Origin: Thermoanaerobaculales bacterium
GTDB taxonomy: Bacteria; Acidobacteriota; Thermoanaerobaculia; Thermoanaerobaculales; Sulfomarinibacteraceae
Assembly (NCBI GenBank): GCA_029287235.1
Contig: JARFRM010000039.1
Coordinates: forward strand, 1-50,681
Length of the DNA stretch: 50,681 bases
Direction of reading: 5' to 3'
The translations under genes were made by a program, and so were the position numbers. Shown in pieces: positions 1 to 50,681 of this stretch (positions are counted from its first letter, which is position 1; every line of letters starts with the position of its first letter). Under the pieces are notes generated by a model. It made no database searches, was not told the origin of the DNA, and saw only the letters and a program-made list of their open reading frames with translations.

Positions 1-413
1 TCGGCGTGGGCGTCGATCTGGAGCACCGAGAGCCCCGGGACGACCCTCGCGGCGCCGCGGATAGCGCCGATGGAGACCGAGTGCTCGCCGCCGAGGACGA
101 TGGGAAGAGAGCCGTTCTCGATGAGGGCGCCGATCTTCCCGGCCAGGAGATCGGCGAGACGCTCGGGGTCGTCCTCGCCCTCGATCGGCGGCAGGGTGGC
201 GATCCCGCGCCTGCAGGGCTCCGAGGAGCTAGCCACGTCGTACCACTCGATGTGGTGCGAGGCTTCGAGGATGGCCCGCGGGCCCCGATCGGCGCCCTTC
301 TTCCAGGTGCTCGTTCGGTCGTAGGGGACCGGGACGACGACCGCCGCGGCGGTCGATGGATCGGCAAGCTCGTCGGGCAGCTCGGAAAAACGGGGCAACG
401 GTTCGTCGTGCAT
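1..413 (-). CDS. speB: Agmatinase (ureohydrolase family), 3' end outside window
   Basis: Minus-strand frame reads a typical agmatinase N-terminus: LADPSTAAAVVVPVPYDRTS, then GPRAILEASHHIEWYD, then the metal-binding segments GGEHSVSIGAI and LQIDAHAD at the window edge. The family hydrolyses agmatine to putrescine and urea with a binuclear Mn centre; the His and Asp residues seen here are the first ligands. About 137 residues are present, roughly half of the usual 290-310. I chose the ATG at 413 because GGGAG lies 5 bases upstream; ATG 416 is also possible. The frame stays open further upstream into a different protein family (see the adjacent remnant). Family assignment is firm; the exact substrate is inferred. 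Confidence 0.85.
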   Translation of the reverse strand, partial: MHDEPLPRFSELPDELADPSTAAAVVVPVPYDRTSTWKKGADRGPRAILEASHHIEWYDVASSSEPCRRGIATLPPIEGEDDPERLADLLAGKIGALIENGSLPIVLGGEHSVSIGAIRGAARVVPGLSVLQIDAHA

Positions 414-419
414 CATCAC

Positions 420-625
420 TCCCGAACGGGTGGCGTAGACCGTCGCGTCCTCTTCGAGCGAACGCGCCATGAGCTCCCACTCTTTCCGGATCTGGCGTCC
501 GACAAAGGCCGGGAATGCGTGCTGCAGCAGATCCTCCGGACGCTCCTTGCCGGTGATGGCCGAGGGACCACCCGGCGGGCGTCTTCCAAGCCCTCGTTGC
601 TGTCCGTTGATCGACCGTGTTTCAT
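420..625 (-). pseudogene. Deoxyhypusine-synthase-like N-terminal remnant, frameshifted
   Basis: From ATG 625, which has GGAGAG 9 bases upstream, the minus strand reads MKHGRSTDSNEGLEDARRVV then PRP. One base appears to be missing near position 561; in the next frame it continues ITGKERPEDLLQHAFPAF and ends EEDATVYATRSGVM, directly abutting the agmatinase N-terminus. The segment resembles, from memory, the first 60 or so residues of bacterial deoxyhypusine-synthase-like proteins (PITGxERxxDL ... TVxxxxSGAM). The rest of that roughly 300-residue protein is absent. It could be a deletion remnant, a true fusion to agmatinase, or a sequencing error at the frameshift. Confidence 0.5.
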
Positions 626-747
626 GGGGCTGATCTCTCCGTTTTTTGCGGACTGGGCCATGGGTCGGACCCAGAAAGAAGTATAGGCAAAACAGAGGCG
701 TTGGGCATCGTCCGTGGCAGAATGATCTCAACTGAAAGGCGGTGGTC

Positions 748-1818
748 ATGAGACGAGCGTGGTTCGGCATCGTGCTGTTGATGGTGTTCGCGCTTGTCTG
801 GGGGTGCAAGTCGAGCATCGGGGCCAAGACGGTGGTCCGCGATCAGTTCGACTATGCCGAGGCGCTTCGCGACGCGGCCAAGGAGCAGATGTTGCTCAAC
901 ATGGTCGGATTGCGCTACGCCGAGGCGCCCCAGTTCCTCAAGATCACCTCCGTGATCAACCAGTACTCCCTCGAGGGGAGCGTGTCGCTATTGTCGCCGC
1001 CCTACGATGCGTCCGCCGCCGTCGGATCGCCGGTCGGAGTCAACGGTCGTTTCGCTGATCGACCAACGCTGACCTACATCCCGTTGAGCGGCGCCGAGTT
1101 CACCAAGAGCGTGCTGACCCCGATTCCCCCGAAGTCGATCATGTCGCTGATCCAGGCCGGGTGGCAGGCCGATCTTCTGATGCGGCTCACCGTTCGATCC
1201 ATCAACGGTGTCGCTCCGACCTCGAGGGTTGGGGCCAACGATGCGGATCCGCGATTTTTCGAACTCGTGTCGCTGTTGAGCGAAGTTCAACGGGAGGGCG
1301 GGCTCTCATTCCGGGTCGAAATGCGGGGCAAAGAGGAAGTTGCCCTCGTCACCCTGCCAGACGATCCTGAAGACGGGCTCGAGGCCAAGCACGACAGGAT
1401 CGACGAGATTCTCGGCATCGAGCCCGGGCTCCCGGAGTACAAGCTCGTCTTTGGACAGCGGGCGTCCGGCCGCGACGAGATCGCCATGCTCACCCACTCG
1501 ATACTCGAGATGCTCGTCGATCTCGCCCAATGGATTGATGTGCCGCCCGAGCACGCGGCCAGCGGCCGGACCCGGCCTACCCCCGACAACAGGGTCATGG
1601 AGTCATTCGGCTACGAGCCTCTCATCCGGGTTTCGCACTCGAAGGACAAACCCGATGATGTCTTTGTCAGGGTCCGGTATGACGGGATCTGGTATTGGAT
1701 TCCCCACGACGACTTCCGCTCCAAACGAACGCTGGCGTTCATGCAGCTCATGTTTTCTCTCGCCGAATCCGGCGGCGGCCAGCAGGCGCCGGTGGTGACG
1801 GTGGGAGCCGGCGGGTAG
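748..1818 (+). CDS. Putative lipoprotein of unknown function
   Basis: A 356-residue protein with an N-terminal lipoprotein signal: positive MRRA, a hydrophobic stretch, and a lipobox LVWGC with the cysteine at residue 20. The body has no domain I can name. Recognisable segments are INQYSLEGSVSLLSPP, RPTLTYIPLSGAEFTKSVL and PIPPKSIMSLIQAGW, which I associate only with uncharacterised lipoproteins. ATG 748 was preferred over the in-frame GTG at 742 because GAAAGG lies 8 bases upstream. It is probably anchored in the outer or inner membrane facing the periplasm. It is followed by 149 bases of repeat-bearing spacer and may be monocistronic. Confidence 0.7.
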   Translation: MRRAWFGIVLLMVFALVWGCKSSIGAKTVVRDQFDYAEALRDAAKEQMLLNMVGLRYAEAPQFLKITSVINQYSLEGSVSLLSPPYDASAAVGSPVGVNGRFADRPTLTYIPLSGAEFTKSVLTPIPPKSIMSLIQAGWQADLLMRLTVRSINGVAPTSRVGANDADPRFFELVSLLSEVQREGGLSFRVEMRGKEEVALVTLPDDPEDGLEAKHDRIDEILGIEPGLPEYKLVFGQRASGRDEIAMLTHSILEMLVDLAQWIDVPPEHAASGRTRPTPDNRVMESFGYEPLIRVSHSKDKPDDVFVRVRYDGIWYWIPHDDFRSKRTLAFMQLMFSLAESGGGQQAPVVTVGAGG

Positions 1819-1836
1819 AACATCGCGGGGCACTCC

Positions 1837-1863
1837 GCTATGGGGCTATGAGGCTATGAGGCT
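1837..1863 (+). repeat. Octamer tandem GGCTATGA after the lipoprotein gene
   Basis: About 2.5 copies of GGCTATGA lie 18 bases past the stop codon at 1818. CATCGC occurs at 1821-1826 and again at 1866-1871, on either side. Each unit carries TGA, so an 8-base period places stops in all three plus-strand frames. Confidence 0.75.
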
Positions 1864-1896
1864 TGACATCGCAGGTGCTCGGTTAGATCCTCCTTG

Positions 1897-1928
1897 CCCC
1901 AAGACCCCAAGACCCCAAGACCCCAAAA
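1897..1928 (+). repeat. Octamer tandem CCCCAAGA, four copies
   Basis: Three exact copies of CCCCAAGA and a fourth ending AAAA occupy 32 contiguous bases in the gap upstream of the pentapeptide-repeat gene. No coding potential is apparent. Confidence 0.85.
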
Positions 1929-1952
1929 CCGTAAAGTGATCGCCGGTGTCGC

Positions 1953-1958
1953 TATACT
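1953..1958 (+). promoter_or_regulatory. -10-like TATACT for the pentapeptide-channel gene
   Basis: TATACT ends 9 bases before ATG 1968 and no Shine-Dalgarno is present, so the transcript would start at or within a few bases of the start codon. No convincing -35 is visible. Confidence 0.5.
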
Positions 1959-1967
1959 TCCTCGGGT

Positions 1968-2975
1968 ATGCCGGAGAAGTCACATCTCGAGATCCTCAAA
2001 GAGGGGAGCGAAGCTTGGAATCAGTGGCGTCGAGCCAACCCTGGTGTCCTGCCCAGCTTCAAGAACGAGGATCTTTCAGAGCTCGAGCTCACCCGCGCGA
2101 ATCTCTCCGAAGCCGACCTCAGCTACGCCGAGCTCTTCGATGCCACCCTGAGCAACGCCAACTTGAAGATGGCGGTGATGCCGGGCGCCGATCTCTCGGG
2201 CGCCAAGCTCGACGGCGCCGAGCTCTACAAGGTGGATCTTTCAGATGCGAGTCTCATCGGCGCCGATCTCACCGATGTCTATCTTGCGGAAGCCAATCTC
2301 CGTGACGCGGATCTGCGTGGCGCCAACCTGCAAGGCGCCGATCTGTCGGGCGCAACGCTGATCGGGGCCAATCTCACCGGCGCCAATCTCGGTCGTGCGA
2401 CCCTGGTTCGCGCCGACCTCACCGGCGCCGATCTCCGCAACGCCGACATCTACGGCGCCGATCTCACCGACATGCGCTACGGTAACTACCGCACCATGAA
2501 GGGACACTTCTACGGTATCCGCGGGCTCGGATCGTGCTACGGCCACGCCCTCTTCGTCCGCGACGCAAAGGACCAGGACTACCTGGACACCCTGGAAAAC
2601 CGCATCGAGGCGACCCGGTCCTCCGCGCTCCGACGCTGGAAGAAGTTCTGGTTCCGCGCCTGGGGACTCATCGACTACGGCCGCAGCCTGGCCCGGTTCT
2701 TTCTCATTGCGTTCCTCGTGGCCATGACCTTCGGGTGGGTGTACTTCTTCGACCGCAGGCTCGGATGGGGTCTTCTGGAATACTCATCCTCGGCCGACAG
2801 TCCCTTGAGCCCGTTCTACCACTCCATCGTCACCTACACCAAGCTGGGGTTCGGTTACATGACGCCCAATCACTGGATCGGCGAGATTCTGCTCGTGTGT
2901 GAGGGAATCCTCGGATACGTGACCTTGGGGCTCCTGCTTTCGATTCTGGCCAACCGGGTCGCGAGGCGAAGCTGA
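1968..2975 (+). CDS. Pentapeptide-repeat protein fused to a two-helix potassium-channel-like pore
   Basis: 335 residues. Residues 38-172 are a run of A(D/N)LxX pentapeptides (for example GADLSGAKLDGAELYKVDLS), expected to form a cytosolic right-handed quadrilateral beta-helix. After a basic linker comes a hydrophobic helix at about 241-263, then a pore-loop segment at 286-299 reading HSIVTYTKLGFGYMTP, then a second hydrophobic helix ending near the C-terminus. This is the TM-pore-TM layout of K+ channels, which normally carry T-x-x-G-(Y/F)-G-D. Here the filter is T-K-L-G-F-G-Y: Lys292 replaces the second Thr and Tyr297 replaces the Asp. A tetrameric channel is inferred; conductance and ion selectivity are uncertain. 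Confidence 0.85.
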   Translation: MPEKSHLEILKEGSEAWNQWRRANPGVLPSFKNEDLSELELTRANLSEADLSYAELFDATLSNANLKMAVMPGADLSGAKLDGAELYKVDLSDASLIGADLTDVYLAEANLRDADLRGANLQGADLSGATLIGANLTGANLGRATLVRADLTGADLRNADIYGADLTDMRYGNYRTMKGHFYGIRGLGSCYGHALFVRDAKDQDYLDTLENRIEATRSSALRRWKKFWFRAWGLIDYGRSLARFFLIAFLVAMTFGWVYFFDRRLGWGLLEYSSSADSPLSPFYHSIVTYTKLGFGYMTPNHWIGEILLVCEGILGYVTLGLLLSILANRVARRS

Positions 2976-3021
2976 TGGCGGCAGAAGTGACCATCGGCGC
3001 ACTCCCCGGATGGAGCGATTC

Positions 3022-6000
3022 ATGCTGAAAAGCGTCCCGATCCGAACCAAGCTCTTCCTGACCATTCTCGGGGTGACGGTGCCGGCGCTGGCGCTCGTCG
3101 GGGCGATCGGGTACATCAGTGGGCGAGCCGCGGTGGAGAAGACCACCTTCGATCACCTGACATCGGTTCGTGCAGGCAAGGCGAGTCGAATCAAGAGCTA
3201 CTTCGACCGGATTCGGAAGCAGGCTCGAACCCTTGCCAAGAATCGGATGATCACCGACGCGATGATGGATTTCGACGATGCGTATCAGGCGCTTCAGGAT
3301 ATCTCATTGACTCAGGAGCAGCGGGACGCGGTTGCCGCCTACTACAGTGAGGACTTCATGCCGCGTCTCGAGGCGAACACCGGTCGTCGAGAAGAACCCG
3401 AGACGTTCACCCCGACGGACAACGGCGAACTCTACCTCCAGTACCACTACAACGTCGGTAATCCGCATCCGCCGGATGAAAAACCCCTTCTTGACGACGC
3501 GGGTGACGGCAGTCTTTACTCCGAGGTGCACACCCACTTCCATCCGGTGTTGAGGGACTTTGTCAACGAGTTCGGATTCCACGACCTCTTCCTGATTTCC
3601 GGGAGCGGGCAAGTCGTCTACTCGGTTGCGAAGGAAGTGGACCTCGGCACCCATCTTATCGGTGGTCCGTATCAAAATTCCAACCTCGCCGGAGTCTTCC
3701 TCGAAGCTCAGCGGGACTTCTTGAGCGAACGGGTGAAGTTGGTCGACTTCGCACAATACTCGCCGTCCCTCGGCGAGCCGGCTTCCTTCATGGCGGCGCC
3801 GATCGTCGATGGCGCCTGGCTGCTCGGGGTACTCGTATTCCAAATGCCGATCGGCGAGATAGATCGGGTGATGACCAACAACCGCAACTGGCGCAAGGAC
3901 GGCCTCGGGGAGACCGGTGAAACCTACCTCGTGGGGCCTGACCGGCTGTTGAGGTCCAACTCCCGGTTCTTCCTGGAGGACCCGGAGTCCTATATCGGCC
4001 AGCTCGAAGCCTCAGGAGTGTCGGATATCGACGTGAGGAGGATACGGAGCTTCGGCACCTCGATTCTGCTCCAGGAGGTCGACTCCCAAGCTGTACGCGA
4101 TGCCCTCGATGGTCGCACGGCAACCATGATCACCACCGACTACCGTGGTGAGGAGGTTCTGTCGTCGTTCGAATTGCTCGATCTCCTCGGTCTCGAATGG
4201 GTCGTGCTGGCCGAGATGGATGCGAGCGAAGCGTTTGCCCCCATCCGAGTTTTCGCCCGGAACATCGTCCTCGGCGGCGCCGTGCTGATCTTGGCGGTTT
4301 TCGTTCTGTCCTGGGTGGTCGCCCGCCGTTTTGTCGAGCCAATCGTCGAGCTCGAGGATGCTTCGAGCCGCTTCGCCGACGGCGATGACGAGATTCACCT
4401 CCGGGTGCGGGGCGAAGACGAGCTCGGTCGGCTGACCGCGGCGTTCAATAGGATGGTCATGGCCATCCGGCGGCAGACCACCGAGCTGACCCGGAGCAAC
4501 GAAGAGCTCCAGGGGGTCAAGAGCGTCATCCTGCGATGGGGTCCCGACGGGGCTGTCCGATTCATCAACGACTTCGGCTGTGAGCACTTCGGATTTTCTT
4601 CCGACGACCTTGTCGGTCAGAGCATGCTCGGAACCATCGTCGAGGACACCGAAGAGGCGAAGAGGTCCATCCGGCGGATGATCAACGAGATCGTGGATGA
4701 CCCGAAGAAATGGGAGACCGACGAAAGCGAAAACCGTCGTTCCGATGGCGAGATCGTCTGGACGGCATGGCGCAACAAACCGATTCTCAACCCGGACGGT
4801 AGTCTCAAGGAGATCCTCACCATCGGGATCGATATCACCGAGCGTCGGCGGATTGAAAGACAGGTCGAGGAGCAACGCCAACTCCTTGAAAACACGCTCG
4901 AATCGCTCACCCACCCGTTCTATGTGGTCGATGCCGAGGATTTTTCCATCAAGGTGGCCAACTCGGCGGCCCGCAAACTCGGGTCTGGGGGGGAGGCCAC
5001 CTGCCACGCCCTCACACACCGGAGAGACACCCCGTGCGACTCCGCCGAGCATCCGTGCCCTATGGTTCAGGTCAAGAAGACGCGAAAGCCGACCATGGTC
5101 GAGCACATCCATTTTGATGCCGAGGACAAACCGCGCTTTGTCGAAGTCCACGGCTATCCGGTCTTCGACGCCGAAGGCAACGTCATCCAGATGATCGAGT
5201 ACTCCCTCGACATCACCAAACGCAAGGAGATGGAGTTCGAGCTCGAGGACGCCAAGGAGGCCGCCGAGGCAGCCAACCGCGCCAAGAGCTCGTTCCTGGC
5301 CAACATGAGCCACGAGCTTCGTACGCCGATGAACGCCATCATCGGCTACTCCGAGATGTTGGCCGAGGAGGCCGAGGACGACGGGCTCGATACGATGATT
5401 CCCGACCTCGAGAAGATCAACGCGGCCGGCAAGCACCTGTTGGCGCTGATCAACGACATCCTCGATCTGTCCAAGATCGAGGCCGGAAGGGTGGATCTCT
5501 ATCTCGAGAGGTTCGAGCTTGCTCAGATGCTCGATGAGGCGGTGGCCACGGTCTCCCCCCTCATCACCAAGAATGACAACCGACTGGTCACCGACTTTGC
5601 CGATGACCTCGGCGTGATCCGAGCCGATCTCACCAAGCTCCGACAGGCGCTTTTCAATCTCATGTCCAACGCCGCCAAGTTCACCAAGGAGGGCACGGTG
5701 ACCCTCGCCGCCGAGCGGCAGCGTCGCGACGATGGTGATTGGGTGTTGTTGTCGGTGGTCGATTCGGGGATCGGGATCGCGGCCGACAAGCTCGATCACG
5801 TCTTCGAGGAGTTCTCCCAGGCCGACGAGTCGACTACCCGCGACTTCGGAGGAACCGGCCTCGGGCTGCCCATCAGCCGTCGTTTCTGCCAGATGATGGG
5901 TGGGGACATCACGGTCAGCTCGGCGCCAGGCGAAGGTTCGACCTTCACGATCGAGCTGCCGGCCGCCGTGGACGCCCTCGAGGCGGCCAAGGGCATGGTC

Positions 6001-6816
6001 GAGATCGACGAGGAGCCGACGCAACAGATTCCGGAGGGGGCGCATCCGGTCCTGGTGATCGACGACGACCCGGACTCGCGAGAGCTGCTGCGCCGCACCC
6101 TCGAGTCCGACGGCTACGCGGTGGCCACAGCCGCGTCGGGCGAAGAGGGGCTCGCTCTCGCCCGGGAGCTCGTGCCCGCCCTGATCACCCTCGACGTGAT
6201 GATGCCCGGCATGGACGGCTGGGCGGTGTTGCAGCGGCTCAAGGCGGACCGGGACCTGGCCGGGATCCCGGTCATGATGGTCACCATCTCGAGCGAGCGC
6301 GAGATGGGCTCGACGCTCGGCGCGGTGGACCACCTGACCAAGCCGGTGGACCGTGAGACCCTCCGTCGGCTGGTGGGGCAGTATGCGGCGGCCGATGGCG
6401 GTGGCCACGCCCTGGTGGTGGATGACGACGAGGGGATCCGGTCGCTCTTCCGTCGTGCGCTGGACGAGGACGGGTGGACGGTGGACGTCGCCGTGGACGG
6501 CGCCGACGCGTTGCGAAAGATCGAAGACCGGCGTCCGGACATCGTGCTGCTCGATCTCATGATGCCGGTGATGGACGGCTTCGAGTTCCTGGTCGCGTTT
6601 CGCGCGTGCCCTGACTGCATCACCACCCCGGTGATCGTGGTGACGGCCAAGGACCTCACGGAGGAAGATCGCGCCCGGCTGAACGGGGGGGTGGAACGCA
6701 TCATCGAGAAGGGTGAGCTCACCACGTCGGAGGTCCTTGGCCACGTGCGCAACCTGGTCGGCCGAACCGCCGAAAACCGTGAGAGTGTAGACTCTGCGAG
6801 CCCGGGATCCGGGTGA
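3022..6816 (+). CDS. Membrane hybrid sensor histidine kinase with two receivers
   Basis: About 1264 residues. ATG 3022 has GGAG 6 bases upstream, better than ATG 3010. Order: TM1 at about 12-30; a large periplasmic region of about 380 residues that looks like a dCache sensor; TM2 near 415-435; HAMP; two PAS domains (about 495-735, the second with a Cys-rich HxxDTPCDSAEHPCP stretch); HisKA with the H-box SHELRTP (His764); HATPase with DSGIGI and GTGLGLPIS; receiver 1 (LDVMMPGMDG, Asp1058); receiver 2 (LDLMMPVMDG, Asp1178). It should autophosphorylate on His764 and pass phosphate to its own receivers and to the two response regulators encoded just downstream. The ligand is not predictable. Confidence 0.9.
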   Translation: MLKSVPIRTKLFLTILGVTVPALALVGAIGYISGRAAVEKTTFDHLTSVRAGKASRIKSYFDRIRKQARTLAKNRMITDAMMDFDDAYQALQDISLTQEQRDAVAAYYSEDFMPRLEANTGRREEPETFTPTDNGELYLQYHYNVGNPHPPDEKPLLDDAGDGSLYSEVHTHFHPVLRDFVNEFGFHDLFLISGSGQVVYSVAKEVDLGTHLIGGPYQNSNLAGVFLEAQRDFLSERVKLVDFAQYSPSLGEPASFMAAPIVDGAWLLGVLVFQMPIGEIDRVMTNNRNWRKDGLGETGETYLVGPDRLLRSNSRFFLEDPESYIGQLEASGVSDIDVRRIRSFGTSILLQEVDSQAVRDALDGRTATMITTDYRGEEVLSSFELLDLLGLEWVVLAEMDASEAFAPIRVFARNIVLGGAVLILAVFVLSWVVARRFVEPIVELEDASSRFADGDDEIHLRVRGEDELGRLTAAFNRMVMAIRRQTTELTRSNEELQGVKSVILRWGPDGAVRFINDFGCEHFGFSSDDLVGQSMLGTIVEDTEEAKRSIRRMINEIVDDPKKWETDESENRRSDGEIVWTAWRNKPILNPDGSLKEILTIGIDITERRRIERQVEEQRQLLENTLESLTHPFYVVDAEDFSIKVANSAARKLGSGGEATCHALTHRRDTPCDSAEHPCPMVQVKKTRKPTMVEHIHFDAEDKPRFVEVHGYPVFDAEGNVIQMIEYSLDITKRKEMEFELEDAKEAAEAANRAKSSFLANMSHELRTPMNAIIGYSEMLAEEAEDDGLDTMIPDLEKINAAGKHLLALINDILDLSKIEAGRVDLYLERFELAQMLDEAVATVSPLITKNDNRLVTDFADDLGVIRADLTKLRQALFNLMSNAAKFTKEGTVTLAAERQRRDDGDWVLLSVVDSGIGIAADKLDHVFEEFSQADESTTRDFGGTGLGLPISRRFCQMMGGDITVSSAPGEGSTFTIELPAAVDALEAAKGMVEIDEEPTQQIPEGAHPVLVIDDDPDSRELLRRTLESDGYAVATAASGEEGLALARELVPALITLDVMMPGMDGWAVLQRLKADRDLAGIPVMMVTISSEREMGSTLGAVDHLTKPVDRETLRRLVGQYAAADGGGHALVVDDDEGIRSLFRRALDEDGWTVDVAVDGADALRKIEDRRPDIVLLDLMMPVMDGFEFLVAFRACPDCITTPVIVVTAKDLTEEDRARLNGGVERIIEKGELTTSEVLGHVRNLVGRTAENRESVDSASPGSG

Positions 6817-6826
6817 GGAGCGGAGA

Positions 6827-7189
6827 ATGGCAAAGATCCTGTTGGTCGAAGACAACGAGATGAACCGCGACATGCTGTCGCGGAGACTGACGAAGCGCGG
6901 CCACGAGGTCGTGATCGCCGTCGATGGACAAGCAGGCGTGAACATGGCGGGGTCCGAGGCGCCCGAGGTCATTCTCCTCGACATGAGCCTGCCGGTCATG
7001 GACGGTTGGGAAGCGGCGCGGGTCCTCAAGGCCGACGAAGGCACCAAATCGATTCCCATCATCGCGCTCACCGCCCACGCCATGGCCGGCGACCGGGAGC
7101 GCTGTCTCGAGGCCGGGTGCGAGGACTACGACACCAAACCGGTGGAGTTCAAGCGGCTGCTCGGCAAGATCGACGCGCTGCTCGGTTGA
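6827..7189 (+). CDS. Single-domain response regulator (CheY-like receiver)
   Basis: 120 residues forming one receiver domain: acidic pocket VEDNEMN, phospho-acceptor Asp52 in LLDMSLPVMDG, a conserved Thr in ALTAHAM and Lys in DTKPVE. There is no output domain, so it acts by phosphotransfer or protein binding. It starts 10 bases after the hybrid kinase stop with GGAG just ahead, and is followed 14 bases later by the receiver-phosphatase. Its first 17 residues after the start resemble those of that next gene (EDNEMNRDMLSRRL versus DDNEMNRDMLSRRL), which suggests duplication within the operon. Confidence 0.92.
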   Translation: MAKILLVEDNEMNRDMLSRRLTKRGHEVVIAVDGQAGVNMAGSEAPEVILLDMSLPVMDGWEAARVLKADEGTKSIPIIALTAHAMAGDRERCLEAGCEDYDTKPVEFKRLLGKIDALLG

Positions 7190-7203
7190 GAGCGATCACC
7201 GCG

Positions 7204-8391
7204 ATGGAGAAGGGGAACCTCCTCGTCGTCGATGACAACGAGATGAACCGCGACATGCTGTCGCGGAGGCTGGAGCGCAAGGGCCACCACGTCGACGTGG
7301 CCGAGGACGGTCACCGGGCTCTCGAGATGATCAGGCAGACCGACTACGACGTCATCCTGCTCGACATCATGATGCCCGGGATCGACGGCTACGAAACGTT
7401 GGAGAGAATCCGTGTCGATCGTGATTCGGGCGACCTCCCGGTCATCATGGCGACCGCCAAGGACCAGAGCGAGGACGTGGTCGCTGCTCTGAAGCTTGGG
7501 GCCAACGACTATGTCACCAAGCCGTTTGACTTCCCGGTCGTGCTGGCCAGGGTTCAGACCCAGCTCCAGCTCAAACGGTCCCGCCAGGCCCTCGCCCACG
7601 CACATGAACGGATGAAAAAGGACCTCGACGCGGCGGCGCGGATCCAGGCGTCTCTGCTGCCCTCGGAAGAGATCGTCGAGGTCGGGGGCGGTCGGGTGGC
7701 CTGGCGGTACGTGCCGTGCGACGAGCTCGCGGGCGACACCCTGGGTATCGTCCCCCTCGACGAGACCAGGGTCGGGGTCTATGTCGTCGATGTCAGCGGC
7801 CACGGGGTTCCCTCAGCGCTGCTGTCGGTCACCCTGAGCCGGCTGTTGACGGCCGAGCCGTCGTCGTCGGTGCTGTGGACCACCGATGCGGGCGCGACCG
7901 AGCCCCGGATCGCCACACCCGCCGAGGTGATGAACGAGCTCTATTGGCGTTTTCCTTACGACATGCAGACCGGCCAGTACTTCACCATGGTCTACGCCGT
8001 TCTCGATTGCGAGAATCGGCGCCTGAGCTATGCCTCGGCGGGCCACGAACCCATGATCGTCATCGGGCCGAACAGAGAACCCGAGTTCGGCACAAGCACC
8101 GGTCAACCGATTGCACTGGTTCCCGCCATGATCATGAAAAGCACCTACGAAGAGCTCACCGTGGACATCGCTCCCGGCGACCGCATCTATTTCTACTCCG
8201 ACGGGATTCCCGAGGCGCGCAGTTCCGACGAAGAGCAGTGGGGCAACGATCGCCTGGCCGCAAAGCTCTCGGAGCTCCTCGGCACGGATATCGGCGAGGG
8301 TTTGCCGATGGTCCTGGAGACCGTTCGTGCCTGGCAGGGCGGCCCCCACTTCGATGACGATGTCTCCGTCGTCGGTGTTGAAATTAAATGA
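7204..8391 (+). CDS. Response regulator with PP2C/SpoIIE-type phosphatase output
   Basis: 395 residues from ATG 7204. The N-terminal receiver carries Asp54 in LLDIMMPGIDG and Lys in VTKPFD. A coiled linker (about 120-150; KRSRQALAHAHERMKKDLDA, AARIQASLLP) leads to a PPM/SpoIIE phosphatase with AGDTLG, DVSGHGVPSALLSV and YSDGIPEA motifs. RsbU-like family members dephosphorylate anti-sigma-factor antagonists, so the likely output is a partner-switching pathway, although no antagonist or anti-sigma gene is in the window. It is the third gene of the signalling operon after the hybrid kinase and CheY-like protein. Much of the open frame upstream of 7204 overlaps the previous gene and is not used. 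Confidence 0.9.
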   Translation: MEKGNLLVVDDNEMNRDMLSRRLERKGHHVDVAEDGHRALEMIRQTDYDVILLDIMMPGIDGYETLERIRVDRDSGDLPVIMATAKDQSEDVVAALKLGANDYVTKPFDFPVVLARVQTQLQLKRSRQALAHAHERMKKDLDAAARIQASLLPSEEIVEVGGGRVAWRYVPCDELAGDTLGIVPLDETRVGVYVVDVSGHGVPSALLSVTLSRLLTAEPSSSVLWTTDAGATEPRIATPAEVMNELYWRFPYDMQTGQYFTMVYAVLDCENRRLSYASAGHEPMIVIGPNREPEFGTSTGQPIALVPAMIMKSTYEELTVDIAPGDRIYFYSDGIPEARSSDEEQWGNDRLAAKLSELLGTDIGEGLPMVLETVRAWQGGPHFDDDVSVVGVEIK

Positions 8392-8581
8392 ACCGCAAAG
8401 TGCGCGAAGATCGGCGCTAAGCCCGCCAAGATGAACTCTACAATCTGATCCTGGCGTCCTTCGCGTGTGATGGGCTTTGCGTTCTTTGCGGTTTACTCGC
8501 CGTATCCGTCAGCTCCATCGCAGTGTCGTTTCGGACCCGCGTGGCGTTGTGATGGAAAGCTAAAAGCTAACGGCTAATGGC
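8392..8581. repeat. Repeat-filled gap between convergent genes
   Basis: No gene seen. Just after the phosphatase stop comes GAACCGCAAAG with a GCGAAG-type continuation. A facing inverse version, TTTGCGTTCTTTGCGGTTT, occurs near 8472-8495. A CATCGC word is at 8513-8518, and the gap ends with a heptamer array at 8555-8593. No oligo-T hairpin terminator is visible. Confidence 0.7.
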
Positions 8582-8593
8582 TCACAGCTTTGC
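8555..8593 (-). repeat. Degenerate GCTATTA-type heptamer array including the yigZ-like stop
   Basis: Read on the minus strand, units GCTGTGA, GCCATTA, GCCGTTA, GCTTTTA, GCTTTCC follow in 7-base register. The first unit contains the TGA stop of the gene ending at 8582, so the array begins inside the coding sequence's last codons. Confidence 0.75.
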
Positions 8594-8953
8594 AATGGCG
8601 CCCTCGCCGGCGGCGCGGAAGGCTCGGCCGACCCCGGCGGGGCCGAGTTTGACGCCGCCGAAGAAACGGGACACGACGATGACGCCCTCGAGATCGTCCC
8701 GTCGCAGCTGTTCGAGCAGGATCATCCCCGGCCGCCCGACCTCTCCGTCGTCCCGCGCCTGTTCGACCAGACGGTCGTCCTCGTCACGGAATCGGCAGGC
8801 CCAGCAGTGGTGGCGGGCCTTGTGGTGCTTTCTTGCGCGTTCCCGAACCGCCTTCTTCGCCTCATCGACGGTGGAGGCGGGCGCCGCCAGGGCGACGAAT
8901 TTCGACCGTTTCTCGGTGACGGTGCATTCGGCGGTGGTGGTGATGCGGGGCAT
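8582..8953 (-). CDS. YigZ/IMPACT-family N-terminal domain protein
   Basis: 123 residues matching the UPF0029/Impact N-terminal fold: RSKFVALAAPASTVDEAKKA, KARHHCWACR, DDGEVGRPGM, and the signature VVSRFFGGVKLGPAGVGRAF. Members usually run about 200 residues with a C-terminal ferredoxin-like domain; only the first domain is present here, so this is a short form or one truncated by the repeat array that supplies its stop codon. The DDGE-x-GTAG segment is reduced to DDGEVGRPG. The family is linked to regulation of translation, but the biochemical role is unclear. Confidence 0.82.
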   Translation of the reverse strand: MPRITTTAECTVTEKRSKFVALAAPASTVDEAKKAVRERARKHHKARHHCWACRFRDEDDRLVEQARDDGEVGRPGMILLEQLRRDDLEGVIVVSRFFGGVKLGPAGVGRAFRAAGEGAIAKL

Positions 8954-8977
8954 GCGTAGATGATGACATGGCGCGCT

Positions 8978-9026
8978 GCCGATGCCGCTGCACCTGTCCC
9001 TGCTCCTGCCGCTGGTCCTGTTGCAG
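8978..9026. repeat. CTGTCC/CTGCCG degenerate hexamer tract
   Basis: A run of words such as CTGCAC, CTGTCC, CTGCTC, CTGCCG, CTGGTC, CTGTTG. The same vocabulary recurs as its complement at 12026-12101 and in the same sense just before mfd at 42983-43031. Confidence 0.55.
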
Positions 9027-9078
9027 CCCCGGTTCTGTCATCCCCGGCCTTCTGAAACGTCGGACGTCTCAGCGTCGC

Positions 9079-9133
9079 CCAATCAGCGCGGTCGTTTGGT
9101 GGTGGCGTGGAGGGTTGCGACCGCGCTGATTGG
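9079..9133. repeat. Perfect 16-bp inverted repeat, 23-base loop
   Basis: Arms CCAATCAGCGCGGTCG at 9079-9094 and the exact complement at 9118-9133. Lies in the 465-bp gap between divergent genes. Could be a structured RNA, a protein-binding site or the end of a small mobile element. Confidence 0.8.
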
Positions 9134-9174
9134 ACACCCGCGGCCTACTACGTAGCCGGGAGAGATGATTTCGA

Positions 9175-9256
9175 GGGGCTTCCCGTGGGAGCCCCCCTTG
9201 ACGTTTTTTGCGAGGCGAGTGGAGGCGTGAGCGCCTTTCCGAGAAAAACGTCAAGG
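9175..9256. repeat. Nested inverted repeats upstream of the PNGase-like gene
   Basis: A near-perfect GGGGCTTCCC / GGGAGCCCC hairpin at about 9176-9195 is followed by 13-bp perfect arms CCTTGACGTTTTT (9196-9208) and its complement (9244-9256). Inside the loop is a smaller AGGCG / CGCCT stem. The overall folding potential is high. Confidence 0.65.
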
Positions 9257-9325
9257 ACGGCACGCCCTCCGCACGCCTCGTGCCTGTGGAGGAGCGATAC
9301 TGTTCGCTGTCGCTGCCCCGTACAA

Positions 9326-9390
9326 GGGAGAAGGAGAAGGAGAAGGAGAGGGAGCGGGAGAGGATCATCGCAGGAACGGGAACGGGACGG
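9326..9390 (+). repeat. GGAGAA hexamer run, CATCGC word, then GGAACG run
   Basis: GGAGAA-type units fill 9326-9363, CATCGC sits at 9366-9371, and GAACGG units follow to 9390. This array is immediately upstream of the likely promoter of the PNGase-like gene. Confidence 0.75.
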
Positions 9391-9391
9391 C

Positions 9392-9413
9392 TATAGTCAT
9401 TTCCAACGGAGGA
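9392..9413 (+). promoter_or_regulatory. -10-like TATAGT and Shine-Dalgarno GGAGGA before the PNGase-like gene
   Basis: TATAGT at 9392-9397 and GGAGGA at 9408-9413, five bases before ATG 9419. This fixes the start far downstream of the longest open frame (9107). Confidence 0.6.
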
Positions 9414-9418
9414 CCCAT

Positions 9419-11998
9419 ATGCGATCCACGATCTTTGGTCTGATCCTGATCATTGCCGGCCAGCTCACGGCGGCAACCCCCGAACACGCGTACCGTCACG
9501 TCATCCCGGCGGTGGCCCACACCGAGGGGGTCGGCGGTTCGTTCTGGCGAACCAGTCTGGTGATATTCAATCCGTCGGAACGTACGGCCATCGTGACCCT
9601 CACGATTCTGCCGAGCGGGTTTGGCGGAGGTGGAATCATCCATTCCGTCAGCCTTCCGCCCCTTGAACCCATGCAGACGAACAATCTGGAGGACGTGGCG
9701 GCGGTGATTCCCGGTTTCGACACCGGTACCGGGGCCCTTGTGGTCGAAGCATTGGACGCCGATGAGCAACCGGTTCCCATCGTGGCGGATTCGCGAACAT
9801 GGACAGGAGACTCCGGGTCCTACGGCCAGGGTATCCCGGCAGTTGCCTGGAGTCAGGATGGTGTTCTGGCAGGACAAGAACGGCGAATACTCGATTTCGA
9901 ATCCTCCGATGACTACAGAACCAATCTCGGCATCGTCAACCCGACCGGCTCCCTGGAACAATCGTTTCTGGTCGAGATTCTCGACGCTGGGGGTGCGGAG
10001 GCGGGCAGGGTCTACTATCGCCTCGGTCCTCACGCCCACATCCAGCGCAACGACATCCTGCGCGAGCTCGGGCTCGAAGGCTCGGGCTACACCGCCGTGG
10101 TTCGACGGACTCGCGCGGAAACCGTTGGAGGGGGTGCGGCCACCGAAGCGCCGGATTTCGTGGTCTACGGATCCAAGGTCGATCAGCGTTCCAACGATCC
10201 TACCTATCTGGCTTCCCAGACCGAAACCACCCAGTCGGGCCTGCCCAAACATCGGGTGGTGCCCGCCGCGGCCAAGACCGACGGAGCCGATGACTCCTTC
10301 TGGCAGACCGATGTCACCATCCACTCGGCGGGCGACGCCGGAATCACAGCCATGGTCGTCGAGCTCATCCCCACCGGCGGCGTCGGCATCGGCAGCGACA
10401 GCCCTGAACGATATGTGACAACCATCAGCGGGGGCCAGACAAAGGCGTTGAACGACATCATCGGCTCGCAGTTCGACGATCATGAAGTGGCCGCCCTGGT
10501 CATCCAGGGTCTGGTCGGTGGTGGCGGCAACCCGGACCTTCGGGTGTCGTCGCGCACCTGGACTCCGACCAGCGGTGGCGGCGCCACCATGGGACAGGGG
10601 ATCCCGGGGATTCCCCGCCGGAGCGTCGCGGATCCTGTGGTCATCCCGGGTCTCGAGGCAACGGACGAGTTCCGGACCAACATCGGTCTGGTCAACCCGT
10701 CGCAGAACGTGAGAGAGACGCTCAACATCAATTTCTACGATGCTTCCGGTGCGGCCAGGGGTTTCACCGATGTGATCTTGGAACCGTGGTCCCATATCCA
10801 ACTTGACTCGATCCTCGACAGCGTGGGCCTGGAAGGCCCGGGTTTCACCGCCGTCGTGACCATGACCGAGGTGGAGAATCTGATGTACCGCCCCAGTGAG
10901 TCCTGGGAACCCATCTTCATGGCCTATGGCTCGATCATCGACCGGATGACAAACGACCCGACCTATATCGAAGGCGTGCGGTTGACTCCGGAGGCGCCGA
11001 AGGGCCAGGGAGACTGGGTCGACTTCACCATCGACGAACCCTGGTACCGCTGCCCTGATGAAGCGGTTCCCGACGAAGCGACCGTGGTGCGGGCCTTTGA
11101 CCAGGATCTTCACTGGTTCGGCGCCGAGAACCACCGCAGCATCACCCGTGAGGTGGACTTCCCCACCACCGCCGACTGGAACCAGGTCGGCCTGCGGCTC
11201 GAGCTCGAATGCCCGGAGAACGGGCTCTGCGACCACTGGGATCGGACCGGCAGCCTCCAGCTCGTCCTCAACCCCGACGACCCCCAGGACGAGTGGGAGT
11301 ACCTGGAGATCATGCGCCACATCACCCCCTACCGTGTCGGCATGTGCCAGTACGTGGACATCACTCCGTTGGCGCCCATGCTCCAAGGTCCGCAGACCCT
11401 CGTGTCATGGATCGACACCTGGGTCGGGCCCGGTCATTCGGATGGTGAGGGCTGGCGGATCAGCTTCGATTTCGTGTTCTACCCGGGTGAGGATCGGACG
11501 CCTGACGAAGTTGTGAACATCTGGGGGCGGCGGAACATCACGGTGGGGAACATCGATCCCGATCACAATGTGGATTCGCAGATCGATCCCGTGGATGTGG
11601 AGATTCCCGAGGACGCGACCAGGGTGGAGGCGCGATTGATCACCACCGGCCACAGCTTTGGTAACTCGGAGAACTGCGCCGAGTTCTGTGTCATGCGTCA
11701 GGACCTCTATCTTGATGGTGAGAGGCGATCCGTGTTGCCGTGGCGCACCGACTGCGAGTACAACCCGGTCAATGACCAGCAGGGAACATGGCTCTATGAC
11801 CGGAACGGCTGGTGCCCGGGCGCCATCACCATCGGCCAGACCATCGACGTCACCGATATGGTCACGCCCGGCGAGACCGCCATCCTCGACTTCGACATCC
11901 GGATGCAGGATGGTGAGGAGTACGAGAACACCAACCCCGGAGGAGGCCTGACCCCCATCGAGTGGGTGTCGCTGCAGTTGTATATCTATCGGGATTAG
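9419..11998 (+). CDS. Secreted PNGase F-like amidase with two N-terminal tandem modules
   Basis: 859 residues with a signal peptide (MRSTIFGLILIIAGQLTA). Residues about 24-540 are two copies of a roughly 255-residue module: VIPAVAHTEGVGGSFWRT versus VVPAAAKTDGADDSFWQT, YGQGIPAVAW versus MGQGIPGIPR, YRTNLGIVNP versus FRTNIGLVNP, SNDPTYL versus TNDPTYI. From about 560 on it matches peptide-N-glycosidase F: CDHWDR (Asp608 as the D60 counterpart), RHITPYRVG, NCAEFC (Glu755 as E206), NPVNDQ and DRNGWCPG. The PNGase F residue E118 (TETW) appears as Asp666 in IDTW. It is predicted to remove N-glycans from glycoproteins outside the cell; activity is inferred. Confidence 0.85.
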   Translation: MRSTIFGLILIIAGQLTAATPEHAYRHVIPAVAHTEGVGGSFWRTSLVIFNPSERTAIVTLTILPSGFGGGGIIHSVSLPPLEPMQTNNLEDVAAVIPGFDTGTGALVVEALDADEQPVPIVADSRTWTGDSGSYGQGIPAVAWSQDGVLAGQERRILDFESSDDYRTNLGIVNPTGSLEQSFLVEILDAGGAEAGRVYYRLGPHAHIQRNDILRELGLEGSGYTAVVRRTRAETVGGGAATEAPDFVVYGSKVDQRSNDPTYLASQTETTQSGLPKHRVVPAAAKTDGADDSFWQTDVTIHSAGDAGITAMVVELIPTGGVGIGSDSPERYVTTISGGQTKALNDIIGSQFDDHEVAALVIQGLVGGGGNPDLRVSSRTWTPTSGGGATMGQGIPGIPRRSVADPVVIPGLEATDEFRTNIGLVNPSQNVRETLNINFYDASGAARGFTDVILEPWSHIQLDSILDSVGLEGPGFTAVVTMTEVENLMYRPSESWEPIFMAYGSIIDRMTNDPTYIEGVRLTPEAPKGQGDWVDFTIDEPWYRCPDEAVPDEATVVRAFDQDLHWFGAENHRSITREVDFPTTADWNQVGLRLELECPENGLCDHWDRTGSLQLVLNPDDPQDEWEYLEIMRHITPYRVGMCQYVDITPLAPMLQGPQTLVSWIDTWVGPGHSDGEGWRISFDFVFYPGEDRTPDEVVNIWGRRNITVGNIDPDHNVDSQIDPVDVEIPEDATRVEARLITTGHSFGNSENCAEFCVMRQDLYLDGERRSVLPWRTDCEYNPVNDQQGTWLYDRNGWCPGAITIGQTIDVTDMVTPGETAILDFDIRMQDGEEYENTNPGGGLTPIEWVSLQLYIYRD

Positions 11999-12025
11999 TC
12001 TCTCCGCCCGTGCCCGTGCCCGATG

Positions 12026-12101
12026 GCAGCGGCGGGAGCAGCGGCAGGGACCAGAGACAGGAAACAGCGTCAGCCATCAGCGGCAGAGAGCAGCGGCAGC
12101 A
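12026..12101. repeat. CAGCGG/CAGGGA degenerate hexamer tract
   Basis: Repeated words CAGCGG, GAGCAG, CGGCAG, GGGACC, AGAGAC follow the PNGase-like stop by about 27 bases. It is the complement-sense version of the tract at 8978-9026. The rest of the 296-base gap holds a long hairpin (12183-12261) and no gene. Confidence 0.6.
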
Positions 12102-12182
12102 ACCCGCGTCCGTGACCGGCGAGGAGATCGGTTGCCGGGACCGCGTGACGGTCACCCCCTGGTCGTTGTTGAGGTGTGGGTA

Positions 12183-12261
12183 ATCGATGAGACTGCCGAG
12201 TTCAAGGGGCGAGGTGTATCGCCTCGGAGGCGACCCCTTGAACTAGGCCGCCATCATCGAT
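12183..12261. repeat. Long imperfect hairpin upstream of the S23-type gene
   Basis: Arms begin ATCGATGA (12183) and end TCATCGAT (12261); the inner arms GTTCAAGGGG / CCCCTTGAAC are exact, with a further CGAGG / CCTCG stem inside. Total stem is about 27 bp with a few mismatches. It precedes the Shine-Dalgarno of the next gene by about 20 bases. Confidence 0.75.
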
Positions 12262-12294
12262 TGGAAGTGGGGCATGAACGACCAGGAGGTGACC

Positions 12295-12648
12295 ATGTCC
12301 AACGCGCTCCCATCAACCAACCTCATCGCCTACGAAAGAGCTGTGCAGGCGGCGGGCGCGGCAATCCATCTCGCGAAAATGGTGCCGGCGCCTCTCAAGG
12401 GCCTGGCGGACCAGGTGATTAGATCCGCAGCTTCTGTTCCGGCCAACCTGGCCGAAGGTCAAGGACGATCGGGCAGGGATCGACTCCACCATTGGCGAAT
12501 TGCTTTCGCTTCGGCGAAAGAGGTTGACTGCCACCTCCGCCTCCTGGTTGAAGCCGGCGCAATCGATCGTAAGAAGGCAGTGAGATCAGTCGACCTCTTC
12601 GATGAGGTTCGCGCGATGACCTGGCGGCTGCTCCATCCGATCGAGTGA
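12295..12648 (+). CDS. Four-helix-bundle protein of the S23/IVP family
   Basis: 117 residues. ATG 12295 is chosen over 12274 because AGGAGGT lies 4 bases ahead. The sequence shows the family hallmarks: an early hydrophobic helix (LIAYERAVQAAGAAIHLA), ADQVIRSAASVPANLAEG, and a final helix pair (LHHWRIAFASAKEVDCHLRL). Relatives are encoded inside intervening sequences of 23S rRNA in some bacteria and as stand-alone genes or diversity-generating-element accessory proteins elsewhere. No rRNA or reverse transcriptase is nearby. The large hairpin just upstream is notable because rRNA intervening sequences also form long stems. Confidence 0.88.
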   Translation: MSNALPSTNLIAYERAVQAAGAAIHLAKMVPAPLKGLADQVIRSAASVPANLAEGQGRSGRDRLHHWRIAFASAKEVDCHLRLLVEAGAIDRKKAVRSVDLFDEVRAMTWRLLHPIE

Positions 12649-12650
12649 AC

Positions 12651-12958
12651 TGCGATGGTTGTGGGGCGGGCTTCCAGCCTGCCGTTCAGTGATCATCCGG
12701 AGGCTCTGGCCTCTCCACGAAGTCAGACAATCTCGAATCCACGCGTTGCACGCCCTCCAACGCGATGTCTTCGTGACCTCTTCGCGTCTTTGCGCCTTCG
12801 TGCTTGCGACGACGCGATGTCATCTGCGTCAATCTGCGTGATCTGCGGGCAATCTGCGATGTTGCGATGGCTCGATCCGTGTCCATAAGTGTGATCTGTG
12901 GGCTGTTCGATGCGATGGTGCGATGTCCTCGCGTTTGTGACGCTCCGGCGGTGCGATG
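12651..12958. repeat. GCGATG-punctuated repeat mosaic in a convergent gap
   Basis: Eight GCGATG words (12652, 12762, 12814, 12856, 12864, 12912, 12920, 12953) separate short degenerate repeats: a GGCGGGCTTCCAGCCTGCC hairpin at 12665-12683; CTTCGTG/CTTCGCG/CTTTGCG units at 12770-12810; ATCTGCG units at 12821-12858; ATCCGTG/ATCTGTG units at 12873-12903. No gene is seen in the whole 358-base gap. Confidence 0.8.
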
Positions 12959-13006
12959 GAGCTAATACCTAATAGCTAATACCTAACATAGCTAATCCCT
13001 AACGGC
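12958..13006 (-). repeat. GCTAATA/CCTAATA heptamer array abutting a stop codon
   Basis: Units AGCTAATA, CCTAATA, GCTAATA, CCTAACA, GCTAATC run up to the stop codon of the acyl-CoA synthetase gene at 13007, with no intervening bases. Confidence 0.8.
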
Positions 13007-14803
13007 TTACGCCTCCGCGTACATCCCTTCGATCACATCCGCAAACCGTTCCATGGCGACGTTTCGCTTGACCTTGAGCGTCGGCGTCAACATACCGTTC
13101 TCGATGGAGAACTCCTCGAGGAGACGGAACTTTTTGATGGTCTCGAAGGAGGCGAGTTCGGTGTTTTTCTCGTCGATGATGCCGCGAATGAGGGTGTTGA
13201 CACCCTCACTTGCCATCAGTTCTTCAAGGCTCTCACCGGCGATACCGTTCTCGGCAGCGTAGGCCCTGATGTTGTCCTGGTCGACGGTGACCAGGGCGGT
13301 CAGGTATTTGCGGCGATCGCCGATGACGCAGACCTGCGAGATGTAGGGCGAGGTCGCGATCAGGCCCTCGATGGCTGACGGCGCGACATTCTTGCCGCCT
13401 GCGGTAACGATGAGGTCCTTCTTCCGGCCGGTGATCTTCAGAAACCCCTCCGCGTCGATCGAGCCCAGGTCACCGGTGTGTTGCCAGCCGTCCTCGGTCA
13501 GGGTTTCGGCGGTCTCGGCGGGCATCTTGTAGTACTCCCGCATGACGTTGCGACCGCGATAGAGAACTTCGCCGTCCTCGGCGGTCTTCTGCTCGATTCC
13601 GGGACCGGTGGGTCCGACCCACCCGAAACGGTAGTTATCCTCTCGATTGACGTTGGTGAACGAGGTGTTCTCGGTCATCCCGATCCCCTCGAGGATGAGA
13701 ACGCCCGCCGCGTGGAAGAACTTGCCGATGGAGGGGTCGAGGGGAGCGGCGCCGCTGATGCACCAGCGAACCCGACCCCCGAGAGCGGCCTGAACCTTGC
13801 TGAACACCAGCTTGGTGGCGAGACCGTACTGGAGACGGGTTGGAAATGGTATGGGTTCGTTCGCCAGGAGATGATCGCTGACCCGGTTGCCGACGCCGCA
13901 CGCCCAGTTGAAGAGTTTGAGGGCCACCCCGCCCTTGGCCTGGGCACCGGAGATGATCTTTGTGTGGACCTTTTCGTAGATCCGCGGGACGCTCGGGAAC
14001 CAGTGCGGGCGAGCGGTCTTGAAGTCATCACCGATGGTGTCGATGCCTCGGGCGAAGGTCGTGTTACAGCCGGCGAAGAGGGCGGTGAAGACGCAGGTAC
14101 GGGCGAAGATGTGGGCCAGCGGAAGGAAGAGCATGGCGGTGTCGTCAGCGAAGATCTTCGCCGATCCGAAGACCGACTGGGCGGTGAAGGTGATGTTGTC
14201 GTGGGTCAGAACCGCACCCTTGGGGATACCGGTTGTGCCGGACGTGTAGACGATGGCGGCGACATCAGTGGCCTCGACATCGGCGATTCGAGCGTCCAGA
14301 GCCTCGTCCGCCACCTCGCTCCCGAGTTCCAGAAAGTCCTCGTAGGTGATCACCCAGTCCTCACCCGGAGGAGGCTCGCCCTTGAAGAGAATCACTTTTC
14401 GGATCGCGGGCAGCTCATGGCGGATTGAAAGCAGCTTGGCGACCTGCTCGGCATCCTCGGCGAAGACCAGGACGGCGTCCGAGTGGTTGACGATGTAGCC
14501 GATGTCCTTCGCCAGGAGCGAGTGGTAGATCCCGACGGTGACCGAGCCGATTGAGGCCAGAGCGACGTCGGTCAGCACCCAGTGATAGTTGGAGTAACTG
14601 ACGATATTGGCCTTGTCGTCCTTGCCTACGCCGAGGGCGATCAGACTCTTGCCGACCCGCCTCACCTGTTTGGCAAACTCGGTCCAGCTGACCGACTCAA
14701 GGGAGCCGTCATCGCGAATTGATCGGTAGGCGTCCTTTTCGGGAAATCGCTCGACTGTGTAGGTGAGCATGTCGTGAACGCTCGTGAAGTCCTTGAATTC
14801 CAT
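13007..14803 (-). CDS. Long-chain acyl-CoA synthetase (AMP-forming)
   Basis: 598 residues from ATG 14803, which has AGGAGG 7 bases upstream; the longer frame from 14830 lacks this. The ANL-superfamily P-loop is YTSGTTGIPKGAVLTHDN, followed by GVLILEGIGMTEN (A5) and TGDLGSIDAEGFLKITGRKKD (A7-A8 hinge), with the catalytic Lys region near the end (LTPTLKVKRN). It activates fatty acids to acyl-CoA with ATP, at the membrane or in the cytosol. The next gene upstream on this strand encodes a KAS III-type condensing enzyme, so activation and condensation may be linked. Substrate chain length is not predictable. Confidence 0.93.
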   Translation of the reverse strand: MEFKDFTSVHDMLTYTVERFPEKDAYRSIRDDGSLESVSWTEFAKQVRRVGKSLIALGVGKDDKANIVSYSNYHWVLTDVALASIGSVTVGIYHSLLAKDIGYIVNHSDAVLVFAEDAEQVAKLLSIRHELPAIRKVILFKGEPPPGEDWVITYEDFLELGSEVADEALDARIADVEATDVAAIVYTSGTTGIPKGAVLTHDNITFTAQSVFGSAKIFADDTAMLFLPLAHIFARTCVFTALFAGCNTTFARGIDTIGDDFKTARPHWFPSVPRIYEKVHTKIISGAQAKGGVALKLFNWACGVGNRVSDHLLANEPIPFPTRLQYGLATKLVFSKVQAALGGRVRWCISGAAPLDPSIGKFFHAAGVLILEGIGMTENTSFTNVNREDNYRFGWVGPTGPGIEQKTAEDGEVLYRGRNVMREYYKMPAETAETLTEDGWQHTGDLGSIDAEGFLKITGRKKDLIVTAGGKNVAPSAIEGLIATSPYISQVCVIGDRRKYLTALVTVDQDNIRAYAAENGIAGESLEELMASEGVNTLIRGIIDEKNTELASFETIKKFRLLEEFSIENGMLTPTLKVKRNVAMERFADVIEGMYAEA

Positions 14804-14960
14804 TCCTGACCCTCCTTGCGGACTCCGCACCCGAGAAGCCCGCGTTGTTTCTTCTCACTCCGATTGAAGGCAACGCGAGTTTAGCAGCGCCGATGGGATC
14901 GCCTCCAGTCGAGCCGTTGGGGGCGCGATGTTGTTCGCTGCCGCTGCCGCTATCATCTCA

Positions 14961-15012
14961 TCGGGATCGGGATCGGGATCGGGATCGGGATCGGGATCGG
15001 GATCGGGATCGG
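14961..15012. repeat. TCGGGA hexamer microsatellite, 8.7 perfect copies
   Basis: 52 bases of uninterrupted period 6 in the 217-base gap between two minus-strand genes. GCGATG lies at 14925-14930, followed by CTGCCG words. The array starts 8 bases past the KAS III stop. Confidence 0.95.
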
Positions 15013-15020
15013 ACGCGGGA

Positions 15021-16112
15021 TCAGACCCAGCGATAGACCACCGAGTTGATGTTCATTCCCGCGCCCACCGACGCGAAGACCACGATGTCGCCCTTGGTGA
15101 GCTCGTGACCTTTCATCTCCCCTTTGCACACGAGATCGAGCAGGGTCGGGACCGTGGCGACCGATGAGTTGCCGAGCCATGAGATCGACATGGGCATCAC
15201 TGCGGGGGTGTCTGGTTCGCCCGCGTCGTACAGGCGGAAGAGCCGGGTCAGAATCGCCTCGTCCATTTTGGCGTTGGCCTGATGGAGAAACACCTTCTTG
15301 ACATCCGACAGATCGAGTCCGGCGCGGTCAAGACTCTGTTTGACGACACCCGGGACCTTGGTCAGGGCGTAGTTGTAGAGCTTGCGGCCATACATTTTGA
15401 GGAAGAGAGTGTTGTCTTTGTAGTCGGGGTTGTAGGACTCGCCCATCCACAGCAGTTTGGCGTGGTCGATGGTGTCGGAACGCGCTGCGTGAGCGAGGAC
15501 GCCCACCGGCTCGGCGTTGTCACGTGCCTCGAGCACGGCTGCTCCCGCGCCGTCGGAGTAGATCATGCTGTCGCGGTCGTGCGGGTCCGAAATCCGAGAA
15601 AGCGTCTCGGCGCCGATGACCAGCGCCCGTGAAGCGTCGCCGGAACGGAGAAAATAGTCGGTCTGGATCAGGCCCTGAACCCAGCCCGGACAGCCGAAGG
15701 GCAAATCGTAGGCGATGCAGCCCGGGTTGGCGATGGCGAGATTCTGTTTGACCCGAGCGGCCAATGAAGGTACGAAGTCCGACCGTCGGTTGTCGGCGAG
15801 GATGTCGCCGAAGTTGTGGGCCACGATCACATAGTCGAGACTCTCAGGATCGATGCCGGCGTCCTCGATGGCGTTCGCCCCGGCCTGAGTCCCGAGGTCC
15901 GACGCCATGACGTTGTCGTCGGCGTATCGACGTTCGCTGATGTCGGTGATCTGCCGGAACTTGCCGATGACCTTTTCGTTGGTCCCGGGCTCGACAGGCT
16001 GACCGTAGTCCATGAAGAACTCGTTGTCGAGGAAGTCGCTGTTGGGAACGATCTTGGGTGGGATCGAGCTGCCGGTTCCGATGATGACGGTGTGACGTTT
16101 TCTGGGCGCCAT
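15021..16112 (-). CDS. 3-oxoacyl-ACP synthase III-like condensing enzyme
   Basis: 363 residues of the thiolase fold. The nucleophile is Cys141 in DLPFGCPGWVQG; the catalytic His is in VFLHQANAKMDE; the Asn is in SWLGNSSVATVPTLLDL; the C-terminal SVGAGMNINSVVYRW segment is typical. The family starts fatty-acid synthesis from acetyl-CoA and malonyl-ACP, but relatives (OleA, PqsD, BioZ-like) use other acyl donors. FVPSLAARVKQNLAIANPGC and the loop inserts differ from standard FabH, and no other fab genes are nearby, so a specialised role with the neighbouring acyl-CoA synthetase is plausible. Confidence 0.87.
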   Translation of the reverse strand: MAPRKRHTVIIGTGSSIPPKIVPNSDFLDNEFFMDYGQPVEPGTNEKVIGKFRQITDISERRYADDNVMASDLGTQAGANAIEDAGIDPESLDYVIVAHNFGDILADNRRSDFVPSLAARVKQNLAIANPGCIAYDLPFGCPGWVQGLIQTDYFLRSGDASRALVIGAETLSRISDPHDRDSMIYSDGAGAAVLEARDNAEPVGVLAHAARSDTIDHAKLLWMGESYNPDYKDNTLFLKMYGRKLYNYALTKVPGVVKQSLDRAGLDLSDVKKVFLHQANAKMDEAILTRLFRLYDAGEPDTPAVMPMSISWLGNSSVATVPTLLDLVCKGEMKGHELTKGDIVVFASVGAGMNINSVVYRWV

Positions 16113-16243
16113 AATCGAGCGAGCCTACACGAGATCCCGTCGAGGTCAAGGTCTGATGCGGCAGAAGGATTCGGCGGATTTCGAGAAAGCGCAGACGCGC
16201 CGAGCGTCTTTTGGATGACCGATAGCCCGGCAAGGGATGAGAA

Positions 16244-17125
16244 TCAGGCGCGTGTTCCCACCGCACTCCGGGCGACGAGGTAGACCTTCGCTCGAGACGG
16301 GCGAAGCAACGCTCGAGAGGCCAGCGACCACCGGAGACCGGTTCGGATGATCCGGAGACGGTCAGGATGGTGCCCGGCTGCGTACCGGAGGAGGTTGGTG
16401 GTAAAGGTGGTGAGAAACGCGGCCTCGTCGAGCTCCTGCAGGCTCGACCCGCCCTGGTGGTGGACCCGTACGTCGGGAACCACCACAAAGCCCTCGTCGG
16501 CGGTGAAACCGGGTTCGCCGAGGCGGGCGATCAGCCGGGCGCAGAAATCGACGTCCTCCCACCACGCCGGGGCGTAGGTCTCATCGAGACCGCCAAGGGC
16601 CCGCCAGACATCGCGGCGGACCAGCCACGCCGCCGCCGCCGGTTGTTCCACCGGCGTGGCCTCCGCGGGCGGTTTCGCAAACGCCGGTGCCCCGGACCGA
16701 CCGGTAGCCAGACGGGCGACGGTGGGCAGGCGGCGAAGCTGCCACCGGTGTTGCGCCGAGCCGTCAGGGTTGACGAGGAGAGGCACCACCCCGGCGGTGC
16801 GCGGCCGCTCCTCGAGTGCCGCAGCCAGGGTCGCGACAACGTTCTCCTCGAGCTCGGTGTCGGGGTTGAGGAGGAAAAGAAGGTCTTCGGTGGATCTGGC
16901 AGCACCCACGTTCGCGGCATGGGCGAAAGAGCGATTCTCGGCGAGGGCCGCGACCTCGATCTCCGGGAACGCCGTGGCGAGCCGTTCGGCGCCGCTGTCG
17001 CCCGACCCCGAGTCCACCAATACGATGCGGCTGAGGCGATCACCGGTCTGTGTGACGAGCGATTGGAGGCAGCGGTCGATCTCGTCACCGCCGCGCCAGC
17101 GCACCACCACCGCCGCGATCTTCAC
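16244..17125 (-). CDS. Family 2 glycosyltransferase (rhamnosyltransferase-like)
   Basis: 293 residues with a GT-A fold: VVVRWRGGDEIDRCLQSL, VDSGSGDSG, an ENRSFAHAANVG segment, the metal-binding LLNPDTEL, and WWEDVDFCARL (ED acid base). GT2 enzymes of this type move rhamnose or related sugars onto lipid-linked glycans. It starts at GTG 17125, overlapping the upstream gene's stop by 4 bases (GTGA), so translation is coupled. It is the last gene of the three-gene minus-strand part of the polysaccharide locus. Confidence 0.88.
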   Translation of the reverse strand: MKIAAVVVRWRGGDEIDRCLQSLVTQTGDRLSRIVLVDSGSGDSGAERLATAFPEIEVAALAENRSFAHAANVGAARSTEDLLFLLNPDTELEENVVATLAAALEERPRTAGVVPLLVNPDGSAQHRWQLRRLPTVARLATGRSGAPAFAKPPAEATPVEQPAAAAWLVRRDVWRALGGLDETYAPAWWEDVDFCARLIARLGEPGFTADEGFVVVPDVRVHHQGGSSLQELDEAAFLTTFTTNLLRYAAGHHPDRLRIIRTGLRWSLASRALLRPSRAKVYLVARSAVGTRA

Positions 17126-18300
17126 CCCCGGCGCCCCGTCCTCCCAAATTTCATGAGGATCATTGCTGCTCGGAGGAGTGCGGGCGCAAGCGACCCGCGT
17201 GGCACGGTCTTGAGGGTCGGGAGGGCTTTGACCAGCGGTTCGGCAACCCGGGACCAGCGCCAGTTGTCGCGGTGACTCCGAATCGCCGTCCGTCGTCGAA
17301 CCTGCTCATCGGGATTGAGGAGCAGCTGCAGGGCGTCGCTGACCGCCTTCGGATTTCCGGGTTTCACCACCTCACCCCATCCGAGCGCACCGGCCAGCCG
17401 AGCAACCTCGCCGCCCGCCGACAGCAACATGGGCGTGGCCGACCACAGGGCGTCCATGGCGCGGGTCCGGAACGAGAGCTCCGCCTCGGGGCTCGGTTGG
17501 TGGAGGAATGCCATGACCGCCGCCCGGTTGAGAATCAAATGGCGCTCGTTGTAGGGCGCCCAGAACTCCAGCGGAACCACTTCCGGCGCCGACAGCGCGT
17601 AGCGCGCCGCCATCCGGTTGAGATCGTTGGCGGTGAACTGGGCGAGTGCGCCCCCGGGGCGGGTCGCGGTTGGGACCACGATGCTCACCGGGACGCGGCC
17701 GAGCCGAGCGCGCGCGGCGAGGAGGGTGTCGAGGTCGAGCCACGGCCAGACGCCACCCCACCACAGCACCACCGACCAGTCCCGCGGAACGCCGATGACA
17801 TCGGCCGACTCTTCCGGGGGATCGTGCTCCTGGATCCCGAAAGGGACCTCGAGGATCGGGACCTCCGGCCGGTGGTGGAGAACGGTGCGCCACAGATCGT
17901 GCTGCGCCGCGCCGGTGGCGAGGACGGCGTGGGCGCGGGCCGCGACCACCGGCAACCGGGCCGCTGCGGTCCGGCGGCGCCGTCGTACCGTTGGTGTGGA
18001 CGGCATGGCCTCCAGTTCGGCGAGCAGCGGTGTCGCGCCGTCGATCACCAGCAGATGACTTCCGGTAAATGCCGGGAGGTGGAGGCTCCACGGTGGCGCG
18101 ACCACTGCCTCCGCCCAGCTCCACCGGGGCGACTCGACGAGCTCGACGGGGGAATCGTGCGGTTTCGACGATCCCGGCGCCGCCGCGAGTCGAACCTCGT
18201 GCCCCGCGCCGGCGAGGGCATTGGCCAGCTCCCAGGCCCGAAGGGCCGATCCGGCCATGGACGGTCCAAGTTGGTCATCCGAAACAAGGAGGACTCTCAT
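17122..18300 (-). CDS. Glycosyltransferase, GT-B fold (family 4-like)
   Basis: 392 residues. ATG 18300 has GGAGG 7 bases upstream. The N-terminal lobe starts MRVLLVSDDQLGPSMAGSAL and shows AWELANALAGAGHEVRL, typical of GT4 enzymes. The nucleotide-sugar lobe has VVLWWGGVWPWLDLDTLLAA, VVPLEFWAPYNER and ELSFRTRAMDALWSATPMLLSAGG in place of the usual EGFGLxxLEAMA. The motif is therefore divergent: the Glu pair is reduced. It overlaps its neighbours on both sides (1 base and 4 bases). Confidence 0.8.
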   Translation of the reverse strand: MRVLLVSDDQLGPSMAGSALRAWELANALAGAGHEVRLAAAPGSSKPHDSPVELVESPRWSWAEAVVAPPWSLHLPAFTGSHLLVIDGATPLLAELEAMPSTPTVRRRRRTAAARLPVVAARAHAVLATGAAQHDLWRTVLHHRPEVPILEVPFGIQEHDPPEESADVIGVPRDWSVVLWWGGVWPWLDLDTLLAARARLGRVPVSIVVPTATRPGGALAQFTANDLNRMAARYALSAPEVVPLEFWAPYNERHLILNRAAVMAFLHQPSPEAELSFRTRAMDALWSATPMLLSAGGEVARLAGALGWGEVVKPGNPKAVSDALQLLLNPDEQVRRRTAIRSHRDNWRWSRVAEPLVKALPTLKTVPRGSLAPALLRAAMILMKFGRTGRRG

Positions 18301-19220
18301 CACTCAACCTCCGGCAGTGAGTATAGTCGTGGGCCGGGGCTCGTTCGTCCGAGACTGCGGACCACGATCCAGGGAATACAGGCCAGTGCCGCCGCCGCGG
18401 TCGGCAATGCCCTGGGGTTGTCGATGGCGAGGGTGTGGACGGCGCGGATCTCGCCGCGGAGAAGGGTGGGGAGTGCGGCAAAGAGGGCGGCCGCGGTGAG
18501 GTTGCCCGCGAGGGCCCGCCAGTGATTGGTGAGCAACCACCACGGATGGCGCCAGCCCAGTCGGTAGCCCGTGGCGGAGCCGACGTGGCTCGCCCAGGCG
18601 CCGGGCACCCACGCGGCCTCCCAGCCGAGGCGCCTCATCCTGAGGCCGATGTCCAGATCTTCGTGGTAGTTGCCGAAGCCACGGTCGAAGATGGAGCCAT
18701 CGGCGAGGGCCGTCTCCCGAAGCGCGCGGACTCGATAGAGCGAGGCGGTCCCCGAGACCGCCACACGGGGTTGCGGTCCGGGAGGTTCGGGTGCAGGTGT
18801 TGCACCGCGATCGACCTGGGCTGGGAGGCCGGTCTCATCGAGGATGATTCCGCGGCCGTCGATGACGGCTCCGAGGGAATCGGTCACCGTGCCCTGCACC
18901 GCGGCGAGTTTCGGATCGGCGTCGAGGGCCGACTCGAGCGGCGCCAGCCAACCGGGTGCGGGAACTGCGTCGTCGTTGAGCAGAGCCACCCGAGTGATCT
19001 CATCGCCGAGGTGGGCGATGCCGGCATTGACGGCGGCGGCGAAACCGAGGCGATGGTCGAACTCGAGGTATTCCTCATTCGCGGACGATCGCGCCTGAAG
19101 AGCTGCACTCCCCGAGACCACCACCACCGTTCGTCGTGGGGCCGGATCGAGGCCGGCAACCCCTTCGAGACAGCGAACCAGATGACGGCCGCCGAGAGAA
19201 GGGATCACGATCCCCGTCAT
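18300..19220 (-). CDS. Family 2 glycosyltransferase with C-terminal membrane helix
   Basis: 306 residues from ATG 19220, where the protein begins MTGIVIPSLGGRHLVRCLEG; the open frame upstream looks non-coding. GT-A features: LGFAAAVNAGI, ALLNDDAVP (DxD equivalent NDD), GTASLYRVRAL, and GNYHEDLDIGLRMRR. Near the C-terminus LTAAALFAALPTLL and TAAAALACIPWIVV may be membrane-associated. First gene of the minus-strand set. A TATACT hexamer at 19285-19280 on this strand could start its transcript, giving a leader of about 50 bases. Confidence 0.85.
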   Translation of the reverse strand: MTGIVIPSLGGRHLVRCLEGVAGLDPAPRRTVVVVSGSAALQARSSANEEYLEFDHRLGFAAAVNAGIAHLGDEITRVALLNDDAVPAPGWLAPLESALDADPKLAAVQGTVTDSLGAVIDGRGIILDETGLPAQVDRGATPAPEPPGPQPRVAVSGTASLYRVRALRETALADGSIFDRGFGNYHEDLDIGLRMRRLGWEAAWVPGAWASHVGSATGYRLGWRHPWWLLTNHWRALAGNLTAAALFAALPTLLRGEIRAVHTLAIDNPRALPTAAAALACIPWIVVRSLGRTSPGPRLYSLPEVE

Positions 19221-19279
19221 CGCCCCGAATCCCGGGTGATGAAAGGTGGATCTGAGTTGATGGTCGTCATCCGTCTCAC

Positions 19280-19285
19280 AGTATA
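19280..19285 (-). promoter_or_regulatory. -10-like TATACT in the divergent glycosyltransferase promoter region
   Basis: Reads TATACT on the minus strand, about 60 bases before ATG 19220. The 211-base gap 19221-19431 holds this and the facing plus-strand -10; nothing else is recognisable there. Confidence 0.35.
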
Positions 19286-19419
19286 GCCAGGGCGCGCCGG
19301 GACTTCTCATCAGGATTTGCTCGAGGGCTCGGCCGGGAACCTGCAACGCAGAAAGTCGGTGGCGCCTTCCTTCTTGCGATACAGGCCCCCGGCTCCGTGC
19401 CTTCTGCCCTCGGCGCGCA

Positions 19420-19425
19420 TACAAT
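19420..19425 (+). promoter_or_regulatory. -10-like TACAAT, leaderless start
   Basis: TACAAT ends 6 bases before GTG 19432; no Shine-Dalgarno lies between. Consistent with a leaderless mRNA. Confidence 0.55.
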
Positions 19426-19431
19426 GACGTC

Positions 19432-20541
19432 GTGCGACTGGCCATCGATGCTCGCAAGCTGACCGATTTCGGGATCGGGTCCTACCTCTGTTTCCTGCTC
19501 AGGGGGTTGGAAGAGCGGCGTGATGTGGAGCTCAAGGTGATGGCTCGTCCCGGTCACGAGGGGCGGGTGCACGAACTCGCTCCCTCGGCCAAGGTTCTCA
19601 CCGCGTCGGCGAGGGGCTACTCGGTGGCCGAGCACGTGCAGATGCCGGCGACTCTCTGGAGGGAGGGGGTTGATGTGGTGCACATCCCGCACTACGTGGT
19701 CCCCGCTCTCTTGCCACGGCCCATCGTGACCACGGTCCACGATGTCATTCAACTCTATTACCCGCCGGCGGAGCGCGCCGGTCTGGCCCTCTTCTACCTG
19801 CGGGTCGTCCTTCGCTCCGCGCTCAGACGATCGAGGGTGGTGATCACCGTTTCGAGAACCTCGAGACGCGATCTGATCAATCTCTTCTCGGCCGACCCGG
19901 GACGGCTGGTGGTGATCCCCAACGGTGTCGATCCCGAGCTCGCGGCTCGGCCCAGTCCGTCCGAGGTCGAGGCCCTCAAGGAGTTCTACGGTCTTCAGGC
20001 GCCTCTTGTGCTTGTGGTGGCCAACAACAAACCGCACAAGAATCTCGATGTTGTGCTGCGGGCCTACCATTTGGCGGTGCGGCGCCACCGGGTTCCCGGA
20101 CAGCTGGTTTTTGTCGGTGGTGTGGAGCCGTCGAGCCGCCTCGCCGATCGCGCCGCCCGTCTCGGACTGACCGACCGGGTCCGTTTTCTGGGGCGGGTGC
20201 CGCAGAGTCACCTGCGGGCGTTGTACCATGTGGCCGCGGAGCTGTTGCACATCTCGTTGTACGAGGGGTTCGGCCTGCCCATCCTCGAGGCCATGGGAGC
20301 AGGATTGCCGGTGGTGACTTCGAATGTGGGAGCCATGCGGGAGCTGGGTGAGGATGCGGCGCGGTTGGTCAACCCTCTCGACGTTGATGAGGTTGCGAGT
20401 GCGGTGGAGAAGGTGCTGGTGGACGATCCCCTGCGTCAACGCATGGTGGAGGCCGGTCGTCGGCGAGCCGAGCGGTTGACGTGGGAGCGAACGGTGGACA
20501 AGACCATCGAAGCCTATCGACGGGCGCTGGGGGAGGACTGA
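19432..20541 (+). CDS. Family 4 glycosyltransferase
   Basis: 369 residues beginning MRLAIDARKLTDFGIGSYLC, the N-terminal GT4 signature seen in mannosyl- and rhamnosyltransferases. HYVVPALLPRPIVTTVHDVI and VITVSRTSRRDLI follow. The donor-binding lobe has LVVANNKPHKNLDVVLRAY and the E-x7-E motif EGFGLPILEAMGAGLPVVTS. Start codon is GTG with a -10-like hexamer 6 bases upstream. It heads a run of three overlapping or abutting plus-strand genes ending with the WcaJ-type enzyme. Acceptor and donor cannot be deduced. Confidence 0.92.
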   Translation: MRLAIDARKLTDFGIGSYLCFLLRGLEERRDVELKVMARPGHEGRVHELAPSAKVLTASARGYSVAEHVQMPATLWREGVDVVHIPHYVVPALLPRPIVTTVHDVIQLYYPPAERAGLALFYLRVVLRSALRRSRVVITVSRTSRRDLINLFSADPGRLVVIPNGVDPELAARPSPSEVEALKEFYGLQAPLVLVVANNKPHKNLDVVLRAYHLAVRRHRVPGQLVFVGGVEPSSRLADRAARLGLTDRVRFLGRVPQSHLRALYHVAAELLHISLYEGFGLPILEAMGAGLPVVTSNVGAMRELGEDAARLVNPLDVDEVASAVEKVLVDDPLRQRMVEAGRRRAERLTWERTVDKTIEAYRRALGED

Positions 20542-20542
20542 G

Positions 20543-21637
20543 GTGCGAGTCGCCCTGGTTCACGACTGGCTGACTGGGATGCGCGGCGGGGAGTGGGTGC
20601 TCTATGAGATCGCCAAGCTCTTTCCCAACGCGCCCATATACACATTGGTTCACCGTAAGGACGCGGTCATGCCTGCCCTCGAAGAGCGACGGATTCACAC
20701 TTCCTGGCTCCAGGCGCCGTCTTTTGGTGGCAGGAAGTGGCGGTACCTGCTCCCACTGATGCCTGCGGCCATGGAGAGCTTCACCTTCCCGGACGCCGAT
20801 CTCGTGATCTCAACGAGCCACTGTGTCGCCAAGGGAGTGATCCCGCCGCCGGGAGCCTTCCACCTCAGCTACGTCCACACTCCCATGCGCTACGCATGGG
20901 ACCAGCGCTCCCTGTACATCGCCCGGATCCCGTCACTGCTCCAGCCGGTGGTCGAAAGCCGGTTGGCCAAACTGCGCCAGTGGGACATGGTGTCCTCGGC
21001 CCGAGTCGACCGGCTCGTCGCCAACTCGCGACTCGTCGCCTGGCGCATCAAACACTACTGGAACCGGCAGGCTGAGGTGATTCCTCCGCCGGTGGCCACC
21101 GAGTACTTCACCCCGGGCGGGGAGCGCGGCAACAACCTGTTGACGGTCGCCGCCCTTGTTCCGTACAAGAGGGTGGAGGTCGCGATCGAGGTGGCAAAGA
21201 GGCTGGGACGACCGCTGGAAATTGTCGGCACCGGGCCGCGCATGGCGCAGCTCAAACGCCTGGCGGGCCCCGATGTCCGATTCCTCGGCTGGCTCGATCG
21301 GACCGAGCTTCGCTCAGTCTATCAACGGGCCGCAGCGGTGCTGGTGCCGAACATCGAGGACTTCGGGATGGTGACGGTCGAAGCCCTCGCCTGCGGCACA
21401 CCGGTGGTCGGGCTGACGGCTTCGGGAACCGCCGATGTGGTGCGGACCGGCATCGAAGGTGAGCTCGCGGAGGAATCGGGGTTGGAGGCGCTGGTGGAAG
21501 CCACCGCGCGAACCCTCGACCGCGAGTGGGACCCGGAGGTGCTGAGGCAGCGTGCCCAGGTTTTCTCCCGCGAGCAGTTCAAGGTCCGGTTTGCCTTTCT
21601 GCTCGACCGATTGGGCTTTGGCAGGGCGTTGGCATGA
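20543..21637 (+). CDS. Family 4 glycosyltransferase (WbaZ-like)
   Basis: 364 residues, GTG start two bases after the previous stop. MRVALVHDWLTGMRGGEWVL and LSYVHTPMRYAWD are typical of WbaZ/mannosyltransferase-type GT4 enzymes. The donor lobe has LLTVAALVPYKRVEVAIEVA, DVRFLGWLDRTELRSVYQRA and EDFGMVTVEALACGTPVVGL (E-x7-E with a PNIEDFG variant). Its stop codon overlaps the next gene (ATGA), so it is co-translated with the initiating transferase. Confidence 0.92.
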   Translation: MRVALVHDWLTGMRGGEWVLYEIAKLFPNAPIYTLVHRKDAVMPALEERRIHTSWLQAPSFGGRKWRYLLPLMPAAMESFTFPDADLVISTSHCVAKGVIPPPGAFHLSYVHTPMRYAWDQRSLYIARIPSLLQPVVESRLAKLRQWDMVSSARVDRLVANSRLVAWRIKHYWNRQAEVIPPPVATEYFTPGGERGNNLLTVAALVPYKRVEVAIEVAKRLGRPLEIVGTGPRMAQLKRLAGPDVRFLGWLDRTELRSVYQRAAAVLVPNIEDFGMVTVEALACGTPVVGLTASGTADVVRTGIEGELAEESGLEALVEATARTLDREWDPEVLRQRAQVFSREQFKVRFAFLLDRLGFGRALA

Positions 21638-23040
21638 TCGAACGGCGACGGCAGATCCAGGTGGTGCTCCAGCTCGTGGGCGATATCCTCGCCACGGCGG
21701 TCGCCATCCTCCTGGCCTACTGGCTCCGCTTCGAGGTCCAGGTTCACCCGGTCACCAAGGGCACCCCGCCGTTGGACATGTACCTGCGCTTGATACCGGT
21801 GACGGCGCTCATGTGGCCGACGGTTTTCTACTTTCAGGGTCTCTATCAGAGGCGCCGGCTGCGGTCGCGTTTCGACGAGCTGTTGCGCGTTGTCCTCGCC
21901 GTGATGCTGGCCACCATCATGTTGACGGCTTTCCTCACCTTCTATCGGCCTTCGGACTTCACTTACTCCCGGCTCTTTCTGCCGATTTTCGCCGGCATCG
22001 ACGCTCTTCTGGTAGCCCTCTCTCGTTGGATGATCTCCGATGTTCTACGCCGGGTCCGACGCTCCGGCGGCAACCTCCAGATGGTGCTGGTGGTCGGCGC
22101 GGGTGAGCTCGGCAAGCGGCTCGTCGAGAGCCTTCAGGCTCACCGCGAGTACGGCTTTTCAGTCGTCGGCTATCTCGACGACGACCCCGGCAAGCAGAAG
22201 AGGAAGATCCAGGGAGTGCCGGTGCTCGGCACCACCCAGGATCTGGAGGCCATCGCGGCCCGACGCCGCATCGATCAGGTGATGATCGCTCTGCCCATGG
22301 CTGCCCATCACCGCATCGTCCAGCTGATCCGGCGGTGCGGTCAGCTGCTGGTCGAGATCAAGGTCGTGCCAGATCTTCTCCAGTACTACGTGGTCCGTGC
22401 CGGAACCGAGGAGCTGGATGGCCTGCCTATCATCAATCTGACCCAGATTCCCCTCGAAGGGTGGAATCAGATCGTCAAGCGGGTCTTCGATGTGATCGGT
22501 GCCACCGCCATGCTCCTGGCCGTGGGCTGGCTCTTCCCCATCATCGCCTGGCTGATCAAACACGAAGATGCGGGGCCTGCCCTGTACTCGCAGGTCCGCA
22601 TGGGGCTTGACGGCCGGTCGTTCAAGCTCTACAAGTTCCGCTCCATGCGAATCGACCACGACACCAACGGCCAGGGAAAGTGGACGCGGACGGATGATCC
22701 GCGGGTGACCAGGGTCGGTGCGTTTCTGAGACGCTACAACCTCGACGAGCTGCCCCAGCTTCTCAACATCATCAAGGGGGACATGTCCCTCGTGGGTCCG
22801 CGACCGGAACAGCCCGAGTTCGTCGATCGCTTCAAGAGCCGGTATCCCGAGTATCAGGCCCGCCACCGGGTTCGAGCAGGCCTTACCGGGTGGGCGCAGG
22901 TCAACGGGCTCAGGGGCGACACCTCGATTCGCCAACGGGTGGTCCACGATCTCTACTACATCGAAAACTGGAGCCTCGCCCTCGACCTCAAGATCCTCTG
23001 GAGGACGCTGAGGATGGCGGTCCAGGAGGCTCGGGGGTAA
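21634..23040 (+). CDS. Undecaprenyl-phosphate hexose-1-phosphate transferase (WcaJ type)
   Basis: 468 residues from ATG 21634 (4-base overlap with the preceding gene). Four N-terminal membrane helices lie in about 10-120; a Rossmann-like CoA-binding domain follows (LVVGAGELGKRLVESLQ); then a membrane helix at about 290-310 and the catalytic sugar-transferase domain with KLYKFRSM, TRVGAFLRRYNLDELPQLLN, GDMSLVGPRPEQPEF and AGLTGWAQVNGLRGDTS. It would transfer a hexose-1-phosphate, commonly glucose, to undecaprenyl phosphate and so start assembly of the polysaccharide made by the flanking glycosyltransferases. Wzx, Wzy and export genes are not in the window. Confidence 0.93.
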   Translation: MIERRRQIQVVLQLVGDILATAVAILLAYWLRFEVQVHPVTKGTPPLDMYLRLIPVTALMWPTVFYFQGLYQRRRLRSRFDELLRVVLAVMLATIMLTAFLTFYRPSDFTYSRLFLPIFAGIDALLVALSRWMISDVLRRVRRSGGNLQMVLVVGAGELGKRLVESLQAHREYGFSVVGYLDDDPGKQKRKIQGVPVLGTTQDLEAIAARRRIDQVMIALPMAAHHRIVQLIRRCGQLLVEIKVVPDLLQYYVVRAGTEELDGLPIINLTQIPLEGWNQIVKRVFDVIGATAMLLAVGWLFPIIAWLIKHEDAGPALYSQVRMGLDGRSFKLYKFRSMRIDHDTNGQGKWTRTDDPRVTRVGAFLRRYNLDELPQLLNIIKGDMSLVGPRPEQPEFVDRFKSRYPEYQARHRVRAGLTGWAQVNGLRGDTSIRQRVVHDLYYIENWSLALDLKILWRTLRMAVQEARG

Positions 23041-23045
23041 TTCAT

Positions 23046-23222
23046 AAGCTCTTAGCTGTCAGCTATTAGCTATTAGCCTATCGCAGTGGATCGCGTTCAT
23101 CGAGCTGATGAAGTCGCATCCTCAGAGCCGCAACGGTCAACTTTTCGGTTTGGAATACTCGACTCGATCGACTCAGGAGAGCTGCGATGAAGCTCAGAGC
23201 TGAAAGCGAATGGCTGACAGCT
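23046..23222. repeat. Facing AGCT-type heptamer arrays in a convergent gap
   Basis: Left array 23046-23079 (TTAGCTGTCAGCTATTAGCT and following) starts 5 bases after the WcaJ stop and ends in TATCGCA. Right array 23190-23222, reading on the minus strand AGCTGTCAGCCATTCGCTTT, abuts the TGA of the enoyl-CoA hydratase and is preceded by GCGATG at 23184-23189. The two are inverted and about 70% alike. The middle 100 bases show nothing recognisable. Confidence 0.75.
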
Positions 23223-24014
23223 TCAATCGTCCAACCAGTCCGGGGTGCACTTCTCCTCGAGGAACGTTTTGACCCCTCGTCTGCACTCGGGGTGGAGTCG
23301 ATGGGCGGCGTTGACCTCGGCGGCGTGGGTGAGGGCTTCGCGCCATCCCATCCCAACGGTCTCGTTGAGAAGTTTCTTGGTCGCGGCGATGGAGGCCGGG
23401 GAGCCCTTCCTCGCCATGGAGACGGCGAGATTGCGGGCGCGGTCGAGGGCGTTCCCTGCATCGACGAGCTCATCGACGAGACCGAGTTCCAACGCCCGCT
23501 CACCGCTGATCCGCTCGGGATCGAGGAGCAGTCTGCGGGCCACCTGGCCGGTCACCCTCCGGGTGAGAAAGGTCAGCACCAACGCCGGGACATAACCTAT
23601 GGTGACCTCGGTGTAGGCGAAGAGCGAACCCGGCTCGGCCACTACCAGATCGCAGGCCGTGGCGAGTCCGCAGCCGCCGCCGATAGCGGCGCCGTGGACG
23701 GCGGCAATGGTGAGCTTCGGATGGCCGAGAAGGACCTCGAAGAGCTCCCGCAACGATTCGGAATCCTGACGAAGACTGTCGGGGTCGCCTCCGGTGGCGA
23801 CCTTCTGCAGTGCGGAAAGATCGGCGCCGGCGGAGAAATGGCGACCCGCTCCCGTGAGGATCACCGCTCGGACCTCGGGTGCGTCCGCCGCCGAACGAAG
23901 CGCCTCGGTGAGCGCGATGACGAGTTCCCAGGACAGCGGATTGGCGCGCTCGGGGTGGTTCAGGGTCAGGAGCCGGACGGGATCGTTTTCGTCGATCAGA
24001 ACCGGGTTGTTCAT
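23223..24014 (-). CDS. Enoyl-CoA hydratase/isomerase family protein
   Basis: 263 residues from ATG 24014. The crotonase fold shows GAGRHFSAGADLSALQ (first oxyanion-hole segment), AAVHGAAIGGGCGLATACDL (second oxyanion segment, with Glu/Asp positions variable) and FAYTEVTIGYVPALVLTFLTR. The typical catalytic Glu of hydratases in EVxxG(I/L) aligns with the E of YTEVTIG. Reaction likely hydration or isomerisation of an acyl-CoA, but crotonases are diverse. It lies inside the polysaccharide locus with no obvious link to it. Upstream in-frame ATG 24023 is an alternative start; TACGAT 7 bases before 24014 supports a leaderless start. Confidence 0.88.
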   Translation of the reverse strand: MNNPVLIDENDPVRLLTLNHPERANPLSWELVIALTEALRSAADAPEVRAVILTGAGRHFSAGADLSALQKVATGGDPDSLRQDSESLRELFEVLLGHPKLTIAAVHGAAIGGGCGLATACDLVVAEPGSLFAYTEVTIGYVPALVLTFLTRRVTGQVARRLLLDPERISGERALELGLVDELVDAGNALDRARNLAVSMARKGSPASIAATKKLLNETVGMGWREALTHAAEVNAAHRLHPECRRGVKTFLEEKCTPDWLDD

Positions 24015-24021
24015 GGCCTTC

Positions 24022-24027
24022 ATCGTA
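24022..24027 (-). promoter_or_regulatory. -10-like TACGAT, leaderless start of enoyl-CoA hydratase
   Basis: TACGAT on the minus strand ends 7 bases before ATG 24014. No Shine-Dalgarno lies between them. Confidence 0.45.
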
Positions 24028-24067
24028 GCACCAAACACCGGCCGGGCTCCGGCCGCCCCCTCTGGTG

Positions 24068-24073
24068 TAAGAT
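24068..24073 (+). promoter_or_regulatory. -10-like TAAGAT, leaderless start of glycosyltransferase
   Basis: TAAGAT ends 8 bases before ATG 24082, with only GCCCCACC between. Confidence 0.5.
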
Positions 24074-24081
24074 GCCCCACC

Positions 24082-25377
24082 ATGTTCGAGTCCATCACGT
24101 CGACGACGCGTTTTCTGGGGCACGTGGGCCGCGATCTGCTCGGGACCTTTCGGGCGCGCGTTCGCCGGATCTATGACTGGCTCGTCTATGGCGTCGACGA
24201 GGTGGTTGTGGGTGTCGACGTCTTTCCCTTCGCCGAAACCATGACCGGTGTGGGATGGTACGAGTGGAACCTGCTGGCCGCTCTCGACCGGCGAGACGAT
24301 GGGCTGCGCTACAACCTCTACGCCCACACCTTTCTCGCGCCGGGAGAGCAGCCGCCGCCGGTTCCAGGTGTCCGAAAAATGCGGCTTCGCACCCATCAGA
24401 TTCCAGATCGTAACCTCCTTCCCATCCGGCCCACGCTGTGGCTCCTTCGACACCTGGTCGAACCCGTTCTCTGCCTGCTCGACGGCAACGACGTGATCTT
24501 TGCCCCGAACTTCATGCCGCCGCGGCGGCAGCGCTTCTTCGGTCGGCGAATGGTCGTCACGGTGCATGATCTGGCCTTCGCCGTCATGCCGGAGATGGTG
24601 GCGCCGGAGACCCTTGCCCACCTCCGGTCGAGGTTTCCCAAGACTCTTCGTCGCGCCGACCGGATCATCGCGGTCTCCCAGGCGACGGCCCGCGATCTGG
24701 TCGAGTTCTGTGACGTCGACCGGAGTCGGATCCACACCATCCACGAGGGGCTCGATCCCCATTTTGCGGACGTTTCCGGTGAATCGGTGCCGGATGCCTT
24801 GCTGCCGGAGGACTACCTGCTCTTCGTGTCGACCATCGAGCCGCGGAAGAACGTGATCGGAGTCCTCCGGGCGTTCGCTCTCCTCGCCGAGTGGGGCTAT
24901 CCCGGCAAGCTGGTGATCGTAGGTCGGTGGGGTTGGCGCACCGACAGGATCCGAGCCGAACTCGAGGCCTCGCCGGTTCGGGATCGGGTTGTTCACCTCG
25001 ACTACGTCGACCGTGCGCGGATGACCTCGGTCTACTCTCAGGCGCGGGCCCTGCTCTTCCCATCGTGGCTCGAGGGCTTCGGTCTGCCGATCCTCGAGAG
25101 CATGGCCTGCGGCACACCGGTCGTGACGTCGGGCCGTTCGGCCATGCCCGAGGTGGCCGGGCCGGCCGGGGTCTATATCGACCCTGAGAGCGCCCACGGA
25201 ATCGCCACCGGGGCCGCATCGCTGCTCGAGGATGCCGAACACCACACGCGGCTTCGGGTCCTCGGTCGGGAGCGCGCACGACGGTTCTCATGGGACCGGG
25301 CGGGGGAGGCCACGGCGGGCGTCTTCCGACGGGCCGCCGGGCGAAGGGTGAACGGGCCGGATGAATATCGCGTGTGA
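24082..25377 (+). CDS. Family 4 glycosyltransferase
   Basis: 431 residues from ATG 24082; the long open frame upstream overlaps the divergent enoyl-CoA hydratase and is not used. An unusual 45-residue N-terminal extension precedes VGVDVFPFAETMTGVGWYEW. Then VVTVHDLAFAVMPEMV, IIAVSQATARDLVEF, LFVSTIEPRKNVIGVLRAFA and the E-x7-E motif EGFGLPILESMACGTPVVTS. It overlaps the next glycosyltransferase gene by 17 bases, so the pair is coupled. Confidence 0.92.
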   Translation: MFESITSTTRFLGHVGRDLLGTFRARVRRIYDWLVYGVDEVVVGVDVFPFAETMTGVGWYEWNLLAALDRRDDGLRYNLYAHTFLAPGEQPPPVPGVRKMRLRTHQIPDRNLLPIRPTLWLLRHLVEPVLCLLDGNDVIFAPNFMPPRRQRFFGRRMVVTVHDLAFAVMPEMVAPETLAHLRSRFPKTLRRADRIIAVSQATARDLVEFCDVDRSRIHTIHEGLDPHFADVSGESVPDALLPEDYLLFVSTIEPRKNVIGVLRAFALLAEWGYPGKLVIVGRWGWRTDRIRAELEASPVRDRVVHLDYVDRARMTSVYSQARALLFPSWLEGFGLPILESMACGTPVVTSGRSAMPEVAGPAGVYIDPESAHGIATGAASLLEDAEHHTRLRVLGRERARRFSWDRAGEATAGVFRRAAGRRVNGPDEYRV

Positions 25378-26485
25378 CGCCCGGGCGCTTGTCGGGCCGC
25401 GGACGGGCGTCGGAACCTGGACCGAGCGGGTCATGGGTGGTCTGTCCCGGCACGGCGTCGGCACGGTCCACCTTGCGGCCTCTCAACCGATCCGGCTCGG
25501 AAAGGATGAACGGCACCCCGATCTGAAGATTGTCCCGGCGCCCCGTCGGGCCTCCATCGGACCGGTGTGGCTCAACACGACCGTGCCGCGGCAGCTGCGG
25601 ACCATGGGCGCCGATGTCTGGATCGGATCGCTGGCGATCCTGCCGTTGCGGTGCCCGGTTCCCGCGGTCGCCATGGTCCACGATCTGACTCCGCGGACCC
25701 ATCCGGCGCGGCACACCCTCGCCAATCGGATGATCTTCAGGGTCTTTCTCGAGCGCTCTCTGCGGTCGGCCCACACTGTGGTCGCCGGCACCGTTGCCAC
25801 CGAAGGGGAGGTTTTGCGAGCCTTTCCCTGGGTCTTGCCCAAGCTCGAACGCATCGGTTACGGCGTTGAGGATTGGTATTCGCCCGCTCCGGAGGGTGAC
25901 GATGGGAGATCGGTTCGTGAGCGATGTTCGGGCGGCCGGCCCTATGTGCTCCACCTGGGCACCATCGAGCCGCGGAAGGGGATATCGGATCTCGTCGCGG
26001 CGTGGGAACGGCTGCAGGATCTCGTTGACGACGCCCCCGATCTCGTCATCGCCGGCAAAGCCGGGTGGCAGACCGCACCCATCCTCGACCGCATCCGATC
26101 GTCGCAGACGGCCGATCGGATCCACCTGCCGGGCTATGTCAGCCGTGAGGATGCCCGCGAGCTGCTGCGCCACGCCGCGGTCTTCGCGCTGGCCTCGGAG
26201 GTCGAGGGTTTCGGCCTGCCGCTGGCCGAGGCCATCAGCTGCGGCACGCCGTCGGTGGCCACGGACATCCCGGCCCTGCGCGAGGCCGGCGGCGAAGCGG
26301 CGCTCTTCTGCCCGCCGAAAAACCCGGAGGCGCTCGCTGCGGCGCTTGCCGAGGTGCTCAAACCCAACACCACCGCACAGCTCCGGGAGCGGGCTCTCAG
26401 ACGTGCTCCGAACTTCCGTTGGGATCCGGTGGTCGATGCCTGGGCCGAGCTCCTCGAGAGGGTTGCGGGCAGATCAAATCGGTAG
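25361..26485 (+). CDS. Family 4 glycosyltransferase
   Basis: 374 residues: MNIACDARALVGPRTGVGTW at the N-terminus, VAMVHDLTPRTHP, VLHLGTIEPRKGISDLVAAW, and the E-x7-E motif EGFGLPLAEAISCGTPSVAT. The start lies within the last codons of the preceding gene and the arrangement suggests a shared transcript. It is the last gene of the polysaccharide locus on this side; the next gap holds only repeats. Donor and acceptor unknown. Confidence 0.92.
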   Translation: MNIACDARALVGPRTGVGTWTERVMGGLSRHGVGTVHLAASQPIRLGKDERHPDLKIVPAPRRASIGPVWLNTTVPRQLRTMGADVWIGSLAILPLRCPVPAVAMVHDLTPRTHPARHTLANRMIFRVFLERSLRSAHTVVAGTVATEGEVLRAFPWVLPKLERIGYGVEDWYSPAPEGDDGRSVRERCSGGRPYVLHLGTIEPRKGISDLVAAWERLQDLVDDAPDLVIAGKAGWQTAPILDRIRSSQTADRIHLPGYVSREDARELLRHAAVFALASEVEGFGLPLAEAISCGTPSVATDIPALREAGGEAALFCPPKNPEALAAALAEVLKPNTTAQLRERALRRAPNFRWDPVVDAWAELLERVAGRSNR

Positions 26486-26760
26486 ACGCATCGCCAGGTT
26501 GAACCGAAAAAACGCAAAGAACGCCAAGAATCCCCCCATTTTTTGCGGATTCGAAGCGCGACCCGAGAGGTGTCGCCACTTTCAGGAAAGATCCGTGCGA
26601 ATCCGTGATATCCGTGTCCCATTTTGCGATGTTCTATGCGATGCCTTGCGTCCCTCGCGACCTTGCGGTTCAACCCTGCGATGTCTTGGTGCCTTCGTGG
26701 TTGCGACGATGCGATGGATTTGCGTTCATCTGCTTTATCTGCGGTTTCTCCGTGCGATGG
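26486..26760. repeat. CATCGC/GCGATG-punctuated repeat mosaic in a convergent gap
   Basis: CATCGC at 26488 is followed by AGGTTGAACCG and AACGCAAAGAACGCCAAG. ATCCGTG units occupy 26591-26618. GCGATG words occur at 26626, 26638, 26678, 26711 and 26754, separating CCTTGCGGTTCAA-, CTTCGTGGTTGCGAC- and ATCTGCGG-type phrases. The left and right ends are inverted versions of one phrase (GGTTGAACCG). No gene seen. Confidence 0.8.
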
Positions 26761-27474
26761 CTACCGCCGACCCAGATTCGCCGGTGTGAATCGCCGTATT
26801 TCGAGTGCCGGCTTGGATCCCCGCACGGCCACCGTACACACCGCCCCCGGCACCTCGACCTCGAGGAGGGTCCAGCGTGAGGCCTCTTCCGGATCACCGG
26901 AGATACTTAGGACTCTCGGGTGCGCCCCGGGATCCGGTTCGGTTTCGACCCTGCGCAGCTCCATCCCGACACCGAGGCCGGTGGCCTTGAGATAGGCCTC
27001 CTTCTGAGTCCAGATGCGAAGGAATGCGTGGTCGCGGGCTTCGCCTCCGAGCTCGAAGACGCTCTTGCGCTCGGCGGGGCTGAAAAACCGGTGGGCCAGC
27101 TTTTCCGCTTTGGGGATTGACCGAAGGTTCTCGACATCGACGCCCACATCCACACGGGCAATGGCCAGAAGAACCAAATCTCCGGAATGGGACAGGTTGA
27201 ACGTCGGTGGGTTGTCGATCTCGGGAAAGGCCAGGCACGGCTTGCCGTGATCACTCGCGACAAAGCCGAGGGTGTGCGGCTCGGCGCCGATGGCCGCTCC
27301 GAGTTCGTGACGGAGCACGGTGCGTGCAAGGACGAACCGGTGGCGTGCGGTTTCGATTCGGAATCGCGCCGCGCGTTCCCGCTCTTGCCCAGGGAGTTCG
27401 GCCGTCAATCCTTCAAACAGGCCATCGAAATCCGTCAGGGATGCCCACCAGAGTCTGAGCGTGCCATCGATCAT
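26761..27474 (-). CDS. 4'-phosphopantetheinyl transferase (Sfp/AcpT type)
   Basis: 237 residues from ATG 27474. Core motifs: FNLSHSGDLVLLAIA, VGVDVENLRSIPKAEKLAHR (Mg-binding GVDVE) and FLRIWTQKEAYLKATGLGV (W-x-x-KEAxLK). It transfers phosphopantetheine from CoA to carrier proteins of fatty-acid, polyketide or peptide synthases; no carrier gene is in the window. It diverges from the thioesterase gene with only 48 bases between start codons. ATG 27477 is equally possible. Confidence 0.92.
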   Translation of the reverse strand: MIDGTLRLWWASLTDFDGLFEGLTAELPGQERERAARFRIETARHRFVLARTVLRHELGAAIGAEPHTLGFVASDHGKPCLAFPEIDNPPTFNLSHSGDLVLLAIARVDVGVDVENLRSIPKAEKLAHRFFSPAERKSVFELGGEARDHAFLRIWTQKEAYLKATGLGVGMELRRVETEPDPGAHPRVLSISGDPEEASRWTLLEVEVPGAVCTVAVRGSKPALEIRRFTPANLGRR

Positions 27475-27482
27475 CATCGTCG

Positions 27483-27515
27483 ATGCTACCGCTGCGTCGC
27501 CCCGCCTGCTACCCT
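27483..27515. promoter_or_regulatory. Divergent leaderless promoters between PPTase and thioesterase genes
   Basis: On the minus strand TAGCAT (27488-27483) ends 5 or 8 bases before ATG 27477 or 27474. On the plus strand TACCCT (27510-27515) ends 7 bases before ATG 27523. Neither gene has a Shine-Dalgarno. Confidence 0.45.
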
Positions 27516-27522
27516 CGCCGTT

Positions 27523-27918
27523 ATGGACCAGCTGCCCTTTGTCACGACGATCCAGGTTCGGTGGCGCGACATCGACGCCAAGAACCATGTCAACAACGCC
27601 ACCATCGTGACCTATCTCGAGACCGCCAGAACCGAGCTCTGGCGGCAGCGTTTCGGCGGCGGCATCGACATCCCCTTTGTCGTCGCCCGAGTCGAGGTTG
27701 ATTTTCGTCGCCAAATCACGATCGACGACGAGGTCAGAATCGGCCTGTGGGTGGAGGATCTCAAAGGTGCGAGCTATGTCTTCGCCTACCGGATCGAGGC
27801 TGACGGTCATCACGCAGCCGAGGGGCGGACTTTGATGGCCCATATCGGTCCCTCTGGTCGACCCACGCGCATCGGACCGGAGATGCGCGCCAAACTCGAG
27901 ACGCTGCTCCGGAGTTGA
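27523..27918 (+). CDS. Acyl-CoA thioesterase, hot-dog fold (YbgC/FadM-like)
   Basis: 131 residues, ATG 27523. The N-terminal QVRWRDIDAKNHVNNATIVTY carries the catalytic Asp of the 4HBT family (WxDxDxxxHVNN). It ends with VDFRRQITIDDEVRIGLWV and a substrate-tunnel strand, normal length for the family. It hydrolyses acyl-CoA thioesters; chain length unknown. Its stop codon TGA (27916-27918) lies inside the first GTTGACA unit of the long repeat element that follows. Confidence 0.9.
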   Translation: MDQLPFVTTIQVRWRDIDAKNHVNNATIVTYLETARTELWRQRFGGGIDIPFVVARVEVDFRRQITIDDEVRIGLWVEDLKGASYVFAYRIEADGHHAAEGRTLMAHIGPSGRPTRIGPEMRAKLETLLRS

Positions 27919-28325
27919 CAGTCACCGGACGGAGTTGACAGTCGACAGTTCACAGTTGACAGTCACCAAGAGAGTTGACAGTCGACAGTTGACAGTTGAC
28001 AGTTTCATCGCAGTCATCGCAAAGGCGGAGGGGCGCAACCGCCCGACTCACTCTCCCGAGACTGCGGTGTCCGATGTAGGGTGGGGTTAATCCTACCTTC
28101 AGTGTCCTCGCGGTCGGTACGCCGCCGCCACGTCAGTCAGACGACTTCGAATTTACTTTCAACCCGCTCTCAACTGTGATGGCTCTGGGACGAACTTCGC
28201 GTCCTTTGCGCCTTGGTGGTTCAAACCTGCGATGTCGTGGTGATAGCTTTGTGCCTTCGCGTCTTCGTGGTTACGACGTTGCGATGGAAACTGTCAACTG
28301 TGAACTGTCAACTGTCGACTTCACA
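27913..28325 (+). repeat. Composite repeat element, copy A (about 400 bp)
   Basis: Starts GGAGTTGACAG across the thioesterase stop. Order: GTTGACA heptamers to about 28002, CATCGC twice (28004, 28013), a conserved core with AAAGGCGGAGGGGCGCAACC and GACTGCGGTGTCCGATG, a variable middle, then CAACTGTGATGGCTCTG, phrases ending at GCGATG (28229 and 28281), and facing TGTCAAC heptamers to about 28320. Nearly the whole element recurs inverted at 30195-30616. No gene is present in the 415-base gap. Confidence 0.88.
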
Positions 28326-28333
28326 TCCGACCG

Positions 28334-30103
28334 TCACTCCTCGAGCTTCAGCCACTGGAACCAGATCGGATGGTGTTTCTGATACCACGCAAGGACCTCC
28401 TGGATGAGCGACTTCTTGTCCGGCGGGAGGACGGCGTCATCCACCTGGTCGAAGTTGACCACCATGCGGTCGTTGGGGAGGTACTCGATGGCCTCCGAAC
28501 AAAGGGTCTGGAGCTCGTTGCGGATCCGCCCCGAGTCCGAGATCTTGACCGCCCGACTGCGATGGTCCTGGCCGGCGTAGAAACGATCGAGCAGCGGTGA
28601 GAAGACCATTCGCATTTCGTCCATGGGCTCCATCAATCTCAGACTCAGGGTCACATCGACCATGCCCGCCCTGGTGGCGGCACGAGTCGTGACTTTGTAG
28701 ACGTCGTCGCTGATCTGCTCGACACCGGGCATCCCGGTGTAGGGGTCGGTGAGCATGGCGGAGTTGAGGCTGAGAACCCGCCACTCCTTGTTGGGGAAGA
28801 AATCGTCGGCCGTTGATGTGCGCAGACCCACGGGCATACAAGCAGCGGTGGCTTCGCGGAGATTGGCGCGGTAGATCTCGACGATGTCGTCATCGACTTC
28901 CTGGCCGGCTGCCTCGGCCAGTCTTGCACCGTAGTCATCCGCTTCCGGATCGAGGCGCATGAGCAGGTGCTCCCGGTCGTAGGCGATCTTGAAACGCGAC
29001 GAAAACAGGCACATGGAGGTCTCGGTGTCGAGGATGGGGTCCAGACTCGCCCCTTGCACCGCCTCGGCCGAGGCCGAGTACCCGTCGCAGATGAAGAGAT
29101 GGCGCTCTCCTTCGCGTTCGGATGGTCCGACAAGGTAGACGGGCGCGTAGGTCCCGGATTCGGTGAACGCCGGAATTCCGGTGCTCGGGATGGTCCATCC
29201 GTCCTCGACGATGTGGGCGCCCAGTGAACGCCACTCGTCCCAGAGTTTGCCGATGCGGTGCTTCCGAGACGAACCACCGAGGGTCCAGACGTGGACGTTT
29301 TCGGGTTTGATGTCCGGATAGGCGGCGAGGATAGCCTCCATCACGAGCCGCCGCGGGGTGAGGTAGTCGATGAGGATCGATCGTTCCGCGGCCTGGTGAA
29401 CGACTTCCCGCGGCAGGATGAGATTGCCCATGTAGCCCTCGTAGGGCCGGGACACCTTGAGCGGTTGGTCGAAGAGGTGGAAGACCGTCAACGGGCCCGT
29501 GGGAGCGCCTTTTGCGAACCGGGAGGTGTTCTCCAGGGTGTCCAAGGCCGCCCCCCACACCGTGATCCCGGCTGTCTGGATGTCACGCCAGAACTCGGGC
29601 CACTCGTATCCATCTTCGTTGAGCATCCGGTGGACGCGGCGGTCCACGAAGCGGGCAACCTGAGGTCTGGCGTAGACCCGGCCGAAGCCGAGCTGTGGAT
29701 TGGAGCCCATCTCGGGTGTTTCTCCGGCCTTGGGCATGAGGCCCTCGCCGAGACTGACCATGACCGCGTGATTCTCGGGGAGATTCCGGGTGAGGTACCA
29801 GAGCGCCTCCGACAGGGCGTAGGCCGAGACGGCATCGGCGTCCTTTTTGACACGGTTGACGATGGCCTTGTCCTGACCCTTGCCCTCGGCGTAGCGGCCG
29901 AAGAGACGCGTACCCAGAGCGGTGACCGCGTTGGCGATGATGAATGCGCGCTCGAGGGACTCGCCGACGAAGGCGTGGTCCGCCGCCGTCCGATCGCCGA
30001 TCCAGGCTTCTTCCACGTCTTCAAGCCAGAGGTGGAAGCGTCCGAGGACACCGCGGGTGTCGTAGGCCCATTGGGCAACGCGATTTCGGCGGTCGTCGAT
30101 CAT
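28334..30103 (-). CDS. Conserved-looking 589-residue protein, function not recognised
   Basis: ATG 30103 has GGAGGA 4 bases upstream. Globular, acidic-neutral composition with no signal peptide, no membrane helix and no motif I can tie to a family. Segments that look structured: GEGLMPKAGETPEMGSNPQL, RPYEGYMGNLILPREVVHQA, SILIDYLTPRRLVMEAILAA, VHVWTLGGSSRKHRIGKLWD, and EWRVLSLNSAMLTDPYTGMP. The length, even hydrophobicity pattern and strong start site argue for a real cytosolic enzyme or structural protein. It is bracketed by inverted copies of a 400-bp repeat element. Its stop lies about 13 bases inside the left copy's end. Confidence 0.75.
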   Translation of the reverse strand: MIDDRRNRVAQWAYDTRGVLGRFHLWLEDVEEAWIGDRTAADHAFVGESLERAFIIANAVTALGTRLFGRYAEGKGQDKAIVNRVKKDADAVSAYALSEALWYLTRNLPENHAVMVSLGEGLMPKAGETPEMGSNPQLGFGRVYARPQVARFVDRRVHRMLNEDGYEWPEFWRDIQTAGITVWGAALDTLENTSRFAKGAPTGPLTVFHLFDQPLKVSRPYEGYMGNLILPREVVHQAAERSILIDYLTPRRLVMEAILAAYPDIKPENVHVWTLGGSSRKHRIGKLWDEWRSLGAHIVEDGWTIPSTGIPAFTESGTYAPVYLVGPSEREGERHLFICDGYSASAEAVQGASLDPILDTETSMCLFSSRFKIAYDREHLLMRLDPEADDYGARLAEAAGQEVDDDIVEIYRANLREATAACMPVGLRTSTADDFFPNKEWRVLSLNSAMLTDPYTGMPGVEQISDDVYKVTTRAATRAGMVDVTLSLRLMEPMDEMRMVFSPLLDRFYAGQDHRSRAVKISDSGRIRNELQTLCSEAIEYLPNDRMVVNFDQVDDAVLPPDKKSLIQEVLAWYQKHHPIWFQWLKLEE

Positions 30104-30194
30104 TCAGTCCTCCCGGTCATGGCGCTGTCGTCATGGTAGGGCACACTGTGCCATGACGCGGCTCGTATCTCAAGGGGAGGAGTCGAGGAACGAG

Positions 30195-30616
30195 TCCACA
30201 GTCAACAGTTCACAGTTGACAGTTTCCATCGCAACGTCGCAAACACGAAGACGCGAGGACACAAAGAAATCATCAAGACATCGCGGGGTTGAACCGCCAA
30301 GGCGCCAAGGACGCGAAGTTCGTAGCAGAGCCATCACAGTTGAGGGCAGGTTGAAGGTGGATTCCACGCGACGGCAGGAGTGGAATGTGAACGGGGCCGG
30401 CCCGCGGGAGCGGTGGCGGCCACCGCTCACCCGCTCATGACGTTGGGTCGCAAGCCGCACAGCGGTGCCGCAACCCCACCCGACATCGGACACCGCAGTC
30501 TCGGGAGAGTGACTCGAGCGGTTGCGCCCCTCCGCCTTTGCGATGCCTGCGATGAAACTGTCAACTGTCAACTGTCAACTCTCTTGGTGACTGTCAACTG
30601 TCAACTGTCAACTCCG
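30195..30616 (-). repeat. Composite repeat element, copy B (inverted relative to copy A)
   Basis: Read on the minus strand it starts CGGAGTTGACAG across the stop of the Rmd-type gene. It repeats copy A's order: heptamers, two CATCGC words, the GGCGGAGGGGCGCAACC core, a GC-rich middle that differs (with a GAGCGGTGG / CCACCGCTC hairpin at 30409-30429), CAACTGTGATGGCTCTG, the two phrase modules, and facing heptamers. By eye the shared parts are about 85-95% identical. The 504-base gap holds no gene. Confidence 0.88.
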
Positions 30617-31570
30617 CTCCTTCTCTCGCCACCAGTTCAGGAGATCGTTGAGGGTCTGCTTCAGTGGGATCTCCGCCCTCCACCCGGTGGCGGCCTCGAT
30701 CCGGGCGGGGTCTCCCACCAGCCAGGGGATGTCCGAGCGACGGAACCGATTCCCGTCGATCTCGATCGAGATTTCGCGCTCGCTCATCTCGAGTAGGAGC
30801 TTAACGACCTCGGAGATGGCAACTGCGCGGCCGGTGCAGACGTGAAAGACCTCACCTGCGTGGCGACGATCTGTCGCCAAGCGGCAGGCGCGAACGGCAT
30901 CCCGGATATCGGTGAAGTCCCGCACCGAGTCCAGATTTCCGACCTTCAGCCTTGGTGGATCGAGACCCAGCTCGGCCCGAGCAATCTGGCGCGCGAACGA
31001 GGACGCCACGAAATGGGGCGGTCGCCCGGGCCCGGTGAGGGGGAAGAAGCGTATTCGGATCGTGGCCATGCCGCGACCGGTGTGGAACTGTTCGGTGAGA
31101 AGATCCTGGGCCGCCTTCGAGGTCCCGTAGGGCGATATCGGCGCCAGAGGTGTGCTCTCGGTGATCGGCGCACCAGTGTCGGTGATCCGGCCGTAGATCT
31201 CGGCCGTTGAGGAGACCACGATCACCGGGTCGATCCCCAGCCGGAGGATGGCCTCGTAGAGATGGGCGGTTCCCACGGCGTTGATCTCCAGCGACCGTGC
31301 GGCGAAATCCCACGATCGCGCCACGGATGAGGCGGCCGCGAGGTGATAGATGATATCCGGCTGCGCCCGGGCGAGAATCGGCGCGATGCTGCCGGGATCG
31401 ATCAGATCACCCTCGATCAGGTGAATTCCAGGTGCGGCATTCTCGAGGGTTTGCCGGTCGAACTCCCCCCAGGTCAGGCCCCAGATGTCGGCTGTGGCGT
31501 CGTGGGTTCTCAGCTCTGCGATCAGGTGGCTCGCGACAAAGCCGGTGATGCCGGTGATCAGAATGCGCAT
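30608..31570 (-). CDS. NAD-dependent epimerase/dehydratase, GDP-6-deoxy-4-keto-mannose reductase-like
   Basis: 320 residues of the extended short-chain dehydrogenase fold: LITGITGFVASHLIAEL (TGxxGxxA nucleotide loop), YHLAAASSVARSWDF, VVSSTAEIYG, and catalytic SPYGTSKAAQD (Y-x3-K). The overall pattern fits Rmd/GMD-type enzymes that make GDP-rhamnose, consistent with a nucleotide-sugar supply for the nearby glycosyltransferases. It overlaps the rfbD-like gene by 13 bases. Its TGA stop is inside a GTTGACA repeat unit. The exact sugar nucleotide is inferred. Confidence 0.85.
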   Translation of the reverse strand: MRILITGITGFVASHLIAELRTHDATADIWGLTWGEFDRQTLENAAPGIHLIEGDLIDPGSIAPILARAQPDIIYHLAAASSVARSWDFAARSLEINAVGTAHLYEAILRLGIDPVIVVSSTAEIYGRITDTGAPITESTPLAPISPYGTSKAAQDLLTEQFHTGRGMATIRIRFFPLTGPGRPPHFVASSFARQIARAELGLDPPRLKVGNLDSVRDFTDIRDAVRACRLATDRRHAGEVFHVCTGRAVAISEVVKLLLEMSEREISIEIDGNRFRRSDIPWLVGDPARIEAATGWRAEIPLKQTLNDLLNWWREKERS

Positions 31571-32424
31571 GATGCCTCGAGATAGCGTTCAAGCCCGGCC
31601 TGCCAGGGCGGCATTCCGCGGCCGATCATTTGTTCCAGACGGGTGGTGTCCAGTGCGGAGTACGCAGGGCGGGGGGCCGGCCGGGGAAACTCATCGGTAC
31701 TGACGGGAACCACCTCGACCTCCGCTCCGAGCTGACGGACGATCTCGGCGGCGAATCCGTGCCACGAGGTGATCCCGGTGTTGACCGCGTGGATCACGCC
31801 CTCCACCTCGGCCGCGGCGAGATCGAGAACGGCGGTCGCGAGATCGTCACAGAAGGTCGGGGAGCCGTGTTGATCGGCGACCACGCGGAGGCGCGTGTTC
31901 CCACCTTCGATCTGTCCTCGGATGGCACCTACGAAATGGTGGCCGCCGAGGCCGTAGAGCCAAGCGGTTCTGATGATCAGATGGTGGTCGGCAGTGCGCG
32001 CCGACTCCTCGCCGAGCAGCTTGGTGCGGCCGTAGGCGCCGGCGGGCGCCACGGGGTCGTCTTCACGGTACGGTCTGTTCGCGGTTCCGTCGAAGACATA
32101 GTCGGTGGAGATCTGGATGAGGGTCGAGCCGGTGATGTTGCAGGCGTCGGCCAGGTGACCGACGGCGGTGGAATTCACCGCCCTCGCGGTTGCCTCGTGC
32201 TCCTCACAGTCGTCCACCGCGGTGAAGGCCGCGCAGTTGACGATGGCGCGGGGGCGGGCTGCATCGACCCACGATGCGACCGCGCCTCGGTCCGTGATGT
32301 CGAGAGTGTCCAGGTCGCGACCTTCGGCCGGGATGCCTCGGGACGCGGCTTCGGCAAGTACCGCCCTGCCAAGCTGACCGTACGAGCCGGTGACGAGGAG
32401 GGGGTGTTGGACTGCAGATTCCAT
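31558..32424 (-). CDS. rfbD: dTDP-4-dehydrorhamnose reductase
   Basis: 288 residues from ATG 32424; the open frame upstream has no start signal. Motifs: LLVTGSYGQLGRAVL, NCAAFTAVDDCEEHEA, ISTDYVFDGTANRPYREDD, and PAGAYGRTKLLGE (Y-x3-K). RfbD makes dTDP-L-rhamnose from the 4-keto intermediate. The other dTDP-rhamnose genes (rfbA, rfbB, rfbC) are not in the window. Co-transcribed with the Rmd-like gene downstream. TACCAT lies 8 bases before the start and no Shine-Dalgarno is seen. Confidence 0.92.
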   Translation of the reverse strand: MESAVQHPLLVTGSYGQLGRAVLAEAASRGIPAEGRDLDTLDITDRGAVASWVDAARPRAIVNCAAFTAVDDCEEHEATARAVNSTAVGHLADACNITGSTLIQISTDYVFDGTANRPYREDDPVAPAGAYGRTKLLGEESARTADHHLIIRTAWLYGLGGHHFVGAIRGQIEGGNTRLRVVADQHGSPTFCDDLATAVLDLAAAEVEGVIHAVNTGITSWHGFAAEIVRQLGAEVEVVPVSTDEFPRPAPRPAYSALDTTRLEQMIGRGMPPWQAGLERYLEASCAF

Positions 32425-32432
32425 CGCGACGG

Positions 32433-32438
32433 ATGGTA
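32433..32438 (-). promoter_or_regulatory. -10-like TACCAT, leaderless start of rfbD
   Basis: On the minus strand TACCAT ends 8 bases before ATG 32424. Confidence 0.45.
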
Positions 32439-32528
32439 GCAGAGTGAACGCCGGTGGATTCAACAAAGGGCGGATGGTTGGAATAGGCGTGGCGCCCGGT
32501 CGATTATCTTTGACGGACGCGGGGAGGC

Positions 32529-33182
32529 ATGATGAAAGAAACGGTGGCCGAAGGCGCGTACGATACGACCGAGACGGCAAACGGGGACAACAGCATTCCG
32601 ATGGGGGACGACGACGGCCTTGTCCATCGAATGGCCGGGCACATGACTGGAATCATGCGCGAGCTCAACCTCGATCTCGATGATCCGAACTTCATCGAGA
32701 CCCCCGAGCGTGTCGCGAAAATGTACCTGGAGATGTTCCACGGTCTCCGCGAGGGTGCGGAACCCAAGATCACGACCTTCCCCAATGAGGGCGACTATCA
32801 CCACATGGTGATCGAGAAGGAGATTCCCTTCTACTCCATGTGTGCCCACCACTTCGTGCCCTTCTACGGCCATGCTCACATCGCCTACATCCCGGGCGAA
32901 ACCATCGTCGGGCTGTCGAAGCTCCCCCGCATCCTCGAGTTCTACGCCAAGCGCCCGCAACTCCAGGAGAGATTGACCGAACAGATCGCCGAGTTCCTCT
33001 GGGGCCGACTCGGTCCGCAGGGGGTCATGGTGGTCATCGAGGCGCGTCACCTCTGCGTCGAGATGCGGGGCGTCAAGAAGAGCGGCGCGCTGACCACGAC
33101 CTCGGCGCTGCGGGGCTGTTTTGCCGACCGAAAGGTCCGCGAGGAATTTCTCGCCCTGCTCGCCCGCAAGACCGCCTGGTAA
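32529..33182 (+). CDS. folE: GTP cyclohydrolase I
   Basis: 217 residues; GGGAGG is 1-7 bases ahead of tandem ATGs at 32529 and 32532, the second being better spaced. Family motifs: TPERVAKMYLEMFHGL, FYSMCAHHFVPFYGHAHIAY (zinc Cys and His), GLSKLPRILEFYAKRPQLQE, and VIEARHLCVEMRGVKKSGA (second zinc Cys). Converts GTP to dihydroneopterin triphosphate, the first step to folate. It diverges from rfbD. The repeat array in the gap behind it starts within 10 bases of the stop. Confidence 0.95.
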   Translation: MMKETVAEGAYDTTETANGDNSIPMGDDDGLVHRMAGHMTGIMRELNLDLDDPNFIETPERVAKMYLEMFHGLREGAEPKITTFPNEGDYHHMVIEKEIPFYSMCAHHFVPFYGHAHIAYIPGETIVGLSKLPRILEFYAKRPQLQERLTEQIAEFLWGRLGPQGVMVVIEARHLCVEMRGVKKSGALTTTSALRGCFADRKVREEFLALLARKTAW

Positions 33183-33188
33183 CGGAAC

Positions 33189-33384
33189 CAACAGTCGACA
33201 GTTGAAATCAGAAGTTGACAGTCGAGAGCCCATCGCAGCCGAGCTTCGAGGACGTTGTTGCCGAGGTTGCAGGATGGAAACCCGTCGCGTTGGCCCTGAG
33301 ATGATCTGTCAACTGTCAACTGTGAACTGTCAACTGTCAACTGTGAACTGTTGACTCCCGCCGGTGACTGTCAACTGTGGACTC
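33189..33384. repeat. Facing GTTGACA heptamer arrays in a convergent gap
   Basis: Left array (33189-33226) has GTCGACA and GTTGACA units on the plus strand, following folE. CATCGC lies at 33230. Right array (33304-33384) reads GTTGACA/GTTCACA on the minus strand, facing the secreted-protein gene that ends at 33411. Each array puts the TGA-bearing strand on the sense strand of its own neighbour. Confidence 0.85.
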
Positions 33385-33410
33385 AAGGCGAACTGTCGGC
33401 ACGCGTCCCG

Positions 33411-33896
33411 CTACTTCAAAACCTCGAAGAAGAGATACACCCGCTGCGCCGCCTTGAGATTTCCGGCGGAGATCCTGGCTGTTTCTCTTCTCTCCTTGAG
33501 GCGGCCGCCGCCGAGCTTGAACGGCCTCCCCTCGATCCGGTCCAAAGGAGCGCCGCTCTCGTCCTCGAGCAGGAGGATCACCAGGATTCTGGCGCTCTTG
33601 TTGCGCCGATTCTCGAACTCGAAAACCACCTCGGTGTCGATCGTTTCGCTATCCTCGATCTGGCTGAAGTCCGGGCGTTCGACGCTGAACGACCGCCACC
33701 GGATGCCATCGACCTCGACCATCGGGGCGAGGGTCGTGCCGACGTCGTACTCGATGTCTTCCTGGTAGGGATTCTCAACAACCCGCCACTCGGGGTCTTG
33801 GGCCATGGCCGGCGCCGCCACCACCACGGCTGTGAGCATGACAGCGATGGTTGTGGCGATTCGGGAAGGCGAGAGAGGCGGCCGTTTTCGAATCAT
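33411..33896 (-). CDS. Small secreted protein next to a CsgG-like gene
   Basis: 161 residues from ATG 33896 with a Sec signal peptide (SRIATTIAVMLTAVVVAAPA then MA-QDP). The mature part, with WRVVENPYQEDIEYDVGTTL, TEVVFEFENRR and QRVYLFFEVLK at the C-terminus, resembles loosely the YcfL/DUF1425 pattern, whose gene in enterobacteria neighbours the CsgG-like LpoB. That link is weak and only suggestive. TATAAT ends 7 bases before the start. A terminator separates it from the CsgG-like gene upstream, so it has its own promoter. Confidence 0.72.
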   Translation of the reverse strand: MIRKRPPLSPSRIATTIAVMLTAVVVAAPAMAQDPEWRVVENPYQEDIEYDVGTTLAPMVEVDGIRWRSFSVERPDFSQIEDSETIDTEVVFEFENRRNKSARILVILLLEDESGAPLDRIEGRPFKLGGGRLKERRETARISAGNLKAAQRVYLFFEVLK

Positions 33897-33903
33897 TGAC
33901 TTG

Positions 33904-33909
33904 ATTATA
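33904..33909 (-). promoter_or_regulatory. Consensus -10 TATAAT, leaderless start
   Basis: Perfect TATAAT on the minus strand, 7 bases before ATG 33896, no Shine-Dalgarno. The clearest leaderless site in the window. Confidence 0.65.
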
Positions 33910-33944
33910 CAGACATGACGGGGGATCCGTCGGGTGGCTCGAGT

Positions 33945-33971
33945 AAAAAACGCGGCGCCGGGCGCCGCGTT
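33945..33971 (-). terminator. Rho-independent terminator after the CsgG-like gene
   Basis: Inverted arms AACGCGGCGCC (33949-33959) and its complement (33961-33971), followed on the minus strand by a T run (33950-33945). It lies about 33 bases past the stop at 34004. Confidence 0.85.
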
Positions 33972-34003
33972 CTTCTCTGAAAGGGCCTTCTCCTCGTCGA
34001 TCG

Positions 34004-34918
34004 TCAGCGAAGGTGAACAGCCATCCCCTTTGAGACCGCTCCGGCATCGCCGGAGGTCACCGAGCAAATCGAGAGTTTCTCCTTGACCTGGCTGACCTCG
34101 AGAGCCGCGATCTCGGTCATGTCCTCGTCGAGGACCTCGCCGGTGTCGGGGTCACGAATGACCTCGACCTCACCGACGGTGAAGAGCTGACCGACGGCGA
34201 CACCTTCTCGCGTTCCGCGGTTGACATAGACTTTGTCGCCCTTGGTCATGACGACGGATCCGGTCCAGGGAACGTTGGAAAGCTGGCCGAGAAGGAACTC
34301 GACGGCCTCGGCGCACGCCGCCTGAACCGCCTTGCCCACGTTGTCGTTCTTGTGGCCGCCGAAAGCCGCGCCCCAGTTCCCCGTGCCATAGCCGACATTC
34401 ATGGCCTTCTTTTTCGACACGCCCACGACGTTGGTCGATGCCAGCACCTGGCCGGTGGTGGAGTCGACGATGTAGACGGTGGCGTTGACCTCGCCCTTGC
34501 CGCCGCCGCCGCCGACCTTGAAGCCCTTGATCCGGACCCCGCCAGCGCCGCCGGCGGTGTCGTCCTGAACGTGGGTGATGGCGCCCTTGACGAGAAGCTG
34601 GGCAGGGGTCATCTGACCTGTCACCGGGGCCTTGTTGCCGCCGGCGGTCCGTCCCGACGCGGCGAAGTCCTGCTCATCGAGAGCCGCACCCCGCATGTCG
34701 GTTTCTCCGAGAACGATGAAGCGACCGGTCTGGTTGAGCATATCGGTCATCACGGTGCCCCAGGCGTCGCCGATGTCCCACTGCCCGTGCCAGCCGGCGC
34801 GGTTCTCGAATTTCGTGACGGTGATCGAGTAGCGCAGGCCGCCGGCCGCTTCCTGGGCGGCGACAGGGATAGCGATCGCCAGGAGTGCTGCGAGGATCGA
34901 CACATGCATGGTTTTCAT
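34004..34918 (-). CDS. CsgG/LpoB-like secreted protein
   Basis: 304 residues from ATG 34918, with GGGAGGGG 5 bases upstream. Signal peptide MKTMHVSILAALLAIAIPVA-AQ; no lipobox Cys, unlike E. coli CsgG. The CsgG-type fold shows YSITVTKFENRA, WDIGDAWGTVMTDMLNQTGR, FIVLGETDM, LLVKGAITHVQDD, a glycine-rich stretch (about 144-150), and VYIVDSTTGQVLASTNVVG, then a C-terminal extension with EGVAVGQLFTVGEVEVIRDP resembling FlgT-like or flagellar assembly C-terminal domains. It probably works at the outer membrane. No curli subunits are seen. Confidence 0.82.
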   Translation of the reverse strand: MKTMHVSILAALLAIAIPVAAQEAAGGLRYSITVTKFENRAGWHGQWDIGDAWGTVMTDMLNQTGRFIVLGETDMRGAALDEQDFAASGRTAGGNKAPVTGQMTPAQLLVKGAITHVQDDTAGGAGGVRIKGFKVGGGGGKGEVNATVYIVDSTTGQVLASTNVVGVSKKKAMNVGYGTGNWGAAFGGHKNDNVGKAVQAACAEAVEFLLGQLSNVPWTGSVVMTKGDKVYVNRGTREGVAVGQLFTVGEVEVIRDPDTGEVLDEDMTEIAALEVSQVKEKLSICSVTSGDAGAVSKGMAVHLR

Positions 34919-35000
34919 GGATACCCCTCCCCGGAGTGCAAGCAATGTACACATTTTACGGCCGCCCGGCTCCTGCTGTCAAAACCCACACCGGCGAGCG

Positions 35001-35035
35001 AAAAAATACGCGGCGAGGATGGATTCCTCGCCGCG
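35001..35035 (-). terminator. Rho-independent terminator after malic enzyme
   Basis: Perfect 11-bp arms CGCGGCGAGGA (35009-35019) and complement (35025-35035) with a 5-base loop, then on the minus strand a T-rich run (35006-35001). It lies about 22 bases past the stop at 35058. Confidence 0.9.
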
Positions 35036-35057
35036 CGATCTCGTCGTTGAAACCGGT

Positions 35058-37322
<2,265 letters not shown>

Positions 37323-37347
37323 GGTGGAGCCTCCGAATCGGTGTTCA

Positions 37348-37369
37348 CGTGAAAGCGAAAACTTTCACG
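37348..37369. promoter_or_regulatory. 8-bp hairpin or operator upstream of maeB
   Basis: CGTGAAAG (37348-37355) and its exact complement (37362-37369) flank CGAAAA. It sits 25 bases before the maeB start on the minus strand, in the position of a 5' leader stem or a repressor site. Confidence 0.5.
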
Positions 37370-37407
37370 AGCTGGAACATAGTGCTTGCCGGTACGTGCG
37401 TCAAGAT

Positions 37408-37450
37408 GCAATTTTCGGCATTGGTCGGGAAACCAAATGGCGAAAATTGC
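37408..37450. repeat. Long inverted repeat between ddl and maeB
   Basis: Arms GCAATTTTCG (37408-37417) and complement (37441-37450), with further pairing CATTGGT / ACCAAATG inside. The total stem is about 17 bp. Confidence 0.7.
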
Positions 37451-37524
37451 TGTTGAAGGCTCGATTGAGTCATCGCGCCGCTCTCTCGGTTCATGCGGGC
37501 GGGTGATTGACTTCAGCCTGTCTC

Positions 37525-38574
37525 TCAGCGATGGCGCTCGAGGGCGAGTCGAACGAGTTCGTCGAGGAGCTCCGAGTACGGAAGACCTGTCAGTTGCCAC
37601 AATTTCGGATACATCGAGATCGAGGTGAAACCCGGGATGGTGTTGACCTCGTTGACCCAGAAATCGCCCGAGTTGCGTTCAAGAAAGAGATCGACGCGCG
37701 CCATCCCTGCGCAGCCGAGGGTGGAGTAGACATCCAACGCGATGTGGCGGGCCGCGGAGGCCTCGTCGGATTCGAGCGGAGCCGGCGCCAGGAGGTCGCA
37801 GGTGTTGTCGAGATACTTGTCCTCGTAGTCGTAGAACTCGTGTCCGGGGACGACCTCGCCCGGGACCGATGCCCTGGGGAGCTGATTGCCGAGGACCGCG
37901 ACCTCGATCTCGCGGGCATCGACACCCCGTTCCACCACCACGTTCTCACCGTGACTCAACGCTTCCTCGATGGCGTCACCGAGGGCGGTGGAATCGGCGA
38001 CTCTCGAGATTCCGACGGACGAACCGAGGCGGGCCGGTTTGACGAAGAGCGGCAGCCCCAGATCGAGGCAGCGAGCCCTGACATCGTCATGTGTGTCCGA
38101 CCACGATCGCCGATTCACCTCCACCCATGCCGGTGTCTTCAGGCCGGCCTCGACCAGCAAACGCTTGGTCAGCGCCTTGTCCATGCACACCGCGGACGCC
38201 GTCGGATCGCACCCGACGTAGGGGAGGTCGAGCATTTCGAAGAGCCCCTGGATGGTGCCGTCCTCACCGAAAGGACCGTGGAGGATCGGGAAGGCCACGT
38301 CGACGGTCTCTTCGAGGATTCTCGGATCGAGCTTGGATCTGCCCTCGAAGGCGAGCACCTGGTCGGTGCGGTCCCCCGATTCGGCCAACACCCGAGCGGC
38401 GGTGCCCGGGTCCGCCCAACGACCGTCGCGATCGATGGCCATGGAAACCACCTCGTAGCGTTGGCGGTCGAGAGCACCGGCCACCGAGCGAGCCGAAACC
38501 ACACTCACATCGTGCTCGCCGGAGCGGCCGCCGAAGATCAATGCCACGCGGAGCCGGTGGTTGGATGCAACCAT
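37525..38574 (-). CDS. ddl: D-alanine--D-alanine ligase
   Basis: 349 residues; GGGAGG is 5 bases ahead of ATG 38574. ATP-grasp fold with N-terminal VALIFGGRSGEHDVSVVSA, HGPFGEDGTIQGLFEMLDLP (family signature), LGSSVGISRV, and the C-terminal FWVNEVNTIPGFTSISMYPK. Joins two D-alanines for peptidoglycan precursors. It precedes maeB on the same strand with a 202-base gap, so co-transcription is doubtful. A NamZ-like gene for cell-wall recycling is a few genes away. Confidence 0.95.
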   Translation of the reverse strand: MVASNHRLRVALIFGGRSGEHDVSVVSARSVAGALDRQRYEVVSMAIDRDGRWADPGTAARVLAESGDRTDQVLAFEGRSKLDPRILEETVDVAFPILHGPFGEDGTIQGLFEMLDLPYVGCDPTASAVCMDKALTKRLLVEAGLKTPAWVEVNRRSWSDTHDDVRARCLDLGLPLFVKPARLGSSVGISRVADSTALGDAIEEALSHGENVVVERGVDAREIEVAVLGNQLPRASVPGEVVPGHEFYDYEDKYLDNTCDLLAPAPLESDEASAARHIALDVYSTLGCAGMARVDLFLERNSGDFWVNEVNTIPGFTSISMYPKLWQLTGLPYSELLDELVRLALERHR

Positions 38575-38642
38575 GAGTGCCTCCCATGATCAGTGTGCGG
38601 GTCTATTGTGACGTAGTTCGGTCGGAAGTGTGGCAGGGGTAA

Positions 38643-38648
38643 GATACT
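38643..38648 (+). promoter_or_regulatory. -10-like GATACT, leaderless start of cysteine desulfurase
   Basis: GATACT ends 7 bases before ATG 38656; the overlapping TAAGAT (38640-38645) ends 10 bases before. No Shine-Dalgarno. Confidence 0.45.
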
Positions 38649-38655
38649 CCGCGCC

Positions 38656-39846
38656 ATGAGCAACGATGTCATCTATCTCGACTGCAACGCGACGACTCCG
38701 TGCGATCCGAGGGTCGTCGAGGCCATGCTGCCCTCCATGACCGAGAGCTTCGCCAATCCGACGACCCGAAACCACCGGCCCGGGCGAGACGCAGCCACGG
38801 CGTTGGAACGGGCGCGGGCCACGATTGACCGCCTTCTCGGCGGCCGGGCGGCGAGTGAGGTCGTCTTTACCGCCGGTGCGACCGAGGCCAACAACCTCGC
38901 TCTGATCGGCGCCGCCGAGGCGCTCGCCGATCGCGGCCGTCACATCATCAGCCAAGTCACCGAGCACGCATCGGTGCTCGAGCCGCTGGCCGCGCTGAAA
39001 CAGCGCGGTTGGGAGATCACCCTGGTTGGGGTCGATGGGAAGGGTCGGGTCAAGCTCGAGGACCTCGAGGCCGCGCTCCGTGACGACACCGCTCTGGTAT
39101 CGCTGATGCTCGCCAACAACGAGACCGGCACCATCCAACCTGTGACCCGTGCCTCAGAACTCGCTCACGCTCGGGGTGCGCTCGTGCACTGCGATGCCGC
39201 TCAGGCCATCGGGAAGCTCCCGGTGGATGTAGCCGCGCTCGATGTCGATCTCCTCAGCTTCTCGGCACACAAGTTCTACGGGCCGAAAGGGGTGGGCGCG
39301 TTGTGGATTCGCCACCGGCGGCCGCCGATTCGAATCGCGTCGGTGATCTTCGGCGGCGGCCAGGAGAGCGGACTACGTTCGGGAACCCCCAACGTCCCGG
39401 GCGCCGTCGGAATGGCCCGGGCCATGGAGCTTGCGGCCGACGAGGGAGAGGGCGAACGAGCCAGGGTGGCGGCGATGCGGGACCGGCTCGAGGGCTCGAT
39501 CCTCGGTGCGGTGGAGGAATCATCGCGCAACGGCGATGTGGACAATCGGCTGCCCAACACCACCAATCTGTCGTTCACCGAGGTCGAGATCAACGCCCTG
39601 CTCGTGTCGCTGCCGGATTTGGCCGTCAACACGGGGTCGGCCTGCACCTCCGCCCATCCCGAGCCATCGCAGGTGCTCCGAGCCATGGGAGTCCCGGCCG
39701 AGCTCGCGGGTTCGTCGCTGAGGCTCAGCCTAGGACGGTTCACCACCGAGGCAGAGGTCGATCGTGCAGCCGCCCGCATCACCGAAGAGGTCATCCGGCT
39801 GCGGGACATGCCGACCCGGATGGGCAGAGGTTCCCACCGGTACTGA
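38656..39846 (+). CDS. Cysteine desulfurase (NifS/IscS family)
   Basis: 396 residues of fold-type I aminotransferase: YLDCNATTPCDPRVVEAM, FTAGATEANNLALIGAA, QVTEHASVLEPL, LMLANNETGTIQP, HCDAAQAIGKLPVDV, the PLP lysine in SFSAHKFYGPKG, and the active Cys in NTGSACTSAHPEPSQVL. It takes sulfur from cysteine for Fe-S clusters or thio-nucleosides. No iscU, sufBCD or mnmA neighbour is present. The short GSACTSA loop fits group I (IscS/NifS) enzymes. Confidence 0.93.
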   Translation: MSNDVIYLDCNATTPCDPRVVEAMLPSMTESFANPTTRNHRPGRDAATALERARATIDRLLGGRAASEVVFTAGATEANNLALIGAAEALADRGRHIISQVTEHASVLEPLAALKQRGWEITLVGVDGKGRVKLEDLEAALRDDTALVSLMLANNETGTIQPVTRASELAHARGALVHCDAAQAIGKLPVDVAALDVDLLSFSAHKFYGPKGVGALWIRHRRPPIRIASVIFGGGQESGLRSGTPNVPGAVGMARAMELAADEGEGERARVAAMRDRLEGSILGAVEESSRNGDVDNRLPNTTNLSFTEVEINALLVSLPDLAVNTGSACTSAHPEPSQVLRAMGVPAELAGSSLRLSLGRFTTEAEVDRAAARITEEVIRLRDMPTRMGRGSHRY

Positions 39847-39857
39847 ACCGCGAGGAA

Positions 39858-40212
39858 ACATCGCAGGTTCAACGCAAAGACCCAGAGACGAAAAGTCATC
39901 GCATTTTGTTCTGGGCGAAGGGCGGCTTGGAAGGTGTCAGACTTCGTGGAGGGTGCGTCGTCAACCGAAAGGACACTGAAGGGCAGGCAGGGATGCCTAC
40001 CCCACAATTCATCGCACGGAACGTGACCCCGGAGATCGAGAAGACCCATCCCTCCGTCACAACGACTGTTGTAGGGACATGCTTCCAGCATGTCCTTCAG
40101 TGTCGTGTCGGATTCTCAGGCCCAGCACGAAGTCAGAAGACCCATCAGCTGCGCTTCGCCGGTCTCCTATGCGATGTCGCGATGAAATCTGCGTCGATCT
40201 GCGTCATCTGCG
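39858..40212. repeat. CATCGC/GCGATG-punctuated mosaic in a convergent gap
   Basis: CATCGC at 39858, 39898 and 40008; GCGATG at 40171 and 40179. Phrases: AGGTTCAACGCAAAGACC after the first; AGGACACTGAAGGGCAGGCA near 39971-39990; a perfect hairpin GGACATGCT-TCC-AGCATGTCC at 40076-40096; and ATCTGCG units at 40187-40212. No gene in the 398-base gap. Confidence 0.78.
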
Positions 40213-40244
40213 GGCAACAGCGTGATGTGTGCGACGCTTGCGTC

Positions 40245-41423
40245 TCAGCGGTGGTAGAGCAGGATGCCCTCGAGGTCTTCCTCGAAGGTTGCGACCCACG
40301 CGCGCCACTGATCGAAGAGATCGTCGAACGGCGCGCCGGTCTCGATGCACTTTCTCGCCTCGGGTGAACCGGTGAGCAGGTCGAGGGCGGGCACCTCGCT
40401 GACGAACTCGTAGGGCTCGGCCCGCCAGGCGAATTCGTTCGGATGGAGGTCGTGAAGGACCTTCAGCAGGTGCAGACCGAGAGCCACCGGTTCGAGGGAC
40501 TCCCGGTCGGTCACGTGCAGCTCGACGCCCGAACAGACGTGGCCCGAGTGTTTGCCGAACTCGGGCCGGAAGCGGGTGGTGCGGAAGGCAACGCCCGGGA
40601 GCTCGAGGTCCCGCAGCTCCTTGACCGTCATGTCGGCGTCCGCCCACGGCGCTCCGATGAGGTGGAACGGCCGGGTGGTCCCGCGGCCTTCGGAGAGGGT
40701 GGTGGCCTCCACGAGACAGAGCCCAGGATAGATCGCGGCGGTCTTCAGGGTCGGCATGTTGGGACTCGGCGGAACCCATGGGAGTCCGGTCGCATCCCAC
40801 CACGATCCCCGCGACCAGTCACTACAGATGATGACGCCGAGTTCGAGACCCGGGTAGCGTTCGCGTTGCAGCAGCAGGGCGATCTCGCCGAGGGTCAGTC
40901 CGTGGCGAATCGGGGTCGGAAGCTGCGACACGAAGGATTCGCAGCCCGAGGTCACCGGCCCGCCCTCGCGCCGGACACCACCGATGGGGTTGGGCCGGTC
41001 CAGGACCACCACATCGACGCCGCCGGTCTCGCAGCCCGACATGACCGCGTCCATGGTGGCGGCGAAGGTGTAGTAGCGGCTGCCGATATCGGGCAGATCG
41101 ACCACCAGGACATCGATGCCGCCGAGATCTTCGGTGCGTGGGCGAAGCGTCGCTGCCGTGCGGCCGTAGAGCGACCGAACGGGTGCGCCGGTGAGGTCGT
41201 CCCGCTCGTCTTCGACGGCCTCCATATCCTGCGCCACTCCATCGAGGCCGTGCTCGGGGGCGAAGAGAAGAGTCGGGGGCCCGGCGGCCTTCGCGAGCGC
41301 CTCCCTCGCCGGATCGAGGGCGGAGGTGACCGCGGCGTGGTTGGCGAGCAACGCCCAGTGCCGGCCCTTGATGAGAGCGGGATCGGCGGCGAGGGTCTCG
41401 AGACCGGTGGTGACGCGGGTCAT
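40245..41423 (-). CDS. namZ: Exo-beta-N-acetylmuramidase NamZ-like (DUF1343)
   Basis: 392 residues. DUF1343 landmarks: [11 protein letters not shown] near the N-terminus, [59 protein letters not shown], and [25 protein letters not shown]. Characterised relatives cleave N-acetylmuramic acid from peptidoglycan fragments. No signal peptide is visible, suggesting a cytosolic form in cell-wall recycling. TACGAT ends 6 bases before ATG 41423, with no Shine-Dalgarno. Confidence 0.9.
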
Positions 41424-41429
41424 GCAGAC

Positions 41430-41435
41430 ATCGTA
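41430..41435 (-). promoter_or_regulatory. -10-like TACGAT, leaderless start of namZ
   Basis: On the minus strand TACGAT ends 6 bases before ATG 41423. Confidence 0.5.
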
Positions 41436-41454
41436 GCGCGACCCAAAGAAGTCG

Positions 41455-41491
41455 GCAGTTCACAGTCGACTGTTGACTGTCGACTGTCAAC
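41455..41491. repeat. GTCGACT/GTTGACT heptamer array in a divergent gap
   Basis: Units GTTCACA, GTCGACT, GTTGACT, GTCGACT, GTCAACT lie between namZ and ribBA. Unlike the other heptamer arrays it follows no gene's 3' end and mixes both orientations. Confidence 0.75.
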
Positions 41492-41600
41492 TTGGAGAAC
41501 CAGCGAGACTTGCAGCCTGAGTCCCTTCCGGCTACCATTCGGCTTCGTGACTCGTGAAGGGTGTGTCTGCGAGCGCCTGCGGGGCCATCCACCCACGGAT

Positions 41601-41619
41601 CACCACCGATACGGTGGTG
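41601..41619 (+). promoter_or_regulatory. Perfect 8-bp hairpin ahead of the ribBA Shine-Dalgarno
   Basis: CACCACCG (41601-41608), loop ATA, CGGTGGTG (41612-41619), one base before GCGAGGAG. The FMN riboswitch core (GGATTC, AGGGTGAAATTCC-type boxes) is not recognisable, so this is only a candidate translation-control stem. Confidence 0.45.
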
Positions 41620-41633
41620 GCGAGGAGAACCCA

Positions 41634-42866
41634 GTGACCAACGAATTCCTTGATATTGCGGGCGATGTCTTCATCTCGGTCGAGGAGGCCGTCGAGCGTA
41701 TCCGTCGCGGCGAGCAGATCGTCGTCGTCGACGACGAAGATCGTGAAAACGAGGGCGACCTCATCTTCGCCGCCGAAAAGGTGACCCCGGAGGCGGTGAA
41801 CTTCATGGCGCGACACGGCCGCGGTCTGATCTGCGTCGCCATGACCTCGGAGCGGTGCGACGAGTTCGACCTGCCGCTCATGGTTGAGAAAAACACCTCG
41901 GCGCACGAGACCGCCTTCACCGTCAGCGTCGAAGCCACCAAGAACACGACAACGGGGATCTCGGCGCACGACCGGGCGGAGACCATTCGGGTCCTGGCCG
42001 ATCCCGAGGCTGGTCCGGATGACCTCCGACGACCGGGCCACATGTTTCCCCTTCGCGCGAGGCGGGGTGGGGTGCTCAAACGCGCCGGCCACACCGAGGG
42101 CGGGGTTGATCTGGCCCGGCTTGCGGGTTTCGTCCCGGCTGCGGTTCTGTGCGAGATCATGGACGATGACGGCCAGATGGCCCGGCTTCCTCGGCTGGTG
42201 GAGTTCGCCCGCGAGCACGGATTGGGTCTGACCACCATCGCCGACCTCATCGCCTACCGGATGAAGACCGAGAAGTTGGTCGAACAGGTTGCGGGACCGG
42301 AGCTGCCCACCGAGTTCGGGCCCTTCCGGATCCACGCCTACCGCAACACGGTCAACGGCGAAGAGCACGTGGCCCTGGTGATGGGCGATATCGATCCCGA
42401 AGAACCGGTCCTCGTCCGGGTTCACTCACAGTGCCTGACCGGGGATGTCTTCGGCTCGGCTCGATGCGACTGCGGCGTCCAGCTCGATGCGGCCCTGGAG
42501 CGTATCGCCTGTGAAGGAAAGGGTGTGCTGCTCTACCTGCTCCAGGAGGGACGGGGCATCGGCCTGTTCAACAAGCTCCGGGCCTACGAGCTCCAGGATC
42601 AGGGTGAGGACACGGTGGAGGCGAATCTTCATCTCGGATTCAAGGCCGATCCCAGGGACTATGGCACGGGCGCCCAGATCCTCTTCGATCTCGGAGCGCG
42701 TCGGCTGCGGCTGATGACCAACAACCCCAAGAAGTTCACGGCGCTGCGCGGGTATGGTCTGGAGATCGTCGAGCGCGTGTCGCTCGAGATACCGCCGACC
42801 GAGGCGAATCGCGCCTACCTCGAGACCAAGAAGCTCAAGATGGGGCACCTGCTGAAGATGGTGTGA
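41634..42866 (+). CDS. ribBA: Bifunctional 3,4-dihydroxybutanone-4-phosphate synthase / GTP cyclohydrolase II
   Basis: 410 residues from GTG 41634, with GAGGAG 6 bases ahead. RibB half: [79 protein letters not shown]. RibA half: [19 protein letters not shown] (zinc cysteines), [40 protein letters not shown]. Makes two precursors of riboflavin. An alternative leaderless start is GTG 41547, eight bases after TACCAT at 41533-41538, which would add 29 residues including CVCERLRG. Other rib genes are absent. Confidence 0.95.
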
Positions 42867-42890
42867 ACTGCAGGCGGGTAAGAGCGGGCA

Positions 42891-42940
42891 GTGAAAAGTG
42901 AAAAGTGAAAAGTTGAAAGTGAAGAGTGGTAAGTGAGGGG
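42891..42940 (+). repeat. GTGAAAA heptamer array after ribBA
   Basis: Units GTGAAAA three times, then GTTGAAA, GTGAAGA, GTGGTAA, GTGAGGG, in 7-base register. Each first unit holds TGA on the sense strand of ribBA. Confidence 0.85.
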
Positions 42941-42982
42941 TGAGGAGGAGTGAGCGGGCGAGCTGGTCACTACCACTACCCA

Positions 42983-43031
42983 TTGTTCCTGTCCCTGTCG
43001 TTGTCCCTGTCGCTGAAGTTTGTCGCTGATG
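42983..43031. repeat. CTGTCC/CTGTCG hexamer tract running into the mfd start codon
   Basis: CCTGTCCCTGTCG, TTGTCCCTGTCGCTGAAG and TTTGTCGCTGATG follow one another; the last unit contains the proposed ATG of mfd at 43029. Related to the tracts at 8978-9026 and 12026-12101. Confidence 0.7.
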
Positions 43032-46000
43032 GCTGATCACCCCACCTATCCGCTGCCCGATCTCGCCTCGCTGGTCGAGGCCCTCGATCGTGGTAAAGCA
43101 CCGTTGGCCGTGGGCGGGGTGGTTCCCGGCGCCCGATCGTTGGCGATGGCCTCCCTCGTCGATGGCGGTTGGAAACCGAAAATCGCAGCCGTGGTGGTGC
43201 CCCATGTGGCCGACGTCGACGATCTCGCCGCCAGGCTGGAGCTTCTCGCGCCTGGGATCGGCGTGGGACGAGTTCCGGGCGATCTCTGCGCCCCCTATCA
43301 GGGTGCCGAGCCCCCGCCCGCGTCGCGCCTCGAGCTGGTTCGACTCCTTCGGCGGGTTGCCGACGGTGAGGTCCGGGTGGTGGTGGTCCCGGTTCGGGCA
43401 CTGCTCGGAGCCTTGCCTCTGCCCGAGGCGGTGGCGGCCCACGTCGAGCGGATGGCGCCGGGTGAAGTCCTCGACCAACGGCGGTTGGCGGATCGCCTCA
43501 CCGCGGCGGGATATCGGCGGGTCGATCTGGTCGAAGAAGCCGGTGAGTTTGCGGTTCGGGGTTGGGTCGTCGATATCCACGACGGGGACGAACAGGCTCT
43601 GCGAATCGTTCTCGACGATGATCGAATCGACGAGATCCGCCGGTTCGATGCGGCGAGTCAGCGCACCGTTGGTGAGCCGCTCCACGAGCTGACTCTCTAC
43701 CCACTCGATCTCTTTCCCGCCGAACCCGAACGTCTGGCGGTGGTCGGAGACACCCTCGCGTCCGAGTGGCCGGCCCTCGCAGAGGCCATGCGCGCCGGCG
43801 CCGAGCGACGGTTGTGGTGGGCCGCCCTCCACCTGGAGGACCCCTCGACGAGTTGGCTGGAGCTTGCCGATGTCACGGTGGTCTGCGACCGCGACGACGT
43901 CGTCGGCGAGCTTCGACGGTGGCGCCAGGTCCAGGACCGCGAGTGGGAGACCCTGCAGGGACGCTCGGTTTCCCTGCCGCCGCCCGATCGGGTTCTGCTC
44001 GATCTGGAAGATGTCTGCGACCGTCTCGAAAACGCTGCACTGCGCCTGGATCAACTCGAGGTCTCCGACGGGAGGACCTTGTGGTGGCGGATCGCCACCA
44101 GCCCCATGGAAGGTTTCGCCAGACGGATTCCCGATCTGGTGCCGACCCTGCGCAACCGCCGGGCTCAGGATCTCACCCAGCTTCTTGTGGTCGCCACAGC
44201 CGGTGAAGAGCGGCGCTTCGAGCATCTTCTGAAAGACGGAGGTGTGGTGCCGGTGGCACCGCCGCCGGCGCAGGGCGAGGTGTCCATCGTCCAGGGCGGC
44301 GTTCAACACGGATTCGTCTCGAAGGACGGGCTTGCGGTCTATGGTCGACGAGATCTGACGGCGGCACCACCACCGCGGCGGCGGAGTGGCGGAACCGCGG
44401 CCTTCGTCTCCGACCTTCGTGATCTCAGGCCGGGCGATCTGGTCGTCCACCTCGACCACGGAATCGGCCGTTTTTCGGGCTTCCGCCGGGTGTCTGTGGA
44501 GAACCGCGAGCTCGAGATGCTGGTTCTCGCCTACCGCGGCGGCGACAAGCTGCTGGTTCCGGTCGAGCGCGCGGATCTCATCCAGAAGTATGCATCGGGG
44601 GAGGGTGATGCGGGCCCGGCCCTCGATCGTCTGGGAGGCTCCACCTGGACCAGGCGGAAGGCGCGGGTCAAGAAGGCCGTGCGGGAGATGGCGGCGGCCC
44701 TGCTCCGGCTGGCGGCGGTGAGAAGAGGAGCCCGCGGTTTCCGCTTCTCCCCGGACTCACCGTGGCAACGGGAGTTCGAGGACGCGTTCGAGTACGAGCT
44801 CACTCCCGATCAGGACCGATCCATTGCGGAGATCAAGACCGACATGGAGTCGGAGCGGCCCATGGATCGTCTGCTCTGCGGCGACGTGGGTTACGGCAAG
44901 ACCGAGGTCGCCATCCGCGCGGTCTTCAAGGCGGTGCTCGAGGGCAAGCAGGTGGTGGTGTTGGCGCCGACGACGATTCTGGTCGGACAGCACCTCGAGA
45001 CGTTCCAGCGCCGTTTTGCCGGTTTCCCGCTCGAGATCCGGATGCTCTCCCGCTTTGTCTCACCGAAGGAGACCAAGGAGGTTCTCGAAGGGCTCGCCGA
45101 GGGGAGGGTCGATGTCGTCATCGGGACCCACCGGATCCTCGGCTCCGATGTCGAATTCCGCGACCTCGGTCTGGTCATTCTCGACGAGGAGCAGCGTTTC
45201 GGTGTGGCCCAGAAAGAGAAGCTCAAGCAGCTCCGCACGGAGGTCGACGTGGTCGCCATGTCGGCGACCCCGATTCCGCGGACCCTCAACATGGCCATGA
45301 GCGGTCTGCGCGACATCTCGCTCATCGAGACGCCGCCCCGCGATCGACAGGCGGTGGAGACCAGCGTCCGCGAGTTTTCCGAAGAGGTCGTGCGCGAGGC
45401 CATCCTCTATGAGATCGAGCGTGGCGGCCAGGTCTACTTCGTCCACAACAGGGTGAAGTCCATCGGCGCCTTCGCCCAGTGGCTGCGCAAGGTGGTGCCG
45501 GAGGCGCGGGTCGTCGTCGGTCATGGGCAGATGAACGAGCATCACCTCGAAAAGGCCATGAGGACGTTCCTCGATGGTGAGGCCGATGTCCTACTGGCCA
45601 CGGCGATCATCGAGAACGGGCTCGATATTCCCAACGCCAACACCCTTCTCGTCAACCGTTCGGACCGGTTCGGGCTGGCTCAGCTCTACCAGCTTCGCGG
45701 TCGGGTGGGAAGGTCCGATCGCCTCGCCTACGCCACCTTTCTGGTTCCGTCGGGACAGGCTCTTCCGGGGACCGCCAGGGCACGCCTCGCCGCCATCACC
45801 GAGTTCTGTGAGCTCGGCGCCGGGTTTCGGATCGCCGCCCGTGACCTCGAGATCCGCGGAGCGGGGAACCTCCTGGGCTCGGAGCAGCACGGCTTTATCG
45901 AGGCGGTGGGATTCGAAACCTACTGTCAACTCCTGGAAGAGGCGGTGGCCGAGCTCGAGGGTCGACCGGCCCAGACACGGCGCGAGGTCGAGCTGCGGCT

Positions 46001-46406
46001 CGGGCTCGATCTGCAGCTGCCGGACGCTTACATCTCCGAGCCGGAACTGCGACTCAGCTTCTACAAGCGTCTCTCGGCGACCGAAGACGAGGCGGCTGTG
46101 GCGGAGCTCATCGAAGAGATCGTCGATCGCTACGGCCCGGCACCGCCTCAGCTCGACACCCTCGCGAGGGCGCAGCGGGTGCGGGTGGCGGCGCAGAGGA
46201 TCGGGGCGACCGCGGTGCAACGGCGGACCGGGCGCTGGCGGGTTCGTCTCGATCCGGGGCTGGCGCCTCCCGAGCGTCTCGGTGAGGTGCTCTCCACCTG
46301 GCCCCAGGCTCAGCTCTCGCCATCGGGCGAGATCACCGTTCCCGCCGGAGGAGCGGGCGCCGAGATCGATGAGGTCCTCAGGCTGCTGACCGAATTGGCG
46401 GCGTGA
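43029..46406 (+). CDS. mfd: Transcription-repair coupling factor Mfd
   Basis: 1125 residues from ATG 43029 (TTG 43020 is possible; neither has a clear Shine-Dalgarno). UvrB-homology region at the N-terminus (YQGAEPPPASRLELVRLLRR, DQRRLADRLTAAGYRRVDLV), RNA-polymerase-interaction domain (DLVVHLDHGIGRFSGFRRV), then the translocase: Walker A GDVGYGKTEVAIRAVFK, DEEQ box LVILDEEQRFGVAQ, SATPIPRTLNMAMSGLRDIS, and motifs IENGLDIPNANTLLVNRSDR and QLYQLRGRVGRSDR. It removes stalled polymerase at lesions and recruits UvrA. The chain length is close to the normal 1150. Confidence 0.96.
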   Translation: MADHPTYPLPDLASLVEALDRGKAPLAVGGVVPGARSLAMASLVDGGWKPKIAAVVVPHVADVDDLAARLELLAPGIGVGRVPGDLCAPYQGAEPPPASRLELVRLLRRVADGEVRVVVVPVRALLGALPLPEAVAAHVERMAPGEVLDQRRLADRLTAAGYRRVDLVEEAGEFAVRGWVVDIHDGDEQALRIVLDDDRIDEIRRFDAASQRTVGEPLHELTLYPLDLFPAEPERLAVVGDTLASEWPALAEAMRAGAERRLWWAALHLEDPSTSWLELADVTVVCDRDDVVGELRRWRQVQDREWETLQGRSVSLPPPDRVLLDLEDVCDRLENAALRLDQLEVSDGRTLWWRIATSPMEGFARRIPDLVPTLRNRRAQDLTQLLVVATAGEERRFEHLLKDGGVVPVAPPPAQGEVSIVQGGVQHGFVSKDGLAVYGRRDLTAAPPPRRRSGGTAAFVSDLRDLRPGDLVVHLDHGIGRFSGFRRVSVENRELEMLVLAYRGGDKLLVPVERADLIQKYASGEGDAGPALDRLGGSTWTRRKARVKKAVREMAAALLRLAAVRRGARGFRFSPDSPWQREFEDAFEYELTPDQDRSIAEIKTDMESERPMDRLLCGDVGYGKTEVAIRAVFKAVLEGKQVVVLAPTTILVGQHLETFQRRFAGFPLEIRMLSRFVSPKETKEVLEGLAEGRVDVVIGTHRILGSDVEFRDLGLVILDEEQRFGVAQKEKLKQLRTEVDVVAMSATPIPRTLNMAMSGLRDISLIETPPRDRQAVETSVREFSEEVVREAILYEIERGGQVYFVHNRVKSIGAFAQWLRKVVPEARVVVGHGQMNEHHLEKAMRTFLDGEADVLLATAIIENGLDIPNANTLLVNRSDRFGLAQLYQLRGRVGRSDRLAYATFLVPSGQALPGTARARLAAITEFCELGAGFRIAARDLEIRGAGNLLGSEQHGFIEAVGFETYCQLLEEAVAELEGRPAQTRREVELRLGLDLQLPDAYISEPELRLSFYKRLSATEDEAAVAELIEEIVDRYGPAPPQLDTLARAQRVRVAAQRIGATAVQRRTGRWRVRLDPGLAPPERLGEVLSTWPQAQLSPSGEITVPAGGAGAEIDEVLRLLTELAA

Positions 46407-46434
46407 CTCCGGGCTCGCTGGGCCTGATTCGCAC

Positions 46435-46440
46435 TACAAT
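46435..46440 (+). promoter_or_regulatory. -10-like TACAAT, leaderless start
   Basis: TACAAT ends 6 bases before ATG 46447, with only GGTGCC between. Confidence 0.5.
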
Positions 46441-46446
46441 GGTGCC

Positions 46447-47706
46447 ATGACCTCCACAACCGGCCACGATCTCGGCCACGGCGTCCGGGTCATGCCGGGC
46501 GACGGAGGTGGGATTGTCGTCCAGAGTGCCGACTTCAACCTCGGATGGCGGCCCCGGATCGGTGGAGCCCCCGGGGCGGCCGTCATCTGGGAGGGGACCA
46601 CCTATGAGGTCGTCGAGCGCGAGCCGTGGCGCCGTGGTGGGCGCTGGACGCTTGAACCCTGGGTCGGCGAGGACGTCATGCGGGTGGTGCTGCCCCTCGA
46701 TGGTGCGACGGTGGACAACGCCGCCAACGTGGCGCGGACCGCGGTCCGCGGCGCGAAGCTTCGACCCTGGTTCTGGTCTCTGTCACCGGTGCTGGGATTT
46801 GCCACGTCATCCTGGCAGCGCCGATGGCGGGACGATTGGGGCTTTCCCGCAGCTTTCGCCACACGGTTGTCGGCGTTGATCGAGATGGTCATAGGCGCCG
46901 TATGCATGATCGAGCTCATCGCCATGGTGGGTGGTGAAGTGACGGTTTTCCCCTGGATCCCGAGGCCCTTGATCTACTTCGGGTTCGCCTTTTTCGTCGA
47001 AGGGGTTGTTCGGCTGGCGCAGGTCGCTTCGGACTCGGAGCCCGTGGGGACGTTCTTCGGTCTGGTGGTCTCGGTCTTCGAGCGGCCTCCTTTGCGGGAA
47101 TCTGAATCGATCCCGGTACCGACGGCGCGGGTCTTCGACGAGGTCACCGGCCACCTGGAACTTCTGTCGACGATTCATCGTCGTGATTGGGAAGGACCCG
47201 GGCTTCTGCCATACCGGGGGGAACACTTTGCGCTCGATTCCACCGATCGGCTCGGTGAAGATTGGGTGTACGTCTTCCACCGGGTCGAGGTCGCCGGTGA
47301 CCGACCTGGAGTCGTTCATCGGCTGCGGCCGCCTCGATCAAAGGTGGAGGATCGGTCCTTTGCGGACCAGCCCGGGATCATCAAGACGGTGTTGCTCACC
47401 ATCGCCTGCACCCTCGCGCCACGCCGTTTCCAGGAACGATGGGCGTGGGAGCTCGGGGTGAAAGCTAAGTGGTTCACCGTGTTAGGCGCCTCGACCGAAT
47501 TCATCGGGGGACTCAGCAACCTGGGTGCGCCGGAGGGACAGTCGGTGCCGACCGAGCTGCTCAACCTCTTTTTCATCGGCGAGGCGATGGTGCGGCTCGG
47601 GTCGATCGTTTTTAGAGGCCTACCCCTCGGTAGTGTCCTCGGTCTCCCGCTCGCACCCGTTCTCGAACGGTATCTCCCCGACCCCGGATTGCCGCCCCAT
47701 GAGTGA
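46447..47706 (+). CDS. Unknown protein with two or three predicted membrane segments
   Basis: 419 residues, not recognised. The N-terminal 130 residues are soluble and beta-rich (GGGIVVQSADFNLGWRPRIG, EPWRRGGRWTLEPWVG). Hydrophobic stretches follow at about 140-160 (LIEMVIGAVCMIELIAMVGG) and 170-190 (PLIYFGFAFFVEGVVRLAQV), then a hydrophilic 170-residue region, and a C-terminal part with TVLLTIACTLAPRRFQERWA and a repeat-like FIGEAMVRLGSIVFRGLPLG similar to the earlier FFVEGVVRLAQVAS ... GLVVSVFERPP segment, hinting at internal duplication. Sits between mfd and the parvulin genes with its own likely promoter. Confidence 0.68.
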   Translation: MTSTTGHDLGHGVRVMPGDGGGIVVQSADFNLGWRPRIGGAPGAAVIWEGTTYEVVEREPWRRGGRWTLEPWVGEDVMRVVLPLDGATVDNAANVARTAVRGAKLRPWFWSLSPVLGFATSSWQRRWRDDWGFPAAFATRLSALIEMVIGAVCMIELIAMVGGEVTVFPWIPRPLIYFGFAFFVEGVVRLAQVASDSEPVGTFFGLVVSVFERPPLRESESIPVPTARVFDEVTGHLELLSTIHRRDWEGPGLLPYRGEHFALDSTDRLGEDWVYVFHRVEVAGDRPGVVHRLRPPRSKVEDRSFADQPGIIKTVLLTIACTLAPRRFQERWAWELGVKAKWFTVLGASTEFIGGLSNLGAPEGQSVPTELLNLFFIGEAMVRLGSIVFRGLPLGSVLGLPLAPVLERYLPDPGLPPHE

Positions 47707-47729
47707 AAGAGCTTGAGTCCATAACATGC

Positions 47730-47735
47730 TAAGCT
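47730..47735 (+). promoter_or_regulatory. -10-like TAAGCT, leaderless start
   Basis: TAAGCT ends 6 bases before ATG 47742; no Shine-Dalgarno lies in between. Confidence 0.4.
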
Positions 47736-47741
47736 CCGCTG

Positions 47742-48587
47742 ATGCGGAGACGTATCGCTCTTCCCGGTGCTCTCGTCGGCGTGTGGTTCGCACTCGCGTG
47801 CGGTACGGATGAAGGTGTACTCGCAACCGTCGGAGACAGTTCGGTCGCGGTCGAGACCTTTCAGCATCACCTCGAAGCGGCCTCCGGCGAAGCGTGGCAG
47901 GGGGTCACCGATCCGGTCGCATCACGCCTGCTCGACCAGTTCATCGACCAGGAAGTGGTGGTGGCGGCGGCCGTCGGCGGCGACGAGATGGCCGTGCCGG
48001 TCGAACCGGGCGCCCGATCGGCCCGGGTGCGCTTGCTGCTCGACGAACTCTGCGGTCCTCCGTCCCCGCCGGCGATCGAAGTCATCGAAGCGGAGATCGA
48101 GGCGGCACAGGTGGTGGAGCGCCCTGCCCGGGCCGCCGTGCGCCAGATGTTGCTCGACACCAAGGCCGACGCCGAGGCGGCCCGTCGCCGGCTCGACGAG
48201 GGGGCCGATTTCGTTGAGCTTTCAAGGAGCGTCAGCCGCGCCCCCAACGCCGATGGTGGCGGCAATCTCGGTTTTCTCACTCAGGGGGGTTTGTCGGAGA
48301 ACCTCGACGAGGTGATCTTCGCACTCCAGGCAGGTGAGATATCCGAGCCCGTGCCGGGGCCGTCGGGGTACCATATCTTCCAGGTTCTCGAGGTGGTGCC
48401 CGCCGGGCCGCCGCCGCGGGCTGAGATTGAACCGGAGATCCGGCGAAGACTCGGGGAGACAGCGGCTCGACAACACGCCGCCGAGTGTGTGCAACGGCTT
48501 GCCGGAGAGGTGGGCGTCAAGGTGATCCACGATCGGTTGTGGTTCCGCTACCAGGGTCGGTATGCAGAGGAGATTCATGCGAGTTAG
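47742..48587 (+). CDS. Parvulin-type peptidyl-prolyl isomerase lipoprotein
   Basis: 281 residues. Signal with lipobox FALAC (Cys20), so probably lipid-anchored and periplasmic. An N-terminal SurA/PrsA-like helical part (VGDSSVAVETFQHHLEAA, LLDQFIDQEVVVAAAV) precedes a rotamase domain: AAVRQMLLDTKADAEAARRR, GADFVELSRSVSRAP, GGGNLGFLTQGGLSENLDEV and GPSGYHIFQVLEV. Likely helps fold outer-membrane or exported proteins. It overlaps the next gene by 11 bases; both encode the same class of factor. Confidence 0.88.
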   Translation: MRRRIALPGALVGVWFALACGTDEGVLATVGDSSVAVETFQHHLEAASGEAWQGVTDPVASRLLDQFIDQEVVVAAAVGGDEMAVPVEPGARSARVRLLLDELCGPPSPPAIEVIEAEIEAAQVVERPARAAVRQMLLDTKADAEAARRRLDEGADFVELSRSVSRAPNADGGGNLGFLTQGGLSENLDEVIFALQAGEISEPVPGPSGYHIFQVLEVVPAGPPPRAEIEPEIRRRLGETAARQHAAECVQRLAGEVGVKVIHDRLWFRYQGRYAEEIHAS

Positions 48588-49557
48588 ATTGATTCGTGCC
48601 GTGGCTTTCTTGGTCTTTGTGGCGACGGCCGCCATCGCGACCTCCGAGCGGCAGGTCCTGGAGACCATTCTGGTCCGGGTGAACGACCGTATCGTCACCG
48701 TCAACGACTTCAAACTTCGGTTACGGCAGGAGTTGGCCCAGGTCAGCCCGGTCCCTCAGGGCAAGGAACTCCGTGAATACACCGAGGCCCTCTTCAAGAC
48801 CATGGTCGATGAAATGCTGCTGCTCGAGCGAGCCGAAGATCGGCGGATCGAGGTCGATGATCAGTCGGTGGATTCGGCCATCGACGGTCTGAGGGAGCAG
48901 AACGATCTGACGGACGATGCGGCGTGGGCCGCAGCTCTGGAGAGCTCGGGGATGTCCGTCGACGATTTGCGCGAGCGGTATCGACAGACCATCCTCCTGT
49001 CTCGAACGGTCCAATCCGAGATCCGGCCCACCGAGATCACCGAAGAAGAGGTCCGGGTCCGCTACGAGGAGGAGAAAAACCTCTACAAGGTTCCGGCCAA
49101 GGTGACGCTCGAACAGCTCTTCTTCCCGATCGCCGAGAACGGTTCCGACGAGGCCGAGGTGATCCGGGTTGCCCGCGGCCTGGTGGAGCGGGTGTCGACG
49201 GGATCGGACCTTCGTGCCGAGGCGACCTTGGCGGGGGTCGAGGTCCAGGAGCTCGGGTCGATTCCCCTGGCCGATCTCAGGGGAGATCTGCGCACGGCCC
49301 TGGATGGCGTCACCGACGGTGGTTTTACCGAGCCGTTGATCACTGCGGGTGGGGTCCAGGTCATCCACCTGGTCGAGAGAATCCCCGAGGGCTATCAGCC
49401 GTTCGACGAGGTCGAGGAGGACATCAAACGGCGGATGTCGTCCGATTCCTACCAGAGTCAGTCGCGGGGTTTTGTCGAGCGCCTCAGGGAAGAGTATCTG
49501 GTGGAGATCGATCAAACGCAGCTCGACTTCATCCTCGACGTCGTCGAGAGCCTGTGA
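48577..49557 (+). CDS. SurA-like periplasmic chaperone/PPIase
   Basis: 326 residues from ATG 48577, with GAGGAG 5 bases upstream; a 5-residue longer start at 48562 is less likely. Signal peptide MRVRLIRAVAFLVFVATAAIA. SurA-type N-terminal helices: VRVNDRIVTVNDFKLRLRQ, LFKTMVDEMLLLERAEDRRI, SGMSVDDLRERYRQTILLSR. One divergent parvulin domain (VTLEQLFFPIAENGSDEAEV, GSIPLADLRGDLRTALDGVT, ITAGGVQVIHLVERIPEG). Expected to chaperone unfolded outer-membrane proteins. Translationally coupled to the upstream lipoprotein PPIase. Confidence 0.88.
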   Translation: MRVRLIRAVAFLVFVATAAIATSERQVLETILVRVNDRIVTVNDFKLRLRQELAQVSPVPQGKELREYTEALFKTMVDEMLLLERAEDRRIEVDDQSVDSAIDGLREQNDLTDDAAWAAALESSGMSVDDLRERYRQTILLSRTVQSEIRPTEITEEEVRVRYEEEKNLYKVPAKVTLEQLFFPIAENGSDEAEVIRVARGLVERVSTGSDLRAEATLAGVEVQELGSIPLADLRGDLRTALDGVTDGGFTEPLITAGGVQVIHLVERIPEGYQPFDEVEEDIKRRMSSDSYQSQSRGFVERLREEYLVEIDQTQLDFILDVVESL

Positions 49558-49582
49558 CCCCGGCAACGGTAGGGAGAGCGGC

Positions 49583-50542
49583 GTGACCATCGACAAGCAA
49601 CGTGCGTGGATCAGAGAACTGAAACCCGGGACCGATATCGAAGATTCGTACGTCGTGCGTTCGAAGGACGTTCGCCAACGGAGAGGTGGAGGGCCCTACC
49701 TGGCGGCGACCCTCGGGGACAAGACCGGAGAGGTTGCGGCCCTGGTCTGGGAAAATGTCGAGCAGATCGGGAAGGTGCTGGAGGCCGGTGAGGTCGTCAC
49801 CGTCAAGGGTCAGGTCCAGCGGTACAACGGTCGTCTTCAGGTGGTCATCCGCCGGGTCGCCAAGGTCCCCGCGGACCGGGTCGACGAAGCGCTTTATGTT
49901 CGTTCATCATCGGTGGACGTCGATCTTCTCTGGCAGCGCCTGACGACCCTGGTGGAGGAGGTCGAGAATGAGCACTTGCGTCAGCTCCTCTTTCGGGTGA
50001 TCTCGAAACCGGAGGTGGCCGACCGGTTCCGGGTGGCGCCGGCGGCACGGGCGATGCACCACGCCTTTCGCTCCGGACTCCTCGAACACACCGTGTCCAT
50101 GTCGACCATGGGGCGTCAGCTCGCCAAGCACTACTCGCTGAACGCCGACCTCGTGGTGGCCGGCTGTGTGCTGCACGATTTGGGCAAGATCTGGGAGCTC
50201 GACATCTCCTCGTCCATCGAGTACACCGACGAGGGCCGGTTGATCGGCCACCTGACGATGGAGGTGCTCTACGTCGATCGCGTCATCGCCGAGATGACCG
50301 CCTTCCCCGACGAGATCCGACGCCAGTTGCTGCACATCCTCCTCGCCCATCACGGAGAATACGAGTATGGATCGCCGAGGCGCCCCAAGACCCCCGAGGC
50401 ATTGCTGGTCCACCAGATGGATCTGCTCGACTCGAAGATGGCAGGGATGCTGGAGGCCATCAACGCCGATGGAGATTCGGAAGCGGCGTGGTCGCCGTAC
50501 TCGAAGATCATGGATCGTTTCATCTATCGGCGGAGGATCTAG
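49583..50542 (+). CDS. YhaM-like 3'-5' exoribonuclease (OB-fold plus HD domain)
   Basis: 319 residues from GTG 49583, with AGGGAGAG just ahead; the longer frame from 49349 overlaps the surA-like gene. An N-terminal OB-fold (SYVVRSKDVRQRRGGGPYLA, VVTVKGQVQRYNGRLQVVIR) precedes an HD domain: AMHHAFRSGLLEHTVSM, GCVLHDLGKIWEL (HD pair), and HILLAHHGEYEYGSPRRPKT. This matches the YhaM/CBF1 family, Mn-dependent 3'-5' nucleases acting on RNA and single-stranded DNA. Same transcription direction as the two chaperone genes with a 25-base gap. Confidence 0.9.
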   Translation: MTIDKQRAWIRELKPGTDIEDSYVVRSKDVRQRRGGGPYLAATLGDKTGEVAALVWENVEQIGKVLEAGEVVTVKGQVQRYNGRLQVVIRRVAKVPADRVDEALYVRSSSVDVDLLWQRLTTLVEEVENEHLRQLLFRVISKPEVADRFRVAPAARAMHHAFRSGLLEHTVSMSTMGRQLAKHYSLNADLVVAGCVLHDLGKIWELDISSSIEYTDEGRLIGHLTMEVLYVDRVIAEMTAFPDEIRRQLLHILLAHHGEYEYGSPRRPKTPEALLVHQMDLLDSKMAGMLEAINADGDSEAAWSPYSKIMDRFIYRRRI

Positions 50543-50590
50543 GAGCCTGCACCGCATAGAATCGGCGGCGCCTTTCGGGCGGCATTTGGA

Positions 50591-50654
50591 CCGTTTTTCG
50601 CCTGTTTCTTGGCCCATACCACCAGTATGAACCGGCGAAACAGGCGAAAAACGG
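50591..50654. repeat. Perfect 18-bp inverted repeat near the window edge
   Basis: CCGTTTTTCGCCTGTTTC (50591-50608) and its exact complement (50637-50654) flank a 28-base loop that itself holds CATAC / GTATG. It lies 48 bases past the YhaM-like stop. It may end transcription or mark a small repeat element. Confidence 0.85.
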
Positions 50655-50681
50655 CCACAAATCACGCTCCGAAATCCATCC

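Follow-up and report, generated by a model that had tools for sequence, protein, structure and literature searches.

Degenerate heptamer arrays in intergenic DNA are familiar from the cyanobacteria, where they are called short tandemly repeated repetitive (STRR) heptanucleotides and are accompanied by small nested dispersed repeats. We know of no description of the cyanobacterial STRR sequences that includes facing pairs of one word at both gene ends. The arrays described below belong with two other groups of bacterial heptamers. The first is the GGGAATC arrays of Xanthomonas, which often occur as convergent pairs and lie mostly within 50 bp of stop codons; that report describes a single G-rich word in both of the species studied and discusses it as a quadruplex former (Rehm et al. 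2015, PMC4692102). The second is the TAACTGA direct repeats of Beggiatoaceae, Cyanobacteria and Bacteroidetes, whose mechanism of spread was not evident; they are for the most part solitary arrays that lie immediately before start codons, and only one inverted set is reported from the Maribeggiatoa genome (MacGregor 2015, PMC4679880). REPINs and MITEs are also small noncoding intergenic units with inverted ends but, according to reviews, their ends are defined, their interiors are homologous to each other and a transposase family mobilises them (PMC3116915, PMC10969869), features that we did not find in the heptamer-ended units considered here.

The arrays of the present genome consist of at least two tandem 7-nt units in intergenic DNA. 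As in Xanthomonas, inverted array pairs lie near gene ends and, like the TAACTGA repeats (PMC4679880), the arrays are abundant and their forward units provide stop codons. However, the word is AGTTGAC / TTGACAG, which has no G tract and is not of the G-rich quadruplex type. Relative to what the available parts of the Xanthomonas and TAACTGA papers describe, two things are added. Inside the arrays are layers of CATCGC words and phrase modules, and such layers and copied interiors do not appear in those parts of the Xanthomonas description; furthermore, the words differ between congeners at the same sites, unlike the single Xanthomonas word (PMC4692102). This turnover of words between congeners is the unusual part. 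A search of the literature on repeats in Thermoanaerobaculia found nothing relevant among openly licensed papers, a scope that may have missed earlier reports.

The DNA analyzed, hereafter the window, is a stretch of 50,681 nt from a 5.07-Mb draft genome of 336 contigs; its source is an uncultured member of the Acidobacteriota related to Thermoanaerobaculales. It contains two noncoding, intergenic sequences of about 400 nt each, copy A (27910-28320) and, in inverted orientation, copy B (30193-30616), which stand on either side of one gene. The first-pass annotation had described them as a composite repeat with common ends and a different middle, each copy opening across a stop codon, and the alignments bear this out. 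Three inverted pairs of blocks, 27977-28088/30472-30583 (112 nt, 95% identity), 28149-28320/30193-30364 (172 nt, 87% identity) and 27940-27997/30556-30613 (58 nt, 95% identity), match far above chance level. When copy A is aligned with the reverse complement of copy B, the homology extends from one set of end arrays through to the other and is interrupted by the middle alone, which is 60 nt in A (28089-28148) and an unrelated 107 nt in B (30365-30471).

Copy A reads as follows. The left facing arrays (27910-28004, plus strand) are made of TTGACAG, TCGACAG and TTCACAG units and include a 40-bp internal tandem duplication of 2.2 copies (27913-28003), so that the part of A homologous to B starts at about 27930. 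Two CATCGC words (28006-28011 and 28015-28020, plus strand), the core that begins with GGCGGAGGGGCGCAACC (28021-28088, plus strand) and the unshared middle, delimited by the alignment with B, come next. The link CAACTGTGATGGCTCTG and two period-8-like phrase modules, of a kind dispersed in the genome, occupy 28149-28286 on the plus strand, and each module is followed by GCGATG (28229-28234 and 28281-28286). The right facing array, of CTGTCAA units (28289-28320, minus strand), ends 13 nt from the stop codon of the enclosed gene (28334-30103, minus strand). Copy B begins on the start-codon side of that gene with an array at 30193-30224 (plus strand) and then has the other elements inverted relative to A, on the minus strand: the phrase modules, CATCGC words (30227-30232 and 30279-30284) and link at 30227-30364, a middle that contains the palindrome GAGCGGTGGCGGCCACCGCTC, the core and its GCGATG words (30540-30545 and 30549-30554) at 30472-30554, and the facing arrays of CTGTCAA units (30556-30583 and 30587-30616) at 30556-30616. 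The sequence CGGAGTTGACAG spans the TGA of the thioesterase gene in A (27916-27918) and that of the epimerase gene in B (complement of 30608-30610), and therefore the first heptamer supplies the stop codon in both copies. The gene on the epimerase side (30608-31570), called Rmd-like in the first-pass annotation, encodes a GDP_Man_Dehyd/Epimerase family protein. The enclosed gene encodes a 589-aa protein with no match in Pfam or NCBIfam and no relative among solved structures; it is conserved in Acidobacteriota, Myxococcales and Eisenbacteria MAGs at 53-89% identity. Rfam, at gathering cut-offs, had no family that matched anywhere in the window.

The arrays obey a facing rule. In 450 kb of this genome there are 25 TTGACAG arrays, as compared to about one in shuffled sequence, and 23 of them are nearer to the gene end from which the array reads inward. 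Part of the 450 kb was picked for its arrays, and so the density is not a genome estimate, but orientation is unaffected; genes for these counts were predicted with a simple codon model. The arrays are 2 to 25 units long, and the 25-unit example, which is unusually long and of the TTGACAG type, follows immediately on a stop codon (L135:14048-14222, contig C131). We compared three species of the genus, all of them MAGs and none at strain level: the present one, the nearer G001 and the more distant G002. In the window's genome, 12.7% of intergenic regions have three or more inverted 7-mers in common between their two ends, versus 3.7% (sd 1.5) when ends are re-paired; in G001 the figure is 15.9% versus a permuted 4.3%, while direct sharing shows no clear excess in either genome; in G002 the same test gave no significant excess of inverted sharing. 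Such inverted-end gaps are most frequent between convergent genes (31% in the window's genome, 36% in G001). Tandem-repeat calls of period 5-9 from 14 genomes include 40 inverted versus 4 direct same-word array pairs within one intergenic region. All eight of the G001 regions with period-7 arrays at both ends have matching words (3.6 expected on re-pairing, P ~0.003). A single genome can hold several array words; for period-6 pairs the coupling by locus was not significant.

Most of the modules of A and B are not peculiar to them. TTGACAG arrays, CATCGC words and phrases of the CTTTGCGCCTTGG/CTTCGCGTCTTCG type recur at dozens of other intergenic loci of the same genome, and the window itself has a third TTGACAG-type slot at 33183-33410 (arrays 33215-33228, plus, and 33306-33347, minus) and a further facing-array slot with the word AGCTATT at 23041-23222. 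In the sampled intergenic regions CATCGC/GCGATG occurs 179 times versus 54 expected, and its pairs point inward in 97 cases and outward in 13. An order-4 Markov test did not find CATCGC to be an over-represented 6-mer in G001 or G002; therefore, this module is strong mainly in the window's genome. Other mosaic repeats also share modules and often have their boundaries at CATCGC or at phrase ends, and the interiors of the other TTGACAG-ended loci are mostly unrelated to each other. Hexamer arrays occur as well, such as a perfect (ATCGGG)8.8 in a gap of the window (14960-15012), and CGGGAT/CGTCCG-type hexamer arrays are common in the congeners, often facing each other.

The core is different. 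It is confined to A and B in the 5.07-Mb genome, a search of plasmids with core and phrase had no match, and 60 related genomes yielded no full copy; the matches there were short pieces, chiefly from the phrase part, in congeners and other members of the family. A core absent elsewhere, together with conservation of the two copies in the same position in distant relatives, had been named in advance as the mark of a vertically inherited local duplication. The absence was found and the conservation was not, which makes the duplication recent and lineage-specific.

Our preferred explanation, held with no more than middling confidence, is that A and B are intergenic cassettes bounded by arrays, and that such cassettes pass copies of their contents from slot to slot. 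By a slot we mean a gap between genes with degenerate arrays of a short word (AGTTGAC, period 7, in the case of A and B) at both ends reading inward from the gene ends; inside these there are usually CATCGC...GCGATG, then period-8 phrase modules and, in the middle, variable DNA. The pair most likely arose when one slot received a copy of what the other contained, perhaps through ectopic gene conversion or the repair of a double-strand break, for which the arrays common to both would have offered the landing homology. This would explain why the homology starts and stops inside the arrays, and the inverted orientation would follow from their facing inward, which allows either orientation. Of the two possibilities raised by the first-pass annotation, a non-autonomous mobile unit or a recombining cassette, it is the cassette that agrees with these boundaries and with slot B of G001, described below, which has the same array ends around an unrelated interior. 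We infer the copying by recombination from such patterns. Because the shared blocks differ in divergence (5% in the 112-nt block, 13% in the 172-nt block), a single copying event is not certain, and with only two copies of the core no series of conversions can be traced. Overall, the picture is more that of intergenic filler that changes rapidly than that of a classic transposable element: slots are often common to sister species, but the interior is renewed and both terminal arrays often have a different word.

Gene order from the glycosyltransferase through the malic enzyme is conserved in G001 and G002, where the enclosed protein is 89% and 83% identical, respectively. In G001, slot B is bounded on both sides by TCGACAG arrays that enclose about 130 bp of unrelated DNA, and at slot A the right array is present with a different CATCGC/phrase interior; in G002 neither slot has heptamer arrays. 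For 14 further array slots of the window's genome the orthologous gaps were located by their flanking genes. Those of G001 mostly have AATTCTC, AATTCTT or AATTATG arrays facing around CATCGC...GCGATG, those of G002 have TCGACAG, AATGATG or AGTTCTT arrays or are empty, and the reverse comparison from G001 slots gave the same picture, although weaker. When scored automatically, 27 of 44 gaps orthologous to array slots contained period-7 arrays, versus none of 17 gaps orthologous to control gaps (Fisher P = 5e-6). These cases are linked rather than independent, with two species to each slot and C124 reached both ways, and the controls are a small set with short gaps among them. Period-8/9 phrase arrays do turn up in part of the gaps orthologous to the G001 controls. 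Of the array slots of the window's genome whose counterpart has a period-7 array, 9 of 11 in G001 (with AATTCTC or AATTATG types) and 4 of 9 in G002 have a word of another type there. For example, slots C25, C124 and C131b have TYGACAG in the window's genome and in the more distant G002 and AATT-type words in G001, which suggests that the word was replaced at both ends in the G001 lineage or that there was loss and re-insertion.

One way to read these differences is that slots are inherited as slots and that the word at both ends is replaced in concert in each species by a process that would write or copy from the gene ends inward. We regard this as a tentative and rather unlikely reading; if true, it would be comparable in logic to the turnover of telomere repeats. 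A point against the cassette explanation is that recombination between non-identical words cannot by itself replace the word. At slots C77, C205 and C121 the promoter or terminator DNA that flanks the arrays is homologous between species and the interiors are not, and no homologous interiors, which would have proved a change of word in place, were found at orthologous slots. Consequently the words need not have changed in place, and gaps with arrays may just be permissive ones that were filled anew, independently of each other.

The alternative that A and B are copies of a non-autonomous MITE- or REPIN-like element, with the heptamer arrays as terminal inverted repeats and a transposase acting in trans, is also unlikely, to about the same degree. 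It would fit the inverted ends, the lack of coding capacity, the dispersal of same-word ends at dozens of loci in one lineage and the near-empty orthologous sites such as C208 (188 bp in the window's genome, 13 bp in G001). However, same-ended loci mostly share no interior, the core being common to A and B only, array length is not fixed, and sister species have different words in the same slot. Slots whose orthologues are near-empty showed no target-site duplication, in a comparison of species too diverged for exact sites. A search for the Y1 family found no transposase linked to heptamer-ended units: of 17 hits in the window's genome the 12 loci inspected have other ends. Hence the mobile-unit half of the earlier proposal, in the usual MITE sense, is not retained, and a classical MITE is unlikely. 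The units also lack the GTAG/CGTC-tagged REP hairpins that accompany a Y1 RAYT in REPIN systems.

Genuine MITE- and REPIN-like families with homologous interiors are present in this genome, a point in favor of the element alternative, but they differ in appearance from the heptamer-ended units. One MITE-like family of about 170 bp has ends TCTAGGAGCCTGCACCGCATAGA, homologous interiors and copies up to 96% alike (L119:6214-6382 and L121:16997-17165, also L121:15627-15853 and L129:15808-16033), and a REPIN-like unit of about 150 bp with inverted ends GTAGGGTGGGCCTGGGCCCACC is present in at least two gaps (L125:17518-17666 and L126:1909-2057). The Y1 transposase genes (about 320-336 aa; L287-L297, e.g., L295, L291 and L287) are flanked by inverted stretches of about 25-40 nt tagged GTGCCA(G/C)G, with inner sequence that varies from copy to copy; the congeners have 2-3 Y1 hits each as compared to the 17 here.

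Somewhat less probable again is that the arrays are paired hairpin arms, serving as terminator, transcript-end protector or insulator of convergent transcription, with selection on pairing while the words drift. Facing arrays can pair, and so a hairpin role at transcript ends is possible: as single-stranded DNA, those of copy A fold together (z -5.3), and several slots in three species fold better than shuffled sequences. The peak of inverted-end gaps at convergent genes and the position of the Xanthomonas arrays near stop codons (PMC4692102) point the same way. However, the arms can be as much as 400-600 nt apart, certain slots have an array on one side only, or none, in a sister species, and the divergent gap C205 also bears arrays. 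In addition, point mutation with selection would hardly convert many units to a single new word.

Symmetric addition, in which both 3' ends at a break or stalled fork would be lengthened in a telomere-like manner by copying one template, so that one word is written inward from either flanking gene, and would afterwards be joined with filler DNA between them, would account for inward same-word arrays with shared ends around unrelated interiors and for the same new word at both ends. We nevertheless consider it improbable. One and the same genome has more than one word, the analysis identified neither a template RNA nor an enzyme, and templating by a reverse transcriptase is disfavored by the absence of RVT_1 from the array-bearing G001 (99% complete) and G002 (91%). 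As for the earlier suggestion that the pair could invert the 28334-30103 gene, two long inverted repeats do flank one gene, but a switch is very improbable since that gene has a single orientation in G001, G002 and the other family members with the same neighbors, the repeats are lineage-specific and no recombinase was recognized among the neighboring genes examined.

Heptamer arrays are scattered over many bacterial phyla. Three congeners that have many slots in common and different words in them allow a direct comparison that bears on how such arrays originate and why they face inward. The same comparison addresses whether the arrays move, are rewritten in place or serve a function at transcript ends.
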